Source of the DNA: Ignavibacterium sp.
GTDB lineage: Bacteria; Bacteroidota; Ignavibacteria; Ignavibacteriales; Ignavibacteriaceae
DNA length: 64,000 bases
Assembly (NCBI GenBank): GCA_032027145.1
Contig: JAVSMP010000001.1
Coordinates: forward strand, 1 to 64,000
Direction of reading: 5' to 3'
Shown: in pieces, positions 1 to 64,000 of the stretch
How positions within the stretch are numbered: the first letter of the stretch is position 1
How the letters are laid out: each line of letters starts with the position of its first letter
Made by a program: the position numbers and the translations under genes
The notes under the pieces: model-generated
The model's database searches: none
Seen by the model: only the letters and a program-made list of their open reading frames with translations
What the model was told of the DNA's origin: nothing

Positions 1-1430
1 TGGTTTGCATACTCGTAGAACATTCTGATGCTTACTGTTGGTTTTGTTGTTATTATTGTGAATGTTCCATCTCCATTGTTAACTGCATCTTTCCAACTGC
101 CTTCATAGTAAGTTACATTACTTGCTGGTATTTGGTTACCCAAACTGTTTTTTAGGTTTACAACAAGATTTGGATTTGCTGGCGGTTCCGGTAATCTGTC
201 TAAAATGTAATGTGCATTCCAGTAGAGAAATTTCCATCCTTCTATTGTTACAAAGCGCGGGTCTGCGTTAAGTGAGTCCTTATAAACATTATCTACTAAA
301 TCCTGAAATGCTTTTACCTGAACTCTGCACACGAGTGAATCTCCTGCTTGTAAGTTTGTTTTGGCGGTGGTTAAAATATTTTTTAGTTCGTTGGAGAAAG
401 TTATATCGCCGAGCCAGGTGTAGTTAAGCACACTATCTACTTGCAGCTTTAGATATTCAATTTGATCAATTATTGTAATACTTGAATCAGTATTAATGCT
501 CAATGGTTTGAAATCATAAATAAACCAAATAATATCATCTTTAATATTTGCTGAACTTTCAGTCTGATACCAACTTTTCAAAAAATTAATCCAGTACGGT
601 TGTAAATAAACTTTTGGATATATACCCGATTCAATACTCGGATAAAAAGGTATATAATAGGCACGTAAGTTTTCGTCAGGTTCTAATGGAATAGCCCACA
701 TACTCCTTCTCGGTTGGTTAATGGGATCAAATTTATATAAATCAATAAAGAGACTTTGTCTATCCCAACCACTCAATTCCTGAAATTTCTGATCTAATAG
801 TTCAACAGTCAAATCACGATCAATCCAATAAAGAGAATATGTATAATTTGATAGTTCATTTGCATTTGTTGAATTTACGATAGCTTCGCTTAGTAAAGAA
901 ATCACTTCACTTCTGTATTGTGGATTATTAGCATAAGTCCTTAAACCCTGAAGTGAATAAACTCTATAATTTGAATCCAAAAAAGCATTTTTTATCAAAT
1001 CAAAATTATTATAGATGCCAGCCTCAGATAAATACCTGTCAGCAATAATTTTGTCAACTATATAGTTCATCGAATCAATCGCCGATTGCAATGCAACTAT
1101 AGCTGACTGATCTCCAAGGTAACCCTTTATAATTATGTCTGTAACAAATTTCTGGAATTTCATTGTGTAAATAGGTGTTGATTTATCAGTAATTGGAATT
1201 GTGTTTAAATTACTTTGTAACCACTGAAGTTCAGAGTCTTTATGATAATAAGCTAAATAAAAAGCAGCTATTTCATAATCAATTTGTGATGAATATTCAT
1301 TTAATATTACTGATTTTAGATATTCTATAGAAGTATCTTTGGAAGTCATTGTTATTTGAATGTTCCAAAGTGATTGTGAATAAATATTACCAAAACATAT
1401 AAAAATTATTAAGATTAGTATTGATTTCAT
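1..1430 (-). CDS. Secreted protein of unknown function, C-terminus beyond window edge
   Basis: An open frame runs from an ATG at 1430, preceded by a GAGGAAATCC ribosome site, to the left edge without a stop; about 476 codons are visible. Residues 1-19 form a signal peptide (MKSILILIIFICFGNIYSQ). The next 300 residues are mostly helical, with many aromatic and charged positions and no motif I recognise. The part nearest the edge (from about residue 415, NPNLVVNLKNSLG onward) reads like an Ig-like or SdrD-type beta domain, so a sorting domain may follow outside the window. It lies 13 bases downstream of the 787-residue secreted protein on the same strand and is probably co-transcribed with it. 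Coding is well supported; function is unknown. Confidence 0.8.
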   Translation of the reverse strand, partial: MKSILILIIFICFGNIYSQSLWNIQITMTSKDTSIEYLKSVILNEYSSQIDYEIAAFYLAYYHKDSELQWLQSNLNTIPITDKSTPIYTMKFQKFVTDIIIKGYLGDQSAIVALQSAIDSMNYIVDKIIADRYLSEAGIYNNFDLIKNAFLDSNYRVYSLQGLRTYANNPQYRSEVISLLSEAIVNSTNANELSNYTYSLYWIDRDLTVELLDQKFQELSGWDRQSLFIDLYKFDPINQPRRSMWAIPLEPDENLRAYYIPFYPSIESGIYPKVYLQPYWINFLKSWYQTESSANIKDDIIWFIYDFKPLSINTDSSITIIDQIEYLKLQVDSVLNYTWLGDITFSNELKNILTTAKTNLQAGDSLVCRVQVKAFQDLVDNVYKDSLNADPRFVTIEGWKFLYWNAHYILDRLPEPPANPNLVVNLKNSLGNQIPASNVTYYEGSWKDAVNNGDGTFTIITTKPTVSIRMFYEYAN

Positions 1431-1443
1431 GGATTTCCTCTAT

Positions 1444-3807
1444 CTAATTAATTCCGAGACAATTGAGTTTTGTAGGGTCATACCAAGACTGCATTTTAGC
1501 CCAACTTAAAATTCTAGAGCGAATTTCTTGATATGTCTGTTTTGCCACTTGGTCCGCATTTAGTTCAGATTTAAACTGTAAAATAAATGGAAAGGGAAAT
1601 GCACTAATACAGCCTACAAATTCAGACCCGTTCCTTTGTTTAATGTTTGCACCAGTAATAATATCATAACTGAACAAAAATTCTTTTAAAGCTTGGACCA
1701 TTGTAATATTATTAACATAAGAACTATTTAGTGCATTCTCCGGACAATTATAATCTGCTTTCAATCTATAGTAAATATTTATCAAATCAGGGAATGTTTT
1801 TTCATTTAAGTATTTTTTAACTTCTTCAATTATATCATTATAATGTTTTTCTTCGTGTGCCCTTATCCCTGAGCTAAAAAGATACTTTACAGGATGAACT
1901 TCACAAGGGTGAGCATAGGGACTGTTAATCATCCAATCTATATCAGATAATACTCTCTTTAAATCGAGGCAATTGTTGATATTAGAGGAAAGAAGAGTTA
2001 AATCATTACCATCCTTTAAATCAATAAAATTATTATTTGAGATAACGGAACTACAAATATCAGCAAATATTGGGACTCTGACATTTTTAACTTTGAATCG
2101 CCATTTAGAATCATTAGGATCACGTTCATCGAGGCACGCTTCTACAACAATATCTTCCGATAATTTGTAAACTATTGTTGGTGTACTTTGTGAATAAGTA
2201 CCGATTTCATCCATCAAGTATGTTAATCCCACATCGGTCTTGGGATCACCTTCACTGCATCCTTCTCCTGCATCTGTATTTTTAGGTGTTTTTGTTACAG
2301 GATCGATCCAACTCCAGGGAGCGTTTGAAATAAGTTTTTCAATTTTTCCAACTCCAGGATCATCAAATTTCTGAGGTTCAAAGCTATCACAAACCACAAT
2401 CTCCTCATCACAACTATCCTCTTTCACCACCACATTACCGTAACCTTCAAGAGTTTCACCAAAATCTATCCAATCACTTTGTATTGGTTCTTTATTATGC
2501 ACATTTATACTATCTATTTTATTTGTTTCATTTTGTTTCGTATTATTTCCTGTTAATGATGTTGAGATGTTTCCTGTTTCGGTTATTACTTTTATTTCTA
2601 TTTTCGCTGAGTCAACATCAATACTATCATTTGCAACAATTCTAAATCTATTTGGAATCCCTGTTAATGAACTACCTGAATTACCTGTAAGCGAATCAAG
2701 TAAAAATCCGTAACTACTTCCTTCTATTATCCATACATCAAAAGATTGATCTGATGGAAATTCTTCTGTTCCATAATCGGTTCTCCTTTTAACTGTTACG
2801 ATTGCAGTATCTCCCGGAGCAATTATTTTTGGTTCTGTCTCGACAATCAAATCAAATAACGCTGGTTTTATTTTCACACTATCATATTCAACTAAGCCGT
2901 TTCCTTCTATCATAATTACACCAAGTGTATCCAGCGTATCACGCAGTGGTTTATTATATAAGAGCTTGATATTATTTAGATCACTTAATATTGTTTGAGT
3001 TGAACTGCCAAGAGTATCTTCTGTTTGATTTTGAAAAAATGTTAGATATTGTGAACCTTGAATGATCGAAAGATTTAGTGAATCGGTTAATGATACTACG
3101 TTTGAAGATGAACAGCTATTTGACGGATTTGTATAAAGATTATATTTATTCTTATACTCAACTGGATAGTTATTAGTATTAATTTTGAAGTCAAGAAAAT
3201 CCACCAAGAAAACATAAATTGTTTGTTCATAATATCTTGTTACTGTCCAGGTATAATCCAAACCAGACATTGCTTCAATTAACCCAGAATGTAATAGTTC
3301 GTCATCGAAATAAATACTATAGTTAACATCAACTGATTGATATGCACCATAGAAACCGGTAAGAGTAACTCTTAAAGTATAGTAATATGAATTAACATTC
3401 TGGATATTTAATATTGATGAGCCTGTTGGCCAACCAAAAACAAACCCCGTAGCACCAACCACTTGATCACAATTATTAGTTAGTTGGGTGTTCACTTGCA
3501 GGTTAGCATTCCAGAAGTGTCCATTCGCTTGTACTTCTTGGGCATCCCAGTTAACTTCAACACTCATACTATGGCTGTTTGAATTAGGATTATCTGGAAC
3601 AATTACACTTTGCGGATTTATCTCCACTTTTTCTTTGATTATTACTTGGGCGTTAATGTGAGACGAGAAAATAAAAACGAAAAACGTAAAAGCGAGAAGC
3701 GAGAAGCGAGAAACGAGAAACGAGAAACGAGAAACGAGAAACGAGAAACGAAAGCTATTGCTTTTTGTGTGCTTGTCAAGTGATTTTTTTTCTAAACTTT
3801 TTCCCAT
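1444..3807 (-). CDS. Large secreted protein with HEEKH metal-binding motif and repeat-expanded signal region
   Basis: 787 residues. The ATG at 3807 has GGAG about 11 bases upstream. The N-terminus is odd: between the start and the hydrophobic core (LLAFTFFVFIFSSHINAQ) lies a period-7 peptide, RFSFLVS repeated, encoded by a 7-bp DNA repeat. The middle (about residues 55-560) is Ser/Thr/Asp-rich and beta-like. Near the C-terminus is GIRAHEEKHYNDI, with HEEKH at residues 651-655, the HExxH form of zinc metallopeptidases; SELNAD (Glu at about 748) could supply a third ligand. Several cysteines (for example DSCDEEIVVCDSF) suggest disulfides. No sorting domain is present. A secreted zinc peptidase is inferred from the motif alone; a structural HExxH by chance remains possible. 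Confidence 0.8.
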   Translation of the reverse strand: MGKSLEKKSLDKHTKSNSFRFSFLVSRFSFLVSRFSLLAFTFFVFIFSSHINAQVIIKEKVEINPQSVIVPDNPNSNSHSMSVEVNWDAQEVQANGHFWNANLQVNTQLTNNCDQVVGATGFVFGWPTGSSILNIQNVNSYYYTLRVTLTGFYGAYQSVDVNYSIYFDDELLHSGLIEAMSGLDYTWTVTRYYEQTIYVFLVDFLDFKINTNNYPVEYKNKYNLYTNPSNSCSSSNVVSLTDSLNLSIIQGSQYLTFFQNQTEDTLGSSTQTILSDLNNIKLLYNKPLRDTLDTLGVIMIEGNGLVEYDSVKIKPALFDLIVETEPKIIAPGDTAIVTVKRRTDYGTEEFPSDQSFDVWIIEGSSYGFLLDSLTGNSGSSLTGIPNRFRIVANDSIDVDSAKIEIKVITETGNISTSLTGNNTKQNETNKIDSINVHNKEPIQSDWIDFGETLEGYGNVVVKEDSCDEEIVVCDSFEPQKFDDPGVGKIEKLISNAPWSWIDPVTKTPKNTDAGEGCSEGDPKTDVGLTYLMDEIGTYSQSTPTIVYKLSEDIVVEACLDERDPNDSKWRFKVKNVRVPIFADICSSVISNNNFIDLKDGNDLTLLSSNINNCLDLKRVLSDIDWMINSPYAHPCEVHPVKYLFSSGIRAHEEKHYNDIIEEVKKYLNEKTFPDLINIYYRLKADYNCPENALNSSYVNNITMVQALKEFLFSYDIITGANIKQRNGSEFVGCISAFPFPFILQFKSELNADQVAKQTYQEIRSRILSWAKMQSWYDPTKLNCLGIN
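3693..3748. repeat. Heptanucleotide tandem repeat, 8 units of CGAGAAR
   Basis: Eight head-to-tail 7-base units (two CGAGAAG then six CGAGAAA) lie inside the signal-peptide coding region of the 787-residue secreted protein. Related, less regular units continue to about 3661 on one side. Seven is not a multiple of three, so gain or loss of a unit would shift the downstream frame; three units encode seven residues (RFSFLVS). Confidence 0.9.
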
Positions 3808-4048
3808 AAAGTTTTACTCCACTGGTTAAAGCTGATTGATCTTTTTTCTTTGGAATTTTATCCGCAGTGCTTGGAGGTTTTTATTCCCGCTGATAACCTA
3901 AAATTATTTTTCCCTTTTGTCAATAGCTGTTGTTAATTATTTTAGTTGCGCGTAGTTAAGTGTTGACTTTCCTTGGTGGGCTTAGTGGTTAAATGTCGTT
4001 TTTTATACCAAAGGACAAAGGTTTTTACAAAGATTACCGGCTTTTAGT
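3808..4048. other. Intergenic stretch with a dispersed-repeat-like sentence
   Basis: No gene is visible. Around 3970-3996 the text CCTTGGTGGGCTTAGTGGTT resembles the low-information sentences scattered between genes in this group of genomes (compare the stretches at 45715-45765 and 47255-47340). No clear terminator was found. Confidence 0.4.
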
Positions 4049-4329
4049 TTATCTCAACAACATCATCTTTTTTGTTGATATAAATGAACCAGCCTGCAAA
4101 CGATAGATATAAACTCCGCTTGCAAGGTTTGATGCATCCCAGCTTACTTCATAATATCCCGGCTCTTGTTTTTCGTTTACAAGTGTTGCTGCTTCACTGC
4201 CGAGTATGCCATAAACTTTTAAGCTAACATCTGAGAGGCTGGATACCTGATACCGGATTCTGGTTGTTGGATTAAATGGATTTGGATAGTTCTGATTTAG
4301 ATTATGCTCACTTGGTAAACCAGATTTTT
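4049..4329 (-). pseudogene. Detached type IX sorting domain of the upstream propeller gene
   Basis: Read in the frame that differs by one base from the preceding propeller gene, this stretch encodes [20 protein letters not shown], then a typical sorting domain ending STKKMMLLR and a TAA at 4049-4051. It has no start of its own and joins the propeller frame if one A is removed from the A5 run on the coding strand (T5 at 4325-4329). It is therefore the true C-terminus of that gene, displaced by a +1 insertion or a sequencing error in a homopolymer. Confidence 0.85.
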
Positions 4330-5570
4330 ACATCGACTTCAATTTCATCAGAATAATTAAAAACACCATTAAAATCTATTTGCTTTAATCTATAAAAGTA
4401 TTTGTTTGAAGAAGTGTTACCAATTGAATCAATAAAAGTATATTTATTAGTTTCAGTTGTTGTACCGCTACCTTTAACAAATCCAATAGGAGTCCAATTG
4501 ATTTTATCTATTCTTCTTTCTATTACAAATCCAGAATTATTTAATTCAGAAGCTGTTGTCCAATTAAGAATAACTTTATCAAAATTACATTTACCTGTAA
4601 AAGAAATTAATTCGACTGGAATAGGCCCACCACCTCCATTTTCCGTAGATAAGATAATTCCATTATTACCGGTTATCCAGCCATTATTCTTATCAAACAT
4701 ATTTAAACCATAAAAGCTGTCGTCTGAGATTGGACTATACTGTGCATACCAATTTATTCCGCTATTTGTAGTATGCAGAATAGCACCTGTAAAACCAACT
4801 GCCCAGCCGGTTGAATCATCAATAAAATCAACATCTCTTAAATGCTGCAAAGTCCCTGAATTTTGTAACATCCAGGTAAGTCCACCATTATTAGTTTTCA
4901 AAATACAACCATTTTCACCGACTGCCCAGCCAACTAAGTTATTTATAAACTCAATATCAAAAATTTTTGAGTAATTGCCTGTATAATAATACTGCCAGGT
5001 TAAGCCTCCATCTAGTGTTTTTTTTATATAGCCTGAAGAACCATCTCCGCACCAGCCAACATTTGGGTTAATAAAATAAACAGCCCAAGTCCATTCAAAG
5101 GAGATAAAAGATTCCTGCCAGATATTTCCTCCATTAAGTGTTCTTAGAAAAATACCCGCACTACCGACAGCCCATCCAAAACTTTCATTTATAAATTGAA
5201 TTCGATGTAATGTATTATCATCAGAATAATATTGGAAATACCAATTTATACCACCATCTGTAGTTGCTATAATGTAACCGGATTGGTAAGGATTATAAGT
5301 ATAAATTGTTGCCCATCCTTTTAATGAATCAATAAAATAAATTGAATGCACATTGTATTTAAGACCAATTGAACAGTCCAGCCAATCTAAACCGCCATTT
5401 GTTGTTTTGACGATACATCCTTCATCGCCGCCAGCCCATCCTAAGTTCTGGTCAAGGAAAAAAACTGTAAGAAATCTTTGGTTAGTTCCGGAATTCTGCA
5501 GCACCCACTGTGAGTTAGCAGATGAAAAGAAGAATAGTAAAAACAAAATGAATATTATTAATGATCTCAT
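4308..5570 (-). CDS. Ycf48-like beta-propeller secreted protein, frameshifted before its sorting domain
   Basis: The start is taken at the ATG at 5570 (MRSLIIFILFLLFFFSSANS, a clean signal peptide) with GAGAGA upstream; an in-frame start 8 codons earlier would only add charged residues. The body is a series of about seven repeats of the form GWAVGxxGxIxxTxNGGxxW, typical of Ycf48-like/BNR propellers, followed by a fibronectin-III-like module (PVELISFTGKCNFDKVILNW). The frame then ends at IWFTK and TGA, although an intact NYPNPFNP sorting domain follows one frame away (4049-4329). As written, the product would lack its type IX secretion signal. It is probably a surface or extracellular protein of unknown binding role. 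The propeller assignment is firm; the break may be biological or a homopolymer error. Confidence 0.85.
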   Translation of the reverse strand: MRSLIIFILFLLFFFSSANSQWVLQNSGTNQRFLTVFFLDQNLGWAGGDEGCIVKTTNGGLDWLDCSIGLKYNVHSIYFIDSLKGWATIYTYNPYQSGYIIATTDGGINWYFQYYSDDNTLHRIQFINESFGWAVGSAGIFLRTLNGGNIWQESFISFEWTWAVYFINPNVGWCGDGSSGYIKKTLDGGLTWQYYYTGNYSKIFDIEFINNLVGWAVGENGCILKTNNGGLTWMLQNSGTLQHLRDVDFIDDSTGWAVGFTGAILHTTNSGINWYAQYSPISDDSFYGLNMFDKNNGWITGNNGIILSTENGGGGPIPVELISFTGKCNFDKVILNWTTASELNNSGFVIERRIDKINWTPIGFVKGSGTTTETNKYTFIDSIGNTSSNKYFYRLKQIDFNGVFNYSDEIEVDVKIWFTK

Positions 5571-5694
5571 TTGATTTCTCTCATTGTAAATCAATTTTTG
5601 AAGCAGACCCTTTGTTAAACTAGATTAAATTAAATTTAATATCAACTATTACAAACTTACTTTAGTATATTTCTAATCAATAAGTATATTTTTT

Positions 5695-6609
5695 TTGGTA
5701 ATCTTGAACAAGAAACTTAGATTTTGTTTTATTCCATACTTGTATTTCAAAGAAAAGATTTACTGGTTAAAAGCCAATAAAGACAATTTAATTGGAAAAG
5801 ACTTCTACCATTTTGGAAAAACAATAGCCAGGAAACTGTTGGCTAAGGCAGTCATTTCTCCAAAACTACTTTTTAATCCCGTTTCTATTGTTCGATATTT
5901 TGAATTTGATTTTGCTTTAAAAAACCTGACCAAATATTCTCTTTCAAATAAGAAGGTTCTTGATATATCTTCACCATACCTTTTTGGTTTTTATTGTGCT
6001 TCTAATTTCGATACAGATTATACATATCTAAATCCGGATACAAATGATTTAAATCTCGTAAAAAAATACTCACAGAAAATATTAAACAAACACAATTTTA
6101 AAACAGGAACTGGTGATGCTGCCAAATTAAATTATGCAAATAATTCTTTTGATGCAGTAATATCTATTAGTGTAATTGAACATATTGACAACAATGGCGA
6201 TATGACTGCTATTAAGGAAATGATGCGAATCCTTAAAAAAGATGGGATTCTGATTTTAACTTTTCCTGTTTCAAAATCATTTGTAATAGAGTATTCTGAG
6301 AGCGATACTTACGGATTAAAAGTTAATCAGATTAATGATAAATATTTCTTTCAAAGAGTTTATGATGAGAAATCTATAAAAGAAAGATTGTTAAATAATA
6401 TTCAGGACTTCACTATTTTAGAGCAGCAGATTTTTGGTGAAATAGAACAAGGTTTTTACAGCAAATATTCTGACCGATGGAAAAAGAAAGGATTATTGGA
6501 AACAGTTAAAGATCCCTATTACATCTCGAAATTTTTTGATTACTTGGTTTCCTTTAATGAAATAAAAGAATCCGCAGTTTTAGGAATAGCACTTAGGAAA
6601 GATAAATGA
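5695..6609 (+). CDS. SAM-dependent methyltransferase (class I, type 11-like)
   Basis: About 304 residues; no ATG is available near the N-terminus, so TTG at 5695 (or TTG at 5704) is the likely start, which leaves the exact start uncertain. The methyltransferase core begins near residue 80 (KKVLDISSPYLFGFYCAS replaces the usual glycine-rich motif I, so SAM binding is less canonical), with YLNPDTND after strand 2, GDAAKLNYANNSFDAVISISVIEHI as motifs II-III, and MMRILKKDGILILTFP after that. It opens the plus-strand polysaccharide operon and overlaps the aminotransferase start by four bases (ATGA), so it probably methylates a sugar or lipid-linked glycan. The substrate is not deducible. Confidence 0.8.
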   Translation: MVILNKKLRFCFIPYLYFKEKIYWLKANKDNLIGKDFYHFGKTIARKLLAKAVISPKLLFNPVSIVRYFEFDFALKNLTKYSLSNKKVLDISSPYLFGFYCASNFDTDYTYLNPDTNDLNLVKKYSQKILNKHNFKTGTGDAAKLNYANNSFDAVISISVIEHIDNNGDMTAIKEMMRILKKDGILILTFPVSKSFVIEYSESDTYGLKVNQINDKYFFQRVYDEKSIKERLLNNIQDFTILEQQIFGEIEQGFYSKYSDRWKKKGLLETVKDPYYISKFFDYLVSFNEIKESAVLGIALRKDK

Positions 6610-7700
6610 GTTTTAAATATCCGGTATATCAACCCTCGCTTGGCAACAAAGAAAAAGAGAATGTGTTAGAATGCCTTAATTCGACCTGGATTTCTTCAAA
6701 AGGTAAATTTATTACACAGTTTGAAAACTCCTTTTCAGATTACATAGGAATTAAACACTCTGCGGCAGTTTGCAATGGAACTGTTGCTATTCACCTCGCA
6801 CTTTTAGCATTGGGAATTGGTGAGAATGACGAAGTGATTGTTCCTTCTTTTACTTATATAGCTTCTGTAAATGCAATTAAATATACGGGTGCAAAACCCG
6901 TTTTTGTAGATTCTGATTTAACAACTTGGCAGCTTGATCCAGCAAAGATCGAGGAAAAAATTACAAAGAATACTAAAGCTATAATGGCTGTTCATCTTTA
7001 TGGGCAGCCTTGTGAAATGGATATTATTATAAATATAGCAGCAAAGCAAAAGTTATTTATTATTGAGGATTGTGCAGAAGCTTTTGGAAGTTTATATAAA
7101 GGCAGACACGTTGGCTCTATCGGTGATATCTCTACATTTAGTTTCTTTGGAAATAAAACTATCACTACTGGTGAAGGCGGGATGGTCGTTACAAATAATC
7201 AATCATTGATTGAAAAAGTAATACATCTTAAAGGACAGGGTTTAGCAAAAAACCGGGAATATTATCACGATATAATTGGTTATAATTACAGAATGACAAA
7301 TATCTGTGCAGCAATCGGCTTAGCTCAATTAGAACGAGCAGATGAACTTATTAAAAAGAAAATACAAATTGCAAAATGGTATGAAGAAAAATTGAAGAAC
7401 TTGCCGGTAATTTTCCATTCTCAAATTGGAAATGTCAGGCACTCATTCTGGATGATTTCTATCTTATTAAATAATTCCTCAGAGAGAGATAAAGTAAGAG
7501 AATATCTTAGATCAAATGAGATAGAAACCCGTCCAACTTTTCATCCTGTTCATCTAATGCCTATGTATTTTGTAAGAGAATTTTCTCTTCCGGTTGCTGA
7601 AGAACTTGGAAGCCGTGGAATAAACCTTCCAAGTTATCCTGATCTTAATGAAAACGATGTTGACTACATTTGTAATATGATTAAAAGATTTTTCAAATGA
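6606..7700 (+). CDS. DegT/DnrJ/EryC1/StrS family sugar aminotransferase
   Basis: 364 residues, the usual family length. This PLP enzyme converts a nucleotide-linked keto-sugar into an amino sugar. Visible features: Gly-Thr pocket CNGTVAIHLALLALGIG (57-72), PSFTYIASVNAI, IIEDCAEAFGS with the cofactor Asp at 155, and STFSFFGNKTITTGEGGMV with the Schiff-base Lys at 184. The C-terminal part (RPTFHPVHLMPMY) is typical of the perosamine/Fuc3N-type group. It overlaps genes on both sides by four bases, so it is translationally coupled to the methyltransferase and to the following GNAT acetyltransferase; together the last two would make an N-acetylated amino sugar for the glycan. The exact sugar is inferred only in general terms. 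Confidence 0.92.
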   Translation: MSFKYPVYQPSLGNKEKENVLECLNSTWISSKGKFITQFENSFSDYIGIKHSAAVCNGTVAIHLALLALGIGENDEVIVPSFTYIASVNAIKYTGAKPVFVDSDLTTWQLDPAKIEEKITKNTKAIMAVHLYGQPCEMDIIINIAAKQKLFIIEDCAEAFGSLYKGRHVGSIGDISTFSFFGNKTITTGEGGMVVTNNQSLIEKVIHLKGQGLAKNREYYHDIIGYNYRMTNICAAIGLAQLERADELIKKKIQIAKWYEEKLKNLPVIFHSQIGNVRHSFWMISILLNNSSERDKVREYLRSNEIETRPTFHPVHLMPMYFVREFSLPVAEELGSRGINLPSYPDLNENDVDYICNMIKRFFK

Positions 7701-8164
7701 TTCCATCAGAAGTTGAAATAAGAAAAATTAACATAGCTCAGTCAAAGGAACTATCTGACTTACTTTTACAATCTGATAGAGAATATTCTAAGTATTTTAT
7801 TCCGTTTGAATTTGATATTGAAAGTGTTTCAAAAGTATTGGAAAAAGCGGTTAAAGATATGTATTACGGAATTTATGTTAATAGTATTCTTGTTGGTTTT
7901 TATATGCTTCGTGGATGGGATGCCGGTTATGGCATTCCCTCTTATGGAGTCTGGATTGCAGAGAACTTTTCTTCAAAAGGATTATCAAAATTAACACTTC
8001 ATCATGCAATTTCGATTTGCAGAATCAATAAAGTAAAAAAACTGATGTTAAAGGTTCATCCTGATAATATTATTGCAAAAAAGATATATGAAGATTTTGG
8101 ATTTACTTTTAGTGGTGTAGATGAAAAAATTGGACATCTTGTTTACTACAAAAATATAAAGTAG
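7697..8164 (+). CDS. GNAT family N-acetyltransferase
   Basis: 155 residues. The GNAT fold is visible: a central strand ending in YGVWIAENFSSKGLSKLTLHHAI, which is the acetyl-CoA binding motif A region with a degenerate Q/RxxGxG (SSKGLSK), and the typical end VHPDNIIAKKIYEDFGFTFSG. It starts within the aminotransferase stop (ATGA overlap) and stops directly before the next gene (TAGATG). The position next to a sugar aminotransferase suggests it acetylates the new amino group of a nucleotide sugar, as FdtC- or WecD-type enzymes do; that role is inferred from context. Confidence 0.85.
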   Translation: MIPSEVEIRKINIAQSKELSDLLLQSDREYSKYFIPFEFDIESVSKVLEKAVKDMYYGIYVNSILVGFYMLRGWDAGYGIPSYGVWIAENFSSKGLSKLTLHHAISICRINKVKKLMLKVHPDNIIAKKIYEDFGFTFSGVDEKIGHLVYYKNIK

Positions 8165-9385
8165 ATGCGAATAGGTTTTTACATACATCACTCAATGCTT
8201 AAAGCTGGTGGAATTTTTACATACTCTATTGGAATACTGAGACTGCTACTTAAATCTGATGAGATAAAATCAATTGTATTATTTACCTCACCCGAAGTTA
8301 AAAAAAATCTGACTGAGTTTGATAATAAAAGCAAGATTGAATTCAGTATCCTGAATAGAAACTCTTTTTTTACCAAAATTAGATTTGCATTATCTTATTT
8401 TTTATTTGATACATACACGGTTTACAACAAATACTCCTCTGGAAATAAGTTCCTGAACTTTCTAAAAAAATTCTCAATAAGTATAAATCCGTATAATTCA
8501 CTTTTAAAAAAATCCGGGATCTCATTATTTCATGTTCCAATTCAGTATTCACCGATTTATGGAACGAAGATTCCTGTAATTATTACAATGCATGATCTTC
8601 AGGAATTTCATTTTCCGGGAAACTTCTGCTCTGCTGAGAGAATACACAGAGCGATAAACAACCATAAAGCAATGTATGAAACAGATAAAATAATAGTTTC
8701 CTTTGAGCATATAAAAAAAGACATAATAAATTTTTACAAAGTCCCTGAGAATAAAATTAATGTATGTCCCCCGCCGTTTTCCGAAAATTGGTTTACAACA
8801 AAAAAGGAAACTGATTGGCAATCGCTAGAAAAGAAATATTCTATCTCCAAAAAATATTTGCTCTACCCCGCTGCAACATGGTCTCATAAAAATCATATTA
8901 GATTATTAGAAGCTGTAAGGATTGTCAATGAAAGGATTCCTGATATAAAATTAATCTGCACAGGTAACAAAACTGATTATTTCTCTGTTATTGAAAAGAA
9001 GATTTATGAGCTAAAGCTTGAAAAGTTTGTTAAGTTTTTAGGAATAGTTCCTGAAGAGGATTTGATTGGATTATACAAAAACACATCTCTTGTTGTTATT
9101 CCAACATTATACGAAGCTGGAAGCGGACCTCTTTATGAAGCAATGAGATATGAGGTTCCTGTAATCTGTGCAAATACCACTTCACTTCCCGAAACAATTG
9201 CCGATAAACGGTTTATTTTTAATCCAGACGATGAAGTATCATTGAGCAATCTAATTGTCGAAATGATTTCTAACAAAGAATTATTCCAAGAAAATTTGAT
9301 TAATTCAAGAAATCGGATGATTGAACTTAGTAAAATTGACTATTTCAAAAATTTTAGAAGAATTTATAATCATTTTATTAAGTGA
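8165..9385 (+). CDS. Glycosyltransferase family 4 protein
   Basis: 406 residues, GT-B fold. The N-terminal half has the acceptor-side pattern HHSMLKAGGIFTYSIGILRLL; the C-terminal half has the donor-binding region YPAATWSHKNHIRLLEAV, CTGNKTDYF, VKFLGIVPEEDLIGLY and the EX7E-type motif EAGSGPLYEAMRYEVPVICA. It directly abuts the acetyltransferase gene (stop TAG immediately followed by ATG), so it belongs to the same operon. It is predicted to act at the cytoplasmic membrane face, adding a sugar to the lipid-linked glycan. Its 3' end overlaps that of the converging GT4 gene by 16 bases. Confidence 0.9.
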   Translation: MRIGFYIHHSMLKAGGIFTYSIGILRLLLKSDEIKSIVLFTSPEVKKNLTEFDNKSKIEFSILNRNSFFTKIRFALSYFLFDTYTVYNKYSSGNKFLNFLKKFSISINPYNSLLKKSGISLFHVPIQYSPIYGTKIPVIITMHDLQEFHFPGNFCSAERIHRAINNHKAMYETDKIIVSFEHIKKDIINFYKVPENKINVCPPPFSENWFTTKKETDWQSLEKKYSISKKYLLYPAATWSHKNHIRLLEAVRIVNERIPDIKLICTGNKTDYFSVIEKKIYELKLEKFVKFLGIVPEEDLIGLYKNTSLVVIPTLYEAGSGPLYEAMRYEVPVICANTTSLPETIADKRFIFNPDDEVSLSNLIVEMISNKELFQENLINSRNRMIELSKIDYFKNFRRIYNHFIK

Positions 9386-10572
9386 TTAAATGCTTTTTTA
9401 TATCCATTTATTACAGTATTTATATTTACTTCATTTTCTATGACTTTTACAGATTGTCTTCCAAATTCCTTAATCATATTTTCATCTGATAATAATATGG
9501 TTAGTTTACTCAGTAAGTCTTCATAATTGCCATTTGAAAAAATAAATCCATTCTTTCCATTTTTCACAAGTTTGCGCTCTGTTCCATCGCAAATCGAACA
9601 AATCACTGGTTTACCATATGTCATCGCTTCATTTATTGAGAGACCACCCATGCCACCTAAAACATATACACCACTAGCGAGAAAATATTTCGCTAGTAGA
9701 ATTGAGTCATAAATTGATCCAACAAATTTTACTTTATTAAGAATATCCAACTCTTTAACTAACAACTTTAGTTTCTCATTTTCTGGGCCATCCCCGATTA
9801 TAATTAGTTCAATTTGTGGAAAACTATTTCTTAAATCGTTAACTGCTCTAATTAGAAAATCTACTCTTTTCCATTTTACTAATCTTCCTACATGAATCAA
9901 TCTTTGATAATTGTAAGTTAGAATTGGTTCCGAAGAGAGTGCTTGGTTTTTAACGACCTTAAGCAATTCAGTATCAGGTGAATTATATGATACAAATATT
10001 TTTTCTTTAGATACGCCAAATGTTTTTAATAATTTGTATGAATCTTCAGTATAAGTGATTATTCCATCTGCAATCCTATAATAAATTGACCGAATAATTG
10101 CTATAAAAAAATTAGAAATTTTTCTTTTAAATGATTTATCAATTAATTCAAGATTTTCATTTATAAATTCTGTGGACTTAAATTTTATAGCATCATAAAA
10201 GGGCTGAACCTGAAAGGGAATTTCTTTGAAAAGTATTTTTATTTTGTTTTTTTTTATATGAAATGTTAAAAACAGATTAAACACTAGTTCCAAAACAAAT
10301 GGCCAACCAAGAACAATAATATTAGGCTTCTCTTTTTCCAATATTAATTTAAAATTCTGAAAAAAAGTTTTATTATAATATCTCTTAACCTCCTTTTCGA
10401 AATACATTTTAAAATTAGCTCCACTTTCGGTTAGATATACGCCAGCACCAACATTACTTGATAATTGACCAGCAGATATAGTAATAACTTCAACATTTTC
10501 AAGATTATTTATTTTATTTAAAATAGGAATAACATAATGTGTTAAACCATTTAATAAAAAAAGAACTTTCAT
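9370..10572 (-). CDS. Glycosyltransferase family 4 protein
   Basis: About 400 residues from the ATG at 10572 (MKVLFLLNGLTHYVIPIL); a TTG five codons earlier is in frame but less likely. GT-B features: LIHVGRLVKWKRVDFLIRAV, LIIIGDGPENEKLKLLV, VKFVGSI, and GGMGGLSINEAMTYGKPVICS as the donor-binding acidic motif. It lies four bases after the preceding methyltransferase gene and is the last gene of the minus-strand polysaccharide run. It likely transfers a sugar during assembly of the repeat unit; donor and linkage cannot be read from sequence. Confidence 0.9.
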   Translation of the reverse strand: MKVLFLLNGLTHYVIPILNKINNLENVEVITISAGQLSSNVGAGVYLTESGANFKMYFEKEVKRYYNKTFFQNFKLILEKEKPNIIVLGWPFVLELVFNLFLTFHIKKNKIKILFKEIPFQVQPFYDAIKFKSTEFINENLELIDKSFKRKISNFFIAIIRSIYYRIADGIITYTEDSYKLLKTFGVSKEKIFVSYNSPDTELLKVVKNQALSSEPILTYNYQRLIHVGRLVKWKRVDFLIRAVNDLRNSFPQIELIIIGDGPENEKLKLLVKELDILNKVKFVGSIYDSILLAKYFLASGVYVLGGMGGLSINEAMTYGKPVICSICDGTERKLVKNGKNGFIFSNGNYEDLLSKLTILLSDENMIKEFGRQSVKVIENEVNINTVINGYKKAFNHLIK

Positions 10573-10576
10573 AGCA

Positions 10577-11227
10577 TTAAATTTCAAGACAATTATTGTA
10601 TTTATAAAATACAGATGTACAATTATTATGTGGCGTTACTGGTGATATCCCTATAAAATCGATTTTCTTAAATCCTCTATCTTTCAAATGATTAATACCC
10701 TCCAGATATTTAGGCAAATCCGCATTATCAAAAATTATTACTCCATCTTCAGTTAAAGAATCTAATGAACATTTAATACAGTTAACTCTATCCCGTCCAT
10801 CAATAATAATTAAATTAAATTTTGTATTCTCTGCATTAACAGACCGGCAATATTCTCCATTATAATCTAATCCTTTAAAAATAATATGAGCATTTTGGGG
10901 CAGTTTAGATGATATAAAGTTAAACCATTCTTTATCGCTTTTAACAGCAACTATATTTTTCACCCGGTTTGAGTACCAAAGTGTTGAATTTCCACTTCCA
11001 AACTCAAATACAGTAAAATTCTTTTTCAACCTTGGTTCAATAAATTTGATAAATGAATAGGTGCACCAAGGTATAGGCTTATTATTAATATCAACTGATT
11101 GTTTTGTGTTAAAACTTTTGAACCAGCCATCTTCGAGTAAACCACCTGTAAGCATTAGTTGGATGGCTCCTCCAAGATTTAGCTTGATTAATAATTTCCA
11201 AACAATATTTTTAATCCTCCTGATCAT
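10577..11227 (-). CDS. Small class I SAM-dependent methyltransferase-like protein
   Basis: 216 residues. Motif I is visible as FTVFEFGSGNSTLWYSN, followed by VAVKSDKEWFNFISSKL (strand 2), FNLIIIDGRDRVNCIKCSL (motif with acidic residues) and GVIIFDNADL. This pattern occurs in small methyltransferases of polysaccharide loci. The ATG directly follows the stop of the flippase gene (TAAATG), so the two are translationally coupled. Probably O-methylates a sugar residue or modifies a precursor. The fold is well supported, the substrate is not. Confidence 0.75.
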   Translation of the reverse strand: MIRRIKNIVWKLLIKLNLGGAIQLMLTGGLLEDGWFKSFNTKQSVDINNKPIPWCTYSFIKFIEPRLKKNFTVFEFGSGNSTLWYSNRVKNIVAVKSDKEWFNFISSKLPQNAHIIFKGLDYNGEYCRSVNAENTKFNLIIIDGRDRVNCIKCSLDSLTEDGVIIFDNADLPKYLEGINHLKDRGFKKIDFIGISPVTPHNNCTSVFYKYNNCLEI

Positions 11228-12739
11228 TTAATCCTTATTAAATATATCAATGTTGTTGTTTTTTTTTTGAGCCCATTCAGATGGATTTTTCCATTTTACA
11301 ATTATAGATTTTAAAGTGTTAATCTCATTAGTATGATAAAATTTTGTTAAATACAAAATCAATGGGAATAATAGAACTAGCACTAATTTAAAAGTTAAGT
11401 TTATCAATAATAATTCTATCTGAGTGACATAATTTATAAATAATAAAATACTACTGATTAAAAAAAGTAAAAGTAAACGTAATACTTCGAAATTTATTTT
11501 ATAATATTTATTAGACATGATAAATGAGAAAAAGTAAAGGAATATAAACGCAATCAAAGTGTTAACTGCTGCACCCATTATCCCATATATTGGAATGAAA
11601 ATAAAATTGAGTATAATATTCAAAACGGCAGATACTATTGTTATGATTGCTATGTATGTTGTCTTGGATGTCAGATACATTCCTAATGATGAGATTAAAC
11701 TCATTCCGAAAAACACATAAGCAAACAAAATTACAGGAACAACTTCATAAGCCGGCAGATAAGAACCGCTGCCGGAAAATAGTTCAATTATTTCTTTACT
11801 GAAAATTGACAGTGCCAAAGCTCCCCAAACAAGGAAATATGAAGCATAAGTCATAATCTTCACGTAGTAATCTTTATCTCCCGGCTGCTGATAAACTTTA
11901 TAAGCAACCGGCAATAAGGTTAAAGAAAGAGGCATTATCATAAACATATTTAATATACCTGCTACACGATAACCTAATTCATATAATCCAAGTGCTTCCT
12001 CTGAGTCCAGAAATTTTATTAAAAACCGGTCACTAATGTTTAATAATGTCATTGATAAAGCACTGAATATTAAAGGTAATCCGAACTTTAATGAAGCAGT
12101 TAAAATGTTTTTTTCAAATCTATACTCCATTAACTTTAACATAAACGGAGTTAAGATAATTAGTGTTACTATTTCAGAAATTAACTGACCATATAAAACA
12201 CCATTAATACCGAGTTCAAGCGAGGTTACTAAATAAACAGTTGCAGCTATAAGCACAAATAACTTAATAAGACTTATAACCGTAAACGAGACTGATTTTT
12301 CATCAGCCCTTAGTTTATTTTGAAATACATTAGTAATAATTGATACTACAACTATGTAGATTGCAATTCTGAGGGATGAATAATAGTCATTATAATTTCC
12401 TAAAATCTTTGCTAACCATGGGGCACCAAATTCTCCAATTACAATAAAAACAAGTGCAGAAAATATTACAAACAAGGTGAGAGTAAAGAGAATAGATTTT
12501 TTTTTATCTATGTATTCAATCTGATTATTGAATTTTAATATTGACTGGTTTTGACCAAGGACAACAATCTGAATCATAATTGTAATTATAGCAAGGACAA
12601 GCCCAAGCCTTCCGAATTCTTCTACAGTAAAATAACTCGTGTATATAGGAAGTAAAATTATACCGGATGCTTTTGTAGCAACATTACTGATACTATAAAT
12701 AAAAGAATGTTTTAAGAAGTATTTAAATTTGTCAAGCAT
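11228..12739 (-). CDS. wzx: Polysaccharide flippase of the Wzx/MATE-like (PST) family
   Basis: 503 residues with about 14 hydrophobic helices from residue 10 (KHSFIYSISNVATKASGIILLPIYTS) to 480, the pattern of O-antigen or capsule repeat-unit flippases (Polysacc_synt family). It would move undecaprenyl-linked repeat units across the inner membrane. The start at 12739 has no strong ribosome site, and only about 21 bases separate it from the end of the IS element, so its native leader may have been lost to the insertion. It is followed without a gap by the methyltransferase gene. The family call is firm; the symbol is used by function. Confidence 0.88.
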   Translation of the reverse strand: MLDKFKYFLKHSFIYSISNVATKASGIILLPIYTSYFTVEEFGRLGLVLAIITIMIQIVVLGQNQSILKFNNQIEYIDKKKSILFTLTLFVIFSALVFIVIGEFGAPWLAKILGNYNDYYSSLRIAIYIVVVSIITNVFQNKLRADEKSVSFTVISLIKLFVLIAATVYLVTSLELGINGVLYGQLISEIVTLIILTPFMLKLMEYRFEKNILTASLKFGLPLIFSALSMTLLNISDRFLIKFLDSEEALGLYELGYRVAGILNMFMIMPLSLTLLPVAYKVYQQPGDKDYYVKIMTYASYFLVWGALALSIFSKEIIELFSGSGSYLPAYEVVPVILFAYVFFGMSLISSLGMYLTSKTTYIAIITIVSAVLNIILNFIFIPIYGIMGAAVNTLIAFIFLYFFSFIMSNKYYKINFEVLRLLLLFLISSILLFINYVTQIELLLINLTFKLVLVLLFPLILYLTKFYHTNEINTLKSIIVKWKNPSEWAQKKNNNIDIFNKD

Positions 12740-12799
12740 TAAAGAGCTAATTCATTTATTGAGAGTCTGTAAAATAATTTGTGTAAATGAGTTTTATTG

Positions 12800-14029
12800 T
12801 TAAAGAACATTTATTAATCTCTCATCAAAAATAATTGATAAATGTGATAATGCAACAGTCCAGTTTTGCACCGGCATAATAGTCCACTTTTTAGAGATAT
12901 CTCTGTAAACTAAGAAAAGCATTTTTTTCAGTGCATCATCATTAGGAAAAATGCTTCTTTGTTTTGTAACCTTTCTAAACTGACGATGCACAGCCTCAAC
13001 TGCATTGGTAGTGTAAATGATTTTTCTAATTTCATCAGGGTATTTGAAAAACGTAGAAGCGTGCTGCCAGTTCTGCCTCCAGGTTCTGATTGATAAAGAA
13101 TATTTCTTTCCCCAGTTTTCTTCAAATCTGTCGAGAGCAATAAGAGCAGCTTCTTCAGTTGGTGCTGAATAAACTAATCGAAGTTCTTTCATAAATGACT
13201 TCTGATCTCTGCTTGCAATGTATCTAAGTGTATTCCTGATTAAGTGAATGATACAAAGTTGTATTTCTGTTCCAGGGAAAACCGTATTGATTGCCTCTGG
13301 AAAACCTTTCAATCCATCAACACAAGCAATCAGAATATCCTGGAGACCCCGGTTCTTTAATTCAGTTAAAACACTAAGCCAGAAGTTAGAACCTTCAGCT
13401 TCACTTACCCACAAGCCCAGTAGATCCTTTCTACCGGTAATATCAAGCGCCAGGCAAGTGTAAGCTGCTTTATTAGTTACCTTTCCTTCGCTGGTTACTT
13501 TGTAATGAATGGCATCAAAAAAGACTATTGGGTAAACTGATTCAAGTGGTCGATTGTGCCACTGTTTTGCCAGATCGATTATTTTATCAGTTATTTGGGA
13601 TACAAGTGTTGCACTTATATCCAGACCGTAGAATTCTTGTACGTGTGATTGTATATCTCTTGTGGTCATTCCTTTTGCATACATTGAGATAATTTTATCT
13701 TCAATTGGTCCAAGAGTTCTCTCATACTTTTTTACTATAACCGGCTCAAATGAACCATTGCGATCTCTGGGTACTGTAAGTTCTATTTCTCCGTAGTCAT
13801 TCTTTAGAGTCTTGTGGGTTTTACCATTGCGGCTGTTACCGGTGTTCTTTCCTGCGGGTGAGTATTTTTCATACCCGAGGTGTTCGGTAAGTTCTGCATC
13901 AAGTATTCCTTCAAGGGAGGCTTTAATGATTTTCTTGATAGCTCCGTTTTCTCCCATCAAGTCTTGATAGGTCTTTGCTGTTTTTAGATCGGCTTTAAGC
14001 TGCTCGATCATTTCGGGAGTTAGTTCCAT
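12800..14029 (-). CDS. IS256-family (Mutator-type) transposase
   Basis: 409 residues, full family length. The catalytic acidic triad can be placed at D172 (VFFDAIHYKV), D238 (ACVDGLKGFPEAI) and E345 (TTNAVEAVHRQFRKVTKQ), with the conserved QLCIIHLIRN block in between. The N-terminal part has the LGYEKYSPAGKNTGNSRNGK DNA-binding segment. The ATG at 14029 is preceded by AAGGAGATTTACACA. No internal stop or frameshift is visible, so the enzyme looks intact and the element may still move. Confidence 0.97.
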   Translation of the reverse strand: MELTPEMIEQLKADLKTAKTYQDLMGENGAIKKIIKASLEGILDAELTEHLGYEKYSPAGKNTGNSRNGKTHKTLKNDYGEIELTVPRDRNGSFEPVIVKKYERTLGPIEDKIISMYAKGMTTRDIQSHVQEFYGLDISATLVSQITDKIIDLAKQWHNRPLESVYPIVFFDAIHYKVTSEGKVTNKAAYTCLALDITGRKDLLGLWVSEAEGSNFWLSVLTELKNRGLQDILIACVDGLKGFPEAINTVFPGTEIQLCIIHLIRNTLRYIASRDQKSFMKELRLVYSAPTEEAALIALDRFEENWGKKYSLSIRTWRQNWQHASTFFKYPDEIRKIIYTTNAVEAVHRQFRKVTKQRSIFPNDDALKKMLFLVYRDISKKWTIMPVQNWTVALSHLSIIFDERLINVL

Positions 14030-14106
14030 TGTGTAAATCTCCTTTTGGCTAATAGTTAAATGTAATTAGTTTTTTAGCAAATGAAAACCCCGAAGGATTT
14101 TCGCCA

Positions 14107-14167
14107 AGTTAAGTGCTGTTCCGCGGAGTTTATCCCGATGAATATCGGGGCTACACAGCACTTAACT
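14107..14167. repeat. Nested inverted repeats upstream of the transposase
   Basis: A perfect 13-base inverted repeat, AGTTAAGTGCTGT (14107-14119) and its complement (14155-14167), encloses a second hairpin CCCGAT/ATCGGG (14134-14139, 14144-14149). It lies inside the element, between the transposase start and the right terminal repeat. It could fold in the leader transcript and damp read-through expression of the transposase, or act as a terminator of outside transcription. Confidence 0.7.
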
Positions 14168-14245
14168 AATTTCTTACTTTAACCATTTACACAGAATTAT
14201 TTACACTCCCACTAAGTGACTTTATACCACTATAAATGGATTAAA

Positions 14246-15808
14246 CTATAAAATTATATCTTGTAGCTTTAGAATAATGTAAAAGTCATCCTCGTATAAG
14301 TAAGACTTAAATAATTTAATATTTTCTTGTATTTTATATTTTTCAAGTAATAAATGAGTAACGTTATATTTTTTAATTAAAGTACTTATTACACATGTGT
14401 TTAGCGTACTATCACAATTAACGATTTTATCTGCAAGTATTACTCTACTATACCATTCAACTAATTCTTCGGATTTATATGGGTGGGATTTAAAGTCGAT
14501 AAATACTGGAACCCCTGTTTCTAATCTAAAATTTTCCATTTGAAGCGGAACAACATACTGGTCATAAATTTGCCTGTTTTGCCTAACAAAATTAAATACT
14601 TTATCAGTTATGTAGCTTGTATGTGTATTAGCGTAGATCTTATAATTTTTAATACCTAAAATACTGAACAAAAAGATTAAAGATATCATTGGAAAAATCA
14701 AATAGGATTTTGTATTAGCAGAAAGGTAATTTTCCAATAACCCAAATGTCAAATTATACATAAGTATTATTGAAAGAAGAGGCATTAAAATCACTGAAAT
14801 TCTCCACGGGAATAGCAGTCCAAGCTCAATAGAATTAGTGATTAGCTGAATAATAGATAAAATTATTAGCAATACCACAGGAATAATTAGTATTATTTTG
14901 AACTTTCTATTTTTAATAAAAAAAATAGATAATACAAGTAATAAATATTTGAGAGTTGATTCGATATTCAACCAGTAAACAATATTTGCATGGTGAGGAA
15001 TTCTGTAATTATATAAAATCTTTTTTGCATCAACACCCGTAGATTCTAAGGGAAGATAAAATGACATATAAAAAATTATTACCGGTACCATTAAAAAAAT
15101 AAAAATAAATATTATCTTATAAAGATTTTTGTATTTATGTAATATTAAATACACGCAATAACTCGTAAAAAATATTAAAACTGAAAGAAGATAGGAGGCG
15201 TGAAAATATACAGTAATAATTAAAAATATTATTGATAATCTAATTTTTCTTTTAATGAAAAAATACAGTGAGATAAAAATAAAAACACCAAAAATAGACG
15301 GTTCAAAACTCTTTCCGATAAGATATTGACCGGCAACACCATCTGTAAAAAAAGATGTAAGATAGAAGTTTAAATACTTAGTTGCTAATAATGTTAATTC
15401 ATTAGAATAGAGGAAGATTATTATTAGATACACAAAAAGTTTCGAGTAGAAACTAGTTAGATTTAAGATATTTATAATTATTCCAAATAAAGTCCAAAAG
15501 TATACTACAAGGACAAGATAATACATAACAACGAAACTAATTTTCCCACCAATTGGGTAAAGAACTTTAACTAAATAACTAAAAACGGGGAAAGGATCTT
15601 TTGTTTTGGCTAGCCAATCATTTCCCAAATTGCCAAAATCTATAGAGGCTAGTCCGTGAATGAAATAAGTATTCTGATTTGCATAAAACAAAGGTTTTGG
15701 GGGTGTAGTAGATATAACCAAACCAAAAGTTAAAAAAATAACAATAGCAAAATTTTTTGAGTAGATTAGTATTGTTTTCTTAATATCTATTTTTTTGTCT
15801 ATATCCAA
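14246..15808 (-). CDS. Polytopic membrane protein, GT-C-like, of the polysaccharide locus
   Basis: 520 residues with 11-13 hydrophobic helices; very AT-rich and rich in Ile, Leu, Phe and Lys. The start appears to be TTG at 15808, since no ATG is near, six bases after the YfhO stop, so it is co-transcribed with that gene. After the first helix comes an extracytoplasmic segment (ANQNTYFIHGLASIDFGNLG, then NDWLAKTKDPFPVFSYLV) containing acidic residues where GT-C enzymes hold catalytic Asp/Asp or Asp/Glu pairs, and there is a soluble tail of about 120 residues. It may be a lipid-sugar-dependent glycosyltransferase or a polymerase (Wzy role), which the locus otherwise lacks; I cannot decide between them. 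Confidence 0.7.
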   Translation of the reverse strand: MDIDKKIDIKKTILIYSKNFAIVIFLTFGLVISTTPPKPLFYANQNTYFIHGLASIDFGNLGNDWLAKTKDPFPVFSYLVKVLYPIGGKISFVVMYYLVLVVYFWTLFGIIINILNLTSFYSKLFVYLIIIFLYSNELTLLATKYLNFYLTSFFTDGVAGQYLIGKSFEPSIFGVFIFISLYFFIKRKIRLSIIFLIITVYFHASYLLSVLIFFTSYCVYLILHKYKNLYKIIFIFIFLMVPVIIFYMSFYLPLESTGVDAKKILYNYRIPHHANIVYWLNIESTLKYLLLVLSIFFIKNRKFKIILIIPVVLLIILSIIQLITNSIELGLLFPWRISVILMPLLSIILMYNLTFGLLENYLSANTKSYLIFPMISLIFLFSILGIKNYKIYANTHTSYITDKVFNFVRQNRQIYDQYVVPLQMENFRLETGVPVFIDFKSHPYKSEELVEWYSRVILADKIVNCDSTLNTCVISTLIKKYNVTHLLLEKYKIQENIKLFKSYLYEDDFYIILKLQDIIL

Positions 15809-15814
15809 TAAATT

Positions 15815-18376
15815 TTACTCTTTTACCAGACTTTTTCTTCTCAAATTAAACCCGACAGAAACAAACAATCCGAGTACTACAAGTGAACTTAATATTAATG
15901 ACAGGTTTTTTGCAATTACAAACGATTCAGGTAAATACTCGAAGTGAATCTTGTGTTCGCCAGCCGGAACTACTATCCCTCTAAAATCATGATTGGTTCT
16001 GTATATCATTGTTTCTCTCCCATCAATGTATGCTTTCCAGCCGGTAGAGATTTTAAATATTTTGTAATCAGCTTCACCTGAGATATATGTATCACCTAAA
16101 AACAAAAAATTATTTCCGCTTGCATTAACTTTTAAGTAAATGTTCTCATTATCATACTTTTCAATATTCACAAAAGCAGTGCTGTCAGGTCTATCAATCT
16201 TAAGATCAGCGTTTTCAACAAATGCAACTTCCTTTGGATCAAACTGATCATTTTTTACGTTATTAAGTATTTCAATTGCTGTTGCCTTTTGCACCGAATT
16301 AACAAAATATGCTCGAGGTAAAACGTTTTGATTAAGATAAACAAAATCTTTTTCACCGGAATAAACAGGGACTAATCCCTCGTATTTATAAGGTTTATCA
16401 AATACCACATATTTTGTATTTGTCATTCTCCAAAAAGTCTGATTTGCCGGGCTTCCGAGCACATCCATATAATCCTGATACGCTCTTGGTTTGATTCCGG
16501 AGTAGCCATATAAATCCTGAGTTAAAAAGTAAGCATTAAAATTTGAGTTTTGATTAACAGAACCAAGTGAGCCATCCTGTTTAAGATTAATAATTCTGAA
16601 AACTGATTTATCATTCAGTGATTGAATTGCGGAGATATAAGCCGGCTTATCAAATAATTGTTCCTGATTCTGAGCTTCTGTATATGTTTCTCCGCGGTTA
16701 TTAATTCTTATTATGTCAATGAGGCTTAATACTACAATTATAACTATCATCAAATCTTTGCTTACAGCAGATTTCAAATAAGCATAGATCAAACCAAAAG
16801 CTGCTGCTGAAAAGAAAAATGCTAATCTCAGATCACCTAAAAACATATCCGCCATAAAATCATGTATCTGTTGAAGTCTTGTCCCTTTTTCTCCAGCAGC
16901 ATTGATATGACTGATAAACCAGCTTTTAATTGGTGAAGAAAGGAGAATAGTCAGAACAAATATCCCGGTTAACACATAAAAAACATTTCTGATAATGTTA
17001 GAATATTTTTTATCATTTTGATTTTTCAACTCAATTACTCTTGCTATTCCAAGTCCCGCCAGTATTGGAAAACTAAGCTGAACCAGTATCAATATCATCG
17101 AAGGAACTCTGAATTTATCAAAGAACGGGAAATAATGGAACATCAAATCATAGGCAATCGGAAAGGTGCTTCCGAAAGAAATCAAAGCAGCAATAACAGC
17201 TAAGATAGTCAGATATCTTACAAGCGGGTCATTCCAATTAATTATAATAGAAAATATTGCAAGAAAGAAAATTATTACTCCCATATATTGAGCAACATCA
17301 ACAAATGGCATCTGACCGAAATAAGTATTTACTTCAACATCCTTATTCTGAGATAACGGTCCATTATAAACTGCTTTACCAAATCCATAGTAAGACGGCA
17401 CAATCCAGGTTAATATTTCACCGGGTGAGAATGACCAGTTTGTTGCATATTCATAAAAACCAGTTTCTGTTTTGGGTATGGTTCCTGTTTGTTTATCAAC
17501 AATACTTTCTGTGCCGCGTGTTGAATATGGAGTGTACTCAAAAACCTGAGTTAAATTATCAGACTGAATACCTAATCCAACAACAACTGCCAGTAAAAAT
17601 ATTGCGGCAGATTTTACCAACTGTTTTACAAGAATCTTATCTTTTGATTTTAATGCCCTGGCAAAGAAATAAAGAAAATAAATTAGGACTGCAAAAAAGA
17701 TGTAAAATATAATCTGCACGTGCCAGCCCAAATACATAATCGGAATAAAAAACAACAAGAGCATAACATCTAAGAATTTTATTTTTTTCTGGAAGTTTAA
17801 CAGAAGTAATAGAATAACCGGGAAAACAAATATCGCAGTAAGTTTAGTAACATGCCCGATGAACAGAAACACAACTATTCCAGTACTAAACGATACTGCT
17901 AAAGCTGAGAACAAACTTATTAGTTTATCTTTTGTTCTATTTAACATAAAGAAATACATTGTGTAAGCTAGTGCAATCAGATAGAATGTCCATTTAGCAT
18001 AATCAACTGTAAACGGAGCGCTGAAAATATTTCTGATAAAATTTATGACTACATAAATTAAATTAAACCATTTATAACCTGTTGCTAAGGCATACGCCGG
18101 CATTCCACAAAAAATATTCGGATTCCAGAGTGTGTATCCGCCCTGATGATTTTCTATATATGGCTTTACACTTAAGCTTGTTAAAATATCACCTGACTGA
18201 AATGTTTTTCCTCCAAAATAAAGCGGTGCATAAAAGATCAGAAAAACCAGAAGAATTATTATTAAAAAAGTTAATGTCTGAAATTTAATCGGGATAATTT
18301 TATCGAGTGAAAAACTGTTTAGAAAATTATCCTGATGTTCTTTTTTAGTCTTTACGATTTTTTTTGTCTTTGTCAT
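15815..18376 (-). CDS. YfhO family membrane protein
   Basis: 853 residues. A lysine-rich cytoplasmic N-terminus is followed by about 13 membrane helices and a large C-terminal extracytoplasmic domain. Family marks: SGDILTSLSVKPYIENHQGG and LWNPNIFCGMPAYA after helix 1, and the C-terminal block with GWKAYIDGRE, RGIVVPAGEHKIHFEYLPES. YfhO proteins are GT-C-fold enzymes or transferases linked to decoration of cell-surface polymers. The ATG at 18376 has GGAGATTGA directly upstream. It sits between a methyltransferase gene (28-base gap) and the GT-C-like gene (6-base gap) in one operon. The family is firm; the acceptor is unknown. Confidence 0.9.
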   Translation of the reverse strand: MTKTKKIVKTKKEHQDNFLNSFSLDKIIPIKFQTLTFLIIILLVFLIFYAPLYFGGKTFQSGDILTSLSVKPYIENHQGGYTLWNPNIFCGMPAYALATGYKWFNLIYVVINFIRNIFSAPFTVDYAKWTFYLIALAYTMYFFMLNRTKDKLISLFSALAVSFSTGIVVFLFIGHVTKLTAIFVFPVILLLLLNFQKKIKFLDVMLLLFFIPIMYLGWHVQIIFYIFFAVLIYFLYFFARALKSKDKILVKQLVKSAAIFLLAVVVGLGIQSDNLTQVFEYTPYSTRGTESIVDKQTGTIPKTETGFYEYATNWSFSPGEILTWIVPSYYGFGKAVYNGPLSQNKDVEVNTYFGQMPFVDVAQYMGVIIFFLAIFSIIINWNDPLVRYLTILAVIAALISFGSTFPIAYDLMFHYFPFFDKFRVPSMILILVQLSFPILAGLGIARVIELKNQNDKKYSNIIRNVFYVLTGIFVLTILLSSPIKSWFISHINAAGEKGTRLQQIHDFMADMFLGDLRLAFFFSAAAFGLIYAYLKSAVSKDLMIVIIVVLSLIDIIRINNRGETYTEAQNQEQLFDKPAYISAIQSLNDKSVFRIINLKQDGSLGSVNQNSNFNAYFLTQDLYGYSGIKPRAYQDYMDVLGSPANQTFWRMTNTKYVVFDKPYKYEGLVPVYSGEKDFVYLNQNVLPRAYFVNSVQKATAIEILNNVKNDQFDPKEVAFVENADLKIDRPDSTAFVNIEKYDNENIYLKVNASGNNFLFLGDTYISGEADYKIFKISTGWKAYIDGRETMIYRTNHDFRGIVVPAGEHKIHFEYLPESFVIAKNLSLILSSLVVLGLFVSVGFNLRRKSLVKE

Positions 18377-18404
18377 TCAATCTCCGTTTGAGATATTTAA
18401 TAAA

Positions 18405-19214
18405 CTACTTTGCTGCTATAAAATTAATTCCGGATCCTACTTTGTTATTTGATTTATAATCAATCCACATCATTATAAAAGTGAACGGAAACGTTAGTAA
18501 GTAATATAATGGCAGAATGATCAAAAATAACTTTGAAAGATTGACCATTAGTATAGGATATTTAATACCGAGTCTCCAGGCTTTATCTCCCCAAAATCCG
18601 TATGTGTATTTGGATTGATAAGTTGCAAATCCAGCCGGATGAAGTTTCGCTTCAAGTTCTTCTTTTGAGTAACCGTCACGTGCGTGTTCGCCAATAAAGC
18701 TTTCATCATCATCATCGTGAACATCGCTGCCTCCGTATATTGAAGGTGTGTTTATGATTAAGTATCCATTTTTTTTAAGTGCGGTATAAAAGTTTTCAAA
18801 CACTTTTCTGTCATCTTCAATATGCTCCATTACATCAACACAGACTATTAAATCAAATTTATCCGTATGATTTATTACTGTTAGATCTTCAATACCAAAA
18901 GAAACATTTTCAATTTTCTGACTTTTGAAAAAATTTATACAGTCGTTAATCCAGTCCTCTTTTACATCAACCGAATAGATTTCGCAAGGCTGAAGAGCCT
19001 TAGACATAAAATAAGAATACTGCCCATAGCCTGAGCCAGCATCATAAATGCTTATTTTTTTACTGCCGAATAATTTTCTGAGATTTTTTAATTCTCTTCT
19101 AACATACCACGAACGTAAGAACATTAAATCAAGTATCTTATAAAAGATGATTCTTAAAAATGGAAATTTCTTAATAATAGTTGCAAAAATATTTTTTACC
19201 GGATCGTATTTCAT
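18405..19214 (-). CDS. SAM-dependent methyltransferase
   Basis: 269 residues. Motif I is ISIYDAGSGYGQYSYFMSKA, followed by YSVDVKEDWINDCI, FDLIVCVDVMEHIEDDRKVF (motifs II-III) and LKKNGYLIINTPSIYGG. A C-terminal hydrophobic hairpin (LFLIILPLYYLLTFPFTFIM) would tether it to the membrane, in keeping with a lipid-linked substrate. HDDDDESFIGEHARDGYS is a notably acidic loop. It is part of the minus-strand polysaccharide run, between the GT4 gene (37 bases upstream) and the YfhO gene. Confidence 0.88.
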   Translation of the reverse strand: MKYDPVKNIFATIIKKFPFLRIIFYKILDLMFLRSWYVRRELKNLRKLFGSKKISIYDAGSGYGQYSYFMSKALQPCEIYSVDVKEDWINDCINFFKSQKIENVSFGIEDLTVINHTDKFDLIVCVDVMEHIEDDRKVFENFYTALKKNGYLIINTPSIYGGSDVHDDDDESFIGEHARDGYSKEELEAKLHPAGFATYQSKYTYGFWGDKAWRLGIKYPILMVNLSKLFLIILPLYYLLTFPFTFIMMWIDYKSNNKVGSGINFIAAK

Positions 19215-19251
19215 TTTATAAATTCAGTATAGGATAGTATAAATTTAAAAA

Positions 19252-20373
19252 TTATGAGTTAATTAAATTAAAAATTCCATTTACAAAATTTTTCCACGAA
19301 TACTGTTCAGCAATTTTAGAAATATTATTTGAAAATTCATTTTCTTTATTCTCAGTATAAAACTTAATTATTGCGTCAGCTAACTGACTGGGATTTTCCG
19401 GTTCTACAATATAGCCGGTTTGGTTATTCTTAATTACCTCACCCAGACCGCCAACACTTGCGGCAATAACTGGTTTATCAAAATTAACAGCTATCTGAAC
19501 AATGCCGCTTTGTGTTGCACTTTTGTAAGGAAGAATTACAACATCAGCAGCAGAAAAATAATATTTAACTTCCTCTGTAGAAATAAAATCTGAAAACAAA
19601 ATCACATCGTCTTGCAAATTTAGCTTTTCAATTAGTCCTGTATATTTTTTTTCATCATCGTAAAATTCTCCAGCCACAATCAACTTTATTTTGATTTTTT
19701 CTTTAACAAAAACTAGTGCTTCAATAAGAACATCCAAGCCTTTATAATCCCGAATAAAACCGAAGAATAAAACATACTTTGCATCAGTAAGTTTAAGCTT
19801 ACTCAGCGCTTTTTCTTTACTAACCTTTTCACCGAATCTTGAATACACCGGATGCGGAAGAACTTTGCATTTTGGTTGTTTAACAAACTTCTCAAGATCT
19901 TTTTTTACTTCTTCAGAAAGAGTGATAAAGAAATCCATTTTGTTCAAAAAAGATTTGGTTAATAGTTTATCGCCGGGTCTTTTTTCGTGTGGAATAATAT
20001 TATGGCATAAAGCAAGTAATTTTGCTCTAGTTTCTTTCATTAAACTTTTTGCAATTGAACTATAACAAAGAGCAAAAAATGGCAGCCAATATGCAAAGAT
20101 TACCAACTCAGGATTAAGCTTAATAATTTTTTTAGCAGTTTCTTTCCAGGATATCGGATTAATGGAATCAATAATTATTTCAGCCGGAATTTTATCAACA
20201 TCTTCGCCGTTTTCAAATTGTGATTTTCCGGGGAAAAAAATTGCCGGATATTGTCTTTTAAAAGTAAGAACATCCACGTGATTAGTAATTATTAATTCCT
20301 TGTAAAGCTGGGCAGTAAAATTAGCAATACCGCCTCTCAAAGGATAAGCCGGTGATACAATTACGATTTTCAT
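19252..20373 (-). CDS. Glycosyltransferase family 4 protein
   Basis: 373 residues, GT-B fold: N-terminal MKIVIVSPAYPLRGGIANFT (glycine-rich acceptor loop), C-terminal FGFIRDYKGLDVLIEAL, IVAGEFYDDEKKY, VILFSDFISTEEVKYYFSAA, and VVILPYKSATQSGIVQIAVN, GGLGEVIKNNQTGY. This matches WcaI/mannosyltransferase-like family 4 enzymes. It starts 39 bases after the GT2 gene and precedes a methyltransferase gene in the same orientation. A cytoplasmic-face sugar transferase is expected; donor unknown. Confidence 0.92.
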   Translation of the reverse strand: MKIVIVSPAYPLRGGIANFTAQLYKELIITNHVDVLTFKRQYPAIFFPGKSQFENGEDVDKIPAEIIIDSINPISWKETAKKIIKLNPELVIFAYWLPFFALCYSSIAKSLMKETRAKLLALCHNIIPHEKRPGDKLLTKSFLNKMDFFITLSEEVKKDLEKFVKQPKCKVLPHPVYSRFGEKVSKEKALSKLKLTDAKYVLFFGFIRDYKGLDVLIEALVFVKEKIKIKLIVAGEFYDDEKKYTGLIEKLNLQDDVILFSDFISTEEVKYYFSAADVVILPYKSATQSGIVQIAVNFDKPVIAASVGGLGEVIKNNQTGYIVEPENPSQLADAIIKFYTENKENEFSNNISKIAEQYSWKNFVNGIFNLINS

Positions 20374-20412
20374 TTTACAGATGTTACGGAGGGATGGATT
20401 GTTAATTGAACT

Positions 20413-21501
20413 TTAGTTTCGGTCTTTAATAACATATTCCCTTTCACTTTGGTTTTGATGGACCATCATTTCACCAAGCAATCCTACAGAAAAAAACTGA
20501 ACACCAACTATAATCAACAACATACCAAGGAACAGCATCGGTCGGTTGCTTAAGGCTTTACCGGATAACCACTCGATTGTTAAATAACCATTAACAATCA
20601 AACCTATAAAAAAAGCCACTGCTCCCAAAAATCCGAAAAAGTGCATTGGTCGTTTTATATATCTGCTTACAAAGGTAACTGTAATTAAATCAATAAAACC
20701 TTTAAAGAATCTCGAGATACCAAATTTAGTTTTTCCATATCTGCGTTTATGATGTTTAACAGGAATTTCAGTAACAGTAAAGCCCTGCCATTTAGCGAGT
20801 ACAGGTACATATCGGTGAAGCTCGCCGTAAACATTTAAATTTTGTACAACTTCTCTGCGATAAGCTTTTAATCCACAATTAAAATCATGAATTTTAATTC
20901 CGCTGAATAATCTTGTAATAAAATTGAAGAAGCGCGACGAATATTTTTTTATAAACGGATCAAATCTTTCTTTCTTCCAGCCTGAACAAAGATCATAACC
21001 TTCATCAAGTTTCTTTAAGAGATTTGGAACTTCAAAAGGATCATCCTGCAGATCTGCATCCATTGTAATAATTACATCGCCGGTAGCAGTTTTAAATCCG
21101 ACCTGCAAAGCTGCGGATTTACCATAATTTTTTCTAAAGCTAATATATTTTAATCGTGTATCAGTTTTACCAGCATCTTTAATTACCTGTAAAGATTTAT
21201 CAGTACTTCCATCATCTACAAAAATAACTTCATAAGGTTTATTTAATGTTTTGATTGCTTTTCTAATTTCATTGATAAGCGGCTGAATAGATTCCTCTTC
21301 ATTAAAAAGCGGTACAACAATAGAAATTTTCTGAAAACTTACTTTTACAGGCTGGGCTGCTTGATCGCTGGATGAAGTCTGAGGTTTATAATATCTCTTT
21401 TTAGGATAATATCTTCTGCCGCCTTTGCGGTATTTATTAGGAGTCTGCCCGGTACTGCTCTTTTCACTCTGAACCGGTTTATTTTGATCGCTTTCTGCCA
21501 C
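20413..21501 (-). CDS. Glycosyltransferase family 2, DPM1/GtrB-like, with C-terminal membrane helices
   Basis: I place the start at GTG 21501 because AAAGG lies six bases upstream; a TTG at 21555 would add 18 residues. The first 70 residues are a low-complexity basic tail (KYRKGGRRYYPKKRYYKPQ). The GT-A domain follows: ISIVVPLFNEEESIQPLI, VIFVDDGSTDKSL, and TMDADLQDDP with the metal-binding DAD. GKTKFGISRFFKGFIDL leads into two membrane helices at the C-terminus. Such proteins make polyprenyl-phosphate sugars (for example undecaprenyl-phosphate glucose or mannose) that feed GT-C enzymes, which fits the GT-C-like and YfhO genes downstream. It is the first gene of the minus-strand run. Confidence 0.9.
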   Translation of the reverse strand: MAESDQNKPVQSEKSSTGQTPNKYRKGGRRYYPKKRYYKPQTSSSDQAAQPVKVSFQKISIVVPLFNEEESIQPLINEIRKAIKTLNKPYEVIFVDDGSTDKSLQVIKDAGKTDTRLKYISFRKNYGKSAALQVGFKTATGDVIITMDADLQDDPFEVPNLLKKLDEGYDLCSGWKKERFDPFIKKYSSRFFNFITRLFSGIKIHDFNCGLKAYRREVVQNLNVYGELHRYVPVLAKWQGFTVTEIPVKHHKRRYGKTKFGISRFFKGFIDLITVTFVSRYIKRPMHFFGFLGAVAFFIGLIVNGYLTIEWLSGKALSNRPMLFLGMLLIIVGVQFFSVGLLGEMMVHQNQSEREYVIKDRN

Positions 21502-21879
21502 ATTTACCTTTGTTAATTTCACTTCAAAATTAACCGAATAATACGGAAAAAACAATTTGTGTACTTATAAATCATCTCTTAAAGGATATTATTTCTTTGG
21601 GCTAAATAAAGGTTATGCTTAATAAATTATAATTGCAGAAAAAAATTTCAGACAGAAATTATCAGACTGCTTTGAATTAATATAAAGTAAAGAATGCAAT
21701 CTGAATCCATGTCAAGATTTCTTTATTTTCACTCTGAGCTATGTTGGAGATAATCAAATAAAATATTCAGAAATTCTTTCAATTAATTTCCAATTAATAC
21801 TTCATATTAAAAGGTGGATTGTTTATTTTGCAAATAGATTTCTAACTAATTTAATATCTAACAAACTTTGAGGTGCATA
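21502..21879. other. Divergent intergenic region, no gene seen
   Basis: About 380 AT-rich bases between the divergent GT2 and sorting-domain genes. It must hold promoters for both. I find no convincing ORF, RNA gene or long inverted repeat. The only clear element is the ribosome site GAGGTG just before the ATG at 21880. Confidence 0.5.
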
Positions 21880-23628
21880 ATGCAGAAAATTTTTCTTCCT
21901 TTTTTACTTTCATTTTTTGTTTTTGCTGTTGTAGTCAATGCTCAGCACAGCAGAACAAATCAGGATAACTTTAAGAACACACCAATAGTTCATCAAATTC
22001 CAAGTGAATCAGTTTTATTTATGGATGATATGAACGGTGATAATACATTGACAGGCATTCAGGCAAGAGGTTGGTTTTTTGATGATGTTGATGGAGCTGG
22101 TATAACCACGGTATTCCAGGGAAATACTACCGTATTTCCTGCATACGAAGGACCAGCCACAGGTTACATTGGACAGAATTTTAATGGCGCATTTAATGGC
22201 GGATTATTGATTGATCAATGGTTAATTTCTCCACTGGTAACTGTAACTGCTGGAGATACACTTAAATTCTGGCATCGCTCACCTGATAACAGTTCTTGGG
22301 CTGACCCTCTTGAAGTTTGGGTTTCAACTACTGGCGGTACAACTCACTCAGATTTTGATGTTCAATTAGCATCATTTACAGGTTCGATCACAGGATGGCA
22401 GCAATATGTTGGTAATTTTACTACATCAGGAACAGTAAGATTTGCTGTAAGATATTATACTACAACTGGCGGTCCATCTGGTACTACATCAGATTATGTA
22501 GGACTTGATTTATTTGAAGTTACTGGAACAGCAGCAAGTACACAGGATTTATTCATTTCGGAATACTTAGAAGGTTCAAGCAATAATAAAGCGATAGAAA
22601 TCTTCAACCCAACTGGTGCAAGTGTAGATCTATCAAATTATAGAGTTGTAAGATCTAATAACGGTGCTGATTCCATTCAATACATTCAACCTCTTTCTGG
22701 TACTTTGGCTGCAAATCAGGTATTTGTATTGGCTAACCCACAAGCTGATCCAACAATCTTAGCTGTTGCTGATATTGATACTGGTGCTATCACTTTCTAT
22801 AACGGTGATGATTATATGGCATTAGAAAAAAATATCGCAAGTGTATGGACTCCAATTGATGTAATAGGAATTTTAGGTGAAGATCCTGGCACTGCCTGGA
22901 CTGTTGCTGGTATAGCTAATGGTACCGCAGAACATACACTTGTTAGAAAAGAAGAAGTTTTATTCGGAACAACAGATTGGGCTTTATCAGCAGGAACAGA
23001 TTCAGTTAGTTCACAATGGATAGTATATCCCCAAAACACTTTTACTTTTTTAGGAAATCATACTGTCGTACCTGTTGAGTTAACTTCATTTGTTGCATCT
23101 GTAAGCGGAACTTCTATTAACTTAGCTTGGTCAACCGCATCCGAATTAAATAACCTTGGTTTTGAGATTGAACGAAAATCTACTAACTCCGAATGGCAAG
23201 TGATCGGATTTGTTGCTGGATTTGGAACTTCAACCAGAACTAATAAGTATTATTTCTCAGATGATAATTTATCAATAGGTAAATACAGTTATAGACTGAA
23301 ACAAGTTGATTTTGAAGGTACTTTTGAATACTCGAATATTGTTGAAGCTGAAATAATTGCGGTTAATAAATTTGAATTATCACAAAATTATCCTAACCCA
23401 TTTAACCCTTCTACTTCTATCAAATTTAATTTACCTGTTGCGAGCAATGTAAAATTATCAGTCTTCAATTTATTAGGACAGGAAGTTAAAACACTTGTAA
23501 ACGGATTTAAAACTGCTGGTTCACATACCATTACGTTTGATGCTAGCGCACTTTCAAGTGGTATTTACCTTTATAAAATCGAAGCAAATAACTTTACTCA
23601 AACCAGAAAAATGACTTTGATAAAGTAA
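21880..23628 (+). CDS. Secreted multidomain protein with lamin-tail domain and type IX sorting domain
   Basis: The start is the ATG at 21880 ([20 protein letters not shown], signal peptide) with GAGGTG ten bases upstream; an in-frame TTG at 21868 is not needed. Order of domains: a MAM/choice-of-anchor-J-like domain (about residues 45-205, with [20 protein letters not shown]), a lamin-tail domain (about 205-330, [20 protein letters not shown]), a fibronectin-III-like module ([14 protein letters not shown]) and a type IX sorting domain ([20 protein letters not shown] to the end RKMTLIK). It is expected to be exported through the outer membrane and surface-attached. Ligand unknown. It stands alone and is closed by a strong terminator. 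Confidence 0.92.
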
Positions 23629-23647
23629 TTTTGTCCAAATTTTTTTT

Positions 23648-23677
23648 AGCCCCGATGTTTTCGGGGCTTTTTTTTTT
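23648..23677 (+). terminator. Rho-independent terminator after the sorting-domain gene
   Basis: Perfect 8-base stem AGCCCCGA/TCGGGGCT (23648-23655 and 23661-23668) with a 5-base loop, followed by a run of ten T. It lies 20 bases after the stop at 23628. Confidence 0.95.
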
Positions 23678-23705
23678 GAAAGATATTTGATAAATCAAAT
23701 CTAAA

Positions 23706-24620
23706 ATGAAACGAATTGTTGTAACCGGTGCAACAGGTTTGATCGGCAAAAAACTTGTTGATTCGCTTATAAAAATGAAATATGAAGTTATTGCTTTTAG
23801 CAGGAATGCTGAAAAGGCAAAACTGCTGCTTCCAGATGCAAATAAATTTGTCAGTTGGGATTATACAAAGCCAAATGAATGGAGATCTGAGATAGAAAAT
23901 TCATTTGCCATTATTCATCTCGCTGGTAACAATCTTTTTGAAAAACGATGGAATGAAAAATTCAAGTCGAAGATATTAGAGTCTCGTGAACTAAGCACAA
24001 GAAATCTTATTGAAGCAGTAAAATCCAGTACGAATAAACCAGGAGTTTTTATTTGTGCTAGTGGAATCGGCATTTATGGAGACCGTGCTGATGAATTGCT
24101 TAAGGAAGAGTCATTAAATGGAAACGATTTTCTTGCTGATGTATGTAAAGTATGGGAGAATGAATCAAGAAAAGTTGAGGAGTTTGGAGTTAGAAGTGTA
24201 CAAATAAGAACAGGATTAGTTTTGAGCACTGAAGACGGAGCACTTAAACAGATGTTACCGGCATTCAAATTTTTTGTTGGTGGACCCTTGGGAAGCGGTA
24301 AACAGTGGTCTTCCTGGTTGCATATTGATGATATTGTTAAAATCTATTTATATGCGTTAGAAGGTAATAGTATTTCAGGACCAGTAAATGCTGTCTCGCC
24401 CAATCCGGTTACAATGTGGGAATTTGCTAAAACATTGGGTAAAGTTCTAAATCGTCCTTCAATCTTTCCTGTTCCAAAATTTGTTTTAAAATTAGTGATA
24501 GGCGAGGCTGCCGAAGTAGTTACAGCAAGCCAAAAGGTTGTGCCAGATAAACTTATTAAATGTGGTTACAAGTTTAAATTCGATAATATAGAAACGGCGT
24601 TAAGAGATTTGCTTAAATAA
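23706..24620 (+). CDS. TIGR01777 family NAD(P)-dependent epimerase-like protein
   Basis: 304 residues, the usual length for this atypical short-chain dehydrogenase group (YfcH/SulA-like). The Rossmann nucleotide motif is VTGATGLIGKKLVDSLI at residues 5-21; IIHLAGNNLFEKRWNEKFK, SRELSTRNLIEAV, FICASGIGIYGDR and VQIRTGLVLSTEDGALKQML follow in the family order, and the C-terminal DUF1731-like part has GEAAEVVTASQKVVPDKL. The biochemical role of this family is not settled. It stands alone between a terminator and the convergent ahcY gene. Confidence 0.93.
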   Translation: MKRIVVTGATGLIGKKLVDSLIKMKYEVIAFSRNAEKAKLLLPDANKFVSWDYTKPNEWRSEIENSFAIIHLAGNNLFEKRWNEKFKSKILESRELSTRNLIEAVKSSTNKPGVFICASGIGIYGDRADELLKEESLNGNDFLADVCKVWENESRKVEEFGVRSVQIRTGLVLSTEDGALKQMLPAFKFFVGGPLGSGKQWSSWLHIDDIVKIYLYALEGNSISGPVNAVSPNPVTMWEFAKTLGKVLNRPSIFPVPKFVLKLVIGEAAEVVTASQKVVPDKLIKCGYKFKFDNIETALRDLLK

Positions 24621-24876
24621 TTTTATACTTATAGTTCTTTAGATAAATCAATAAATTTTTATAAACATCTTCTCGTTCCAATTCAACAAACAGAAATTAA
24701 ATTTTTGTCTAGCTTCTTTTGAACTTTTCTTCGAATAACATACTTATCAAATTCTGTTAATCCAGCTGCAAAATTATCTATTGGAGCAAAATTATTTTTC
24801 ATTTTGTCTTACATCGCTTCAATCAAAAACAAAAAAGGACTTGAATTACAAGCCCTTTTTAACAGCAAATAATCTT
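24621..24876. other. Intergenic region between epimerase gene and ahcY, with a short decayed-looking frame
   Basis: On the minus strand an ATG at 24802 opens 39 codons (MKNNFAPIDNFAAGLTEFDK and on) to a TGA at 24683-24685; one frame away it continues as FVELEREDVYKNLLIYLKNY. This looks like a small gene with a frameshift, or chance. I do not recognise it. Confidence 0.3.
24831..24857 (-). terminator. Rho-independent terminator of ahcY
   Basis: On the minus strand AAGGGCTTG (24857-24849) pairs with CAAGTCCTT (24843-24835), one G-T wobble, loop of five, followed by T6. It lies about 20 bases after the ahcY stop. Confidence 0.85.
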
Positions 24877-26205
24877 TTAATACCTGTAATAATCAGGCTT
24901 AAATGGACCTTCAACCTTAACACCAATATATTTTGCCTGTTCCGGTGTTAAAGTATCAATCTCAACTCCGATTTTCTTCAGGTGCAATCTTGCAACTCTT
25001 TCATCCAGATGTTTTGGTAAAGTATAAACTTTATTTTCATATCTGTCAGGATGATTCCATAGTTCTAACTGCGCCAGAGTCTGATTTGTAAATGAATTTG
25101 ACATAACAAATGAAGGATGACCTGTTGCGCAGCCAAGATTTACTAATCTTCCTTCTGCAAGAATAATTATATCTTTACCATCAAGTGTGTATTTATCAAC
25201 CTGAGGTTTAATTATAACTTTTGTGTCGCCATATTTTTTATTCAGCCATGCCATGTTTATTTCAGTATCAAAATGTCCGATATTGCAAACAACAGTTTTG
25301 TCCTTCATCATTTCGAAATGTCTTGCATCAACAACATTTGTATTACCGGTTGCAGTAACAACAATATCAGCTTCTTTTACTGCGTCATCCATTCTCTTAA
25401 CCTCATAACCCTCCATTGCTGCCTGCAATGCACAGATTGGATCAATTTCAGTAACGATAACTCTTACATGTGCATTCTTTAATGATTCAGCTGAGCCTTT
25501 GCCAACATCACCGAAACCTGCAACAACAGCTACTTTACCTGCGAGCATAAGATCGGTTGCTCTGCGTATTGCATCAACTAAAGACTCTCTGCAGCCGTAC
25601 TTGTTATCGAACTTAGATTTTGTAACTGAATCATTAACATTAATTGCAGGTATTGGAAGTGTTCCATTTTCCATTCTCTCATACAAGCGATGAACACCGG
25701 TAGTAGTTTCTTCTGAGACGCCTTTAATACCGGCTGCAAGTTCTGGATAGTTATCAAAAACCATATTGGTTAAATCGCCGCCGTCATCAAGAATCATATT
25801 TAATGGTTTTGATTCATCGCCAAAAAATAATGTCTGTTCGATGCACCAGTTAAATTCATCTTCGTTCATTCCTTTCCAGGCAAAAACCGGAACTCCTGCT
25901 TTTGCAATAGCAGCAGCAGCGTGATCTTGAGTTGAAAAAATATTACAAGATGACCATCTTACTTCAGCTCCAAGTTCAATTAATGTTTCAATCAAAACTG
26001 CAGTTTGTATTGTCATATGTAAACAGCCTGCAATTCTTGCACCTTTAAGCGGTTTCTTGCCGCGGTATTCTTCACGTAAAGACATCAAGCCCGGCATTTC
26101 AACTTCTGCTAATTCTATTTCTTTTCTTCCCCACTCAGCTAAAGAAATATCTTTAACTTTATAAGGAAGTGTGAGATCAATTTTTTTATCGAGCGTTACA
26201 CTCAT
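24877..26205 (-). CDS. ahcY: Adenosylhomocysteinase
   Basis: 442 residues. Hydrolyses S-adenosylhomocysteine to adenosine and homocysteine, using bound NAD, in the cytoplasmic methyl cycle. Seen: [55 protein letters not shown] with the catalytic Lys/Asp, the NAD site [38 protein letters not shown], and the conserved end KPDYYRY whose Lys and Tyr reach the neighbour subunit. The start has AAAGGAATATATA before the ATG. It lies next to metK in the same orientation (94-base gap), so the two successive steps around SAM are probably co-regulated. Confidence 0.98.
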
Positions 26206-26299
26206 TATATATTCCTTTAATTATTTATAATTTTCTTTTTTGTATCAACGTTTACCAGATAAATTTATCAACGATTAAATTGAAAATCAGTATAATTTT

Positions 26300-27442
26300 T
26301 TAAGTATATTTTGTAAACAACGGAACAAGGTCCAAAGTTTCCCAGGTAAATTCTGGTTCGGTTCTACCGAAATGACCATAGACTGAAGTTTTCTGATAAA
26401 TTGGTCTTCTTAATTGTAATCTGCTTATTATTCCATTAGGTGTAAGATCAACTTCCTTCTGTATCATTTTTGATATTTCTGAATCAGAAATTACTCCTGT
26501 TCCCTTAGTATCAACATAAACCGAAATTGGTTCAGCAACTCCTATTGCATAAGAAAGCTGAACCAAACATTCTTTAGCCAGTTTTGCAGCAACAACATTT
26601 TTTGCTATATGTCTTGCAGCATAAGTTGCACTTCTATCAACTTTACTGGGATCTTTTCCAGAAAAAGCTCCACCGCCATGAGGAGCCCAGCCGCCATAAG
26701 TATCAACAATAATTTTTCTGCCTGTTAAACCACTATCTCCATGTGGCCCGCCAATTTCAAATCTGCCGGTAGGATTTACAAAGTATTTTGTTTTTGCATC
26801 GAGCATTTCAGCCGGAATAACTTTCTTCACAACATTTTCTATTACATCATCTTTAATTTTTTGCTGTGTTACATCTGCATCATGTTGCGTTGAAACCACA
26901 ACAGCATCAACTCTTAAAGGTTTTTTATTATCATCATACTCAACTGTAACCTGCGATTTTGAGTCCGGTCTGAGATACGGCATAAAACCATTTTCACCCT
27001 TTCTTATCTCAGCAAGTTTTTTAACAAGTTTATGAGCAAACATAATGGGCATCGGCATAAGTTCTGGTGTTTGATCACAAGCGTATCCAAACATAATTCC
27101 CTGGTCTCCGGCACCACCAGTATCTACACCCATTGCGATATCAGGTGACTGCGAGTGAATTGCATTTAATACCGAACATGATTCAGCATCAAACTTATAA
27201 TCAGCACTTGTATAGCCAATTCTTTTAACGGTTGCTCTTACAATATCCTGCACTTCAACATAAGCTTTAGTGGTTATTTCGCCGCCGACTAATACTAATC
27301 CTGTAGTAACAAAAGTCTCACAAGCTACTCTTGCATTTGTATCTTTAGAATAAATTGCATCTAATATTCCATCGGATATTGCATCACATACTTTATCCGG
27401 ATGACCTTCAGAAACAGATTCTGATGTGAAGAAAAATGACAT
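26300..27442 (-). CDS. metK: S-adenosylmethionine synthetase
   Basis: 380 residues. Makes SAM from methionine and ATP. Family signatures: [20 protein letters not shown] at the N-terminus (ATP and metal site), [17 protein letters not shown], and [20 protein letters not shown] (phosphate-binding loop). The ATG at 27442 has AAAAGGAATATT upstream. It precedes ahcY on the same strand; the intergenic region upstream shows no SAM riboswitch that I can recognise. SAM from this enzyme would serve the several methyltransferases in this window, including arsM. Confidence 0.98.
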
Positions 27443-27587
27443 AACCTAATATTCCTTTTACTGTTTTATTAATTCCATAGTTATTTTTTGATTATCAAAT
27501 TTAGTTAATCCCTTCATGATATACAAAATAACTTAATTAAATTTTACTTACTTTTCTGTTACAGATAATCATTTTTTTAGAACCGAA

Positions 27588-28538
27588 ATGAAAACAAAAA
27601 TAACAGAGTTATTAAATATAAAATATCCTATCATTCAGGCTGGTATGGTGTGGGTTTCAGGCTGGGAATTAGCTTCGGCAGTTTCTAATGAAGGCGGTTT
27701 AGGTTTGATTGGGGCTGGTTCAATGAAACCTGATCTATTAAAAGAGCATATAAAAAAATGTAATGCTGTTACTGATAAACCATTTGGAGTTAATATTCCT
27801 TTATTAAGAAAAGATGCTGATGAACTAGTTAAAGCATCACTTGATGAAGGGATAAAAATATTTTTTACTTCCGCTGGAAATCCAAAAACCTTTACTTCTC
27901 TTTTGAAAGAAAAGGGCTGTACTGTTGTTCATGTTGTAGCAAATTTAAAATATGGGATGAAAGCACAGGAAGCTGGTTGTGATGCAGTTGTTGGAGAAGG
28001 CGTTGAAGCCGGCGGGCATAATGGGGCAGATCAGATTACAACCTTATGTCTGATACCTCAGCTTGTTGATAAACTTAATATCCCGGTTATTGCTGCCGGC
28101 GGTATTGCTGACGGAAGAGGAATACTTGCAGCATTATCGCTTGGTGCAGAAGGAGTGCAGATAGGAACACGGTTTGCAGCGACTGTTGAATCTTCTGCTC
28201 ATCAGAATTTTAAAGATGAAATTGTTAAAGCCGGTGGTCAGGATACTGTTTTAGCCTTCAAAAAAATCGGACTTGTCAGAATGATTAAAAATGATTTTGC
28301 AATCCGAGCTATCAAAGCTGAAAGTGAAGGATGGAATGAAACGCAATTAAGAGAATTACTTGCTACTAAACGTGAGCGAATGGGAATCTTTGATGGTGAT
28401 TTAATTGAAGGTGAACTTGAAGCAGGTCAAGGTGTGGGGCTTATAAATGACATCCCGACAGTGAAAGAATTGTTTAAGAGAGTGCTTAATGAGATTGAAA
28501 TTACAAACAGAAAAATTAATAATTTATATAAGGGATAA
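27588..28538 (+). CDS. Nitronate monooxygenase / FabK-like flavin oxidoreductase
   Basis: 316 residues, FMN-dependent TIM barrel. Seen: YPIIQAGMVWVSGWELASAVSNEGG (N-terminal FMN site), KPFGVNIPLL, GCDAVVGEGVEAGGHNG with the catalytic-region His, VIAAGGIADGRGILAALSLGAEGVQIGTRF (phosphate-binding). Members oxidise nitronates or, in the FabK branch, reduce enoyl-ACP; sequence alone does not decide. It is divergent from metK. Part of its 3' end is duplicated about 640 bases downstream, beyond a toxin-antitoxin remnant. Confidence 0.9.
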   Translation: MKTKITELLNIKYPIIQAGMVWVSGWELASAVSNEGGLGLIGAGSMKPDLLKEHIKKCNAVTDKPFGVNIPLLRKDADELVKASLDEGIKIFFTSAGNPKTFTSLLKEKGCTVVHVVANLKYGMKAQEAGCDAVVGEGVEAGGHNGADQITTLCLIPQLVDKLNIPVIAAGGIADGRGILAALSLGAEGVQIGTRFAATVESSAHQNFKDEIVKAGGQDTVLAFKKIGLVRMIKNDFAIRAIKAESEGWNETQLRELLATKRERMGIFDGDLIEGELEAGQGVGLINDIPTVKELFKRVLNEIEITNRKINNLYKG

Positions 28539-28559
28539 TATCTATAAATTTTAATATTG

Positions 28560-28820
28560 TTATTCGTAATGAGTCTAAATTCTCAATACTTTTATAATTT
28601 TTTCTGCTTCTAAAACTTCATAAACAAGTCTATGTTGTTTATTAATTCTTCTTGAAATAAAACCTTTAAGATTATCTGTAAGAATCTCAAATGGCTGAGA
28701 AAATGCGTAAGGATTCTGTGCTATAAAGGTAAGAAGCAATTCCACTCTCCCTTTTAAATTTGAAGAAGCAATTTTCTATGCATCTCTTTGTGCCTCTGGA
28801 GAATAAAGAAGTTTATACAC
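28560..28820 (-). pseudogene. YoeB/Txe-type toxin, disrupted by two amber codons
   Basis: Reading from the GTG at 28820, which overlaps the antitoxin stop (TAGTG), the translation is VYKLLYSPEAQRDA*KIASS, then NLKGRVELLLTFIAQNPYAF, SQPFEILTDNLKGFISRRIN, KQHRLVYEVLEAEKIIKVLR and I*THYE, stop. The pattern (SPEAxxDxxK, NLKGxxSRRINxQHRLVYEV, K-V-L-R-x-W-x-HYE) is that of Txe/YoeB endoribonuclease toxins. One TAG stands near codon 15 where a Lys is usual and a second where the conserved Trp near the end is expected. TAG ends other genes here (for example at 8162-8164), so it is a real stop. The toxin is almost certainly dead. Confidence 0.85.
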
Positions 28821-29047
28821 TACCAGTCAAGCTTTTCAGAATAGTCACCTAAGTCAATCTTGGCTTCCTTAATAATTGAATCTGCAATTTCCGGAATACT
28901 ATTTAAATAATCCGTATCACTTTGCTCACCTTTATCTGCTTTTTCCTTCATCAACTTAGCATACTCAAGTATGGATGACTGATATTTAAGCGGAATTTTG
29001 CCAATGATCTCGACGATTTGATTTTGTATAGAGGGTGATGAAAACAA
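28820..29047 (-). CDS. Antitoxin-like small protein of a decayed toxin-antitoxin pair
   Basis: 75 residues from a TTG at 29047; the ATG usually expected is missing and the gene begins exactly at the junction with a nitronate monooxygenase remnant, so its 5' end is probably truncated. The sequence (QIVEIIGKIPLKYQSSILEY, then AKLMKEKADKGEQSDTDYLN) resembles the small acidic partner proteins found directly before YoeB/RelE-type toxins. Its stop overlaps the toxin GTG, as in real pairs. With the toxin broken, it no longer has an obvious job. Confidence 0.6.
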   Translation of the reverse strand: MFSSPSIQNQIVEIIGKIPLKYQSSILEYAKLMKEKADKGEQSDTDYLNSIPEIADSIIKEAKIDLGDYSEKLDW

Positions 29048-29170
29048 AGGTGAACTTGAAGCAGGTCAAGGCGTGGGGCTTATAAATGCTATCCCGACAG
29101 TAAAAGAATTATTTAAAGGCTAATAGATGAAATAAAAATAACAGAAAAAAAATTACCCTCAATCAATTGA
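29047..29170 (+). pseudogene. 3' remnant of a second nitronate monooxygenase gene
   Basis: KGELEAGQGVGLINAIPTVK, then ELFK, repeats the end of the intact gene at 28408-28479 with about six base differences in some 70, mostly silent. The frame then breaks by one base and continues as LIDEIKITEKKLPSIN, homologous to VLNEIEITNRKIN of the intact gene. So this is the tail of a diverged tandem paralogue, not a simple target duplication; the rest of it is missing and the toxin-antitoxin remnant lies in its place. Confidence 0.85.
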
Positions 29171-29203
29171 AGATGATAAAGTTCTTTTGTCTGTGTGTTT
29201 TTA

Positions 29204-30433
29204 TTAAATTTTTAATAACAATGATTCTATTACTTCATCAACATCAATAGCATAAGGAAAATATGAGTGAATTTTCCTAAGGACCCTCTCAACTACTGCA
29301 TCAGGACAGCTTGCACCACTTGTTAACAATATTGTTATTATATCTTTCTGCGGTATGAAATTATTTGTTTGAATCTCCTGCCGGTTATGCAGATCAAAAT
29401 GACTTATTTCTGTTTCCGATAAAATCTTTTTTTCAGAAGAAATAAAATACGTGGTCAATTTTTGCTCACAAATTTCAACAATATGAGAGGTGTTTGATGA
29501 ATTATAACCCCCGACAACAATTGCAAAATCTGCTTCAACTTCTAATAATCCATAGGTTGCATCCTGATTATCGTTTGTAGCATAACAAAGAGTATCGCGC
29601 GTATCAGCAAAGTGATTTTTGATTTCATTCAATCCATATCTTTTTATCATCGTTTCTCTTAACAAATCTGCAATTGCCTGAGTTTCGGTTGCAAGCATCG
29701 TTGTTTGATTTACAACTCCGACTTTCTCTAAATCCTTTTCTGCATTAAAGCCGTTTGAATACTTTCCTTTGAAGATTTCATAAAATTCCTGTTCACTAAA
29801 CCCTCCAAGAATGAAAGAAGATAGCTGTTTTGCTTCCTCCAAATCTCTTATGATAAGAGACTTAGCATTAGTATTGCTATGTGAGAAAGTAGCCCGTGTT
29901 TCTTCATGGTAAGATTTTCCATGAATAATAACAGTAAAATCTTCATCACCAAGCTGTGCACTTCTGGTCCAAACTCTTTGCACAAAAGGGCAGGTGGTAT
30001 TGTACTGATAAGGATCAATTCCAAGTTCATTAAGTTTTTCTTCAATTTCTAAAGTTGTTCCGAAAGCAGGAATGATAACAATATCTTCATTAGTTAATTC
30101 TTCCCAATCAATTAGCTGCTTTCCTGAAGTATCCATTAAAAACTTTACACCAAGATTTTTTAGGTCGTGATTAACTCCGGGATTATGGATCATCTCACTC
30201 AAAAGAAATATTCTTTTATCAGGATTTTCTTCAATTGTTTTATAAGCTATCTCAATTGCGTTTTCTACACCGTAGCAAAATCCAAAATGTCTTGCTAAAT
30301 AAAACCTTACAACACCAAAATCTAAAAGAGTAGGAGTAAAATCTTTTTTTCTTGGATCAGAATCTTTACGCAAGTTTTTAATTCTTGTAATAAAAGAACT
30401 TCTGTAAACACCTGGTATATTAAAACTTTTCAT
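29204..30433 (-). CDS. ispH: 4-hydroxy-3-methylbut-2-enyl diphosphate reductase, long form
   Basis: 409 residues, the long form known from cyanobacteria and some other phyla rather than the roughly 310-residue proteobacterial form. Catalyses the last step of the MEP isoprenoid pathway with a 4Fe-4S cluster. The three cluster cysteines can be placed at C53 (RHFGFCYGVENAI), C148 (NTTCPFVQRVW) and C376 (TSGASCPDAVVERV). Other marks: EMIHNPGVNHDL, IPAFGTTLEIEEKL and GGYNSSNTSHIVEICE. It is divergent from prfA, with 139 bases between them. Confidence 0.97.
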   Translation of the reverse strand: MKSFNIPGVYRSSFITRIKNLRKDSDPRKKDFTPTLLDFGVVRFYLARHFGFCYGVENAIEIAYKTIEENPDKRIFLLSEMIHNPGVNHDLKNLGVKFLMDTSGKQLIDWEELTNEDIVIIPAFGTTLEIEEKLNELGIDPYQYNTTCPFVQRVWTRSAQLGDEDFTVIIHGKSYHEETRATFSHSNTNAKSLIIRDLEEAKQLSSFILGGFSEQEFYEIFKGKYSNGFNAEKDLEKVGVVNQTTMLATETQAIADLLRETMIKRYGLNEIKNHFADTRDTLCYATNDNQDATYGLLEVEADFAIVVGGYNSSNTSHIVEICEQKLTTYFISSEKKILSETEISHFDLHNRQEIQTNNFIPQKDIITILLTSGASCPDAVVERVLRKIHSYFPYAIDVDEVIESLLLKI

Positions 30434-30572
30434 ATAATCATAACTTTAGAAATATCAATAAAATTCAAGTGGTTATTATAAAATATTTATCAATACGACA
30501 AATCGGAATAATATTAAAAGAAAAATAAATCTTCGCTTTTGTATATTGGCATTCCAAATTTAGAGAATTAAA

Positions 30573-31673
30573 ATGAATTTATTAGAAAAGTTAGAAAAAA
30601 TTAAAGTCAGGTTTGATCAAATTAACACACAGCTATCCGAAGCTGCAAATACTAATGATTTTGAAAAAATAAAAACGCTTAATAAAGAAAGATTGAATCT
30701 TGAAGATATAATAGCTGCTTACGAAAAATACTCTTCTATAATAAAAAACATTTCGGGCAATCTGGATATAATTAATTCATCAAAAGAGCCGGAACTTGTT
30801 GAGATGGCTGAGTCAGAGCTTGACGAGTTGAAATCTGAAAAAGAAAAGATGGAAGAAGAAATTAAAACACTTTTACTGCCTAAAGATCCTAATGATGATA
30901 AAGATGTTATAATGGAAATCCGTGCTGGCACCGGAGGTGAAGAAGCTGCGCTTTTTGCAAATGATCTTTTTAGAATGTACACCCGTTATGCTGAAATCTG
31001 CGGATGGAAATATGAACTTATTGATTTAACTGAAACCGGATTAGGCGGAATTAAGGAAGTTGTGTTTTCTATAAGCGGGCAAAATGTTTATGGCAATCTG
31101 AAGTTTGAGTCAGGTGTACATCGGGTACAAAGGGTTCCGGAAACAGAAGCCAGCGGAAGAGTTCATACTTCTGCAGCATCGGTTGCCGTTTTGCCTGAAG
31201 TTGAAGATGTTGAGATTGATCTGAATATGAATGATGTGAAGATTGATATTTTTAGATCTGGCGGAGCCGGCGGACAAAATGTTAACAAAGTTGAAACTGC
31301 CGTTAGAATGACTCATTTACCAACTGGAATTGTAGTGCAGTGCCAAGATGAAAGATCACAATTAAAAAACAGACAGAAGGCATTGAAAGTATTAAAAGCA
31401 AGATTATACGATTTGGAGTTAAATAAACAGAACGCTGAAATTTCAGCACAAAGAAAATCAATGGTCAGGAGCGGCGACAGAAGCGATAAGATCAGAACTT
31501 ATAATTTTCCTCAAAACAGAATTACAGACCACAGAATCGGATTAACACTTTATAATTTATCAACTGTAATTGAGGGACATATTGGAGAGTTTATTGAACA
31601 GTTGAAGATTGCCGATAAAACAGAAAAACTTCAATCTGCCAAAACAATTAATCCTTTATCTGAATTAAGATAA
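30573..31673 (+). CDS. prfA: Peptide chain release factor 1
   Basis: 366 residues, normal length. Recognises UAA and UAG and triggers peptide release. The GGQ loop is at 233-235 ([20 protein letters not shown]); the codon-reading tripeptide at the PxT site is PET, residues 189-191 ([20 protein letters not shown]). Also [20 protein letters not shown]. Its 3' end overlaps the convergent PP2C response regulator gene by 26 bases. Confidence 0.98.
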
Positions 31674-33213
31674 GACTAACATCATCATCATATTCACCCT
31701 GGGTAAACTCATCAAACTTTTTGTGAATAATTTTTAGCGGATCTTTTTCATCGTTTAAGTTTTTAATGATCTCAGAAAGACGGTGTTCTCCAAAACTTTC
31801 TGAAGTTCTTGCCCTTGAATCAATCAATCCATCAGTGGTCAGAAAAACTTTTTCTCCCGGCTTCAGATTGATTACTTTATCTTCGTATTCACCGTTCTTA
31901 GCAAATCCCAATAACAGTCCATTCGATACAATTCTTACCACATCTCCTTTATCTGTTTTATAAATCAACGGAATATCGCCAGCACCTGAATATTTGATCT
32001 GATAGTTATCTCTATTTAGAATAAGAATCGAGAGTGTTGCAAATACTTCAGATATCTTGGAATCATTATGAACAGTAGAATTAACCTGCTGTAATATCTC
32101 ACTGGGTGAATAACCCCTGGTGCTTTGTAAAACTCCTCTTAAAGCACTTCGTATATATCCCGCATAGGCATAAGCAAAGTACCAGGCTCCCCATTTTTTT
32201 CCCATTACATCTCCAAGAATTACAACAAGATTTTTTTCATCTAATTGATAGTAATCTAAAAAATCACCACCGGGTATTCCCTTAAAGGGAGTATGAAAAT
32301 GAGAGATGGAAAAGCCGGGAAACTCCGGAAAAGAATCAGGCACCACTTTAGTTCTAAGTGAACTGGTTGCTTCCTGAAGTTCTGAGATTATCTTTCTTCT
32401 TTCATTGCCAAGACTTTTAATAATAGCTGAAACCTTTGCAACTACAAGTTTTGGCCCAGCAGTTTTTACTACATAATCAGTAATCCCCAAATCATATCCA
32501 TCAAGTATATCTTCTTCTGTACCTTTTGCAGTTAAAAATATAAATGGTATATCTTTAAGTGAGGGATCATTAAGAATCATTCTGCGAAATTGAAAGCCAT
32601 CAGTTTTAGGCATCATAATATCAGAAACAATAATATCAGGCAATTGTTTTTTGATTGATTCCATTGCATCATCAACACTATCGGCAACTGCACATTCATA
32701 TCCGGCTTTTTCAAGATTATATTTGAATAATCTGGACATTGACGGATCATCATCAACGAATAAAATTTTAGGAGTGGTTTTATCAAATGATTCTTTCAGG
32801 CTTTGTCTTATACCATAAGTTCTGTAAATATCTGACCGCCTGATTAAAGCCTGAGTCTTAAGAATAAGCTCTTTTACATCAAATGGTTTTGTGATGATAT
32901 CATCACCGCCGGCTTCAACAGCTTTTGATTTATCTTCGAGAGTGTTTTTAGCAGTTACAAAAATAAACGGAAGAAATCTGTGGTTTTCATTTTCTCTTAC
33001 TTTCTGACAAAATTCAAATCCGTCCATCCCTTCCATAGTTACGTCGGAAAGCACAAGATCAATTTTTTCATTCTTTAAAACTTCAAAAGCCTGATAAGAA
33101 TTCTCAGCTTCAAAAGATATAAAATTGTTAAGTTTCAGATGATGAGTAATAAGTTTTCTGATTGTTTTATCATCATCAATAATTAAAACAGATCGTTTCT
33201 CTGATACAGCCAT
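31648..33213 (-). CDS. Double-receiver response regulator with PP2C (SpoIIE/RsbU-like) phosphatase
   Basis: 521 residues. REC1 (1-125) has the phospho-acceptor Asp near 57 ([18 protein letters not shown]); REC2 (about 148-270) has it near 202 ([18 protein letters not shown]). A coiled linker ([20 protein letters not shown]) leads to the phosphatase domain (about 300-521) with [30 protein letters not shown], and [27 protein letters not shown]; the metal-binding GD and DD pairs are present. By family, it would dephosphorylate a STAS-domain antagonist, and such a protein is encoded 41 bases upstream. It is the last gene of a four-gene signalling operon. Cytoplasmic. Confidence 0.93.
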
Positions 33214-33254
33214 AAGTTACTATATTGATGATGAAAAATCATAATTGTTAATTA

Positions 33255-33593
33255 CTATTTAAAACTTTGTACAGCTTCATCAACTGATTTAAATGATTCA
33301 AATACCCTGTACATTCTTGTTAACTCGAACATTGAATGAACAGCAGGTTGAAATCCTACCAGTCTTAAATCTCCGCCCAACCCTGTAAGTTTTTTTAATG
33401 ATACTACCAGACTTCCAAGGAAAGTTGAATCAATAAACTCGCAGTTTGATAAATCGACAACAATCTGTTTAAAGCCTCTTTGTATATCATTAACCAGTAC
33501 TTGTTTGAACTCTTCGGCTTCGACAAGTGTTGCTCTTTTAAGATTTACAGAAATAATAACAACACTATCTTTTTCTTCCCTGAAAAACTTCAT
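33255..33593 (-). CDS. STAS-domain anti-sigma factor antagonist
   Basis: 112 residues, SpoIIAA/RsbV-like. The phosphorylation site is ...CEFIDSTFLGSLVVSLKKL, with Ser 56 following Asp 55. These proteins bind an anti-sigma kinase when unphosphorylated. The ATG has GAGGGAAATAAT upstream. No RsbW-type kinase is encoded nearby. It lies between the NtrC-family gene (11 bases) and the PP2C regulator gene (41 bases), which is the natural phosphatase for Ser 56. Confidence 0.92.
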   Translation of the reverse strand: MKFFREEKDSVVIISVNLKRATLVEAEEFKQVLVNDIQRGFKQIVVDLSNCEFIDSTFLGSLVVSLKKLTGLGGDLRLVGFQPAVHSMFELTRMYRVFESFKSVDEAVQSFK

Positions 33594-33604
33594 ATTATTT
33601 CCCT

Positions 33605-33901
33605 CTATTCTGTTGATCTGTTTTCAATTTTGTATTTGTCCATTAATCTATAGATCGTAGCTCTGCCCAGCTGTAATCTTTTGGCAGCTTCAACTATATT
33701 ACCATTTGTAATGTTAAGTGCGTGTCTTATTGCTTCTTCCTTTAATTTTTCAAAAGGAATAACAGTTTCATCGCTAAAAAGCGGACCAGTGTATTCTATA
33801 CTTCCGGAGCTTTCACCAGATCTTAAATGTGCCGGAAGATCTTCAACATCTATCATATCCTTGTCTGTTATGATCATACATCGTTCAATTGTGTTTTCCA
33901 T
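33605..33901 (-). CDS. Detached C-terminal part (Fis-type HTH) of the NtrC-family activator
   Basis: 98 residues from an internal ATG. Upstream in the same frame the text continues as KLIYEYNWPGNVREMENTIE, the conserved end of the AAA+ domain, so this is the displaced C-terminus of the gene at 33874-34986. It contains the Fis-type DNA-binding helix-turn-helix (NIVEAAKRLQLGRATIYRLM). It could in principle be made alone, but the natural reading is one gene broken by a missing base at about 33944-33951. Confidence 0.85.
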   Translation of the reverse strand: MENTIERCMIITDKDMIDVEDLPAHLRSGESSGSIEYTGPLFSDETVIPFEKLKEEAIRHALNITNGNIVEAAKRLQLGRATIYRLMDKYKIENRSTE

Positions 33902-34986
33902 TTCTCTAACATTTCCGGGCCAGTTATACTCGTAAATGAGTTTGGTGCGCGTTTTGAAAATCCTTTTACATTCTTTTGCAGTTTGAGACTGAATTTTTGT
34001 ATAAAATGTTCTGCTATTACAAGAATATCTGATTTTCTGAATCTTAAAGGTGGGATTGAAATCGGAAATGAATTCAATCTATAATAAAGGTCTTCTCTGA
34101 ACTCTTTATTTTCAACTGCTTTTTTAAGATCGCGGTTTGTAGCAGAAATAATTCTTACATCTGACTTAATTAATTCTGTTCCGCCAACTCTTTCAAATTC
34201 TTTTTGTTGAATCACTCTTAGCAACTTAGCCTGCAGTAGCATTTCAAGTTCACCAACCTCATCAAGAAAGATTGTTCCGCCTCTTGCAAGTTCAAACTTA
34301 CCAAGTTTTCTTTGATGAGCACCGGTAAAAGAACCCTTCTCATGCCCGAATAACTCGCTTTCCAAAAGCTCTCTTGGGATTGAAGCGCAATTAACGACCA
34401 CAAATGGTTTATCTTTTCGCTCTCCGTTATAATGAATTGCTCTGGCAATAAGTTCTTTACCTGTTCCGCTTTCACCATATATCAATACAGTAATATCATT
34501 ATGTAAAACCTTAGTAACTAATTTGAAAACATCCTGCATTTTACCATCTGAAGAAATGATATTATCAAAACTGTATTCTTTCTTCACATTTTCTTTTAAG
34601 TTCTGTAATTCGCGCGTCAGATCATAATTTCGTATAGCATTTTTAATTGCAAGTTCCAGCTTCTGCTGATCAATCGGCTTAGTAAAATAATCGAATGCAC
34701 CGAACCTAAGTGATTCAACTGCAACTTCGATACTACCCTGAGCTGAAAGCATTATCACAGGCATATTTTCATCAAATTGTTTAATGCGTTTAAGGGTTTC
34801 AATACCATCCATACCGGGCAACATAATATCTAAAAGAATGGCGTCTGGTTTTTTAGATAAGTTTTTCAGTGCATCTTCAGCATTTGCAAAAGTTTCAACT
34901 TGATATCGCCACTTATCTTTAGCCCAATAACTGAGCAATTTTGAAATAGCCTGTTCATCATCTACGATAAAGATCAATTTTTCCAA
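33874..34986 (-). CDS. NtrC-family sigma-54 response regulator, frameshifted near the end of the AAA+ domain
   Basis: Starts with TTG at 34986 behind AAGGAAG. REC domain 1-120 (DAILLDIMLPGMDGIETLKR), AAA+ domain from about 135 with Walker A GESGTGKELIARAIHYNG, the sigma-54 contact loop GSFTGAHQRKLGKFELA, Walker B GGTIFLDEVGELEM and the arginine-finger region. After GFSKRA (residue 347) the frame runs into unrelated PNSFTSITG and stops, while the expected TKLIYEYNWPGNVREMEN follows one frame away. Restoring one base gives a normal 460-residue protein. It lies 18 bases downstream of the kinase gene and presumably receives its phosphate. Whether the break is real decides if the system still activates sigma-54 promoters. 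Confidence 0.9.
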   Translation of the reverse strand: MEKLIFIVDDEQAISKLLSYWAKDKWRYQVETFANAEDALKNLSKKPDAILLDIMLPGMDGIETLKRIKQFDENMPVIMLSAQGSIEVAVESLRFGAFDYFTKPIDQQKLELAIKNAIRNYDLTRELQNLKENVKKEYSFDNIISSDGKMQDVFKLVTKVLHNDITVLIYGESGTGKELIARAIHYNGERKDKPFVVVNCASIPRELLESELFGHEKGSFTGAHQRKLGKFELARGGTIFLDEVGELEMLLQAKLLRVIQQKEFERVGGTELIKSDVRIISATNRDLKKAVENKEFREDLYYRLNSFPISIPPLRFRKSDILVIAEHFIQKFSLKLQKNVKGFSKRAPNSFTSITGPEMLEKWKTQLNDV

Positions 34987-35004
34987 TTTATCTTCCTTAA
35001 GTTT

Positions 35005-36234
35005 CTAATCTTTATAGTTCTTTAATAATTTAATCAATATTGTAGTGCCTTTATTAGGTTCACTCTGAATATTGATTAATCCTTTGTGCAAATCTACAAT
35101 TTGTTTTACAAAAACCAATCCCATCCCTGCACCCGGTAAATCAGAATCCGGTCTGTTTACACGATAAAACTTCTGAAATAAGAATGGTAAATCCTTTTCT
35201 GGTATCCCAATACCTGTATCAGAAATAATTATCTCTACCTCGCGATAAAGATTATTCAACAATACTTTAATGCGTCCGTTTTTTGATGAAAATTTGATTG
35301 CATTTTCCATTAATGCTTTTAAAGCCTGACTAAATCTTTCTTCGTCAATTTCAGCTATAATTTCTTCAGGCGGTGTTTCAAGTGTAATTATCAGTCCTTT
35401 TTCTTCAGCAAAACTTTCTTCTTGAGTAATAATGTTTTTAAGTAACTTAGCAAGATTGACCTTACTTTTATTCAGAATCAGTCTGCCGGTTTCCATACGT
35501 GAAATATCAAGTACGTCATTGATAAGTTTTGCAAGTCTTTTACCTTCATTCAAAACTATAAGATTAAACTCCTGTTTCATTTCTTCGGGCATATTAGGAT
35601 CCGAGGCGATTGTTTCAGAAAAACCAACTATTGATGCTATCGGAGTGCGTAATTCGTGAGAAATATTTGAAACGAATTCACTTTTCATATTGTTAAGTTC
35701 TTCCAGCATCATTTTCTGATTAATTGACCTGGTCCTTTCAAGAGATATTAAACGATTTGCTTCGATAAGCTTTGGCTTTAAGTTATTCAATTCATTCTCA
35801 AGTTTTCTTAAATAAGTAACATTTTTTGCAATACCTAACAAACCGATAATCTTCTCATTTTTCTTAACTGCTCTTATAGAAAACTGATATTTATGGGAAT
35901 TCTCATATTTATCAACAATAAAAGATTCAAACAGAGTGTATTCGTTTTTTATTGCCAGAGAAATTGATGAATTGACCAACAATTGATTTGAGGGTTCGAT
36001 TAAGTCTAATAAATGTTTGCCTATCAGTTCATCCTGATGATATTCGAGTTCAGAGGCTCCGAAAGTATTTACGAAAACAATTTCACCATTTTCGTTAAGA
36101 ATGAACATCAAATCCCGCGAAATATCAACAAGACTTTCAAATAATTCCTTCCACTCACCTAGTTTTTCCAGTTGTTTATAATCTGTAAGCATTAGTGATT
36201 TATTTATTGTATTTTCTTTCTGCTCTTCGAACAT
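35005..36234 (-). CDS. Cytoplasmic PAS-domain sensor histidine kinase
   Basis: 409 residues, no membrane segment. PAS domain at about 28-145 (LVDISRDLMFILNENGEIVF), coiled linker, HisKA with phospho-acceptor His 193 (VSNISHELRTPIASIVGFSE), then HATPase with the N box ALMENAIKFSS, G1 ISDTGIGIPEKDLPFLFQKF and G2 GAGMGLVFVKQIV. It opens the operon followed by the NtrC-family regulator, the STAS protein and the PP2C regulator. A soluble PAS kinase suggests an internal signal such as redox or a small metabolite; the ligand cannot be read from sequence. Confidence 0.95.
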   Translation of the reverse strand: MFEEQKENTINKSLMLTDYKQLEKLGEWKELFESLVDISRDLMFILNENGEIVFVNTFGASELEYHQDELIGKHLLDLIEPSNQLLVNSSISLAIKNEYTLFESFIVDKYENSHKYQFSIRAVKKNEKIIGLLGIAKNVTYLRKLENELNNLKPKLIEANRLISLERTRSINQKMMLEELNNMKSEFVSNISHELRTPIASIVGFSETIASDPNMPEEMKQEFNLIVLNEGKRLAKLINDVLDISRMETGRLILNKSKVNLAKLLKNIITQEESFAEEKGLIITLETPPEEIIAEIDEERFSQALKALMENAIKFSSKNGRIKVLLNNLYREVEIIISDTGIGIPEKDLPFLFQKFYRVNRPDSDLPGAGMGLVFVKQIVDLHKGLINIQSEPNKGTTILIKLLKNYKD

Positions 36235-36334
36235 TAAAAACTAAGTTAATTGAAAAGTTTTAAAGATTATTAGGGGGCAAAATAGCAGGTTTTGATGTGT
36301 AAATCAATGTAGGTTAATAAAGTATAAACATCAA

Positions 36335-39300
36335 TTATTTATCACCTAAAGATTGCTGCTGCAAAACTTCAAAGTATTTTCTGATCATTTGTTCATAATC
36401 TGAATTATATCCTTCACGAACAGCACTGTTCAGTTCATCTCTTAATTTATCTTTTTGATTTTCTTTTTTAAGATTTAATTCTGACGGACTGTTTCTGGAA
36501 AAATTTGATCCTATTTCGGATTTTCTTTCCTTCTCGAAGTCTCTTTCGTTAATTGATCTTTGTGCATCCAAAAGTTTTGAAAGTATTCTTTCCTGTTTCT
36601 GAATAAGGTCATCAGTAAGTTTTTCAGTATTCATATCAGTTACAACTTCTTTCATCTGATTAACAATATTCTCCAAATCAGCAGGAATCTTTTTTGACTC
36701 GCCGCTTTGTTTTGCTTCTTTATTTAACTGCTCTAGAGATTTTTGAATCAACTGCTGCTGCTGTGCTAATCGCTGCATTTGTTCTTGCTGTTCAGGTGAT
36801 AATTGTCCTTGCTGCATCTGCTGCAACATCTGAGTCATATTATTCAGATTCATTTGCTGACCTGACATTTTTTGAAGCTGCTGCATAAGCGACATCATTC
36901 CGCCGCCGCTGCTTCCGCCTTGCATCATCGCTTCAAGTGAGCTTTTCATCATCATAGCAGCTTCATTCAGATGCATCATGGCTTCACCCTGCGAAAGTGT
37001 AGCCATACTTCCGTTTCTGTTTTGCATCGCTTGCATTGATTGATTCATTTTTTGTTTTGTATTTCCAAGTGCTTTTCCCATTTCGGGAGTAATTGCAAAA
37101 GTCTTTTGAGAAAGTTCAGACATTTGTTCAAGCAGTTTATTTAAATTTTTGTTTAGATCATTCTGTTTCTGAAGATTCTGCTCAAACTGCGAGGAGTTAG
37201 GATCAACCCTTTGTAATTTATCTTTTAATTCTTCCTGTTGTTTTGATAAAGATAAAATATTATCCAGAATACGCATCATATCAGTAAAGGTCTGCATCTG
37301 ATTTTCCTGCTGCATCATCTGCTGCATCTGCTGCATACTTTGTTTCATCTGCTTCATATTTTCGGATAACTGCTGCTGATTCTTTTGAGCCTTCTGCATT
37401 TGATTTTGTTTTAAATCTTTTGAGGCTTCTTCAGACAATTCTTCATTCTGCTGGGCATCCATTTCATCCTGAAGTTTTTTCATCTCTTCGTTAGGCATAT
37501 CTTTCAGATCATTCATCTTCTCAGCAAGCTCCTTCATCTTCTCCTGCAGCCGTTCAAGTTCTTTTGTTACTTCATCTTGCTTCTTACTCAACTCATCAGA
37601 TTGTTTCTGATTATTCTGATCGTTTTGTTTTGTCTGCTCATTTAGCTCATTTTGCTTTTGCTCAATATTCTCCGTCCTTTTAACAATTTCATCCATCTTC
37701 TGTTCAATCTGAATTCTCTTCAGCAGATTCATTGTCCGTTCTATACTCTTTTTAAATTTCTCTTCATCCATTTTCATCTGATTCATCGCATCCTGAGTCT
37801 GATTGCGATTCATCTTTTGCAATGCTTCCTGCATTTTCTCCATAGCTTTTTTAAACTCATCACTTGTCATTTCATCCATCAGTTTTTGCAGTTCCATATA
37901 TTTTTCAAGTGTTTCCTGAGAAAGTAAGTTATTCTGCTGAAGCTCGTTCTGCATCTGCTTTAACTGTTCACTTGTGCTTTCAATTTTTTCCTGAAGTTTT
38001 TCAAACTTATCAAGTGCCTGTTCAATTTTTTCCTTTTCTTCCCAGGTTAACTTTTGATCATTCTTTTTAAGATCATTATCAATTTTTTCAAGTTCTCTTT
38101 TTAGTTTTTCAGCTTCTTCCAATGTCTTCTGCATTTCATCCTGAACATTATCCTGAGTTTCATCAGCATTTGCAAGAATTTCATCAAGTGAGGGAACTCT
38201 GACATTAATAATCTGAGTCTTTGCAGATTTTGGTCCGTTTATATTATCATTATCAAATACTTCCAGATAAAATGAAAAGACATCATTTACACCCGGGCTC
38301 AGTTTTGTAAGATTCCAGATATAATCAATAATCTGCTCTTTTATTTTTTTATCAAAATTAATTTCAATAGCAGAAAAATTTTCCTGCGGAGATTCATACC
38401 TTGATGCTGATAGTCTGTAATTAAGAGTAAGTTTTGAAAATCCATAATCATCAATAATTTTTACTTCAACCGGAACACGATTATCATTTGCAAGATTTAA
38501 ATCCTGTTTCGGATATACCATTTCTATTGCAGGATCAATATCATACATTGTTTTGATAAAGTATCTGACAGGCTGCAAATTATTATTGCCATAAAGATCA
38601 GTTACTGAAATTATATATGAGTTATCTTTCTGCACTCTGAAAGAACCTTTTACAAAATTATTTTCTGACTTCAGTTGTATTACACTTGAGTCTTCAAATT
38701 TAATTGCGGCTGATGTTAATTCTTTGTTTGTAAGTAAACTTATTTCCACAGTGCTGCCAATTAAAGCAGAAATATTTCCGTTATCTTTTTGCTGCGATAC
38801 CGGAATGCCGGAATATGCCGGTGATATTACTTTGACATCTAAAGATCTTATTACGGGATGATCAATAACTTTAATCTGAAATTCTTCACTTGAAATATCT
38901 TCTGCTTTTGCAAAATAAAATAACGACGATCTTAATTGCTGAATATTAAAATTATAATTACCGGTTGAATCTGGTTTTAATTCGTGTTCAATAAAATTTG
39001 TCTGATCTTCTTCCCTTTTTAACAAAAATACTTTTTTAGGAGATTCACCTTTTACCTTAATTAAAATGTCAACACCCTCACCCTTCGTAATTTCCGTATT
39101 GCCGGGCAAAACTTCAAAATAAAATTTAGCCGGTGGAATAAACTCCTGATTGAAATTTAACAATCTGTTTGATGCAGCCCGCAGATCTGGAATGAACACA
39201 AAAAGTAAAACTGAAATAAAGAAAAGAACGATGAAGCTTCTTAATAGTTTTTTGACTCTTTTGAAATTAACTATCGACTCAAACTTAACCGGTCTTGATC

Positions 39301-39721
39301 TTTCATAAATATTTTTGAAAGCAGCGTCTAATAATGTCTGAGAATAAAATGATTCTGATTTTTCTGTTGATACAAGCTGAAGAGCGTTTAAGAGATCATC
39401 TTTAATTTCTGGAAAGAATTTACCGACTCTGAATGCAGATAACTGATAGTTCCTGTTCCCAAAAACATTAAAGTATTTAAACAGCGGCAGCAATACCCAA
39501 TAAGCAAATGAAAATAATACTACAACAAGAAAAACAAAAAACAACACTGTTCTAACAACAGATTTTGAATATGCGGCAAGTTCAAAAAAACAGAACAACA
39601 AGAAAACAGCAACACCAATAATCAGAGTAATGATTAACCCCCGAAGAATTAATTCTACATATTCCTTTTTAATTAAGGATTCAAGCTTTGCAATTATTTC
39701 TTTGTAAAAAGATTTATTCAT
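36335..39721 (-). CDS. DUF4175 family membrane-anchored coiled-coil protein
   Basis: 1128 residues. Two N-terminal membrane helices (about 24-75) and a third near 165-185 are followed by beta-rich domains (about 190-515) and then some 600 residues of coiled coil very rich in Gln, Met, Glu and Lys (for example QQMQQMMQQENQMQTFTDMM). This is the DUF4175 layout seen in Bacteroidota and relatives. The function of the family is not established; its size suggests a periplasmic structural or tethering role. Its start directly follows the DUF4159 gene stop on the same strand (one base apart), so the two are coupled. Confidence 0.85.
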   Translation of the reverse strand: MNKSFYKEIIAKLESLIKKEYVELILRGLIITLIIGVAVFLLFCFFELAAYSKSVVRTVLFFVFLVVVLFSFAYWVLLPLFKYFNVFGNRNYQLSAFRVGKFFPEIKDDLLNALQLVSTEKSESFYSQTLLDAAFKNIYERSRPVKFESIVNFKRVKKLLRSFIVLFFISVLLFVFIPDLRAASNRLLNFNQEFIPPAKFYFEVLPGNTEITKGEGVDILIKVKGESPKKVFLLKREEDQTNFIEHELKPDSTGNYNFNIQQLRSSLFYFAKAEDISSEEFQIKVIDHPVIRSLDVKVISPAYSGIPVSQQKDNGNISALIGSTVEISLLTNKELTSAAIKFEDSSVIQLKSENNFVKGSFRVQKDNSYIISVTDLYGNNNLQPVRYFIKTMYDIDPAIEMVYPKQDLNLANDNRVPVEVKIIDDYGFSKLTLNYRLSASRYESPQENFSAIEINFDKKIKEQIIDYIWNLTKLSPGVNDVFSFYLEVFDNDNINGPKSAKTQIINVRVPSLDEILANADETQDNVQDEMQKTLEEAEKLKRELEKIDNDLKKNDQKLTWEEKEKIEQALDKFEKLQEKIESTSEQLKQMQNELQQNNLLSQETLEKYMELQKLMDEMTSDEFKKAMEKMQEALQKMNRNQTQDAMNQMKMDEEKFKKSIERTMNLLKRIQIEQKMDEIVKRTENIEQKQNELNEQTKQNDQNNQKQSDELSKKQDEVTKELERLQEKMKELAEKMNDLKDMPNEEMKKLQDEMDAQQNEELSEEASKDLKQNQMQKAQKNQQQLSENMKQMKQSMQQMQQMMQQENQMQTFTDMMRILDNILSLSKQQEELKDKLQRVDPNSSQFEQNLQKQNDLNKNLNKLLEQMSELSQKTFAITPEMGKALGNTKQKMNQSMQAMQNRNGSMATLSQGEAMMHLNEAAMMMKSSLEAMMQGGSSGGGMMSLMQQLQKMSGQQMNLNNMTQMLQQMQQGQLSPEQQEQMQRLAQQQQLIQKSLEQLNKEAKQSGESKKIPADLENIVNQMKEVVTDMNTEKLTDDLIQKQERILSKLLDAQRSINERDFEKERKSEIGSNFSRNSPSELNLKKENQKDKLRDELNSAVREGYNSDYEQMIRKYFEVLQQQSLGDK

Positions 39722-40381
39722 TTATCTGCTTAAAGCATAAATAATTATATTAGTTCCGAACTTCAAAGCTTCTTCCCTTTTTTCAGGCGGATCGTTATGC
39801 ACTTCGGGATCAGCCCAGCCGTCACTTGGATTTGATTCATAAGTATAAAATACAACCATCTGATCTCCCAGAAATATTCCAAAAGACTGAGGTGGTTTTT
39901 TATCGTGTTCATGAGTTTTTGGTGTTCCGTTTTCAAATTTATAAAAGATGTTAAATATTTTATGTGAAAAGGGAATCTCAATAAAATCATTTTGCGGAAA
40001 AACTTTTTTCATTTCTCTTCTAATGGGTTTATCTAAACCATAATCATCATCAATATACAGAAATCCTCCGTTTTCCAAATAAGTTCTTAATCTTCTAACT
40101 TCTTCATTTGAAAGAACAATATTTCCGTGTCCTGTTATAAACAAAAATGGATAAGAAAATATTTCATCGGAAGCAATATCTACAAACTTATATTCTGCTT
40201 TAACTTTGATATTTGTATTTGCCTCAACAAATTTTAATAAGTTAACCTCTGCTGAAGGATCGTTGTACCAGTCGCCGCCGCCGCTGTATTTGAGCCGCGC
40301 AATTTGAAAACCATCCTTACTTTGAGCGTGCAGGTTTAAGAGATTTGAGCTGATAAATAATATTACGAGAAAAATTTTCAT
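39722..40381 (-). CDS. DUF4159 domain secreted protein
   Basis: The start is taken at the ATG at 40381 (MKIFLVILFISSNLLNLHAQ, signal peptide); an in-frame TTG 16 codons upstream would put charged residues before it. About 219 residues. The DUF4159 pattern is clear: FQIARLKYSGGGDWYNDPSA, FLFITGHGNIVLSNEEVRRL, YLENGGFLYIDDDYG, and DGWADPEVHNDPPE. The fold resembles glutamine-amidotransferase-like ThuA domains. It is co-transcribed with the DUF4175 gene. In related genomes such genes sit near MoxR/DUF58 clusters; none is seen here. Role unknown. Confidence 0.85.
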   Translation of the reverse strand: MKIFLVILFISSNLLNLHAQSKDGFQIARLKYSGGGDWYNDPSAEVNLLKFVEANTNIKVKAEYKFVDIASDEIFSYPFLFITGHGNIVLSNEEVRRLRTYLENGGFLYIDDDYGLDKPIRREMKKVFPQNDFIEIPFSHKIFNIFYKFENGTPKTHEHDKKPPQSFGIFLGDQMVVFYTYESNPSDGWADPEVHNDPPEKREEALKFGTNIIIYALSR

Positions 40382-40468
40382 TTTAATATGAATAATACTT
40401 CGATTGACTGCAAATATAAGTTCTCTCAATCAGAAATACAGTCACAAATAACAGTATTAAAATTAAAA

Positions 40469-40497
40469 GGCGAGCTTTAATGCCCGCCTTTTTATTA
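40469..40497 (-). terminator. Terminator of the sialidase-like sorting-domain gene
   Basis: On the minus strand GGCGGGC pairs with GCTCGCC around a 6-base loop (ATTAAA), one G-T wobble, followed by TTTT; A-rich on the other side. It lies about 90 bases after the stop at 40585. Confidence 0.75.
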
Positions 40498-41133
40498 TGA
40501 TTTTATTTCCAACTTAAAAGTATCTCTGTCTGTCACTCGGATAGAAGTCAAAGAGTGAGTTTAACAGAAAGTTAATAATATTTCTTATCTAAGCAGCAAC
40601 ATCTTCTTTACTGAAACAAATCCGCCCGATACTAATTTGTAAAAATATACACCACTCGATAAATTGCCCGCATCAAAACTTACACTATATCTTCCAGGCT
40701 GTTGTATCTCATTTACCAGCACTGCAACTTTTTCACCAATACTGCTGAAGATTTCTAACTCCACATTACCAGCATTTGATATAGAATAATTTATTGTTGT
40801 TGATGGATTGAATGGATTCGGATAGTTCTGATCTAATGAAAACTTGTCAGGTGTGTTTACATCAACTTCGATAACATTTGAGTATTCTATGCTTCCATTA
40901 TAATCTATCTGCTTGATACGATATGAATATGATCCTGATGCAAGTCCTGCATCTGTATATGAATATGATCTTATCTCAGTTGTTGTTCCAAAGCCCGGAA
41001 CAAAACCTATCTCCTGCCAATTAGATTCTGAATACATCCGTTCAACCGCAAATCCGGAATTATTTGTCTCAGTTGCAGTTGACCAGTTCAGAATAACTGA
41101 ATTATCAACTACATTTGCTGTGAATGATGTTAA
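40469..41133. repeat. 665-bp perfect direct repeat, copy A
   Basis: By direct comparison this stretch is identical, base for base as far as I can read, to 42491-43155. It covers a terminator, about 90 bases of 3' non-coding sequence and the last 180 or so codons (fibronectin-III-like module plus sorting domain) of the gene at 40585-42351. Identity stops abruptly at both ends. Confidence 0.92.
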
Positions 41134-42351
41134 CTCAACCGGAATGATAGCAGAAAGTTTATCAAAGAATAATCTTTTAGAGCCATCATTTCCAACCCAT
41201 AAAGCAGCTACATCTGAACCTGAGTATGGTAATGATATAAGTGAAGTGGAATAAAATGGTGAATATTCCGGCGGATTATCACTAACGTGTACAGGTGCAG
41301 AAAATGTTGATGATCCATGTGAAACAGATGTAAAATAAATAATGTCTGTTGCATTTGAACCCTGCCCAACTTGTAAACTATCAGAGTAATAAACAATTCC
41401 AAAATCGCCTGTTCCGGAACCAGGATAAAATCCTGCATCAAAAGAGTACTCATCTGTATTGGGATTACCAGCTACCAGTATTGGCGTACCATAAGCTGCA
41501 CCATTATTTATACTTTTCTTTGCCCAAATATCTCTTGAACTGTCTGGACCCAAAGTATAGAAAATCCATGATTCACCATAGCCCGCAACAGTTTTAATTT
41601 CTTTTTTATAACCAACTTCTGTAATAACATCTATAAACCCAGATGAAGTGAGAATACCCGGACCTGTTTCGCGGTATCTGGCTTGTCTGACTACAGACAT
41701 TGCAGTATCTATATTAACCGGACCATAATAATTTAAATACAAAGTGTCACCCGTAACTGACATAAATACTTTAGGCATTGCACCGGAAGTAGTAATCAAA
41801 CCTCTTGACATCCAGGTTTTTCCGCCTGTTGTAGAACCATATCTAACAATTGAATTATTTGGTAGTGAATCTACACAAACATATAAATTACCTGTAGAAG
41901 AAGCTACCATATCATAAGTACGATAATTGCCGTTAAAAATCTTAGCAAAATTTCCACTTAATGGATTCCAAGTATATATGTCGGTTCCAATCTGGAAAGA
42001 ACAATAAATTGAATCAAGTCCGCTTCGGAACATTTTAATTTTCGAAAAGTAACCTCTGAAATTTATTCCCTGAGGAAGTAAACTCCATGAATCACCTCCA
42101 TCAGACGAGGTAAAAATAACCAGCCCAAGATTTGCAGTTGCAAGAGTATCATTAACTGCAACGAAGATAGTTCCATCTGACTTTTGAACTCCGGAAAAAC
42201 TGCCAACCGGTTCATTATTAAGAATAGTTTTATCAACAGCCCACTCTATTTGTCCTGAGGTTGGTTTTGCATCTACAACTTTAATTTCGGTATCATTTTG
42301 AGTGTAGATGAATGTTGATAAAAAAAAGAATACAAGTAGTAGTTTTTTCAT
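40585..42351 (-). CDS. Secreted sialidase/BNR-like protein with type IX sorting domain
   Basis: 588 residues. Signal peptide MKKLLLVFFFLSTFIYTQ; the ATG has AGGAGGCGCT directly upstream, the strongest ribosome site in the window. Residues about 20-400 look like a BNR/sialidase-type propeller (FTSSDGGDSWSLLP, YGSTTGGKTWMSR, SINNGAAYGTPILV). Then come a fibronectin-III-like module (VELTSFTANVVDNSVILNWS) and a sorting domain ([20 protein letters not shown] to KKMLLLR). Catalytic residues of true sialidases are not evident, so I infer a binding or structural propeller exported by type IX secretion. The last 180 or so residues are identical to those of the next gene upstream. Confidence 0.9.
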   Translation of the reverse strand: MKKLLLVFFFLSTFIYTQNDTEIKVVDAKPTSGQIEWAVDKTILNNEPVGSFSGVQKSDGTIFVAVNDTLATANLGLVIFTSSDGGDSWSLLPQGINFRGYFSKIKMFRSGLDSIYCSFQIGTDIYTWNPLSGNFAKIFNGNYRTYDMVASSTGNLYVCVDSLPNNSIVRYGSTTGGKTWMSRGLITTSGAMPKVFMSVTGDTLYLNYYGPVNIDTAMSVVRQARYRETGPGILTSSGFIDVITEVGYKKEIKTVAGYGESWIFYTLGPDSSRDIWAKKSINNGAAYGTPILVAGNPNTDEYSFDAGFYPGSGTGDFGIVYYSDSLQVGQGSNATDIIYFTSVSHGSSTFSAPVHVSDNPPEYSPFYSTSLISLPYSGSDVAALWVGNDGSKRLFFDKLSAIIPVELTSFTANVVDNSVILNWSTATETNNSGFAVERMYSESNWQEIGFVPGFGTTTEIRSYSYTDAGLASGSYSYRIKQIDYNGSIEYSNVIEVDVNTPDKFSLDQNYPNPFNPSTTINYSISNAGNVELEIFSSIGEKVAVLVNEIQQPGRYSVSFDAGNLSSGVYFYKLVSGGFVSVKKMLLLR

Positions 42352-42490
42352 AGCGCCTCCTGAATATGTTTAAGGATAGTTTAACATTTAGTTTCTTATT
42401 TCTTTAAGCTAAAAGTTGAATAAACTATTAAGATTATTATGCTCAGTAACTGCAAACTTAATTCTATTAAGTATTAATTACAATAATTAT
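42352..42490. other. Leader region of the sialidase-like gene, before repeat copy B
   Basis: AT-rich, with no gene. It carries the promoter region of the minus-strand gene starting at 42351. Copy B of the 665-bp repeat begins at 42491 with the terminator of the upstream gene. Confidence 0.5.
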
Positions 42491-42519
42491 GGCGAGCTTT
42501 AATGCCCGCCTTTTTATTA
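42491..42519 (-). terminator. Terminator of the Ycf48-like sorting-domain gene
   Basis: Identical copy of the hairpin at 40469-40497 (GGCGGGC/GCTCGCC, loop of six, T run) on the minus strand, inside the 665-bp repeat. Confidence 0.75.
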
Positions 42520-43155
42520 TGATTTTATTTCCAACTTAAAAGTATCTCTGTCTGTCACTCGGATAGAAGTCAAAGAGTGAGTTTAACAGAAAGTTAATAA
42601 TATTTCTTATCTAAGCAGCAACATCTTCTTTACTGAAACAAATCCGCCCGATACTAATTTGTAAAAATATACACCACTCGATAAATTGCCCGCATCAAAA
42701 CTTACACTATATCTTCCAGGCTGTTGTATCTCATTTACCAGCACTGCAACTTTTTCACCAATACTGCTGAAGATTTCTAACTCCACATTACCAGCATTTG
42801 ATATAGAATAATTTATTGTTGTTGATGGATTGAATGGATTCGGATAGTTCTGATCTAATGAAAACTTGTCAGGTGTGTTTACATCAACTTCGATAACATT
42901 TGAGTATTCTATGCTTCCATTATAATCTATCTGCTTGATACGATATGAATATGATCCTGATGCAAGTCCTGCATCTGTATATGAATATGATCTTATCTCA
43001 GTTGTTGTTCCAAAGCCCGGAACAAAACCTATCTCCTGCCAATTAGATTCTGAATACATCCGTTCAACCGCAAATCCGGAATTATTTGTCTCAGTTGCAG
43101 TTGACCAGTTCAGAATAACTGAATTATCAACTACATTTGCTGTGAATGATGTTAA
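42491..43155. repeat. 665-bp perfect direct repeat, copy B
   Basis: Same orientation and content as 40469-41133, offset 2022 bases, covering the terminator, the 3' non-coding stretch and the C-terminal coding part of the gene at 42607-45039. The first difference on the right is a T at 43156 where copy A has C. Confidence 0.92.
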
Positions 43156-45039
43156 TTCAACTGGAATTGAAAGTTCTAATCCTCTCATTATTAAACCATC
43201 TGTACCTACCATCCATAAATATGGACCATTAATCCTGATATCTCTTATTGCTTGTGATGAACCAAGGAACAACTGACTTCCAATCCAATTATCACCACCA
43301 TCTGTTGTGTAGAAAAAAACTCCACCATCACCGCCGATATAACCATATTCATTACCCACAAATCTTATCGTATATAAAGCTAAAGAGGTTGGCATTTGTA
43401 TTTCAGTAAAACTGCTACCGCCATTAGTTGTTTTAAATAATTTTCCTGAGCTTCCTGAAATGAATCCGTTATCAGCATCAAAGAAATGCATTGAATACAG
43501 TGTTGTTGTTCCAAGAGTTGTGATTTGATTAAAAGACACACCTCCGTTTGTAGATTTGCTTACCCGGTTACCACCTCCGCAAAGATAGATTACTGAAGAA
43601 TTAACAATAAAAATTTCATAGCCAGCCGCACTTCCCCATCCGGCAGGTACTGACGCCCAGCTAGCTCCTCCATCAGTTGTTCTGGCAACCTGTCCGCTGC
43701 TGTACATTGCAAAACCAAGATTTTCATCATAAAATTTTATGTCATAAATATTACTTGATGCAACACCTGTTCCCGTATTAAGTTGATTCCAGTCATCTCC
43801 GCCGTTTGTAGTTTTGTAAACACCGTTCGGACCAATTGCACCAACGTATCCAACATTTTCATTTAAAAAGAAAACAGAATAAGTTCTATATCCCGGATTA
43901 AGAGAGAGCTTTGACCAGACAGCACCTCCATCAGTGGTTCTTAAAATATCACCATAAGAATTTCCGGTTGCAATGCTTCCGCCAACAGCAAAACCAACTG
44001 ATTGACTCGGAAAGCTGACTCTTTGCAAAATATTATTTGCAGCCGAAATACTTTTTAACTGCCAATTGACTCCATTGTCTTGTGATACAACTATAGTACC
44101 TATATCCCCACCAATCAATATTGGAGTAGCTGCATCTGAATTAACACCTGATATAGCCAGACTAAACAGATTTGCTGTTGCTGCGGTTTGGATAAGAGCC
44201 CAGTTTGTGCCTCCATTTGTTGTTTGAAGTACTCTCCCCGAAGTTGTAACAGCATAACCACTATCAGCATCAATGAATTTTACTGAGTAGATAGAGGTAG
44301 TTGTTGAACCTATATCGTAAATAATTCCTCCTGAGTTTCCACCATCAGTGGTTTTAAAAATTCTGCCGGTACTGTTAGAAATCCAGCCTGTATTTTCATT
44401 CAGGAAATAAAGCCCGCGAACCGTACCACTAAGTCCTGAGATATTGGAGGAAATGTTATTCCAATTAGCACCGCCATTAGTTGATCGAATCAATATCCCT
44501 GTTGTTGCCGATGCAGATCCCATAAATAATAATGTATCGTTAACAAAATGAATTTTATAAATCGTTGTAGTACCGAAAGTAGAAGCTGACCAATTATTTC
44601 CACCGTTGGTTGTCTTTAATATATTTCCGGCAGTACCAACAACAAAACCAGTATCAGCATTTATAAAATCGACATCATATAATGTAACAGTAACACCGGA
44701 GTTTTGTTGTACCCAATTATCTCCGCCATTAGTGGTTTTCATAATCAGTCCTCCACTACCAACTACATATCCGGTATTCTGATCAACGAATTTTGCAGCT
44801 TGTATATTACGTGCCTGCGAATCAATATAAGCAACAGACCAAGTACTGCCTGCATCTGTAGATATTGTAACAGCACTTCCATTACCAAATAACATAAATT
44901 TATTAAGTGAAAGAACTACTGCGTCATTTTGATCTGCTCCGCTGGGTTTTGGATTTTGCCACTCCCAATTAAAGTCTTGGCTATATGCTGTTATACAAAG
45001 TAAGATTATAATGAAAAGGTAAACAATTAGATTTTTCAT
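42607..45039 (-). CDS. Large Ycf48-like propeller protein with type IX sorting domain
   Basis: The start is moved to the ATG at 45039, which has AAGGAG seven bases upstream and begins a signal peptide (MKNLIVYLFIIILLCITAYS); the 27 codons before it are leader. About 810 residues. The body has about a dozen Ycf48-like/BNR repeats (TGYVVGSGGLIMKTTNGGDNW and similar), enough for two stacked propellers, followed by the fibronectin-III-like module and sorting domain that are identical to those of the next gene downstream. It is predicted to be exported and attached at the cell surface. Proteins of this type are numerous in the phylum; ligand unknown. Confidence 0.92.
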   Translation of the reverse strand: MKNLIVYLFIIILLCITAYSQDFNWEWQNPKPSGADQNDAVVLSLNKFMLFGNGSAVTISTDAGSTWSVAYIDSQARNIQAAKFVDQNTGYVVGSGGLIMKTTNGGDNWVQQNSGVTVTLYDVDFINADTGFVVGTAGNILKTTNGGNNWSASTFGTTTIYKIHFVNDTLLFMGSASATTGILIRSTNGGANWNNISSNISGLSGTVRGLYFLNENTGWISNSTGRIFKTTDGGNSGGIIYDIGSTTTSIYSVKFIDADSGYAVTTSGRVLQTTNGGTNWALIQTAATANLFSLAISGVNSDAATPILIGGDIGTIVVSQDNGVNWQLKSISAANNILQRVSFPSQSVGFAVGGSIATGNSYGDILRTTDGGAVWSKLSLNPGYRTYSVFFLNENVGYVGAIGPNGVYKTTNGGDDWNQLNTGTGVASSNIYDIKFYDENLGFAMYSSGQVARTTDGGASWASVPAGWGSAAGYEIFIVNSSVIYLCGGGNRVSKSTNGGVSFNQITTLGTTTLYSMHFFDADNGFISGSSGKLFKTTNGGSSFTEIQMPTSLALYTIRFVGNEYGYIGGDGGVFFYTTDGGDNWIGSQLFLGSSQAIRDIRINGPYLWMVGTDGLIMRGLELSIPVELTSFTANVVDNSVILNWSTATETNNSGFAVERMYSESNWQEIGFVPGFGTTTEIRSYSYTDAGLASGSYSYRIKQIDYNGSIEYSNVIEVDVNTPDKFSLDQNYPNPFNPSTTINYSISNAGNVELEIFSSIGEKVAVLVNEIQQPGRYSVSFDAGNLSSGVYFYKLVSGGFVSVKKMLLLR

Positions 45040-45230
45040 ACCTGACTCCTTAAAAAGGTTAATCAAATAGATTTTGTTAGAATTGTGATTCCAACATATA
45101 AAATCATCTGGAATAATCAAAAAAATTGCCGACGAAACATAGATTAATATCTGAGTAATTGACTTAAAGAGCTTAGCTCATTATTTTATTTATAGAAATT
45201 TAAAGAATAGAACTAATTTTAGGAATAAAA

Positions 45231-45698
45231 ATGAAATACTGGCTAGTGAAATCTGAACCAGAAGTTTTCTCTTTCGATGATTTAAAGAGTAGTAAAGATC
45301 AAACAACTTTTTGGGATGGTGTAAGGAATTATCAGGCGAGAAATTTTTTGCGCGATGAAATGAAAAAAGGTGATCAGGTTTTATTCTATCATAGTAATGC
45401 TAACCCGCTTGCTGTTATGGGAATTTGTAAAGTTATAAAAGAAGGCTATCCTGATCATACACAGTTCGATATTGATAGTTATCATTACGACATAAAAGCT
45501 GACCCAAAAAATCCGACATGGTTTATGATTGATATAAAATTTGTCAGAGAGTTTAAAACTCCGGTTACACTTCAAGAAATAAAATCAAATCCAAAATTAA
45601 AAAAGATGCAATTGGTTGCACGTGGAAACCGGTTATCAGTTATGCCAGTAAAAAAAGAAGAGTTTGATGAGATAGTTAAAATGGGGCAACGGAAATAA
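45231..45698 (+). CDS. EVE domain-containing protein
   Basis: 155 residues, typical size for this PUA-related fold. Seen: MKYWLVKSEPEVFSFDDLKS, TTFWDGVRNYQARNFLRDEM, KGDQVLFYHSNANPLAVMGI and DPKNPTWFMIDIKFV. EVE domains bind modified bases in RNA or DNA; the stand-alone form (YmcA/thymocyte nuclear protein 1-like) is widespread and its exact role is unsettled. It lies alone between divergent and convergent neighbours, with no restriction genes nearby. Confidence 0.95.
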   Translation: MKYWLVKSEPEVFSFDDLKSSKDQTTFWDGVRNYQARNFLRDEMKKGDQVLFYHSNANPLAVMGICKVIKEGYPDHTQFDIDSYHYDIKADPKNPTWFMIDIKFVREFKTPVTLQEIKSNPKLKKMQLVARGNRLSVMPVKKEEFDEIVKMGQRK

Positions 45699-45714
45699 CG
45701 GGATAATTATCAGG

Positions 45715-45765
45715 ATTTTTCTGATCTGTGTTGATCCGTTAAATCCGTGTCATCCGCGTTCTATT
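45715..45765. repeat. Dispersed intergenic repeat sentence, first copy
   Basis: Contains GATCTGTGTTGATCCGTTAA, then ATCCGTGTCATCCGCGTTCTATT. The same words (ATCCGTG..., ATCCGCGTYCTATT) recur at 47255-47340. Such phrases repeat between genes in Bacteroidota-related genomes. No coding potential. Confidence 0.6.
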
Positions 45766-45874
45766 GCTTCTTCATTAAAAAATGCGGAGTACTTTCAAAC
45801 AAGTGCGCAGTGTATTCTTGATCTTATCCCTCTGTAATGTTCAAATTCTTCCGGTATTTGCGGAGGAAGGAAAA

Positions 45875-47233
45875 TCATTCATTCTCCAATAAATTATCAT
45901 CCTGAATATCTGCACGATTAAGAATTGCCGGAGGTAAAGTTTTACTTGCCTTTGCTCCAAGCTTTTTAATTTTTTCGGAACGGCTGATCAAATTTCCTCT
46001 TCCATCAACAAGCTTATTCATTGCTTTATCATAGTTATCTTTTGCAGAAATTAATCCTTTACCAACAGAAATCAGATCATCAACAAAAGCCATAAACTTA
46101 TCAAGCATCTCACCGCTTTGTCTTGCAATTTCCAATGCGTTTCTGTTTTGATTTTCCTGCCGCCAGATACTTGAGATAGTTCTAAGTGTAGCAAGCAAAG
46201 TTGATGGACTTACAATTACAATATTCTGCTCGAACGCATCTGTAAAAACTGCTGGATCAGATTGTACTGCAACAGCAAACGCCGGCTCAATCGGCATAAA
46301 CATTAAAACAAAATCCAAACTTTCAAGCTGATAAAGATTCTGATAATTTTTTCCGCTTAAGTTTTTTATGTGAGCTCGAATTGAATTAATGTGATCGCGT
46401 AATCCAAGTTGTTTCAGATTATCTTCTTCTTCTGATACAAATTTTTCATATCCAACAAGCGAAACTTTGGAATCAATAATTATACTTTTATTTTCAGGAA
46501 GTTTTATAATAACATCAGGCTGAAATCTTTTACCTGATTCAGTTGTTAAACTTTCCTGTACTACATATTCCCTTCCCTTTACCAAACCTGATTTTTCAAG
46601 AATACTTTCAAGAATAAACTCACCCCAATTACCCTGAGCTTTGTTTTGTCCCTTTAACGCAGTTGTTAAATTTTTTGCTTCCTGAGTTATCTGCTGGTTC
46701 ATATCCTTAAGCATATTAAGCTGTTCACGTAAAGAAGCATGACCTTTAATGCTTTCTTTATTTGTCTCTTCAACTTTCTTTTCAAAGTCAGAGATTTTTT
46801 CTTTTAATGGATTTAATATCTCGCTTAGCTTTTCTTTGTTCTGTTCAGAAAACTTATTTCCTTTTTCTTCAAATATTCTGTTGGCAAGATTTTCAAATTC
46901 TTTTGTGAATTTTTCATGCAGGTTTTCTATTACTTCTTTCTGTTCTGAAAGTTTTGTTTGAAGATTAGCATAATCGGATTTAATCGAAGAATTTTCCGAG
47001 GTTAGTTTTTCGGATTTTTCTCTTTCGTTTTTCAGATCTGTTTGAAGGGCAGATTTGTCTTCTTCAAATAGTTTAATTCTTTCAGTAAGTTTCCCAGCTT
47101 CAATCTTTAGCGAGTTGATCTGCTCGTTAAGCTTGTTTACTTCATCGATTGAAACTGTCTTTTTACTTTTAAGAAAGAAAAAAGCAATCGCAAATCCAAT
47201 TGCTAAACCAATTATTAAATATATTATTTCCAT
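45875..47233 (-). CDS. rmuC: DNA recombination protein RmuC homologue
   Basis: The start is set at the ATG at 47233 (MEIIYLIIGLAIGFAIAFFF, N-terminal membrane anchor) with AAAGGA eight bases upstream; an earlier in-frame start five codons away is unlikely. About 452 residues: a coiled coil from 30 to 190, then the RmuC nuclease-like domain with NWGEFILESILEKSGLVKGR, RFQPDVIIKLPENKSIIIDS, KVSLVGYEKF and VLMFMPIEPAFAVAVQSD. RmuC limits inversions at short inverted repeats. Stand-alone gene between two copies of the dispersed repeat. Confidence 0.95.
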   Translation of the reverse strand: MEIIYLIIGLAIGFAIAFFFLKSKKTVSIDEVNKLNEQINSLKIEAGKLTERIKLFEEDKSALQTDLKNEREKSEKLTSENSSIKSDYANLQTKLSEQKEVIENLHEKFTKEFENLANRIFEEKGNKFSEQNKEKLSEILNPLKEKISDFEKKVEETNKESIKGHASLREQLNMLKDMNQQITQEAKNLTTALKGQNKAQGNWGEFILESILEKSGLVKGREYVVQESLTTESGKRFQPDVIIKLPENKSIIIDSKVSLVGYEKFVSEEEDNLKQLGLRDHINSIRAHIKNLSGKNYQNLYQLESLDFVLMFMPIEPAFAVAVQSDPAVFTDAFEQNIVIVSPSTLLATLRTISSIWRQENQNRNALEIARQSGEMLDKFMAFVDDLISVGKGLISAKDNYDKAMNKLVDGRGNLISRSEKIKKLGAKASKTLPPAILNRADIQDDNLLENE

Positions 47234-47254
47234 CTTATATCCTTTCAATCACAA

Positions 47255-47340
47255 TGGCACACTGATTTAACTGATCAAACGGATTTAAACTGATTTAATC
47301 CGTGGGTATCAGTTTAATCTGTTCAATCCGCGTCCTATTT
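47255..47340. repeat. Dispersed intergenic repeat sentence, second copy
   Basis: Multiple internally similar words: CTGATTTAACTGATCAAACG, CTGATTTAATCCGTG, CAGTTTAATCTGTTCAATCC, ending ATCCGCGTCCTATT, which matches the end of the stretch at 45715-45765 with one change. Lies between the starts and ends of rmuC and the ammonia-lyase gene; no coding potential. Confidence 0.6.
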
Positions 47341-47342
47341 TC

Positions 47343-48866
47343 TTACTCCAAACTTCCAATTACTTTTTCTACCTGCTCAAGTATTTCACAGGATTTGACC
47401 AGCTCTTTCATCTTATTATGGTCAGGATAAAGCGGGCGATCAATATCCAGAAAATCAACGTGCCTGCGAATTACTTCTTTTGCTTTTGCAACTCCATTTC
47501 CTGTTTGATGTTCACGGAAATCAAGAGCCTGTGCAGCAGCCATAAATTCAATCCCCAATATACCATAAGCATTATCAAGAATCTGAGCATTCTTAATTGC
47601 AGTATTCATTCCCATAGAAACAAAATCTTCCTGATCAGCAGCAGCAGGAATAGATTGTATTGATGCCGGGGTAGATAAAATTCTTTGCTCAACAATTAAT
47701 GTATCGGCTGTGTACTGACTTAACATCAGACCCGAAAACATTCCTGCACCTTTTGTTAAAAAAGCAGGAAGTCCAACACTTAACGCAGGATTGTTTAACC
47801 TGTTCATTCTTCTTTCAGACAGCACACATACCATCGTAACAGCTGCACTTATCATATCCATCGGCAGTGAAACAGGTGTGCCCTGAAAATTTGCTCCTGT
47901 CAGAGTAATTTTATCTTCAGGAATAAAAATAGGATTATCGCCAACACCGTTAAGCTCTATCTCAATTTGTGATTTTGCATAAGCAACGGCATCGTGTGCA
48001 GCACCAATTACCTGCGGAGTTGAGCGCATTGAATAAGCATCCTGAACTTTAATTTTAAGTTTACCTGTCAGAAGATCACTGCCTTCTATGCATTTTTTTA
48101 TTGACTGAGAACTTCTGACTGCTCCTGAAAATCCTCTTAACTTATGCAGCCTTACATCATAAGGTTTCATATTAGCAAGCAAAGCTTCCAATGACATCGC
48201 AGCAGCAATCTCAGCTTGTTTTAACCAGCGATTTACATCATACAATTGTATTGCGCTTATTGCAGTAATAAAATTTGATCCGTTAATTGTTGCAAGTCCA
48301 TCACGTGCCTGTAAACCGGGAACTTTAATTCCGGATTTTTCAAATGCAGTTTTACCGGGTAATCTTTCACCTTTGTAATATGCTTCTCCTTCTCCCATCA
48401 TCAGTAAAGCTATTTGCGACATTGGAGCTAAATCACCACAAGCACCAACAGAACCTTTTTGACATACAACCGGAATGCAGTCTTTGTTCAGCATTTCAAC
48501 AAGTGTTAACGTGATTTCAGGTCTGCAGCCAGAGTTACCATGAGCATGGACATTTATTCTTCCGGCAATTGCTCCGCGTACATATTCAATCGGCATTGGC
48601 TCACCTATACCAGCCGAATGATTATAGATAAGATATTTTTGAAAATCTTTTACTTGTTCATCGTTCAGGACAACTTCAGAAAATTCACCAATACCGGTGT
48701 TAACCCCGTACATTATTTCGTGTGCCTGAATTTTTTCTTCAAGCATTGCACGACAGGTTTTAATTCTTTCAATTGAGTCTTTACTAAGCTCAACTTGCTC
48801 TTTGTATCTTGCTATGCGGACTAATTTTTCAACAGTTAAATTTGAACCATCAAGAATGATCGGCAT
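47343..48866 (-). CDS. hutH: HAL/PAL-family ammonia-lyase (histidine ammonia-lyase-like) with Cys in the MIO triad
   Basis: 507 residues, normal length. The family removes ammonia from histidine or aromatic amino acids using the MIO cofactor made from Ala-Ser-Gly. Here the triad is Ala142-Cys143-Gly144 (QKGSVGACGDLAPMSQIALL). Other active-site marks agree with histidine ammonia-lyase: Tyr53 (MYGVNTGIGEF), His83 (YNHSAGIGEP), LNGVGDNPIF and DQEDFVSMGM with Glu near 413. No other hut gene (urocanase, imidazolonepropionase) is nearby, so the pathway link is open: histidine use, or a biosynthetic lyase. Symbol given by similarity only. Confidence 0.85.
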   Translation of the reverse strand: MPIILDGSNLTVEKLVRIARYKEQVELSKDSIERIKTCRAMLEEKIQAHEIMYGVNTGIGEFSEVVLNDEQVKDFQKYLIYNHSAGIGEPMPIEYVRGAIAGRINVHAHGNSGCRPEITLTLVEMLNKDCIPVVCQKGSVGACGDLAPMSQIALLMMGEGEAYYKGERLPGKTAFEKSGIKVPGLQARDGLATINGSNFITAISAIQLYDVNRWLKQAEIAAAMSLEALLANMKPYDVRLHKLRGFSGAVRSSQSIKKCIEGSDLLTGKLKIKVQDAYSMRSTPQVIGAAHDAVAYAKSQIEIELNGVGDNPIFIPEDKITLTGANFQGTPVSLPMDMISAAVTMVCVLSERRMNRLNNPALSVGLPAFLTKGAGMFSGLMLSQYTADTLIVEQRILSTPASIQSIPAAADQEDFVSMGMNTAIKNAQILDNAYGILGIEFMAAAQALDFREHQTGNGVAKAKEVIRRHVDFLDIDRPLYPDHNKMKELVKSCEILEQVEKVIGSLE

Positions 48867-49200
48867 AATATCTCCAAATAATAAATTTATTGATAAGCAA
48901 ATTTAGGTATAAGATGTGAAAAATATTTATAAGATTTTACCAATCGTGGTATTATGAGAAGTAATTAAAAGCTGAGGTGAAAGTAAATTCCAAAACAACA
49001 TCATATCAGTAAAAGATAAAACCATTGCAGCTTTATGTGAAATGAAACATTATTACTCGGGTTTATTATTTTCTAATAATCAGTGAATCAGTAAGTCCAT
49101 TTACAATTAAAAGAACAGCTGCAATCTGAATGGTTGTGTTTTAATTGATTTAATCAGATTATATTTCCTAATTACTGTCGGTTGAAAATAAATTTATATT
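48867..49200. other. Intergenic region between the ammonia-lyase gene and prfC
   Basis: 334 AT-rich bases without a convincing gene. On the minus strand a 23-codon open stretch near 49080-49150 reads TTIQIAAVLLIVNGLTDSLI, like the end of a lost membrane protein, but it has no start. No RNA gene or terminator recognised. Confidence 0.4.
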
Positions 49201-50808
49201 TTAACCAACTTCAAGTTCATGAGTCTGAGTATTATGCTCAACACTGAACAGGAACTTTGCTTTTGGATTTTTTTCCTTAGCGCTTGTAATAGAGTATTGA
49301 GACTCAGCTAAAAAAACAAGCTTGTTGTGCTTATCCAAGAATAAATTATGTGATCTGATTCTTTTCAATTCAGCGATATCATCTTCATTATCAAAAACAA
49401 TCCAACAGGCTTTGTAATAATTTAAAGGACGAAAGCGGCATTGTGCACCGTATTCATTCAGTAATCTGTACTCAAGTACATCAAACTGAAGATCGCCAAC
49501 TGTACCAACAACTTTTCTGTTTCCGTTATTCTGAATAAAAACCTGTGCAAGCCCTTCATCTGTTAATTGCATAATGCCCTTATTAAGCTGCTTGGATTTA
49601 AATGGATCTTCGAGATGAAGTTCTTTAAATATTTCTGGTGAAAAAGTAGGAATGCCCTTGTACATAAAATCTTCACCCTCAGTAATGGTATCACCTATTT
49701 TAAAATTACCTGTATCATAAAGACCAATAACATCACCAGGAAATGCTTCGTCTATCGTTGTCTTATCCTGTGCCATAAAGGAAGCAGGGTTTGGAAATTT
49801 TATATCACGATTTAATCTAACGTGATGATAAAATTTATTTCTCTCAAACTTACCCGAACAAACTCTTAAAAAAGCAATTCTGTTTCGATGTTTAGGGTCA
49901 AGATTTGCATGGATTTTAAAAACAAATCCAGAAAAATGTTCATCATCAGGATTTATAATTCCTGAAGTTGTGTCTCTCGGCTGCGGCTGAGGCGCAATCT
50001 TAACAAAGGTGTCAAGTAATTCTTTTATACCAAAATTATTAATTGCACTACCAAAGAACACCGGAGCTACATTTCCATTTAAATAATTATCTACATTAAA
50101 ATTATCATAAGCACCCTGAATCAATTCAATATCATCTTTTAGTTTTTTTGCATCATCACCAAACCATTCTGTAAGTTTTGGATCATCTACTCCAACAAAT
50201 CTCTCTATCTCTTCTTCAACCCTTTGTTTATTGGCTTTAAAAAATGAAAACAGATTTTCATAAATATTATAAACTCCTCTAAAACTAACCCCGATTCCCA
50301 TCGGGAAGGTTAATGGCTGTACTTTAATATCAAGCTTTGCTTCAATTTCATCAAGAAGTTCAATCGGATTTCTACCTTCGCGGTCCAGTTTGTTTATAAA
50401 AACTATTACAGGCGTGTTGCGCATTCTGCAAACATTCATCAGCTTTTCTGTTTGTTCTTCAACTCCTTTAACACAGTCAATAACAAGAATTACACTATCT
50501 ACAGCAGTTAATGTACGGTAAGTATCTTCAGCAAAATCTTTATGCCCGGGCGTATCAAGCAGATTAATATTATATCCATCATAATGAAAACTCAAAACTG
50601 ATGTTGAGATAGAAATACCTCTTTGTTTTTCAATTTCCTGAAAATCACTTGCAGCTGTTTTTCTTATCTTATTAGATTTTACTGCGCCTGCAATCTGAAT
50701 TGCACCACTGAATAACAATAATTTTTCTGTTAATGTTGTTTTACCCGCATCGGGGTGGCTTATTATTGCAAATGTTTTTCTGTTCTTTATTTCTTTAAGG
50801 ATATTCAT
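49201..50808 (-). CDS. prfC: Peptide chain release factor 3
   Basis: 535 residues. GTPase that recycles RF1/RF2 from the ribosome. G1 is SHPDAGKTTLTEKLL (18-32), switch region GISISTSVLSFHYDGYNINL, G3 LDTPGHKDFAEDTYRTL, G4 FINKLDREGR; domains II-III follow, with GDVIGLYDTGNFKIGDT and VGDLQFDVLEYRLLNEYGA, all as in RF3. Stand-alone minus-strand gene; its partner prfA is about 18 kb away in this window. Confidence 0.97.
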   Translation of the reverse strand: MNILKEIKNRKTFAIISHPDAGKTTLTEKLLLFSGAIQIAGAVKSNKIRKTAASDFQEIEKQRGISISTSVLSFHYDGYNINLLDTPGHKDFAEDTYRTLTAVDSVILVIDCVKGVEEQTEKLMNVCRMRNTPVIVFINKLDREGRNPIELLDEIEAKLDIKVQPLTFPMGIGVSFRGVYNIYENLFSFFKANKQRVEEEIERFVGVDDPKLTEWFGDDAKKLKDDIELIQGAYDNFNVDNYLNGNVAPVFFGSAINNFGIKELLDTFVKIAPQPQPRDTTSGIINPDDEHFSGFVFKIHANLDPKHRNRIAFLRVCSGKFERNKFYHHVRLNRDIKFPNPASFMAQDKTTIDEAFPGDVIGLYDTGNFKIGDTITEGEDFMYKGIPTFSPEIFKELHLEDPFKSKQLNKGIMQLTDEGLAQVFIQNNGNRKVVGTVGDLQFDVLEYRLLNEYGAQCRFRPLNYYKACWIVFDNEDDIAELKRIRSHNLFLDKHNKLVFLAESQYSITSAKEKNPKAKFLFSVEHNTQTHELEVG

Positions 50809-50957
50809 ATACTTTTTAATGATTTAATAAACTGATTAAAATAATCGGATGACTTGTAACTACAAGCTTGTTGAGGTTAAAAGAAAAGCTAATAATTTTT
50901 TTTCTTATTCATTGCGGTGCAAATATAATAAAATCAGTCCGTAAGTTTAAAAGGATT

Positions 50958-52613
50958 TTATTTTAATGTGTCTATAAGCTCTTCATTTGATAGGTTAAAC
51001 TCTTCGGGTGAGACCTGATAAAAGGCACTAAGCTGACGAATCATTTTCTGAAGTTCTTTGCAATCGGGCAGCAGTGATGATTTCGCAATTTTTTCAATTG
51101 AGATTTTCTTTACGAGACTGTCGTATAAATCTTCTACTTCGTCCTGTGCAATCTGAAATGTAAGACCGATATTATCGTAAAGCTCCTGTTTAATAGAGCT
51201 TAATTCTTTATAAGCACTAAGATGCTTTATTATCACACTGCTAAATGTTTTTAATGTACTGCACAATATTTCCGGTTCAAATCCTTCGGCAAATCTTTTA
51301 ATTGCAATTTCATCAATATATTTTAAAAGCAGACTCCTGTCACTGCTTCTTACAGTTGCAAGTAATAAGTGGTATAAAGCACTCATATAACATTGAAAAT
51401 CGTTAATAGGCATTATTTTATACCTTGAGAAAACACCTTTCGGATTTTCAGTTAAAATTATCTCGATAATGTTTGCCAAGATAGCATCTTTTTGTTCAAT
51501 CATTTTCTCATAAATCATCAGATTTGCTCTGTGTGCTATTCTCTTCAATGCAGCTTCATTTTTTACACGCCATTCATCCGAATGACTTTTCATTTTTTCC
51601 AGCAGAAAAAGTAATCTTCTGTTAATATGATATCTTGGTTTAGTTTGCCAATTAAGTTTGGACACTGTGTACGAAGAATCAATATCAAGTTTTTTATCAA
51701 TATATTTTACCATCCAGAATTGCTCAAAAGGATCTTCACAAGTAAGTTTAAATATTTGTAACAGCTTTCTGACTATTAATGCTGGATATGCCAGAAATTT
51801 GGGCAAGTTAATCGGCTTTATTACTTCGCCATAATAATATCTCGTTGATATTTCGAACAGCTCCTTATGCGAGGTTGATCCATTCGGGCTTGCATTATAA
51901 ATATCAAAATCAGGAAGCTCATCCGTTTTAAGAATGATAGTTTTTATCAGCTCACATAAATCCCTGATATGAATATAAGGTATTGCAGATTCTCCTTTGC
52001 CTCCGATAATTCTTGATTCAATTTTCCTTGATAACCAGGTTGATAAAAATTTATAAAGCGGTGCAAACTCACACCAATCGCTGTAAACAGCAGCAAAACG
52101 TACTACCGAACATTGAAACTTTGTTGAGTATTCTTTAATAAACTCTTCACCGATTTTTTTACTTCTTGCATATTGATACTTTGCATCAGGTAAGGTTTTT
52201 TCCGTAATTACTTTTCCGCTTTCAGGAAATTCGCAAGCTGCTAGTGAACTTGCGAAAATAAATCTTTTGATGTTTACCTTTTCTGCAAAGCCGAGCATGT
52301 TTTTTGTCCCATCAATGTTTACTGACTGATAAGCAGGATTATCTTTGTAGGTAAAATCATAAAATGCAGCAAGGTGCAGAATAAAATCTGCACCGTCATT
52401 CTTATTAATATATTCAGATGCTTCGTTAAGTGCAGTTTGATTGGATATATCACACTGCAGCCAGTGCAGATTAGGATGATATGGAATATTCGATTCTTTT
52501 CTCGATCGTCTTGCAATTGCAAAAATCAAAAACTCTTCTTTAAGAAAGTCAATCATGTTGCTTCCAACAAATCCGCTAGCACCGGTTATAACTATTGACG
52601 GTAACTTATTCAT
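50958..52613 (-). CDS. Extended short-chain dehydrogenase/epimerase fused to a C-terminal helical domain
   Basis: 551 residues, about 200 longer than usual. Residues 5-330 form an NAD-dependent epimerase/dehydratase: TGASGFVGSNMIDFLK, DFILHLAAFYDFTY, FIFASSLAACEF, active-site YQYARSKKIGEEF (Tyr-x-x-x-Lys). From about 345 the chain is all-helical; LLKYIDEIAIKRFAEGFEPE, then ILCSTLKTFSSVIIKHL, resembles the N-terminal RsbRD/stressosome-type helical bundle or a sensor-globin-like bundle. The start overlaps the end of the preceding membrane-protein gene by eight bases, so both are coupled. The epimerase part is firm; the identity of the C-terminal domain is inference from pattern. Confidence 0.85.
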   Translation of the reverse strand: MNKLPSIVITGASGFVGSNMIDFLKEEFLIFAIARRSRKESNIPYHPNLHWLQCDISNQTALNEASEYINKNDGADFILHLAAFYDFTYKDNPAYQSVNIDGTKNMLGFAEKVNIKRFIFASSLAACEFPESGKVITEKTLPDAKYQYARSKKIGEEFIKEYSTKFQCSVVRFAAVYSDWCEFAPLYKFLSTWLSRKIESRIIGGKGESAIPYIHIRDLCELIKTIILKTDELPDFDIYNASPNGSTSHKELFEISTRYYYGEVIKPINLPKFLAYPALIVRKLLQIFKLTCEDPFEQFWMVKYIDKKLDIDSSYTVSKLNWQTKPRYHINRRLLFLLEKMKSHSDEWRVKNEAALKRIAHRANLMIYEKMIEQKDAILANIIEIILTENPKGVFSRYKIMPINDFQCYMSALYHLLLATVRSSDRSLLLKYIDEIAIKRFAEGFEPEILCSTLKTFSSVIIKHLSAYKELSSIKQELYDNIGLTFQIAQDEVEDLYDSLVKKISIEKIAKSSLLPDCKELQKMIRQLSAFYQVSPEEFNLSNEELIDTLK

Positions 52614-53019
52614 AATTGTCTGAGCTAAAATAATTTTTAGTTTCTAATTTTTTATAAAGAAGCAATATCACTATTCCCATTAACATATCTGCAATTGCTG
52701 AAGCAATAATCAACCATTGATGGCTGATAAAGACGAAGTAAACAATCAGAAATACAGCGGCAATAAATTTTACTATAACTGAAAATACAACCAGCTGCTT
52801 ATTTTTGATTAAATTAAAAGCTGCCATACCATAAGCAATAGACATAGCAAAATGAAATACGCCGCCTTGTGTTGAAAAAAATCTGTCGAAGGTTGGCAAA
52901 AATCCTAAAAACTCAAATGCAGAAGCTGGTAATAAAATCAGTCCGGTGCCTACAAAAAAAGAATGGAGCGATACAAGCCAAAGGAAAACCGCGAGTAATT
53001 TATCAGGCTTATTAAACAT
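52606..53019 (-). CDS. Small four-helix membrane protein of unknown function
   Basis: 137 residues with four hydrophobic helices (LLAVFLWLVSLHSFFVGTGL, then GVFHFAMSIAYGMAAFNLI, LVVFSVIVKFIAAVFLIVYF, LIIASAIADMLMGIVILLLY). It resembles small DUF4345-like inner-membrane proteins in size and layout, but I recognise no motif. It overlaps the epimerase-fusion gene by eight bases and is probably translated together with it. Confidence 0.75.
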   Translation of the reverse strand: MFNKPDKLLAVFLWLVSLHSFFVGTGLILLPASAFEFLGFLPTFDRFFSTQGGVFHFAMSIAYGMAAFNLIKNKQLVVFSVIVKFIAAVFLIVYFVFISHQWLIIASAIADMLMGIVILLLYKKLETKNYFSSDNYE

Positions 53020-53175
53020 AATAATCCAATTAATAATTACTATAGTAAATAAGCTAATAACTTAAGTGAATTTCAAGCAATTATTCTCAAGTGTGAATGA
53101 TTGAGCATTTGTCCGACGGCAATACAACAAAACTGACTAAAGCTGATAACCTAATTCAAAAATCAGCAGGTATCA

Positions 53176-53733
53176 CTACTTCATATCCCAGAAGTTCATT
53201 TTTGATTCAAGAGATTGAGGAAAATCTTTTTCAATATCCTTAAGTGTCTGTCTGAGTATCGAATTGTCTTTTGTTTTAATATATCTAGCTAATTCTCTTT
53301 GAAGCAATAGCTTTGGGAAAGATGAATTATTTTTAAAATCCTCTATATCAAGATCAATAATTTTAATTATATCATCATATCTGCCACGCGGCATGATAGT
53401 TTCAGTCAAACCTAATCTTAAAATTATTCTGAATTCTTCTGGCGGAAGAAAACCATTAAAATGATAATATGAACTTCCGTTTGAATCAATAAAATAAATT
53501 GATGGAGTCCAGTAAGCGCCAAAACTTCTTCTTACTTCTCTGTCTTTAATAATATTAAGCTTAAGCGGAATGAACCATTCATTAATTTCTTTTTCAACTT
53601 TAGAATTTGGATAAGTCAATTTCTCCAGTTTCTCACAGCCTCCGCAGTTATCCATTTCAAACTGAAGAAGTATTACTTTTCTGGATTTTGCTGCTTCTTC
53701 TTTAGCTTGTTCAAAATTTGTTAACCAGTTCAT
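53176..53733 (-). CDS. Thioredoxin-fold protein next to arsM
   Basis: The start is the ATG at 53733 (MNWLTNFEQAKEEA) with GGGAG just upstream; nine earlier codons are in frame but less likely. About 185 residues, no signal peptide, so cytoplasmic. The thioredoxin-like fold is visible as VILLQFEMDNCGGCEKLEKL (CGGC redox motif), followed by WFIPLKLNI and AYWTPSIYFIDSNG with the cis-proline (TP). The C-terminal 80 residues are helical and unrecognised. It follows arsM by about 56 bases. Arsenite methylation needs a thiol reductant, so a dedicated partner for ArsM is a reasonable inference. Confidence 0.85.
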   Translation of the reverse strand: MNWLTNFEQAKEEAAKSRKVILLQFEMDNCGGCEKLEKLTYPNSKVEKEINEWFIPLKLNIIKDREVRRSFGAYWTPSIYFIDSNGSSYYHFNGFLPPEEFRIILRLGLTETIMPRGRYDDIIKIIDLDIEDFKNNSSFPKLLLQRELARYIKTKDNSILRQTLKDIEKDFPQSLESKMNFWDMK

Positions 53734-53789
53734 TACTCCCTTTCTATAATTTTTACTCACTATCTGAAATAGTATTCAACATAAATTAT

Positions 53790-54587
53790 TTAAGACTTAT
53801 ACCCAACTACTGTTATACTATAAATTCCAGTTTGTTTTTCTTTGTATTCTTTGATCTGTTCATTGTTCAGGTGTTTTGTTAAAACGTTATCCGGCAATTC
53901 AATCGTCTTTGTTTTTTTGATTTCAACATTTTTAAAACCTGATTTCTCAATTATTCCGATATATTCTTCTTGTTGAATAGCACCAGCAACACATCCCGCA
54001 TACATCTCAGCAGATTCTTTAAGTCCGGGATGCAATTCTCCTTTAATTACAATATCGGAAACACAAAAATGTCCGCCATATTTTAGAACACGGAAAATTT
54101 CATTAAAAGCTTTTTGTTTATCGGGAACAAGATTAAGCACACAATTACTTATAACCACATCTGCAAAATTATCTACTACCGGCAGATCTTCAATTTCACC
54201 AAATTTAAATTCAACATTCTTATAACCAAGTTTATCAAGATTAAAATTAGCTTTGATTATCATTTCATCTGTAAAATCAATTCCAACTACTTTCCCTCCA
54301 TCACCCACTAAAGCTCTTGCAACAAATACATCATTTCCTGCACCTGAGCCGAGATCAATAACAACATCATCCTTTTTAATATTCGCAAATTCAGTGGGCA
54401 ATCCGCAGCCTAAACCAAGATCTGCTTCTGCAACATAACCTTCAAGATGTCCGTAATCATCTTTCATAATTGAGTAGTCAACAATTTTTTTGTTAGAAGA
54501 TCCGCAGCAGCATTTTCCCGCTGAAGCGACAGCTATCTCAGCATATTTTTCTTTAACAATTTCTTTTACATTTTTCTGCTCATTCAT
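53790..54587 (-). CDS. arsM: Arsenite S-adenosylmethionine methyltransferase
   Basis: 265 residues. Converts As(III) to methylated, partly volatile arsenicals with SAM. Motif I is VVIDLGSGAGNDVFVARALV (from about 75). The three arsenic-binding cysteines of the family correspond to C61 (LGLGCGLPTEF), C149 (ISNCVLNLVP) and C199 (MYAGCVAGAI). An extra CCC at 26-28 (SAGKCCCGSSNKKI) is also typical of bacterial ArsM. It starts 17 bases after arsR and is followed by the thioredoxin-like gene. No arsB/acr3 pump or arsC reductase is seen in the window. Confidence 0.97.
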   Translation of the reverse strand: MNEQKNVKEIVKEKYAEIAVASAGKCCCGSSNKKIVDYSIMKDDYGHLEGYVAEADLGLGCGLPTEFANIKKDDVVIDLGSGAGNDVFVARALVGDGGKVVGIDFTDEMIIKANFNLDKLGYKNVEFKFGEIEDLPVVDNFADVVISNCVLNLVPDKQKAFNEIFRVLKYGGHFCVSDIVIKGELHPGLKESAEMYAGCVAGAIQQEEYIGIIEKSGFKNVEIKKTKTIELPDNVLTKHLNNEQIKEYKEKQTGIYSITVVGYKS

Positions 54588-54604
54588 ACTTTTTTCCTTT
54601 CAAT

Positions 54605-54922
54605 TTAGCAGCTACATATTTTATTAAATAGTTTATCAAATTCTCTTTTCGCTTTTTGAAGTGTTTTATTATTAATACAGTAACACACTTTAGAACCGTT
54701 AATATCGCCCTGAATCAATCCCACTCTTTTTAATTCTTTAAGATGCTGCGAGACAGTTGATTGCGAGAGCGGAAGAAGCTCAACGATATCTCCGCACATA
54801 CAAACATTCATATCAGTCAATATTTTCATAATGCTGATCCTTGCCGGGTGTGATAATGCTTTAGCAATATCAGCTAACCAAATATCTTCTGTCTTGAAAT
54901 CTTCCTTTTTAGCAGCAGCCAT
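54605..54922 (-). CDS. arsR: ArsR-family metalloregulator
   Basis: The start is the ATG at 54922 with AAGGAAAAGAG upstream; a longer frame to 55033 would run through the operator. 105 residues, normal for the family. Winged-helix DNA-binding part: LADIAKALSHPARISIMKIL, then LPLSQSTVSQHLKELKRVGL. Metal sensing: C41 and C43 (VCMCGDIVELL), plus C80/C82 and C103/C105 near the end. It would repress its own operon and release the DNA when As(III) binds. First gene of arsR-arsM-thioredoxin. Confidence 0.95.
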   Translation of the reverse strand: MAAAKKEDFKTEDIWLADIAKALSHPARISIMKILTDMNVCMCGDIVELLPLSQSTVSQHLKELKRVGLIQGDINGSKVCYCINNKTLQKAKREFDKLFNKICSC

Positions 54923-54937
54923 AATTTTCTCTTTTCC

Positions 54938-54959
54938 TTTATCGTAAATATACGATAAA
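54938..54959. promoter_or_regulatory. Probable ArsR operator
   Basis: Perfect inverted repeat TTTATCGTA-AATA-TACGATAAA, nine-base arms with a four-base spacer, starting 16 bases upstream of the arsR ATG. Position and symmetry fit an ArsR dimer site. It also lies about 95 bases upstream of the divergent Mpv17-like gene. Confidence 0.85.
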
Positions 54960-55052
54960 GGGACAGTTAAGAGCAAGTGGTAATCATCAGCAATTTGGTT
55001 ATACTTTTTTATCAGTCTAATTTTGACAGGCAATTATTTTAAAAAAGGTTTT

Positions 55053-55574
55053 ATGAGCTGGTATATTGAATTCGTAAAAGAGTATCCGATAATTTCTGCA
55101 ATGATTCAATTTTCAATACTTGGAACGCTTGGTGATATAGTTTCGTATTGGTTAATCAAACGCAAGATTCAACTGCCGTATAAAGCTAATGTAATAGTTT
55201 TAAAAATGTTAGAGTGGGCAGTGCTTGCAGTATTTATAAAATATGCTTTTATTGGATTTAACGGTTTTGTTGACAGTTTGATTGAACATAATTTTTTGCC
55301 CCAATTATCAGGGCTCGGAAAATCTTTTGCAATTTCAACTTCGATGAATTTACAATTCGGACCATTTCTTGTTTTAATGCACCGATTGTTCGATAATTTA
55401 ATAGCAAGAAAAAACAACTGGAAGAATATTGATAAAGGATTTTATTCTTTATTATGGTTCTGGATTCCTGCACATACTATTACTTTTATTTTACCAAAGG
55501 AATTTCAAATAGGATTAGCAGCTCTCTGGTCGCTGGCTCTTGGGATTATTTTAGGTTTTTTTAACAGAAAATAA
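55053..55574 (+). CDS. Mpv17/PMP22-like membrane protein
   Basis: The start is the ATG at 55053 with AAAAGG upstream; a TTG ten codons earlier is also in frame. About 173 residues with four hydrophobic segments. The end, SLLWFWIPAHTITFILPKEF, then QIGLAALWSLALGIILGFF, matches the Mpv17/PMP22 signature (W-x-P-x-x-x-x-x-F-x-x-P ... W) known mainly from eukaryotic organelle membranes and present in scattered bacteria. It is divergent from arsR, and shares its control region. Possible channel; no direct evidence for arsenic involvement. Confidence 0.75.
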   Translation: MSWYIEFVKEYPIISAMIQFSILGTLGDIVSYWLIKRKIQLPYKANVIVLKMLEWAVLAVFIKYAFIGFNGFVDSLIEHNFLPQLSGLGKSFAISTSMNLQFGPFLVLMHRLFDNLIARKNNWKNIDKGFYSLLWFWIPAHTITFILPKEFQIGLAALWSLALGIILGFFNRK

Positions 55575-55627
55575 AAGCGTTAAGATTTAAACATCTCAGG
55601 TTACAATAAATAATAAACGAGTTTGTG

Positions 55628-57307
55628 TTAAAGCTGTTTTATCGAATCAATAATATTACTGCCAAGTTCTATTGTTATCACTTTCCTTCTGTTGTCAAGT
55701 AATGCTTGTCTGTCGCCCAATGCCTGAGCTTTAATCAATACTCCAAATGTTATTGATGTTTTCTCTTCACCAATATTTTCCGGAATCGGAAGATCATCTT
55801 CTGCATCAGAAATAAACTGAATAAAATATCCGTTACCTGAATCACCTTTGTGAAGCTGACCGGTTGAGTGAAGAAATCTTGGACCGAAACCAAGTGTTGT
55901 TGCAACTTTATACTTTTTCTGAATTTTTGTTCTTAAGCTTTGTAAAGCTTCTGTTATTTGCTCAGTTGGATTAAGATAAGCCTGAATTGCAACATAATTT
56001 GTTCCGCTTTTACAATCAGATAAAAATCTTTCCAATACTTCCTCAATCAATTTTGTTCTAACATTTCCATATACTTTTATACCTTTGTCCTGTAGTGTTG
56101 GAGTTAGTTCGGGCAGCTTTCCATTTTCCTGATATTCTTTCACCATTTGTCTGGCAACAACTTTTGCTTGTTCAACATTGGGTTGATCAAACGGATGTAT
56201 CTGTAAAACCCATCCTGTAACAGCAGTTGCAAATTCCCACAAAAAATACTGCTTGCCTAATTCAAGTTTATCTCTTATTTCAATTTCAATAATCGGGAAA
56301 CCGGCATCTTTAATTTTAGCAATCTTATCGTCATAAACTGTATCGCTTTTGAATTTTAAATAAACAAACAACCGATCATTTGAATAGAACACTGGATCTT
56401 CAATTAATTCTGAATCAACAGGTAGAATCCCTTTACCAGTTTTGCCGGTGCTTTCAGCAATTAACTGTTCCAACCAGGCGCCCAAGTATTTTAATTCAGG
56501 AGAAATAATAAATGTAAGCTTATCAATTCCCTTATTACCAAGCCCTCCGACTATCAAACCAATTTGTGCAGCTATGTTTGATGAAAGCTCAACTCCGGAT
56601 TTTTTGCAGTTAATTACTTCTTCTTCTGCAAGCAATAATACTTTTTGGATATCAACTCCAACTAATGCTGCAGGAACCAAACCGAAAAAAGATAAAGCAG
56701 AAAATCTACCGCCGATATTGGGATCGTTTAAAAATACTTTTCTGAACTTTAATTCTTCTGCAATTTTCTGCAATCCGCTTCCAGGGTCAGTAATAGCGGC
56801 GAAATGTTTACCTACTTCTTCTTCGCCTAAAATATGCAGAGCAAAATTGTAGAAAAACTTCATGAACGAAAATGTTTCAACAGTTCCCCCTGATTTAGTA
56901 GAAACAATATATAATGTTCTATGAGGATCAAATTGTTTAGCATAATCCATTATAACTTCAGGATTAGTTGAATCTAAAACAGCTAAATCCAGGAATCCTT
57001 CTTTTACACCAAATGTTAATCTGAAAACTTCGGGAGCTAATGATGATCCGCCCATTCCCATTAACAAAACACGCGTATATCCGGCTACTTTTACATCATA
57101 AACAAATTCAAAAATTTCTTTTAATGCTTTACCGGTTACCTCAACACTGTCAAGCCAGCCAAGTCTGTTTGATATTTCTTCTGGATTATTGTTCCAGACA
57201 GTAAAATCCTTTTTCCATATTCTATCAATCACTTTTTCCTTATTCAATTTATCTATTAGTTCATCAATTGATTTTGAATACTTATCTGTCAAATATTTAA
57301 ACGACAT
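55628..57307 (-). CDS. pgi: Glucose-6-phosphate isomerase (transaldolase-associated type)
   Basis: 559 residues. Interconverts glucose 6-phosphate and fructose 6-phosphate. SIS-domain marks: RVLLMGMGGSSLAPEVFRLT, YIVSTKSGGTVETFSFMKFF, NIGGRFSALSFFGLVPAALV, and the C-terminal LGFGPRFLHSTGQLHKGDSG. The sequence resembles the isomerase half of transaldolase-isomerase fusions rather than the classic E. coli enzyme; the transaldolase part is absent here. Minus strand, alone, ATG at 57307 behind GAAAGGATAGACA. Confidence 0.93.
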   Translation of the reverse strand: MSFKYLTDKYSKSIDELIDKLNKEKVIDRIWKKDFTVWNNNPEEISNRLGWLDSVEVTGKALKEIFEFVYDVKVAGYTRVLLMGMGGSSLAPEVFRLTFGVKEGFLDLAVLDSTNPEVIMDYAKQFDPHRTLYIVSTKSGGTVETFSFMKFFYNFALHILGEEEVGKHFAAITDPGSGLQKIAEELKFRKVFLNDPNIGGRFSALSFFGLVPAALVGVDIQKVLLLAEEEVINCKKSGVELSSNIAAQIGLIVGGLGNKGIDKLTFIISPELKYLGAWLEQLIAESTGKTGKGILPVDSELIEDPVFYSNDRLFVYLKFKSDTVYDDKIAKIKDAGFPIIEIEIRDKLELGKQYFLWEFATAVTGWVLQIHPFDQPNVEQAKVVARQMVKEYQENGKLPELTPTLQDKGIKVYGNVRTKLIEEVLERFLSDCKSGTNYVAIQAYLNPTEQITEALQSLRTKIQKKYKVATTLGFGPRFLHSTGQLHKGDSGNGYFIQFISDAEDDLPIPENIGEEKTSITFGVLIKAQALGDRQALLDNRRKVITIELGSNIIDSIKQL

Positions 57308-57378
57308 TGTCTATCCTTTCAGATTTAAAATTTTTCCAGATGAAATATAATGATAGATTATCATGAAATAATAGTTAG

Positions 57379-58263
57379 TTGTTTTTATGTTCATTCATTA
57401 AATTGACGCATCATTTAGTAAATATTTATTTGAAAAAAGCATCTAATAAAACAACTGTTTCATACTTAATCTTTATTTGGATAGTAGCAGCATTTCTTTT
57501 AGAATCCAGCGATCTGTGGATTTCTGTAAACTTTTACAATCCTGCTTCATTCTGGGCTGGGTTACTGGAAGAGTATGGAGAGATTCCCGGTCTTCTGGTT
57601 ATTCTTATTGGTATGCATATTTATATTGTAACCTTAAAAGCATCATCCAACATAAAAACTATTTTATTTACCTCATTTCTTCTGACTACAGTTTCGCTGA
57701 TAACAATTTATATTTTATGGGTGCTTTCCTTAGCAATGACTGATAGCTCTGTATTTTTTAATTCTAACAGAAATTACTTTTTCCTTGCTGCTATATTATT
57801 CAACATTTTCATTTCATTGCTTTTTAAGAAGCGTTATAAGTTTTCAAAAAAATCTATCCTGTTTTCAAGATTATCATTCAAAATGTTTTTTTATGGATAC
57901 CTGGTAACCATACAACCGCTAAAAATATTTTGGGGAAGAATCAGGTTCAGAGACTTAGCTGAAAATTATTCAAATTTTACTGCATGGTATATCCCAAACG
58001 GGATAACAGGTAATCAATCATTTCCTTCCGGACATGCTGCAATGGGATTTATACTGATGGCGTTGTTTGTATTTGTAATGGATAAGTCATTTTTAAAACG
58101 AATATTTTTTAAGGGGATAGTTATCAGTTACGCAATTGCTGTTTGTATCAGCAGAGTTATAATTGGTGCCCACTATACTTCTGATGTTTTATTCGGAGCG
58201 ATGATAATGATTATCTCTTTCCTTTTAATAAAACAAAATATTATTAAAACAGTAAAAAATTAA
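57379..58263 (+). CDS. PAP2-family membrane phosphatase
   Basis: Up to 294 residues; TTG starts at 57379 or 57430 are possible and no ATG is available, so the start is uncertain. Six hydrophobic helices. The three catalytic motifs are present: KIFWGRIRFRDL (K-x6-R-like, first motif), PSGHAAMGF (second) and SRVIIGAHYTSDVLFG (third, with R and H). By family it hydrolyses lipid phosphates such as undecaprenyl pyrophosphate or phosphatidate at the outer face of the inner membrane; with the polysaccharide genes in this window, carrier recycling is plausible but only inferred. Confidence 0.88.
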   Translation: MFLCSFIKLTHHLVNIYLKKASNKTTVSYLIFIWIVAAFLLESSDLWISVNFYNPASFWAGLLEEYGEIPGLLVILIGMHIYIVTLKASSNIKTILFTSFLLTTVSLITIYILWVLSLAMTDSSVFFNSNRNYFFLAAILFNIFISLLFKKRYKFSKKSILFSRLSFKMFFYGYLVTIQPLKIFWGRIRFRDLAENYSNFTAWYIPNGITGNQSFPSGHAAMGFILMALFVFVMDKSFLKRIFFKGIVISYAIAVCISRVIIGAHYTSDVLFGAMIMIISFLLIKQNIIKTVKN

Positions 58264-58265
58264 TT

Positions 58266-59318
58266 TTATTTAGTAGTGACTTTGTTTCTCTTCTGATAAT
58301 TTTTACTTGTTATTAGTCCTATCGGACCTTCATATATTCCGCCATCTTTAAAGCCATCAAATACCCGCACTACTATTGTATTTTCAACTCCGGGTTTTAA
58401 TATTTTTGAGGGAACGGAATAAACTCTTTTAACCTGATACTCATCATCTTTATTAAAATCTGTCGGGATATTATTAAAATTCCAATTGCCTGTAAAACCA
58501 ACTAAAACACCATTAACAAAGGTTTGATCAATATCATCAATTTTCCCTAATAATAAAATCATATTTTCACCTTCAAATTCTTTAGGTAATAAAAATGTTT
58601 TTCTATACCAGGCAAATCCGTCATAATTCTGATAACCTTGGATATCCCAGTGAGCGGGTACCATTAATTGTGTTGTATTATTATCTTCTTTTTTCTCTTT
58701 GAGAAACAATGAATCAGCACCGGTTCTGAAGTCCCAGATACCGCTTAAATTAATATCAGGTTCAATACCGCCTTCTGAAATATATAAACCAATTTCACCG
58801 CTTATTATTCCTCCATCAAGCTCATTATCAAATACTCTTACAGCAATGATATTCTCGCCAGCTTTATTTAAGTATTCCTTTGGTATGTAGTATTTTCTAT
58901 ATGCATCATAAGCTGTTCTGTAATTGGGCGGTAAACCTCCGGATAAACCAATCAAATTTCCATTTATAAATGTTTGATCAGCATCATCTATATATCCAAG
59001 CACCAGATAGAGCTGCCCATCCGGTAATTCTTTCGGTAATTTAAAAGAAGTTCTGTACCAGGCATAACCATTATAGCCCTGAAATCCTTGATTTTCAAAG
59101 CGTGCAGGTGTATGTATTTCTTCCCAATCATTGTCATTAAAATTTTTCTCTTTCCATTTAAGATCATCACCAAGTCTGAATTTCCATTTTCCGGATAAAT
59201 CTAAAACCATTTTTTCTTTTACATCGTTATTTTGTATTGAATTGTTTTGTTCGTTACAGCCGAAGAAAATCATAATGGTAATTGGTAGAAGTATTTTTAA
59301 TGGATTGAGGGATTTCAT
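58266..59318 (-). CDS. Lipoprotein with two tandem GH2-like jelly-roll domains
   Basis: 350 residues. The lipobox is MIFFGCNEQNN, with Cys about residue 21, so it is an anchored lipoprotein. Two copies of one sugar-binding jelly-roll follow: LDLSGKWKFRLGDDLKWKEK with AWYRTSFKLPKELPDGQLYL (about 38-180) and INLSGIWDFRTGADSLFLKE with AWYRKTFLLPKEFEGENMIL (about 190-340); both have DDxDQTFxNGxLIG and NxIxVRVFDxxxDGGI. These resemble the N-terminal domain of beta-galactosidases and sialate esterases, but no catalytic domain is attached. Probably a glycan-binding surface protein. Divergent from the M19 gene. Confidence 0.88.
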   Translation of the reverse strand: MKSLNPLKILLPITIMIFFGCNEQNNSIQNNDVKEKMVLDLSGKWKFRLGDDLKWKEKNFNDNDWEEIHTPARFENQGFQGYNGYAWYRTSFKLPKELPDGQLYLVLGYIDDADQTFINGNLIGLSGGLPPNYRTAYDAYRKYYIPKEYLNKAGENIIAVRVFDNELDGGIISGEIGLYISEGGIEPDINLSGIWDFRTGADSLFLKEKKEDNNTTQLMVPAHWDIQGYQNYDGFAWYRKTFLLPKEFEGENMILLLGKIDDIDQTFVNGVLVGFTGNWNFNNIPTDFNKDDEYQVKRVYSVPSKILKPGVENTIVVRVFDGFKDGGIYEGPIGLITSKNYQKRNKVTTK

Positions 59319-59380
59319 TTTATTTTTATTTATTTTTTACTAAACATAAGCTAATTAATTATAAATGGTGTTATTATAAA

Positions 59381-59404
59381 GTAAAGATTTGTAAAAAGTT
59401 GTCA
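59381..59404. promoter_or_regulatory. Triple direct-repeat motif between the lipoprotein and dipeptidase genes
   Basis: GTAAAGATTT-GTAAAAAGTT-GTCA: three half-sites starting with GT exactly ten bases apart, with a close copy at 61235-61258. It lies 70 bases upstream of the dipeptidase ATG and 62 bases upstream of the divergent lipoprotein. Spacing of one helical turn is what OmpR/PhoB-type regulators bind. Confidence 0.5.
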
Positions 59405-59473
59405 CCACATAATTAAATGACTATCTTAAAACATTTTTTACTATTGTCCATAATAAATTAATCAAAGGATCAG

Positions 59474-60697
59474 ATGAAAAATAAAATATTATTAGTACTT
59501 GTTCCTATACTTTTTATTTCAACACACTCTCAGAATAAAAATAATGTCATTGATCCAATTCTTTGGCAAAAGGCTGAGCAAATTTGCAAAAATAATTTAC
59601 TTGTTGATACACACATTGATTTACCTGACTGGCTATATGATGAATGGTTTGATGTTTCAACAGAAACTGATAAAGGCGAAATTGATTATGTAAGAGCATT
59701 AAGAGGTGGTTTAGATGTTGCATTTATGTCAATCTATACCTCTCCAAGTTTGGAAGCTAAGGGTAAGTCAAAGATCAAAGCCGACTCAATGATAGCTCTC
59801 GTACATAAAATGGTTAAACTTTGGCCTGATAAGTTTTACTTTGTAAGATCATCTTCCGATATAACGAACAATTTTAACAAGAATAAAATACTGCTTACAA
59901 TGGGTATGGAAAACGGTTCACCAATTGAACATAGTTTAGATAATTTAAGAGAGTTTTATGACAAGGGTGTTCGGTATATAACACTTGCACATTATAAATG
60001 GAATCATATTTCAGACTCTGCAAATGATCCTGAAAGAAAATGGAACGGGCTTAGTCCATTCGGAGAAGAAGTTGTTAAAGAAATGAATCGCCTCGGAATG
60101 ATGGTTGATATTTCACACGTAAGTGACAGCACTTTTTATGATGTGATAAAATTAAGTAAAGCTCCGGTTATTGCATCTCATTCCTGCTGCAGATTTTTTA
60201 CCCCCGGTTACGAAAGAAATATGAATGATGATATGATAAAAAAGCTTGCTGCAAATGGCGGAGTTATTCAATTAGCTTTTGCAAATTTTTTTCTTAAAAA
60301 CGAAACATATCAGGCATATACTGCCGGTGAAGAAAGTATTAAAAAATATTTGAAGGAAAACAATATTGGTTCAAATTCTGAATTAGCCTGGAAATACGAA
60401 GAACAATACTGGAAGGATAATCCCCTGCCGCCAGCTACTGTTAAAGATGTAGCTGATCATATTGACCATGTGAAAAATTTAGTCGGAATTGATTATGTTG
60501 GTCTTGGTTCTGATTTTAACGGAACAGGCGGCATGCTTGCGGTTGGGCTGGAAGACGTTTCAAAATATCCCAACCTTGTTTATGAATTACTCTTAAGAAA
60601 TTATACAGAAAATGAAATTGCAAAAATTCTTGGCGGTAATTTACTGCGCGTATGGAAAGAAGTTGAAGAAGCAGCAGCAAGATTAAAAAATGATTAA
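59474..60697 (+). CDS. Secreted membrane dipeptidase, peptidase family M19
   Basis: 407 residues with an N-terminal signal peptide (MKNKILLVLVPILFISTHSQ), so periplasmic or surface-located. Zinc ligands of the renal-dipeptidase family: H47 and D49 (LLVDTHIDLPDWLYD), the bridging Glu in LLTMGMENGSPIEH, His in DISHVSDSTF and in VIASHSCCRFF, and Asp in GLGSDFNGTGG. M19 enzymes cut a range of dipeptides, including those with D-residues at the C-terminus. ATG has AAAGGATCAG upstream. It is followed by a terminator shared with the convergent gene. Confidence 0.95.
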   Translation: MKNKILLVLVPILFISTHSQNKNNVIDPILWQKAEQICKNNLLVDTHIDLPDWLYDEWFDVSTETDKGEIDYVRALRGGLDVAFMSIYTSPSLEAKGKSKIKADSMIALVHKMVKLWPDKFYFVRSSSDITNNFNKNKILLTMGMENGSPIEHSLDNLREFYDKGVRYITLAHYKWNHISDSANDPERKWNGLSPFGEEVVKEMNRLGMMVDISHVSDSTFYDVIKLSKAPVIASHSCCRFFTPGYERNMNDDMIKKLAANGGVIQLAFANFFLKNETYQAYTAGEESIKKYLKENNIGSNSELAWKYEEQYWKDNPLPPATVKDVADHIDHVKNLVGIDYVGLGSDFNGTGGMLAVGLEDVSKYPNLVYELLLRNYTENEIAKILGGNLLRVWKEVEEAAARLKND

Positions 60698-60730
60698 TAA
60701 CTGCCCATTACTGAGCAGTTATTTTATTGT
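60696..60730. terminator. Bidirectional terminator between dipeptidase and HEAT-like genes
   Basis: Perfect nine-base stem AATAACTGC/GCAGTTATT (60696-60704, 60715-60723) followed by TTATT. It overlaps the stop codon regions of both converging genes. Confidence 0.75.
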
Positions 60731-61145
60731 CAGGATTGTTTTCAAAATATTCTTTGCATATAGCCTGACTCATTTGTCTGACTTTTAAGTTTTGGTCGTA
60801 GATAGAAACTTCCTTTAACTCCCTCATTCCTTTTTCACTATTCATTCTGAAAAGTGCCAATCCTATTAAAACTTTTATATCAGCTTCACTTTCAACTTGT
60901 AATTGTTTTATCAATTCGTCTTCAAGATCAACAAATCTGTACTTACCTGTAAGATAAACAGCACTCTCTCTTACTCCCATATTTGAGGAATGAATTGCAG
61001 TAATCAGATTCTGTTTTGCATATTTATGATTACACAAATCAGCAACTTTGTGATTCTGAGCCATTGTTGTAGAAATCATCAGAGTAAATAATATTGAAAC
61101 AACAACTGTTAAGTAATTTTTGTCTTCAAATAATCCCGTTTTCAC
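60708..61145 (-). CDS. Small secreted HEAT-repeat-like protein
   Basis: 145 residues from GTG 61145, which has AAGGAGATTCAAA upstream. A signal peptide or anchor (YLTVVVSILFTLMISTTMAQ, about 11-30) is followed by two or three short helical pairs of HEAT type (NLITAIHSSNMGVRESAVYL, then LEDELIKQLQVESEADIKVL, IGLALFRMNSEKGMREL). No catalytic motif. It stands next to the OmpR-type system, and the direct-repeat motif lies 90 bases upstream of it, so it may belong to that regulon; role unknown. Confidence 0.8.
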   Translation of the reverse strand: MKTGLFEDKNYLTVVVSILFTLMISTTMAQNHKVADLCNHKYAKQNLITAIHSSNMGVRESAVYLTGKYRFVDLEDELIKQLQVESEADIKVLIGLALFRMNSEKGMRELKEVSIYDQNLKVRQMSQAICKEYFENNPDNKITAQ

Positions 61146-61234
61146 TTTGAATCTCCTTAAAATAAATTAATAAAAAACATCTAAGCTTCTGGTTCAAAAC
61201 TACTTTAAGGAATTGTAACTGCTGTCATTTCAAA

Positions 61235-61258
61235 GTAAAGAGATGTAAAGAATTGTCA
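61235..61258. promoter_or_regulatory. Triple direct-repeat motif upstream of the HEAT-like gene
   Basis: GTAAAGAGAT-GTAAAGAATT-GTCA, same ten-base periodicity as 59381-59404, with an AAA before it in both cases. It lies about 90 bases upstream of the HEAT-like gene start and just downstream of the response-regulator gene. A further, looser GTAAC...GTCA pair is at 61215-61227. Confidence 0.5.
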
Positions 61259-61331
61259 TGATAATCAGGAATGAAGGATAACTTTCAGAGACTATAATAT
61301 TAGATTTATAAATGTTCAATCACATTGAGCA

Positions 61332-62021
61332 CTATGCGATTATAAGTTTGTAACCGATTCCGTGCACTGTTAATATTACCTGCGGATGGTTTGGATCCCT
61401 TTCAATTTTTTGTCTGAGCTTTAAAATAAAATTATCAACAGTTCTTGTAGTTGGAGTATCGTCATAACCCCATATTTCAGTAAGCAAGTTATCTCTGCTT
61501 ACTGTTTTGTTACGATGCTTCCAAAGGTAACGAAGGATTTCAAATTCTTTGTGAGACATTGCCACATCTTTGTTTTTTAATGTAGCTTTATAACTGTTAA
61601 AATCAACAGCAAGTTTACCGATTTGTATTTCACGAGATTCATTATCCATTATTAAACTATCACTTCTTCGAAGAATAGCTTTTACTCTTGCAAGCAGTTC
61701 TCTTAAACTGAACGGCTTAGTAACATAATCATCTGCACCTATTTCAAGACCAACAACTTTATCAATTTCCTCACCTTTGGCAGTAAGCAAAATAATGGGA
61801 GTTTTTATCCCGGCTTTACGGGTTTCTTTACAAACATCAAAACCGGATTTTTTCGGCATCATCACATCGAGTATTATAAGAGTATAATTATTCGCAAAAA
61901 TTTTCTTTAATCCCTCATCACCATCATTTGCAGTATCAACATCATAACCTTCAAATTCCAGATTATCTTTTAACCCGGTTCTCATATTTTGTTCATCATC
62001 AACAACTAATATTTTAGGCAT
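61332..62021 (-). CDS. OmpR/PhoB-family response regulator
   Basis: 229 residues. Receiver domain 1-120: acidic pocket VVDDEQNMRTG, phospho-acceptor D52 (LIILDVMMPKKSGFDV), conserved Thr/Lys LLTAKGEEID and DDYVTKPFSLREL. Winged-helix domain 130-229: LKNKDVAMSHKEFEILRYLW, then RTVDNFILKLRQKIERDPNH and VHGIGYKL. It lies 19 bases after the kinase gene, as a two-component pair. It may act on the direct-repeat motifs at 59381 and 61235. Confidence 0.96.
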   Translation of the reverse strand: MPKILVVDDEQNMRTGLKDNLEFEGYDVDTANDGDEGLKKIFANNYTLIILDVMMPKKSGFDVCKETRKAGIKTPIILLTAKGEEIDKVVGLEIGADDYVTKPFSLRELLARVKAILRRSDSLIMDNESREIQIGKLAVDFNSYKATLKNKDVAMSHKEFEILRYLWKHRNKTVSRDNLLTEIWGYDDTPTTRTVDNFILKLRQKIERDPNHPQVILTVHGIGYKLIIA

Positions 62022-62040
62022 TTTTATCTCCGATATTTAA

Positions 62041-63594
62041 TTAAGAACCTGAATGAAACAATAATTTAAAACTGCTTCCTTCGCCTGATTTACTTTCAAG
62101 AATAATCTTGCCTTTATGTGCATCCATAATTTGTTTAACAAGAGTAAGTCCTAGTCCTGTACCTTTTGTAGTATGGATAAGTCCTGAAGAAACACGATAA
62201 AACTTATCAAACACTTTTTGCTGATCTTTTTCTGATATCCCAATGCCTTTATCAGAAATCTTTATAAATACAAAATCATTTTCACTGCCAATAGTAATTT
62301 TAATAAATTTATTTTCTGTGCTGTATTTAACTGAATTATCAATAAGATTAACTACGGCTTCTGAAACTGCTTCACGATCTACCTTCACTTTCGGAATATC
62401 AATACCTGGTTCATATTCAAAATCAAATCCTTTATTATAAAGATGATAACTGTAATTCTGATAAATCTGAATAACAATTTCATTCAGATCTTCATCAGCA
62501 AAGCTAAACTTGCGTTTACCTGCTTCCATTTTAGAGAAGTTAAGAATTGAATTAACAATTCTTCCTAAACGATTAGATTCACGGCTGATTATTGAATAAT
62601 ATTCTTTTTTCTTTTCTTCAGTTTTAACACGATCCATCTCAAGTGTTTCTGCAAACATGCTTATTAAAGAAAGCGGGGTTCTAAGTTCGTGAGAAACATT
62701 TGAAACAAAATCTGCTTTTGCTTTAGACAGTTCAAGTTCTTTATTAACTGCACTGTAAACGAACCATACAGCAGCGATCAAAACAATAAATAATATTCCG
62801 ATCAGTATTAAATTTTCTGTTGCTCTTTCTTCTACAAGATCTTGTATTGACTTTCCAACAAGTGATATTCCCAGATTATAATCCGGGAAAATCCACAATG
62901 GTTTCTGAGCTTGAACAGGTTTCTTATCAAAATCTTTTGTGGAATTATATTGATAACCTGTTACAGGATTGATAACAGAAATAATGAATTCATTTTTAGC
63001 AACTTCCTGTAAACGCGGAGAAAGTATTTCGGAAATAAAATCCTGTGGATTTATAACTGCACCGTAAATTCTGTTTGGATATTTATCTGTTCCTGCAAAA
63101 ACCAATAATGCCTCATCAGCAGAATTGTCTAAGTCAATTGGTTCAATTTTTCTGTAGCCCTGATTGCGGTAATCATACAATTTGTGTATTTGGTCTTTGT
63201 TCCGAAGCAGCTCACGGGTATAAGATAAATTTAATGAGATGGGATTTGAGATATTCAGATTATTTCTAAAAAAGAATTTTAAATTATCATCCTCCAGACT
63301 ATCAGCAATAAAAATATAACTGAACTTACGATTTTCACTTACAATTGAATTAAGAATATCATTTCCGGAACCCTGCTTATTACCTGATTCAATCCCGGAT
63401 ATGATTTCATTTACAGTTGCTCTAACAACATCTTCTGAATACTGATTAACGGAAAAGAGTATTGCCTGAAGCTGATTGTTGTAAATTTCTTCAAGCACTT
63501 TTTCATCTTTGCTCAGCTTAATAAGTTCATTGTATAATAAAAAAGCTATAGGCAAAATAATAATCAGGATGAGTATCAAGCCTATTTTTTTCAT
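62041..63594 (-). CDS. Membrane sensor histidine kinase
   Basis: 517 residues. Helix 1 (4-20), an extracytoplasmic sensor of about 240 residues, helix 2 (about 261-281), no HAMP domain, then HisKA with H302 (DFVSNVSHELRTPLSLISMF) and the ATPase domain: NLIDNSVKYST (N box), ISDKGIGISEKDQQKVFDKF (G1) and GTGLGLTLVKQIMDAH (G2). Partner of the response regulator that follows. The lack of a HAMP linker and the long sensor are worth noting; the signal is unknown. Confidence 0.95.
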   Translation of the reverse strand: MKKIGLILILIIILPIAFLLYNELIKLSKDEKVLEEIYNNQLQAILFSVNQYSEDVVRATVNEIISGIESGNKQGSGNDILNSIVSENRKFSYIFIADSLEDDNLKFFFRNNLNISNPISLNLSYTRELLRNKDQIHKLYDYRNQGYRKIEPIDLDNSADEALLVFAGTDKYPNRIYGAVINPQDFISEILSPRLQEVAKNEFIISVINPVTGYQYNSTKDFDKKPVQAQKPLWIFPDYNLGISLVGKSIQDLVEERATENLILIGILFIVLIAAVWFVYSAVNKELELSKAKADFVSNVSHELRTPLSLISMFAETLEMDRVKTEEKKKEYYSIISRESNRLGRIVNSILNFSKMEAGKRKFSFADEDLNEIVIQIYQNYSYHLYNKGFDFEYEPGIDIPKVKVDREAVSEAVVNLIDNSVKYSTENKFIKITIGSENDFVFIKISDKGIGISEKDQQKVFDKFYRVSSGLIHTTKGTGLGLTLVKQIMDAHKGKIILESKSGEGSSFKLLFHSGS

Positions 63595-63601
63595 TTATAA
63601 T

Positions 63602-64000
63602 TTATCTTTTCGTCAACTGTTCAGATACTTTTGCTTTTACAAAATCTTTTAACGAATCATAAGTATGATTCTCGGGTTTAACCGGCTTTAAGAACCTAAC
63701 ATTTATTTTCTTCCAGGGTCTCGGAAAATGTGTACCGCGGGGCAAAGCGTCATAAGCGCCTTTTATTACTACTGGAACAACAGGCACATTTAATTCCCGG
63801 CTAAGAATCGCAAATGTTTTTTTAAAATCGCCTATATCGCCGCTTATTGTTCTTGTCCCTTCGGGAAAGATAATAATATTTTTTCCGCGTTTTAAAACCT
63901 CCGCAAGTTTTTGCAGTGAAGTTTTAAGATCATTAAGGTCCATAACAATCACATTATGTTTATCAGCAATAAACTTCAGAAGTTTATTCTTTACGTGTTT
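63602..64000 (-). CDS. PlsC-type lysophospholipid acyltransferase, C-terminal part
   Basis: The open frame continues to the right edge, so the N-terminus (with the HxxxxD motif) is outside the window; 132 residues are visible. The acyltransferase motif III is NIIIFPEGTRTISGDIGDFK, and VPVVPVVIKGAYDALPRGTH is motif IV. Such domains occur alone (1-acylglycerol-3-phosphate acyltransferase) or at the C-terminus of acyl-ACP/CoA ligases; which one applies here cannot be seen. It ends eight bases before the kinase gene and may be co-transcribed with it. Confidence 0.88.
   Translation of the reverse strand, partial: KHVKNKLLKFIADKHNVIVMDLNDLKTSLQKLAEVLKRGKNIIIFPEGTRTISGDIGDFKKTFAILSRELNVPVVPVVIKGAYDALPRGTHFPRPWKKINVRFLKPVKPENHTYDSLKDFVKAKVSEQLTKR

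Follow-up and report, generated by a model that had tools for sequence, protein, structure and literature searches.

The stretch of DNA analysed here (the window) covers the initial 64 kb of genome G000, which consists of a single contig of 3.67 Mb. Two neighbouring genes on its minus strand, gene B (42607-45039) and then gene A (40585-42351), end in the same sequence. Positions 40469-41133 and 42491-43155, spaced by 2022 bp, are identical at 665 of 665 bases, silent and non-coding sites included, so that the perfect 665-bp duplication described in the initial annotation was confirmed. The 64-kb window has no second direct repeat of similar length. The parts of the locus, all on the minus strand, are the following.

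40469-41133, minus strand: exact repeat unit forming the tail of gene A, 665/665 identical to 42491-43155
42491-43155, minus strand: exact repeat unit forming the tail of gene B, 665/665 identical to 40469-41133
40585-42351, minus strand: gene A, 588 aa, predicted secreted, with a T9SS type A sorting domain
42607-45039, minus strand: gene B, encoding 810 aa with a body of BNR/Ycf48-like repeats and a T9SS sorting domain
41143-42351, minus strand: body of gene A, unrelated to the body of B
43165-45039, minus strand: body of gene B
40597-40824, minus strand: T9SS sorting domain of A (TIGR04183, 42.2 bits, cut-off 23)
42619-42846, minus strand: T9SS sorting domain of B (TIGR04183, 42.2 bits, cut-off 23)
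40849-41142, minus strand: FnIII/Ig-like beta-sandwich preceding the sorting domain of A (from predicted structure and Foldseek; limits approximate)
42871-43164, minus strand: FnIII/Ig-like beta-sandwich preceding the sorting domain of B (same protein sequence as in A; limits approximate)
40465-40492, minus strand: hairpin with A-run and U-run 3′ of gene A, an intact terminator-like site (11 pairs)
42491-42510, minus strand: hairpin stem 3′ of gene B without a full U-run (7 pairs, then ATAATTATTG); the repeat stops at the last base of this stem

Content and borders of the repeat

The repeat comprises the last 549 coding bases of each gene and 116 bp of 3′ non-coding DNA past the stop codon. 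It holds an FnIII/Ig-like domain, a T9SS sorting domain, the stop codon, 3′ non-coding DNA and a hairpin stem. Both PF18962 and TIGR04183 were above cut-off in A and in B, in agreement with the type IX sorting domain assigned earlier, and on the strength of this C-terminal domain the two proteins are predicted to be secreted as T9SS type A cargo. No Pfam model recognises the module in front of it, which had been called fibronectin-III-like. The predicted structure of the 185 residues common to both proteins contains two beta-sandwiches (mean pLDDT 88.8) and its best Foldseek matches were PorU of the P. gingivalis T9SS and domains of the FnIII/Ig type, which bears out that description.

The bodies of the two genes are different, again as first proposed. 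That of gene A has no Pfam match, and comparison of the two bodies gave a best blastp E value of 0.025, which is not significant, and a local score of 71, against 54 ± 8.5 (maximum 81) for shuffled sequences. Remote homology of the bodies was considered and rejected: the near-full-length blastp alignment of the two proteins is carried by the identical tail, and the bodies alone give no significant match. The seven neighbouring genes encode a sigma-54-type regulator, a histidine kinase and DUF4175, DUF4159, EVE, RmuC and aromatic lyase proteins. A mobile cassette was also rejected, as no recombinase, IS or integration-site features are present near the repeat among these seven genes.

Ungapped identity drops to chance level on both sides of the repeat. 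The ends had been described as sharp and were found to be so, with a correction for the upstream one: directly upstream of the exact tract, 12 bases are still alike (ATTCCGGTTGAG / ATTCCAGTTGAA), which places that border inside a conserved PVEL motif without a unique junction. The downstream border in the window is the last base of the stem GGCGGGC-ATTAAA-GCTCGCC, and the counterpart stem gives the same border in the sibling genome G002 (see below). The hairpin behind gene A has an 11-pair stem, AAAAGGCGGGC..GCTCGCCTTTT. That behind gene B closes with GCTCGCC|ATAATTATTG and has no full U-run. The repeat does not extend to the A/T run to which the site behind A owes its quality as a terminator; B has ATAATTATTG in its place. 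A terminator had been counted as part of the duplication; its hairpin stem is indeed common to both copies but its U-run is not, so they have no complete terminator in common. Taken together, these borders suggest that the hairpin is where copying originally stopped, a limit of homology that later conversion would respect.

The locus in a sibling species

The nearest named relative, G002 (CP053447.1, Ignavibacteriota bacterium IGN3), belongs to the same genus and was assembled independently, also as a single contig. Among the species searched, the locus is common to these two only. The neighbourhood is colinear in G002 with 87.6% identity over 12 kb, and orthology extends to the flanking genes and the spacer. 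The ortholog of gene A has 86% amino acid identity over the body and that of gene B 90%, the corresponding nucleotide values being 87.3% and 88.1%. Both tails are present in G002 as well; their mutual identity is 98.55% over 691 bp and they differ at about 10 positions.

Since A and B, each with its tail, are syntenic in G002 and the 3′ border is unchanged there, the two-tail arrangement is older than the species split. The very recent event called for by the initial annotation is thus retained for the last homogenisation of the tails and has to be given up for the arrangement itself. The proposal that new bodies are fitted to a ready tag did not survive the comparison: the bodies of A and B are each orthologous between the species and have kept their places, and it is the tail sequence that moves between fixed genes.

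Between the species, the tails are ~86% identical in their coding part and 72% in their non-coding part, which amounts to a difference of ~16% overall. Their dS is 0.54-0.57 between species, 0 within G000 and 0.05 within G002, and the dS of the bodies between species is 0.43-0.46. In a four-way alignment of the tract, 111 columns were of the species type, none of the ortholog type and 8 of other types. The corresponding counts (species/ortholog/other) were 0/28/8 for the 5′ flank and 0/9/41 for the 3′ flank. A tree of ten tails gave moderate support (73) for the A2/B2 grouping; the identity matrix and the site counts are unambiguous. The tails are therefore closer to each other within a species than between species while bodies and flanks are orthologous, which is concerted evolution. 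It is very probable from these comparisons that recurrent recombination, most likely gene conversion, is what keeps the tails of A and B alike.

The last homogenisation was dated by a clock-based estimate, using the ~16% difference between species and, for the window lineage, 3/665 as the upper 95% bound on unseen divergence. On this basis, the window lineage would have been homogenised last during roughly the final 3% of the period since the species separated, and the figure for the G002 lineage is roughly 9%. As the locus is common to only two of the species searched, the number of events is bounded at one conversion or more per lineage; the copying was presumably repeated rather than confined to one event in each. 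The original donor, the tail of A or that of B, was sought with a tail tree that included the A and B orthologs of other genera, in which shared tails grouped with tails of the same genome with weak support. Outside the genus, the closest ortholog of gene B (in G006) is 71% identical over the body and has a different, longer C-terminus (996 aa in total), suggesting that tails change partners over longer times.

Other sorting tails of the genome

A second locus behaves in the same way. Three tails, a, b and c, lie at 1788529, 1790565 and 1793280 in G000 and have a colinear counterpart in G002. The first two genes have unrelated bodies, since the blastp match between them spans the tail only. 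In G000, a and b share 99.6% identity and in G002 all three tails are 98.8-99.1% identical, while tails in orthologous positions are 80-92% identical. Tail c of G000 is a mosaic: its first part is identical to a/b, the next is G002-like and a short a/b-like stretch follows. Internal switches of this kind are expected from gene conversion, as partial tracts. The view put forward at the outset, that ends of such proteins are spread by gene conversion, is strengthened both by the concerted evolution seen with the sibling species and by this second locus.

The tails of G000 were studied more widely from the stretches around the best 150 sorting-domain matches. Fourteen pairs of these tails shared 94% identity or more across a minimum of 180 bp, and in 12 of these pairs the members are on the same strand and within 10 kb of each other; random placement gave a mean of 0.13 and a maximum of 2 in 2000 shuffles. 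On a circular chromosome, the members of a further pair, 3655221/4061, would be separated by 14.6 kb, and the only truly distant near-identical pair among the best 150 tails is 4061 with 547491. Not all near-identical clusters are tail-only, several carrying paralogous bodies or longer duplicates, such as the four-gene array at 2532344-2540225 with its duplicated units of 1.4 kb. Identity reached 90% in 13 of the 55 neighbouring pairs among the best 150 tails. Most neighbours are thus not homogenised, and it seems to be pairs with some existing similarity that undergo conversion.

Some further tails were noted in passing. The sorting tail at 4061-4288, near the contig start, lies in a 92-aa open frame that is out of frame with the preceding ORF (4308-5594), and 4061-5594 is possibly a frameshifted gene; this tail is 98-99% identical to those at 3660922 (over 603 bp) and 547491 (over 233 bp). 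At 388221-388415 and 390297-390476, second sorting tails containing stops lie directly downstream of the intact tails at 387754 and 389796 and are probable leftovers of gene replacement or duplication. A headless tail copy is found at 1003478-1003705, where a 212-aa frame reproduces the end of the gene at 1006587 with 98.6% identity. In G006, which represents a second genus, the tails at 1311572 and 1315330 are 99.3% identical over 555 bp and the bodies only 26%, in examples that were chosen for equal scores and so are no fair sample.

Mechanism, alternatives and known systems

A scheme that would account for these results begins before the split, with A and B in tandem and already provided with a common tail made up of the FnIII-like domain, the sorting domain, the 3′ non-coding DNA and the hairpin stem. 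Since the split, the two copies, which lie on one strand at a distance of 2 kb, would have undergone homologous recombination in which one overwrote the other, most likely by RecA-dependent gene conversion and repeatedly, separately in each species. The conversion tract would halt where homology ends, its upstream limit being the PVEL motif and its downstream limit the hairpin stem, and the unrelated bodies would be left unchanged. Other tandem genes of G000 with T9SS tails would undergo the same process.

The tails could also have become alike through repeated unequal crossing-over, by which a 2-kb unit (body A plus tail) expands and contracts between the direct repeats. The copies are indeed direct repeats 2 kb apart, other clusters contain whole-gene or longer duplicates (the 1.4-kb units at 2532344-2540225) and, if the locus had passed through a triplicated state, the same pattern would be expected. 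Nevertheless, no unit has been gained or lost at the A/B locus in either species and the second locus keeps its three-gene order, copy number being unchanged at both. The mosaic third tail, a feature confined to the second locus, is more readily explained by short conversion tracts. Unequal crossing-over is therefore considered rather unlikely and gene conversion is preferred.

The complete identity over 665 bp could equally result from a single, very recent copying of one tail onto the neighbouring gene. As both tails, with the same hairpin-stem border at the 3′ side, are at the orthologous place in G002, this would require independent duplication to identical borders in both species and is extremely unlikely. 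An assembly or polishing artefact, in which both copies were built from the reads of one and two somewhat different tails were levelled, had been a worry from the beginning, and polishing can level near-identical repeats. It is very unlikely here: G000 is one contig in which the flanks of both copies are unique, and polishing has no bearing on how far the tails have diverged between the species. What largely removes the concern is that G002, assembled separately, has the same two-copy structure with copies that differ at about ten sites. Export by the T9SS in general requires the sorting domain, and strong selection on this export tag might be thought to keep the copies alike. However, synonymous and non-coding sites are homogenised too, being identical or nearly so within each species and free to differ between them (dS 0.54-0.57; 72% identity in non-coding DNA), so selection on the protein is no explanation and this possibility is practically negligible.

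The concerted evolution seen here shows that the evolution of a modular export signal, as a common unit, can be separate from that of its carrier proteins, the tails of unrelated secreted proteins changing jointly. Trees of such tails track species and neighbourhood rather than protein descent, which matters when T9SS cargo is classified. Natural replicates are offered by genomes with more than 100 tails for the effects of tract length, distance and divergence on bacterial gene conversion. More speculatively, in Ignavibacteriota with at least 150 T9SS cargo genes the sorting tails might form local recombination pools. Conversion between neighbours would keep the tails exchangeable between unrelated bodies, homogenising the export tag and occasionally reassigning it, and would perhaps be a standing route to new surface proteins.

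The few open papers found on the T9SS and gene conversion, recombination or concerted evolution contained no report of homogenised T9SS sorting tails, subscription journals being outside this coverage. The process itself is known from Helicobacter pylori; what is new here is its action on T9SS tails, the unrelated bodies and the number of clusters. According to the accounts in PMC2795765 and PMC3960876, the 3′ parts of the H. pylori genes babA/babB and homA/homB resemble each other more closely in one strain than in comparisons across strains, and this likeness is ascribed to intragenomic gene conversion (primary work by Pride & Blaser 2002, cited there). These are likewise homogenised 3′ ends of paralogous outer-membrane protein genes. 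As those accounts describe them, however, the H. pylori genes are full-length paralogs compared between strains of one species, whereas A and B have unrelated bodies and were compared between two species; moreover, the A/B tract includes 3′ non-coding DNA and the hairpin stem, and there are many tail clusters per genome.

A prokaryote-wide survey reported 26 genes with recurrent concerted evolution by gene conversion (PMC6053082). As with the A/B tails, paralogs in one genome are closer than orthologs, but the survey as given in its main text, in which the words "surface" and "secretion" are absent, describes whole-gene families, mostly parts of complexes. A third related case is that of kgp, rgpA and hagA of Porphyromonas gingivalis, T9SS cargo genes whose identical repeat regions recombine with rearrangement of domains (PMC5266723). 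There, adhesin modules are common to the genes and rearranged, which is discussed as antigenic diversity; in A and B, in contrast, it is the export end that is homogenised between neighbours while the bodies are fixed.
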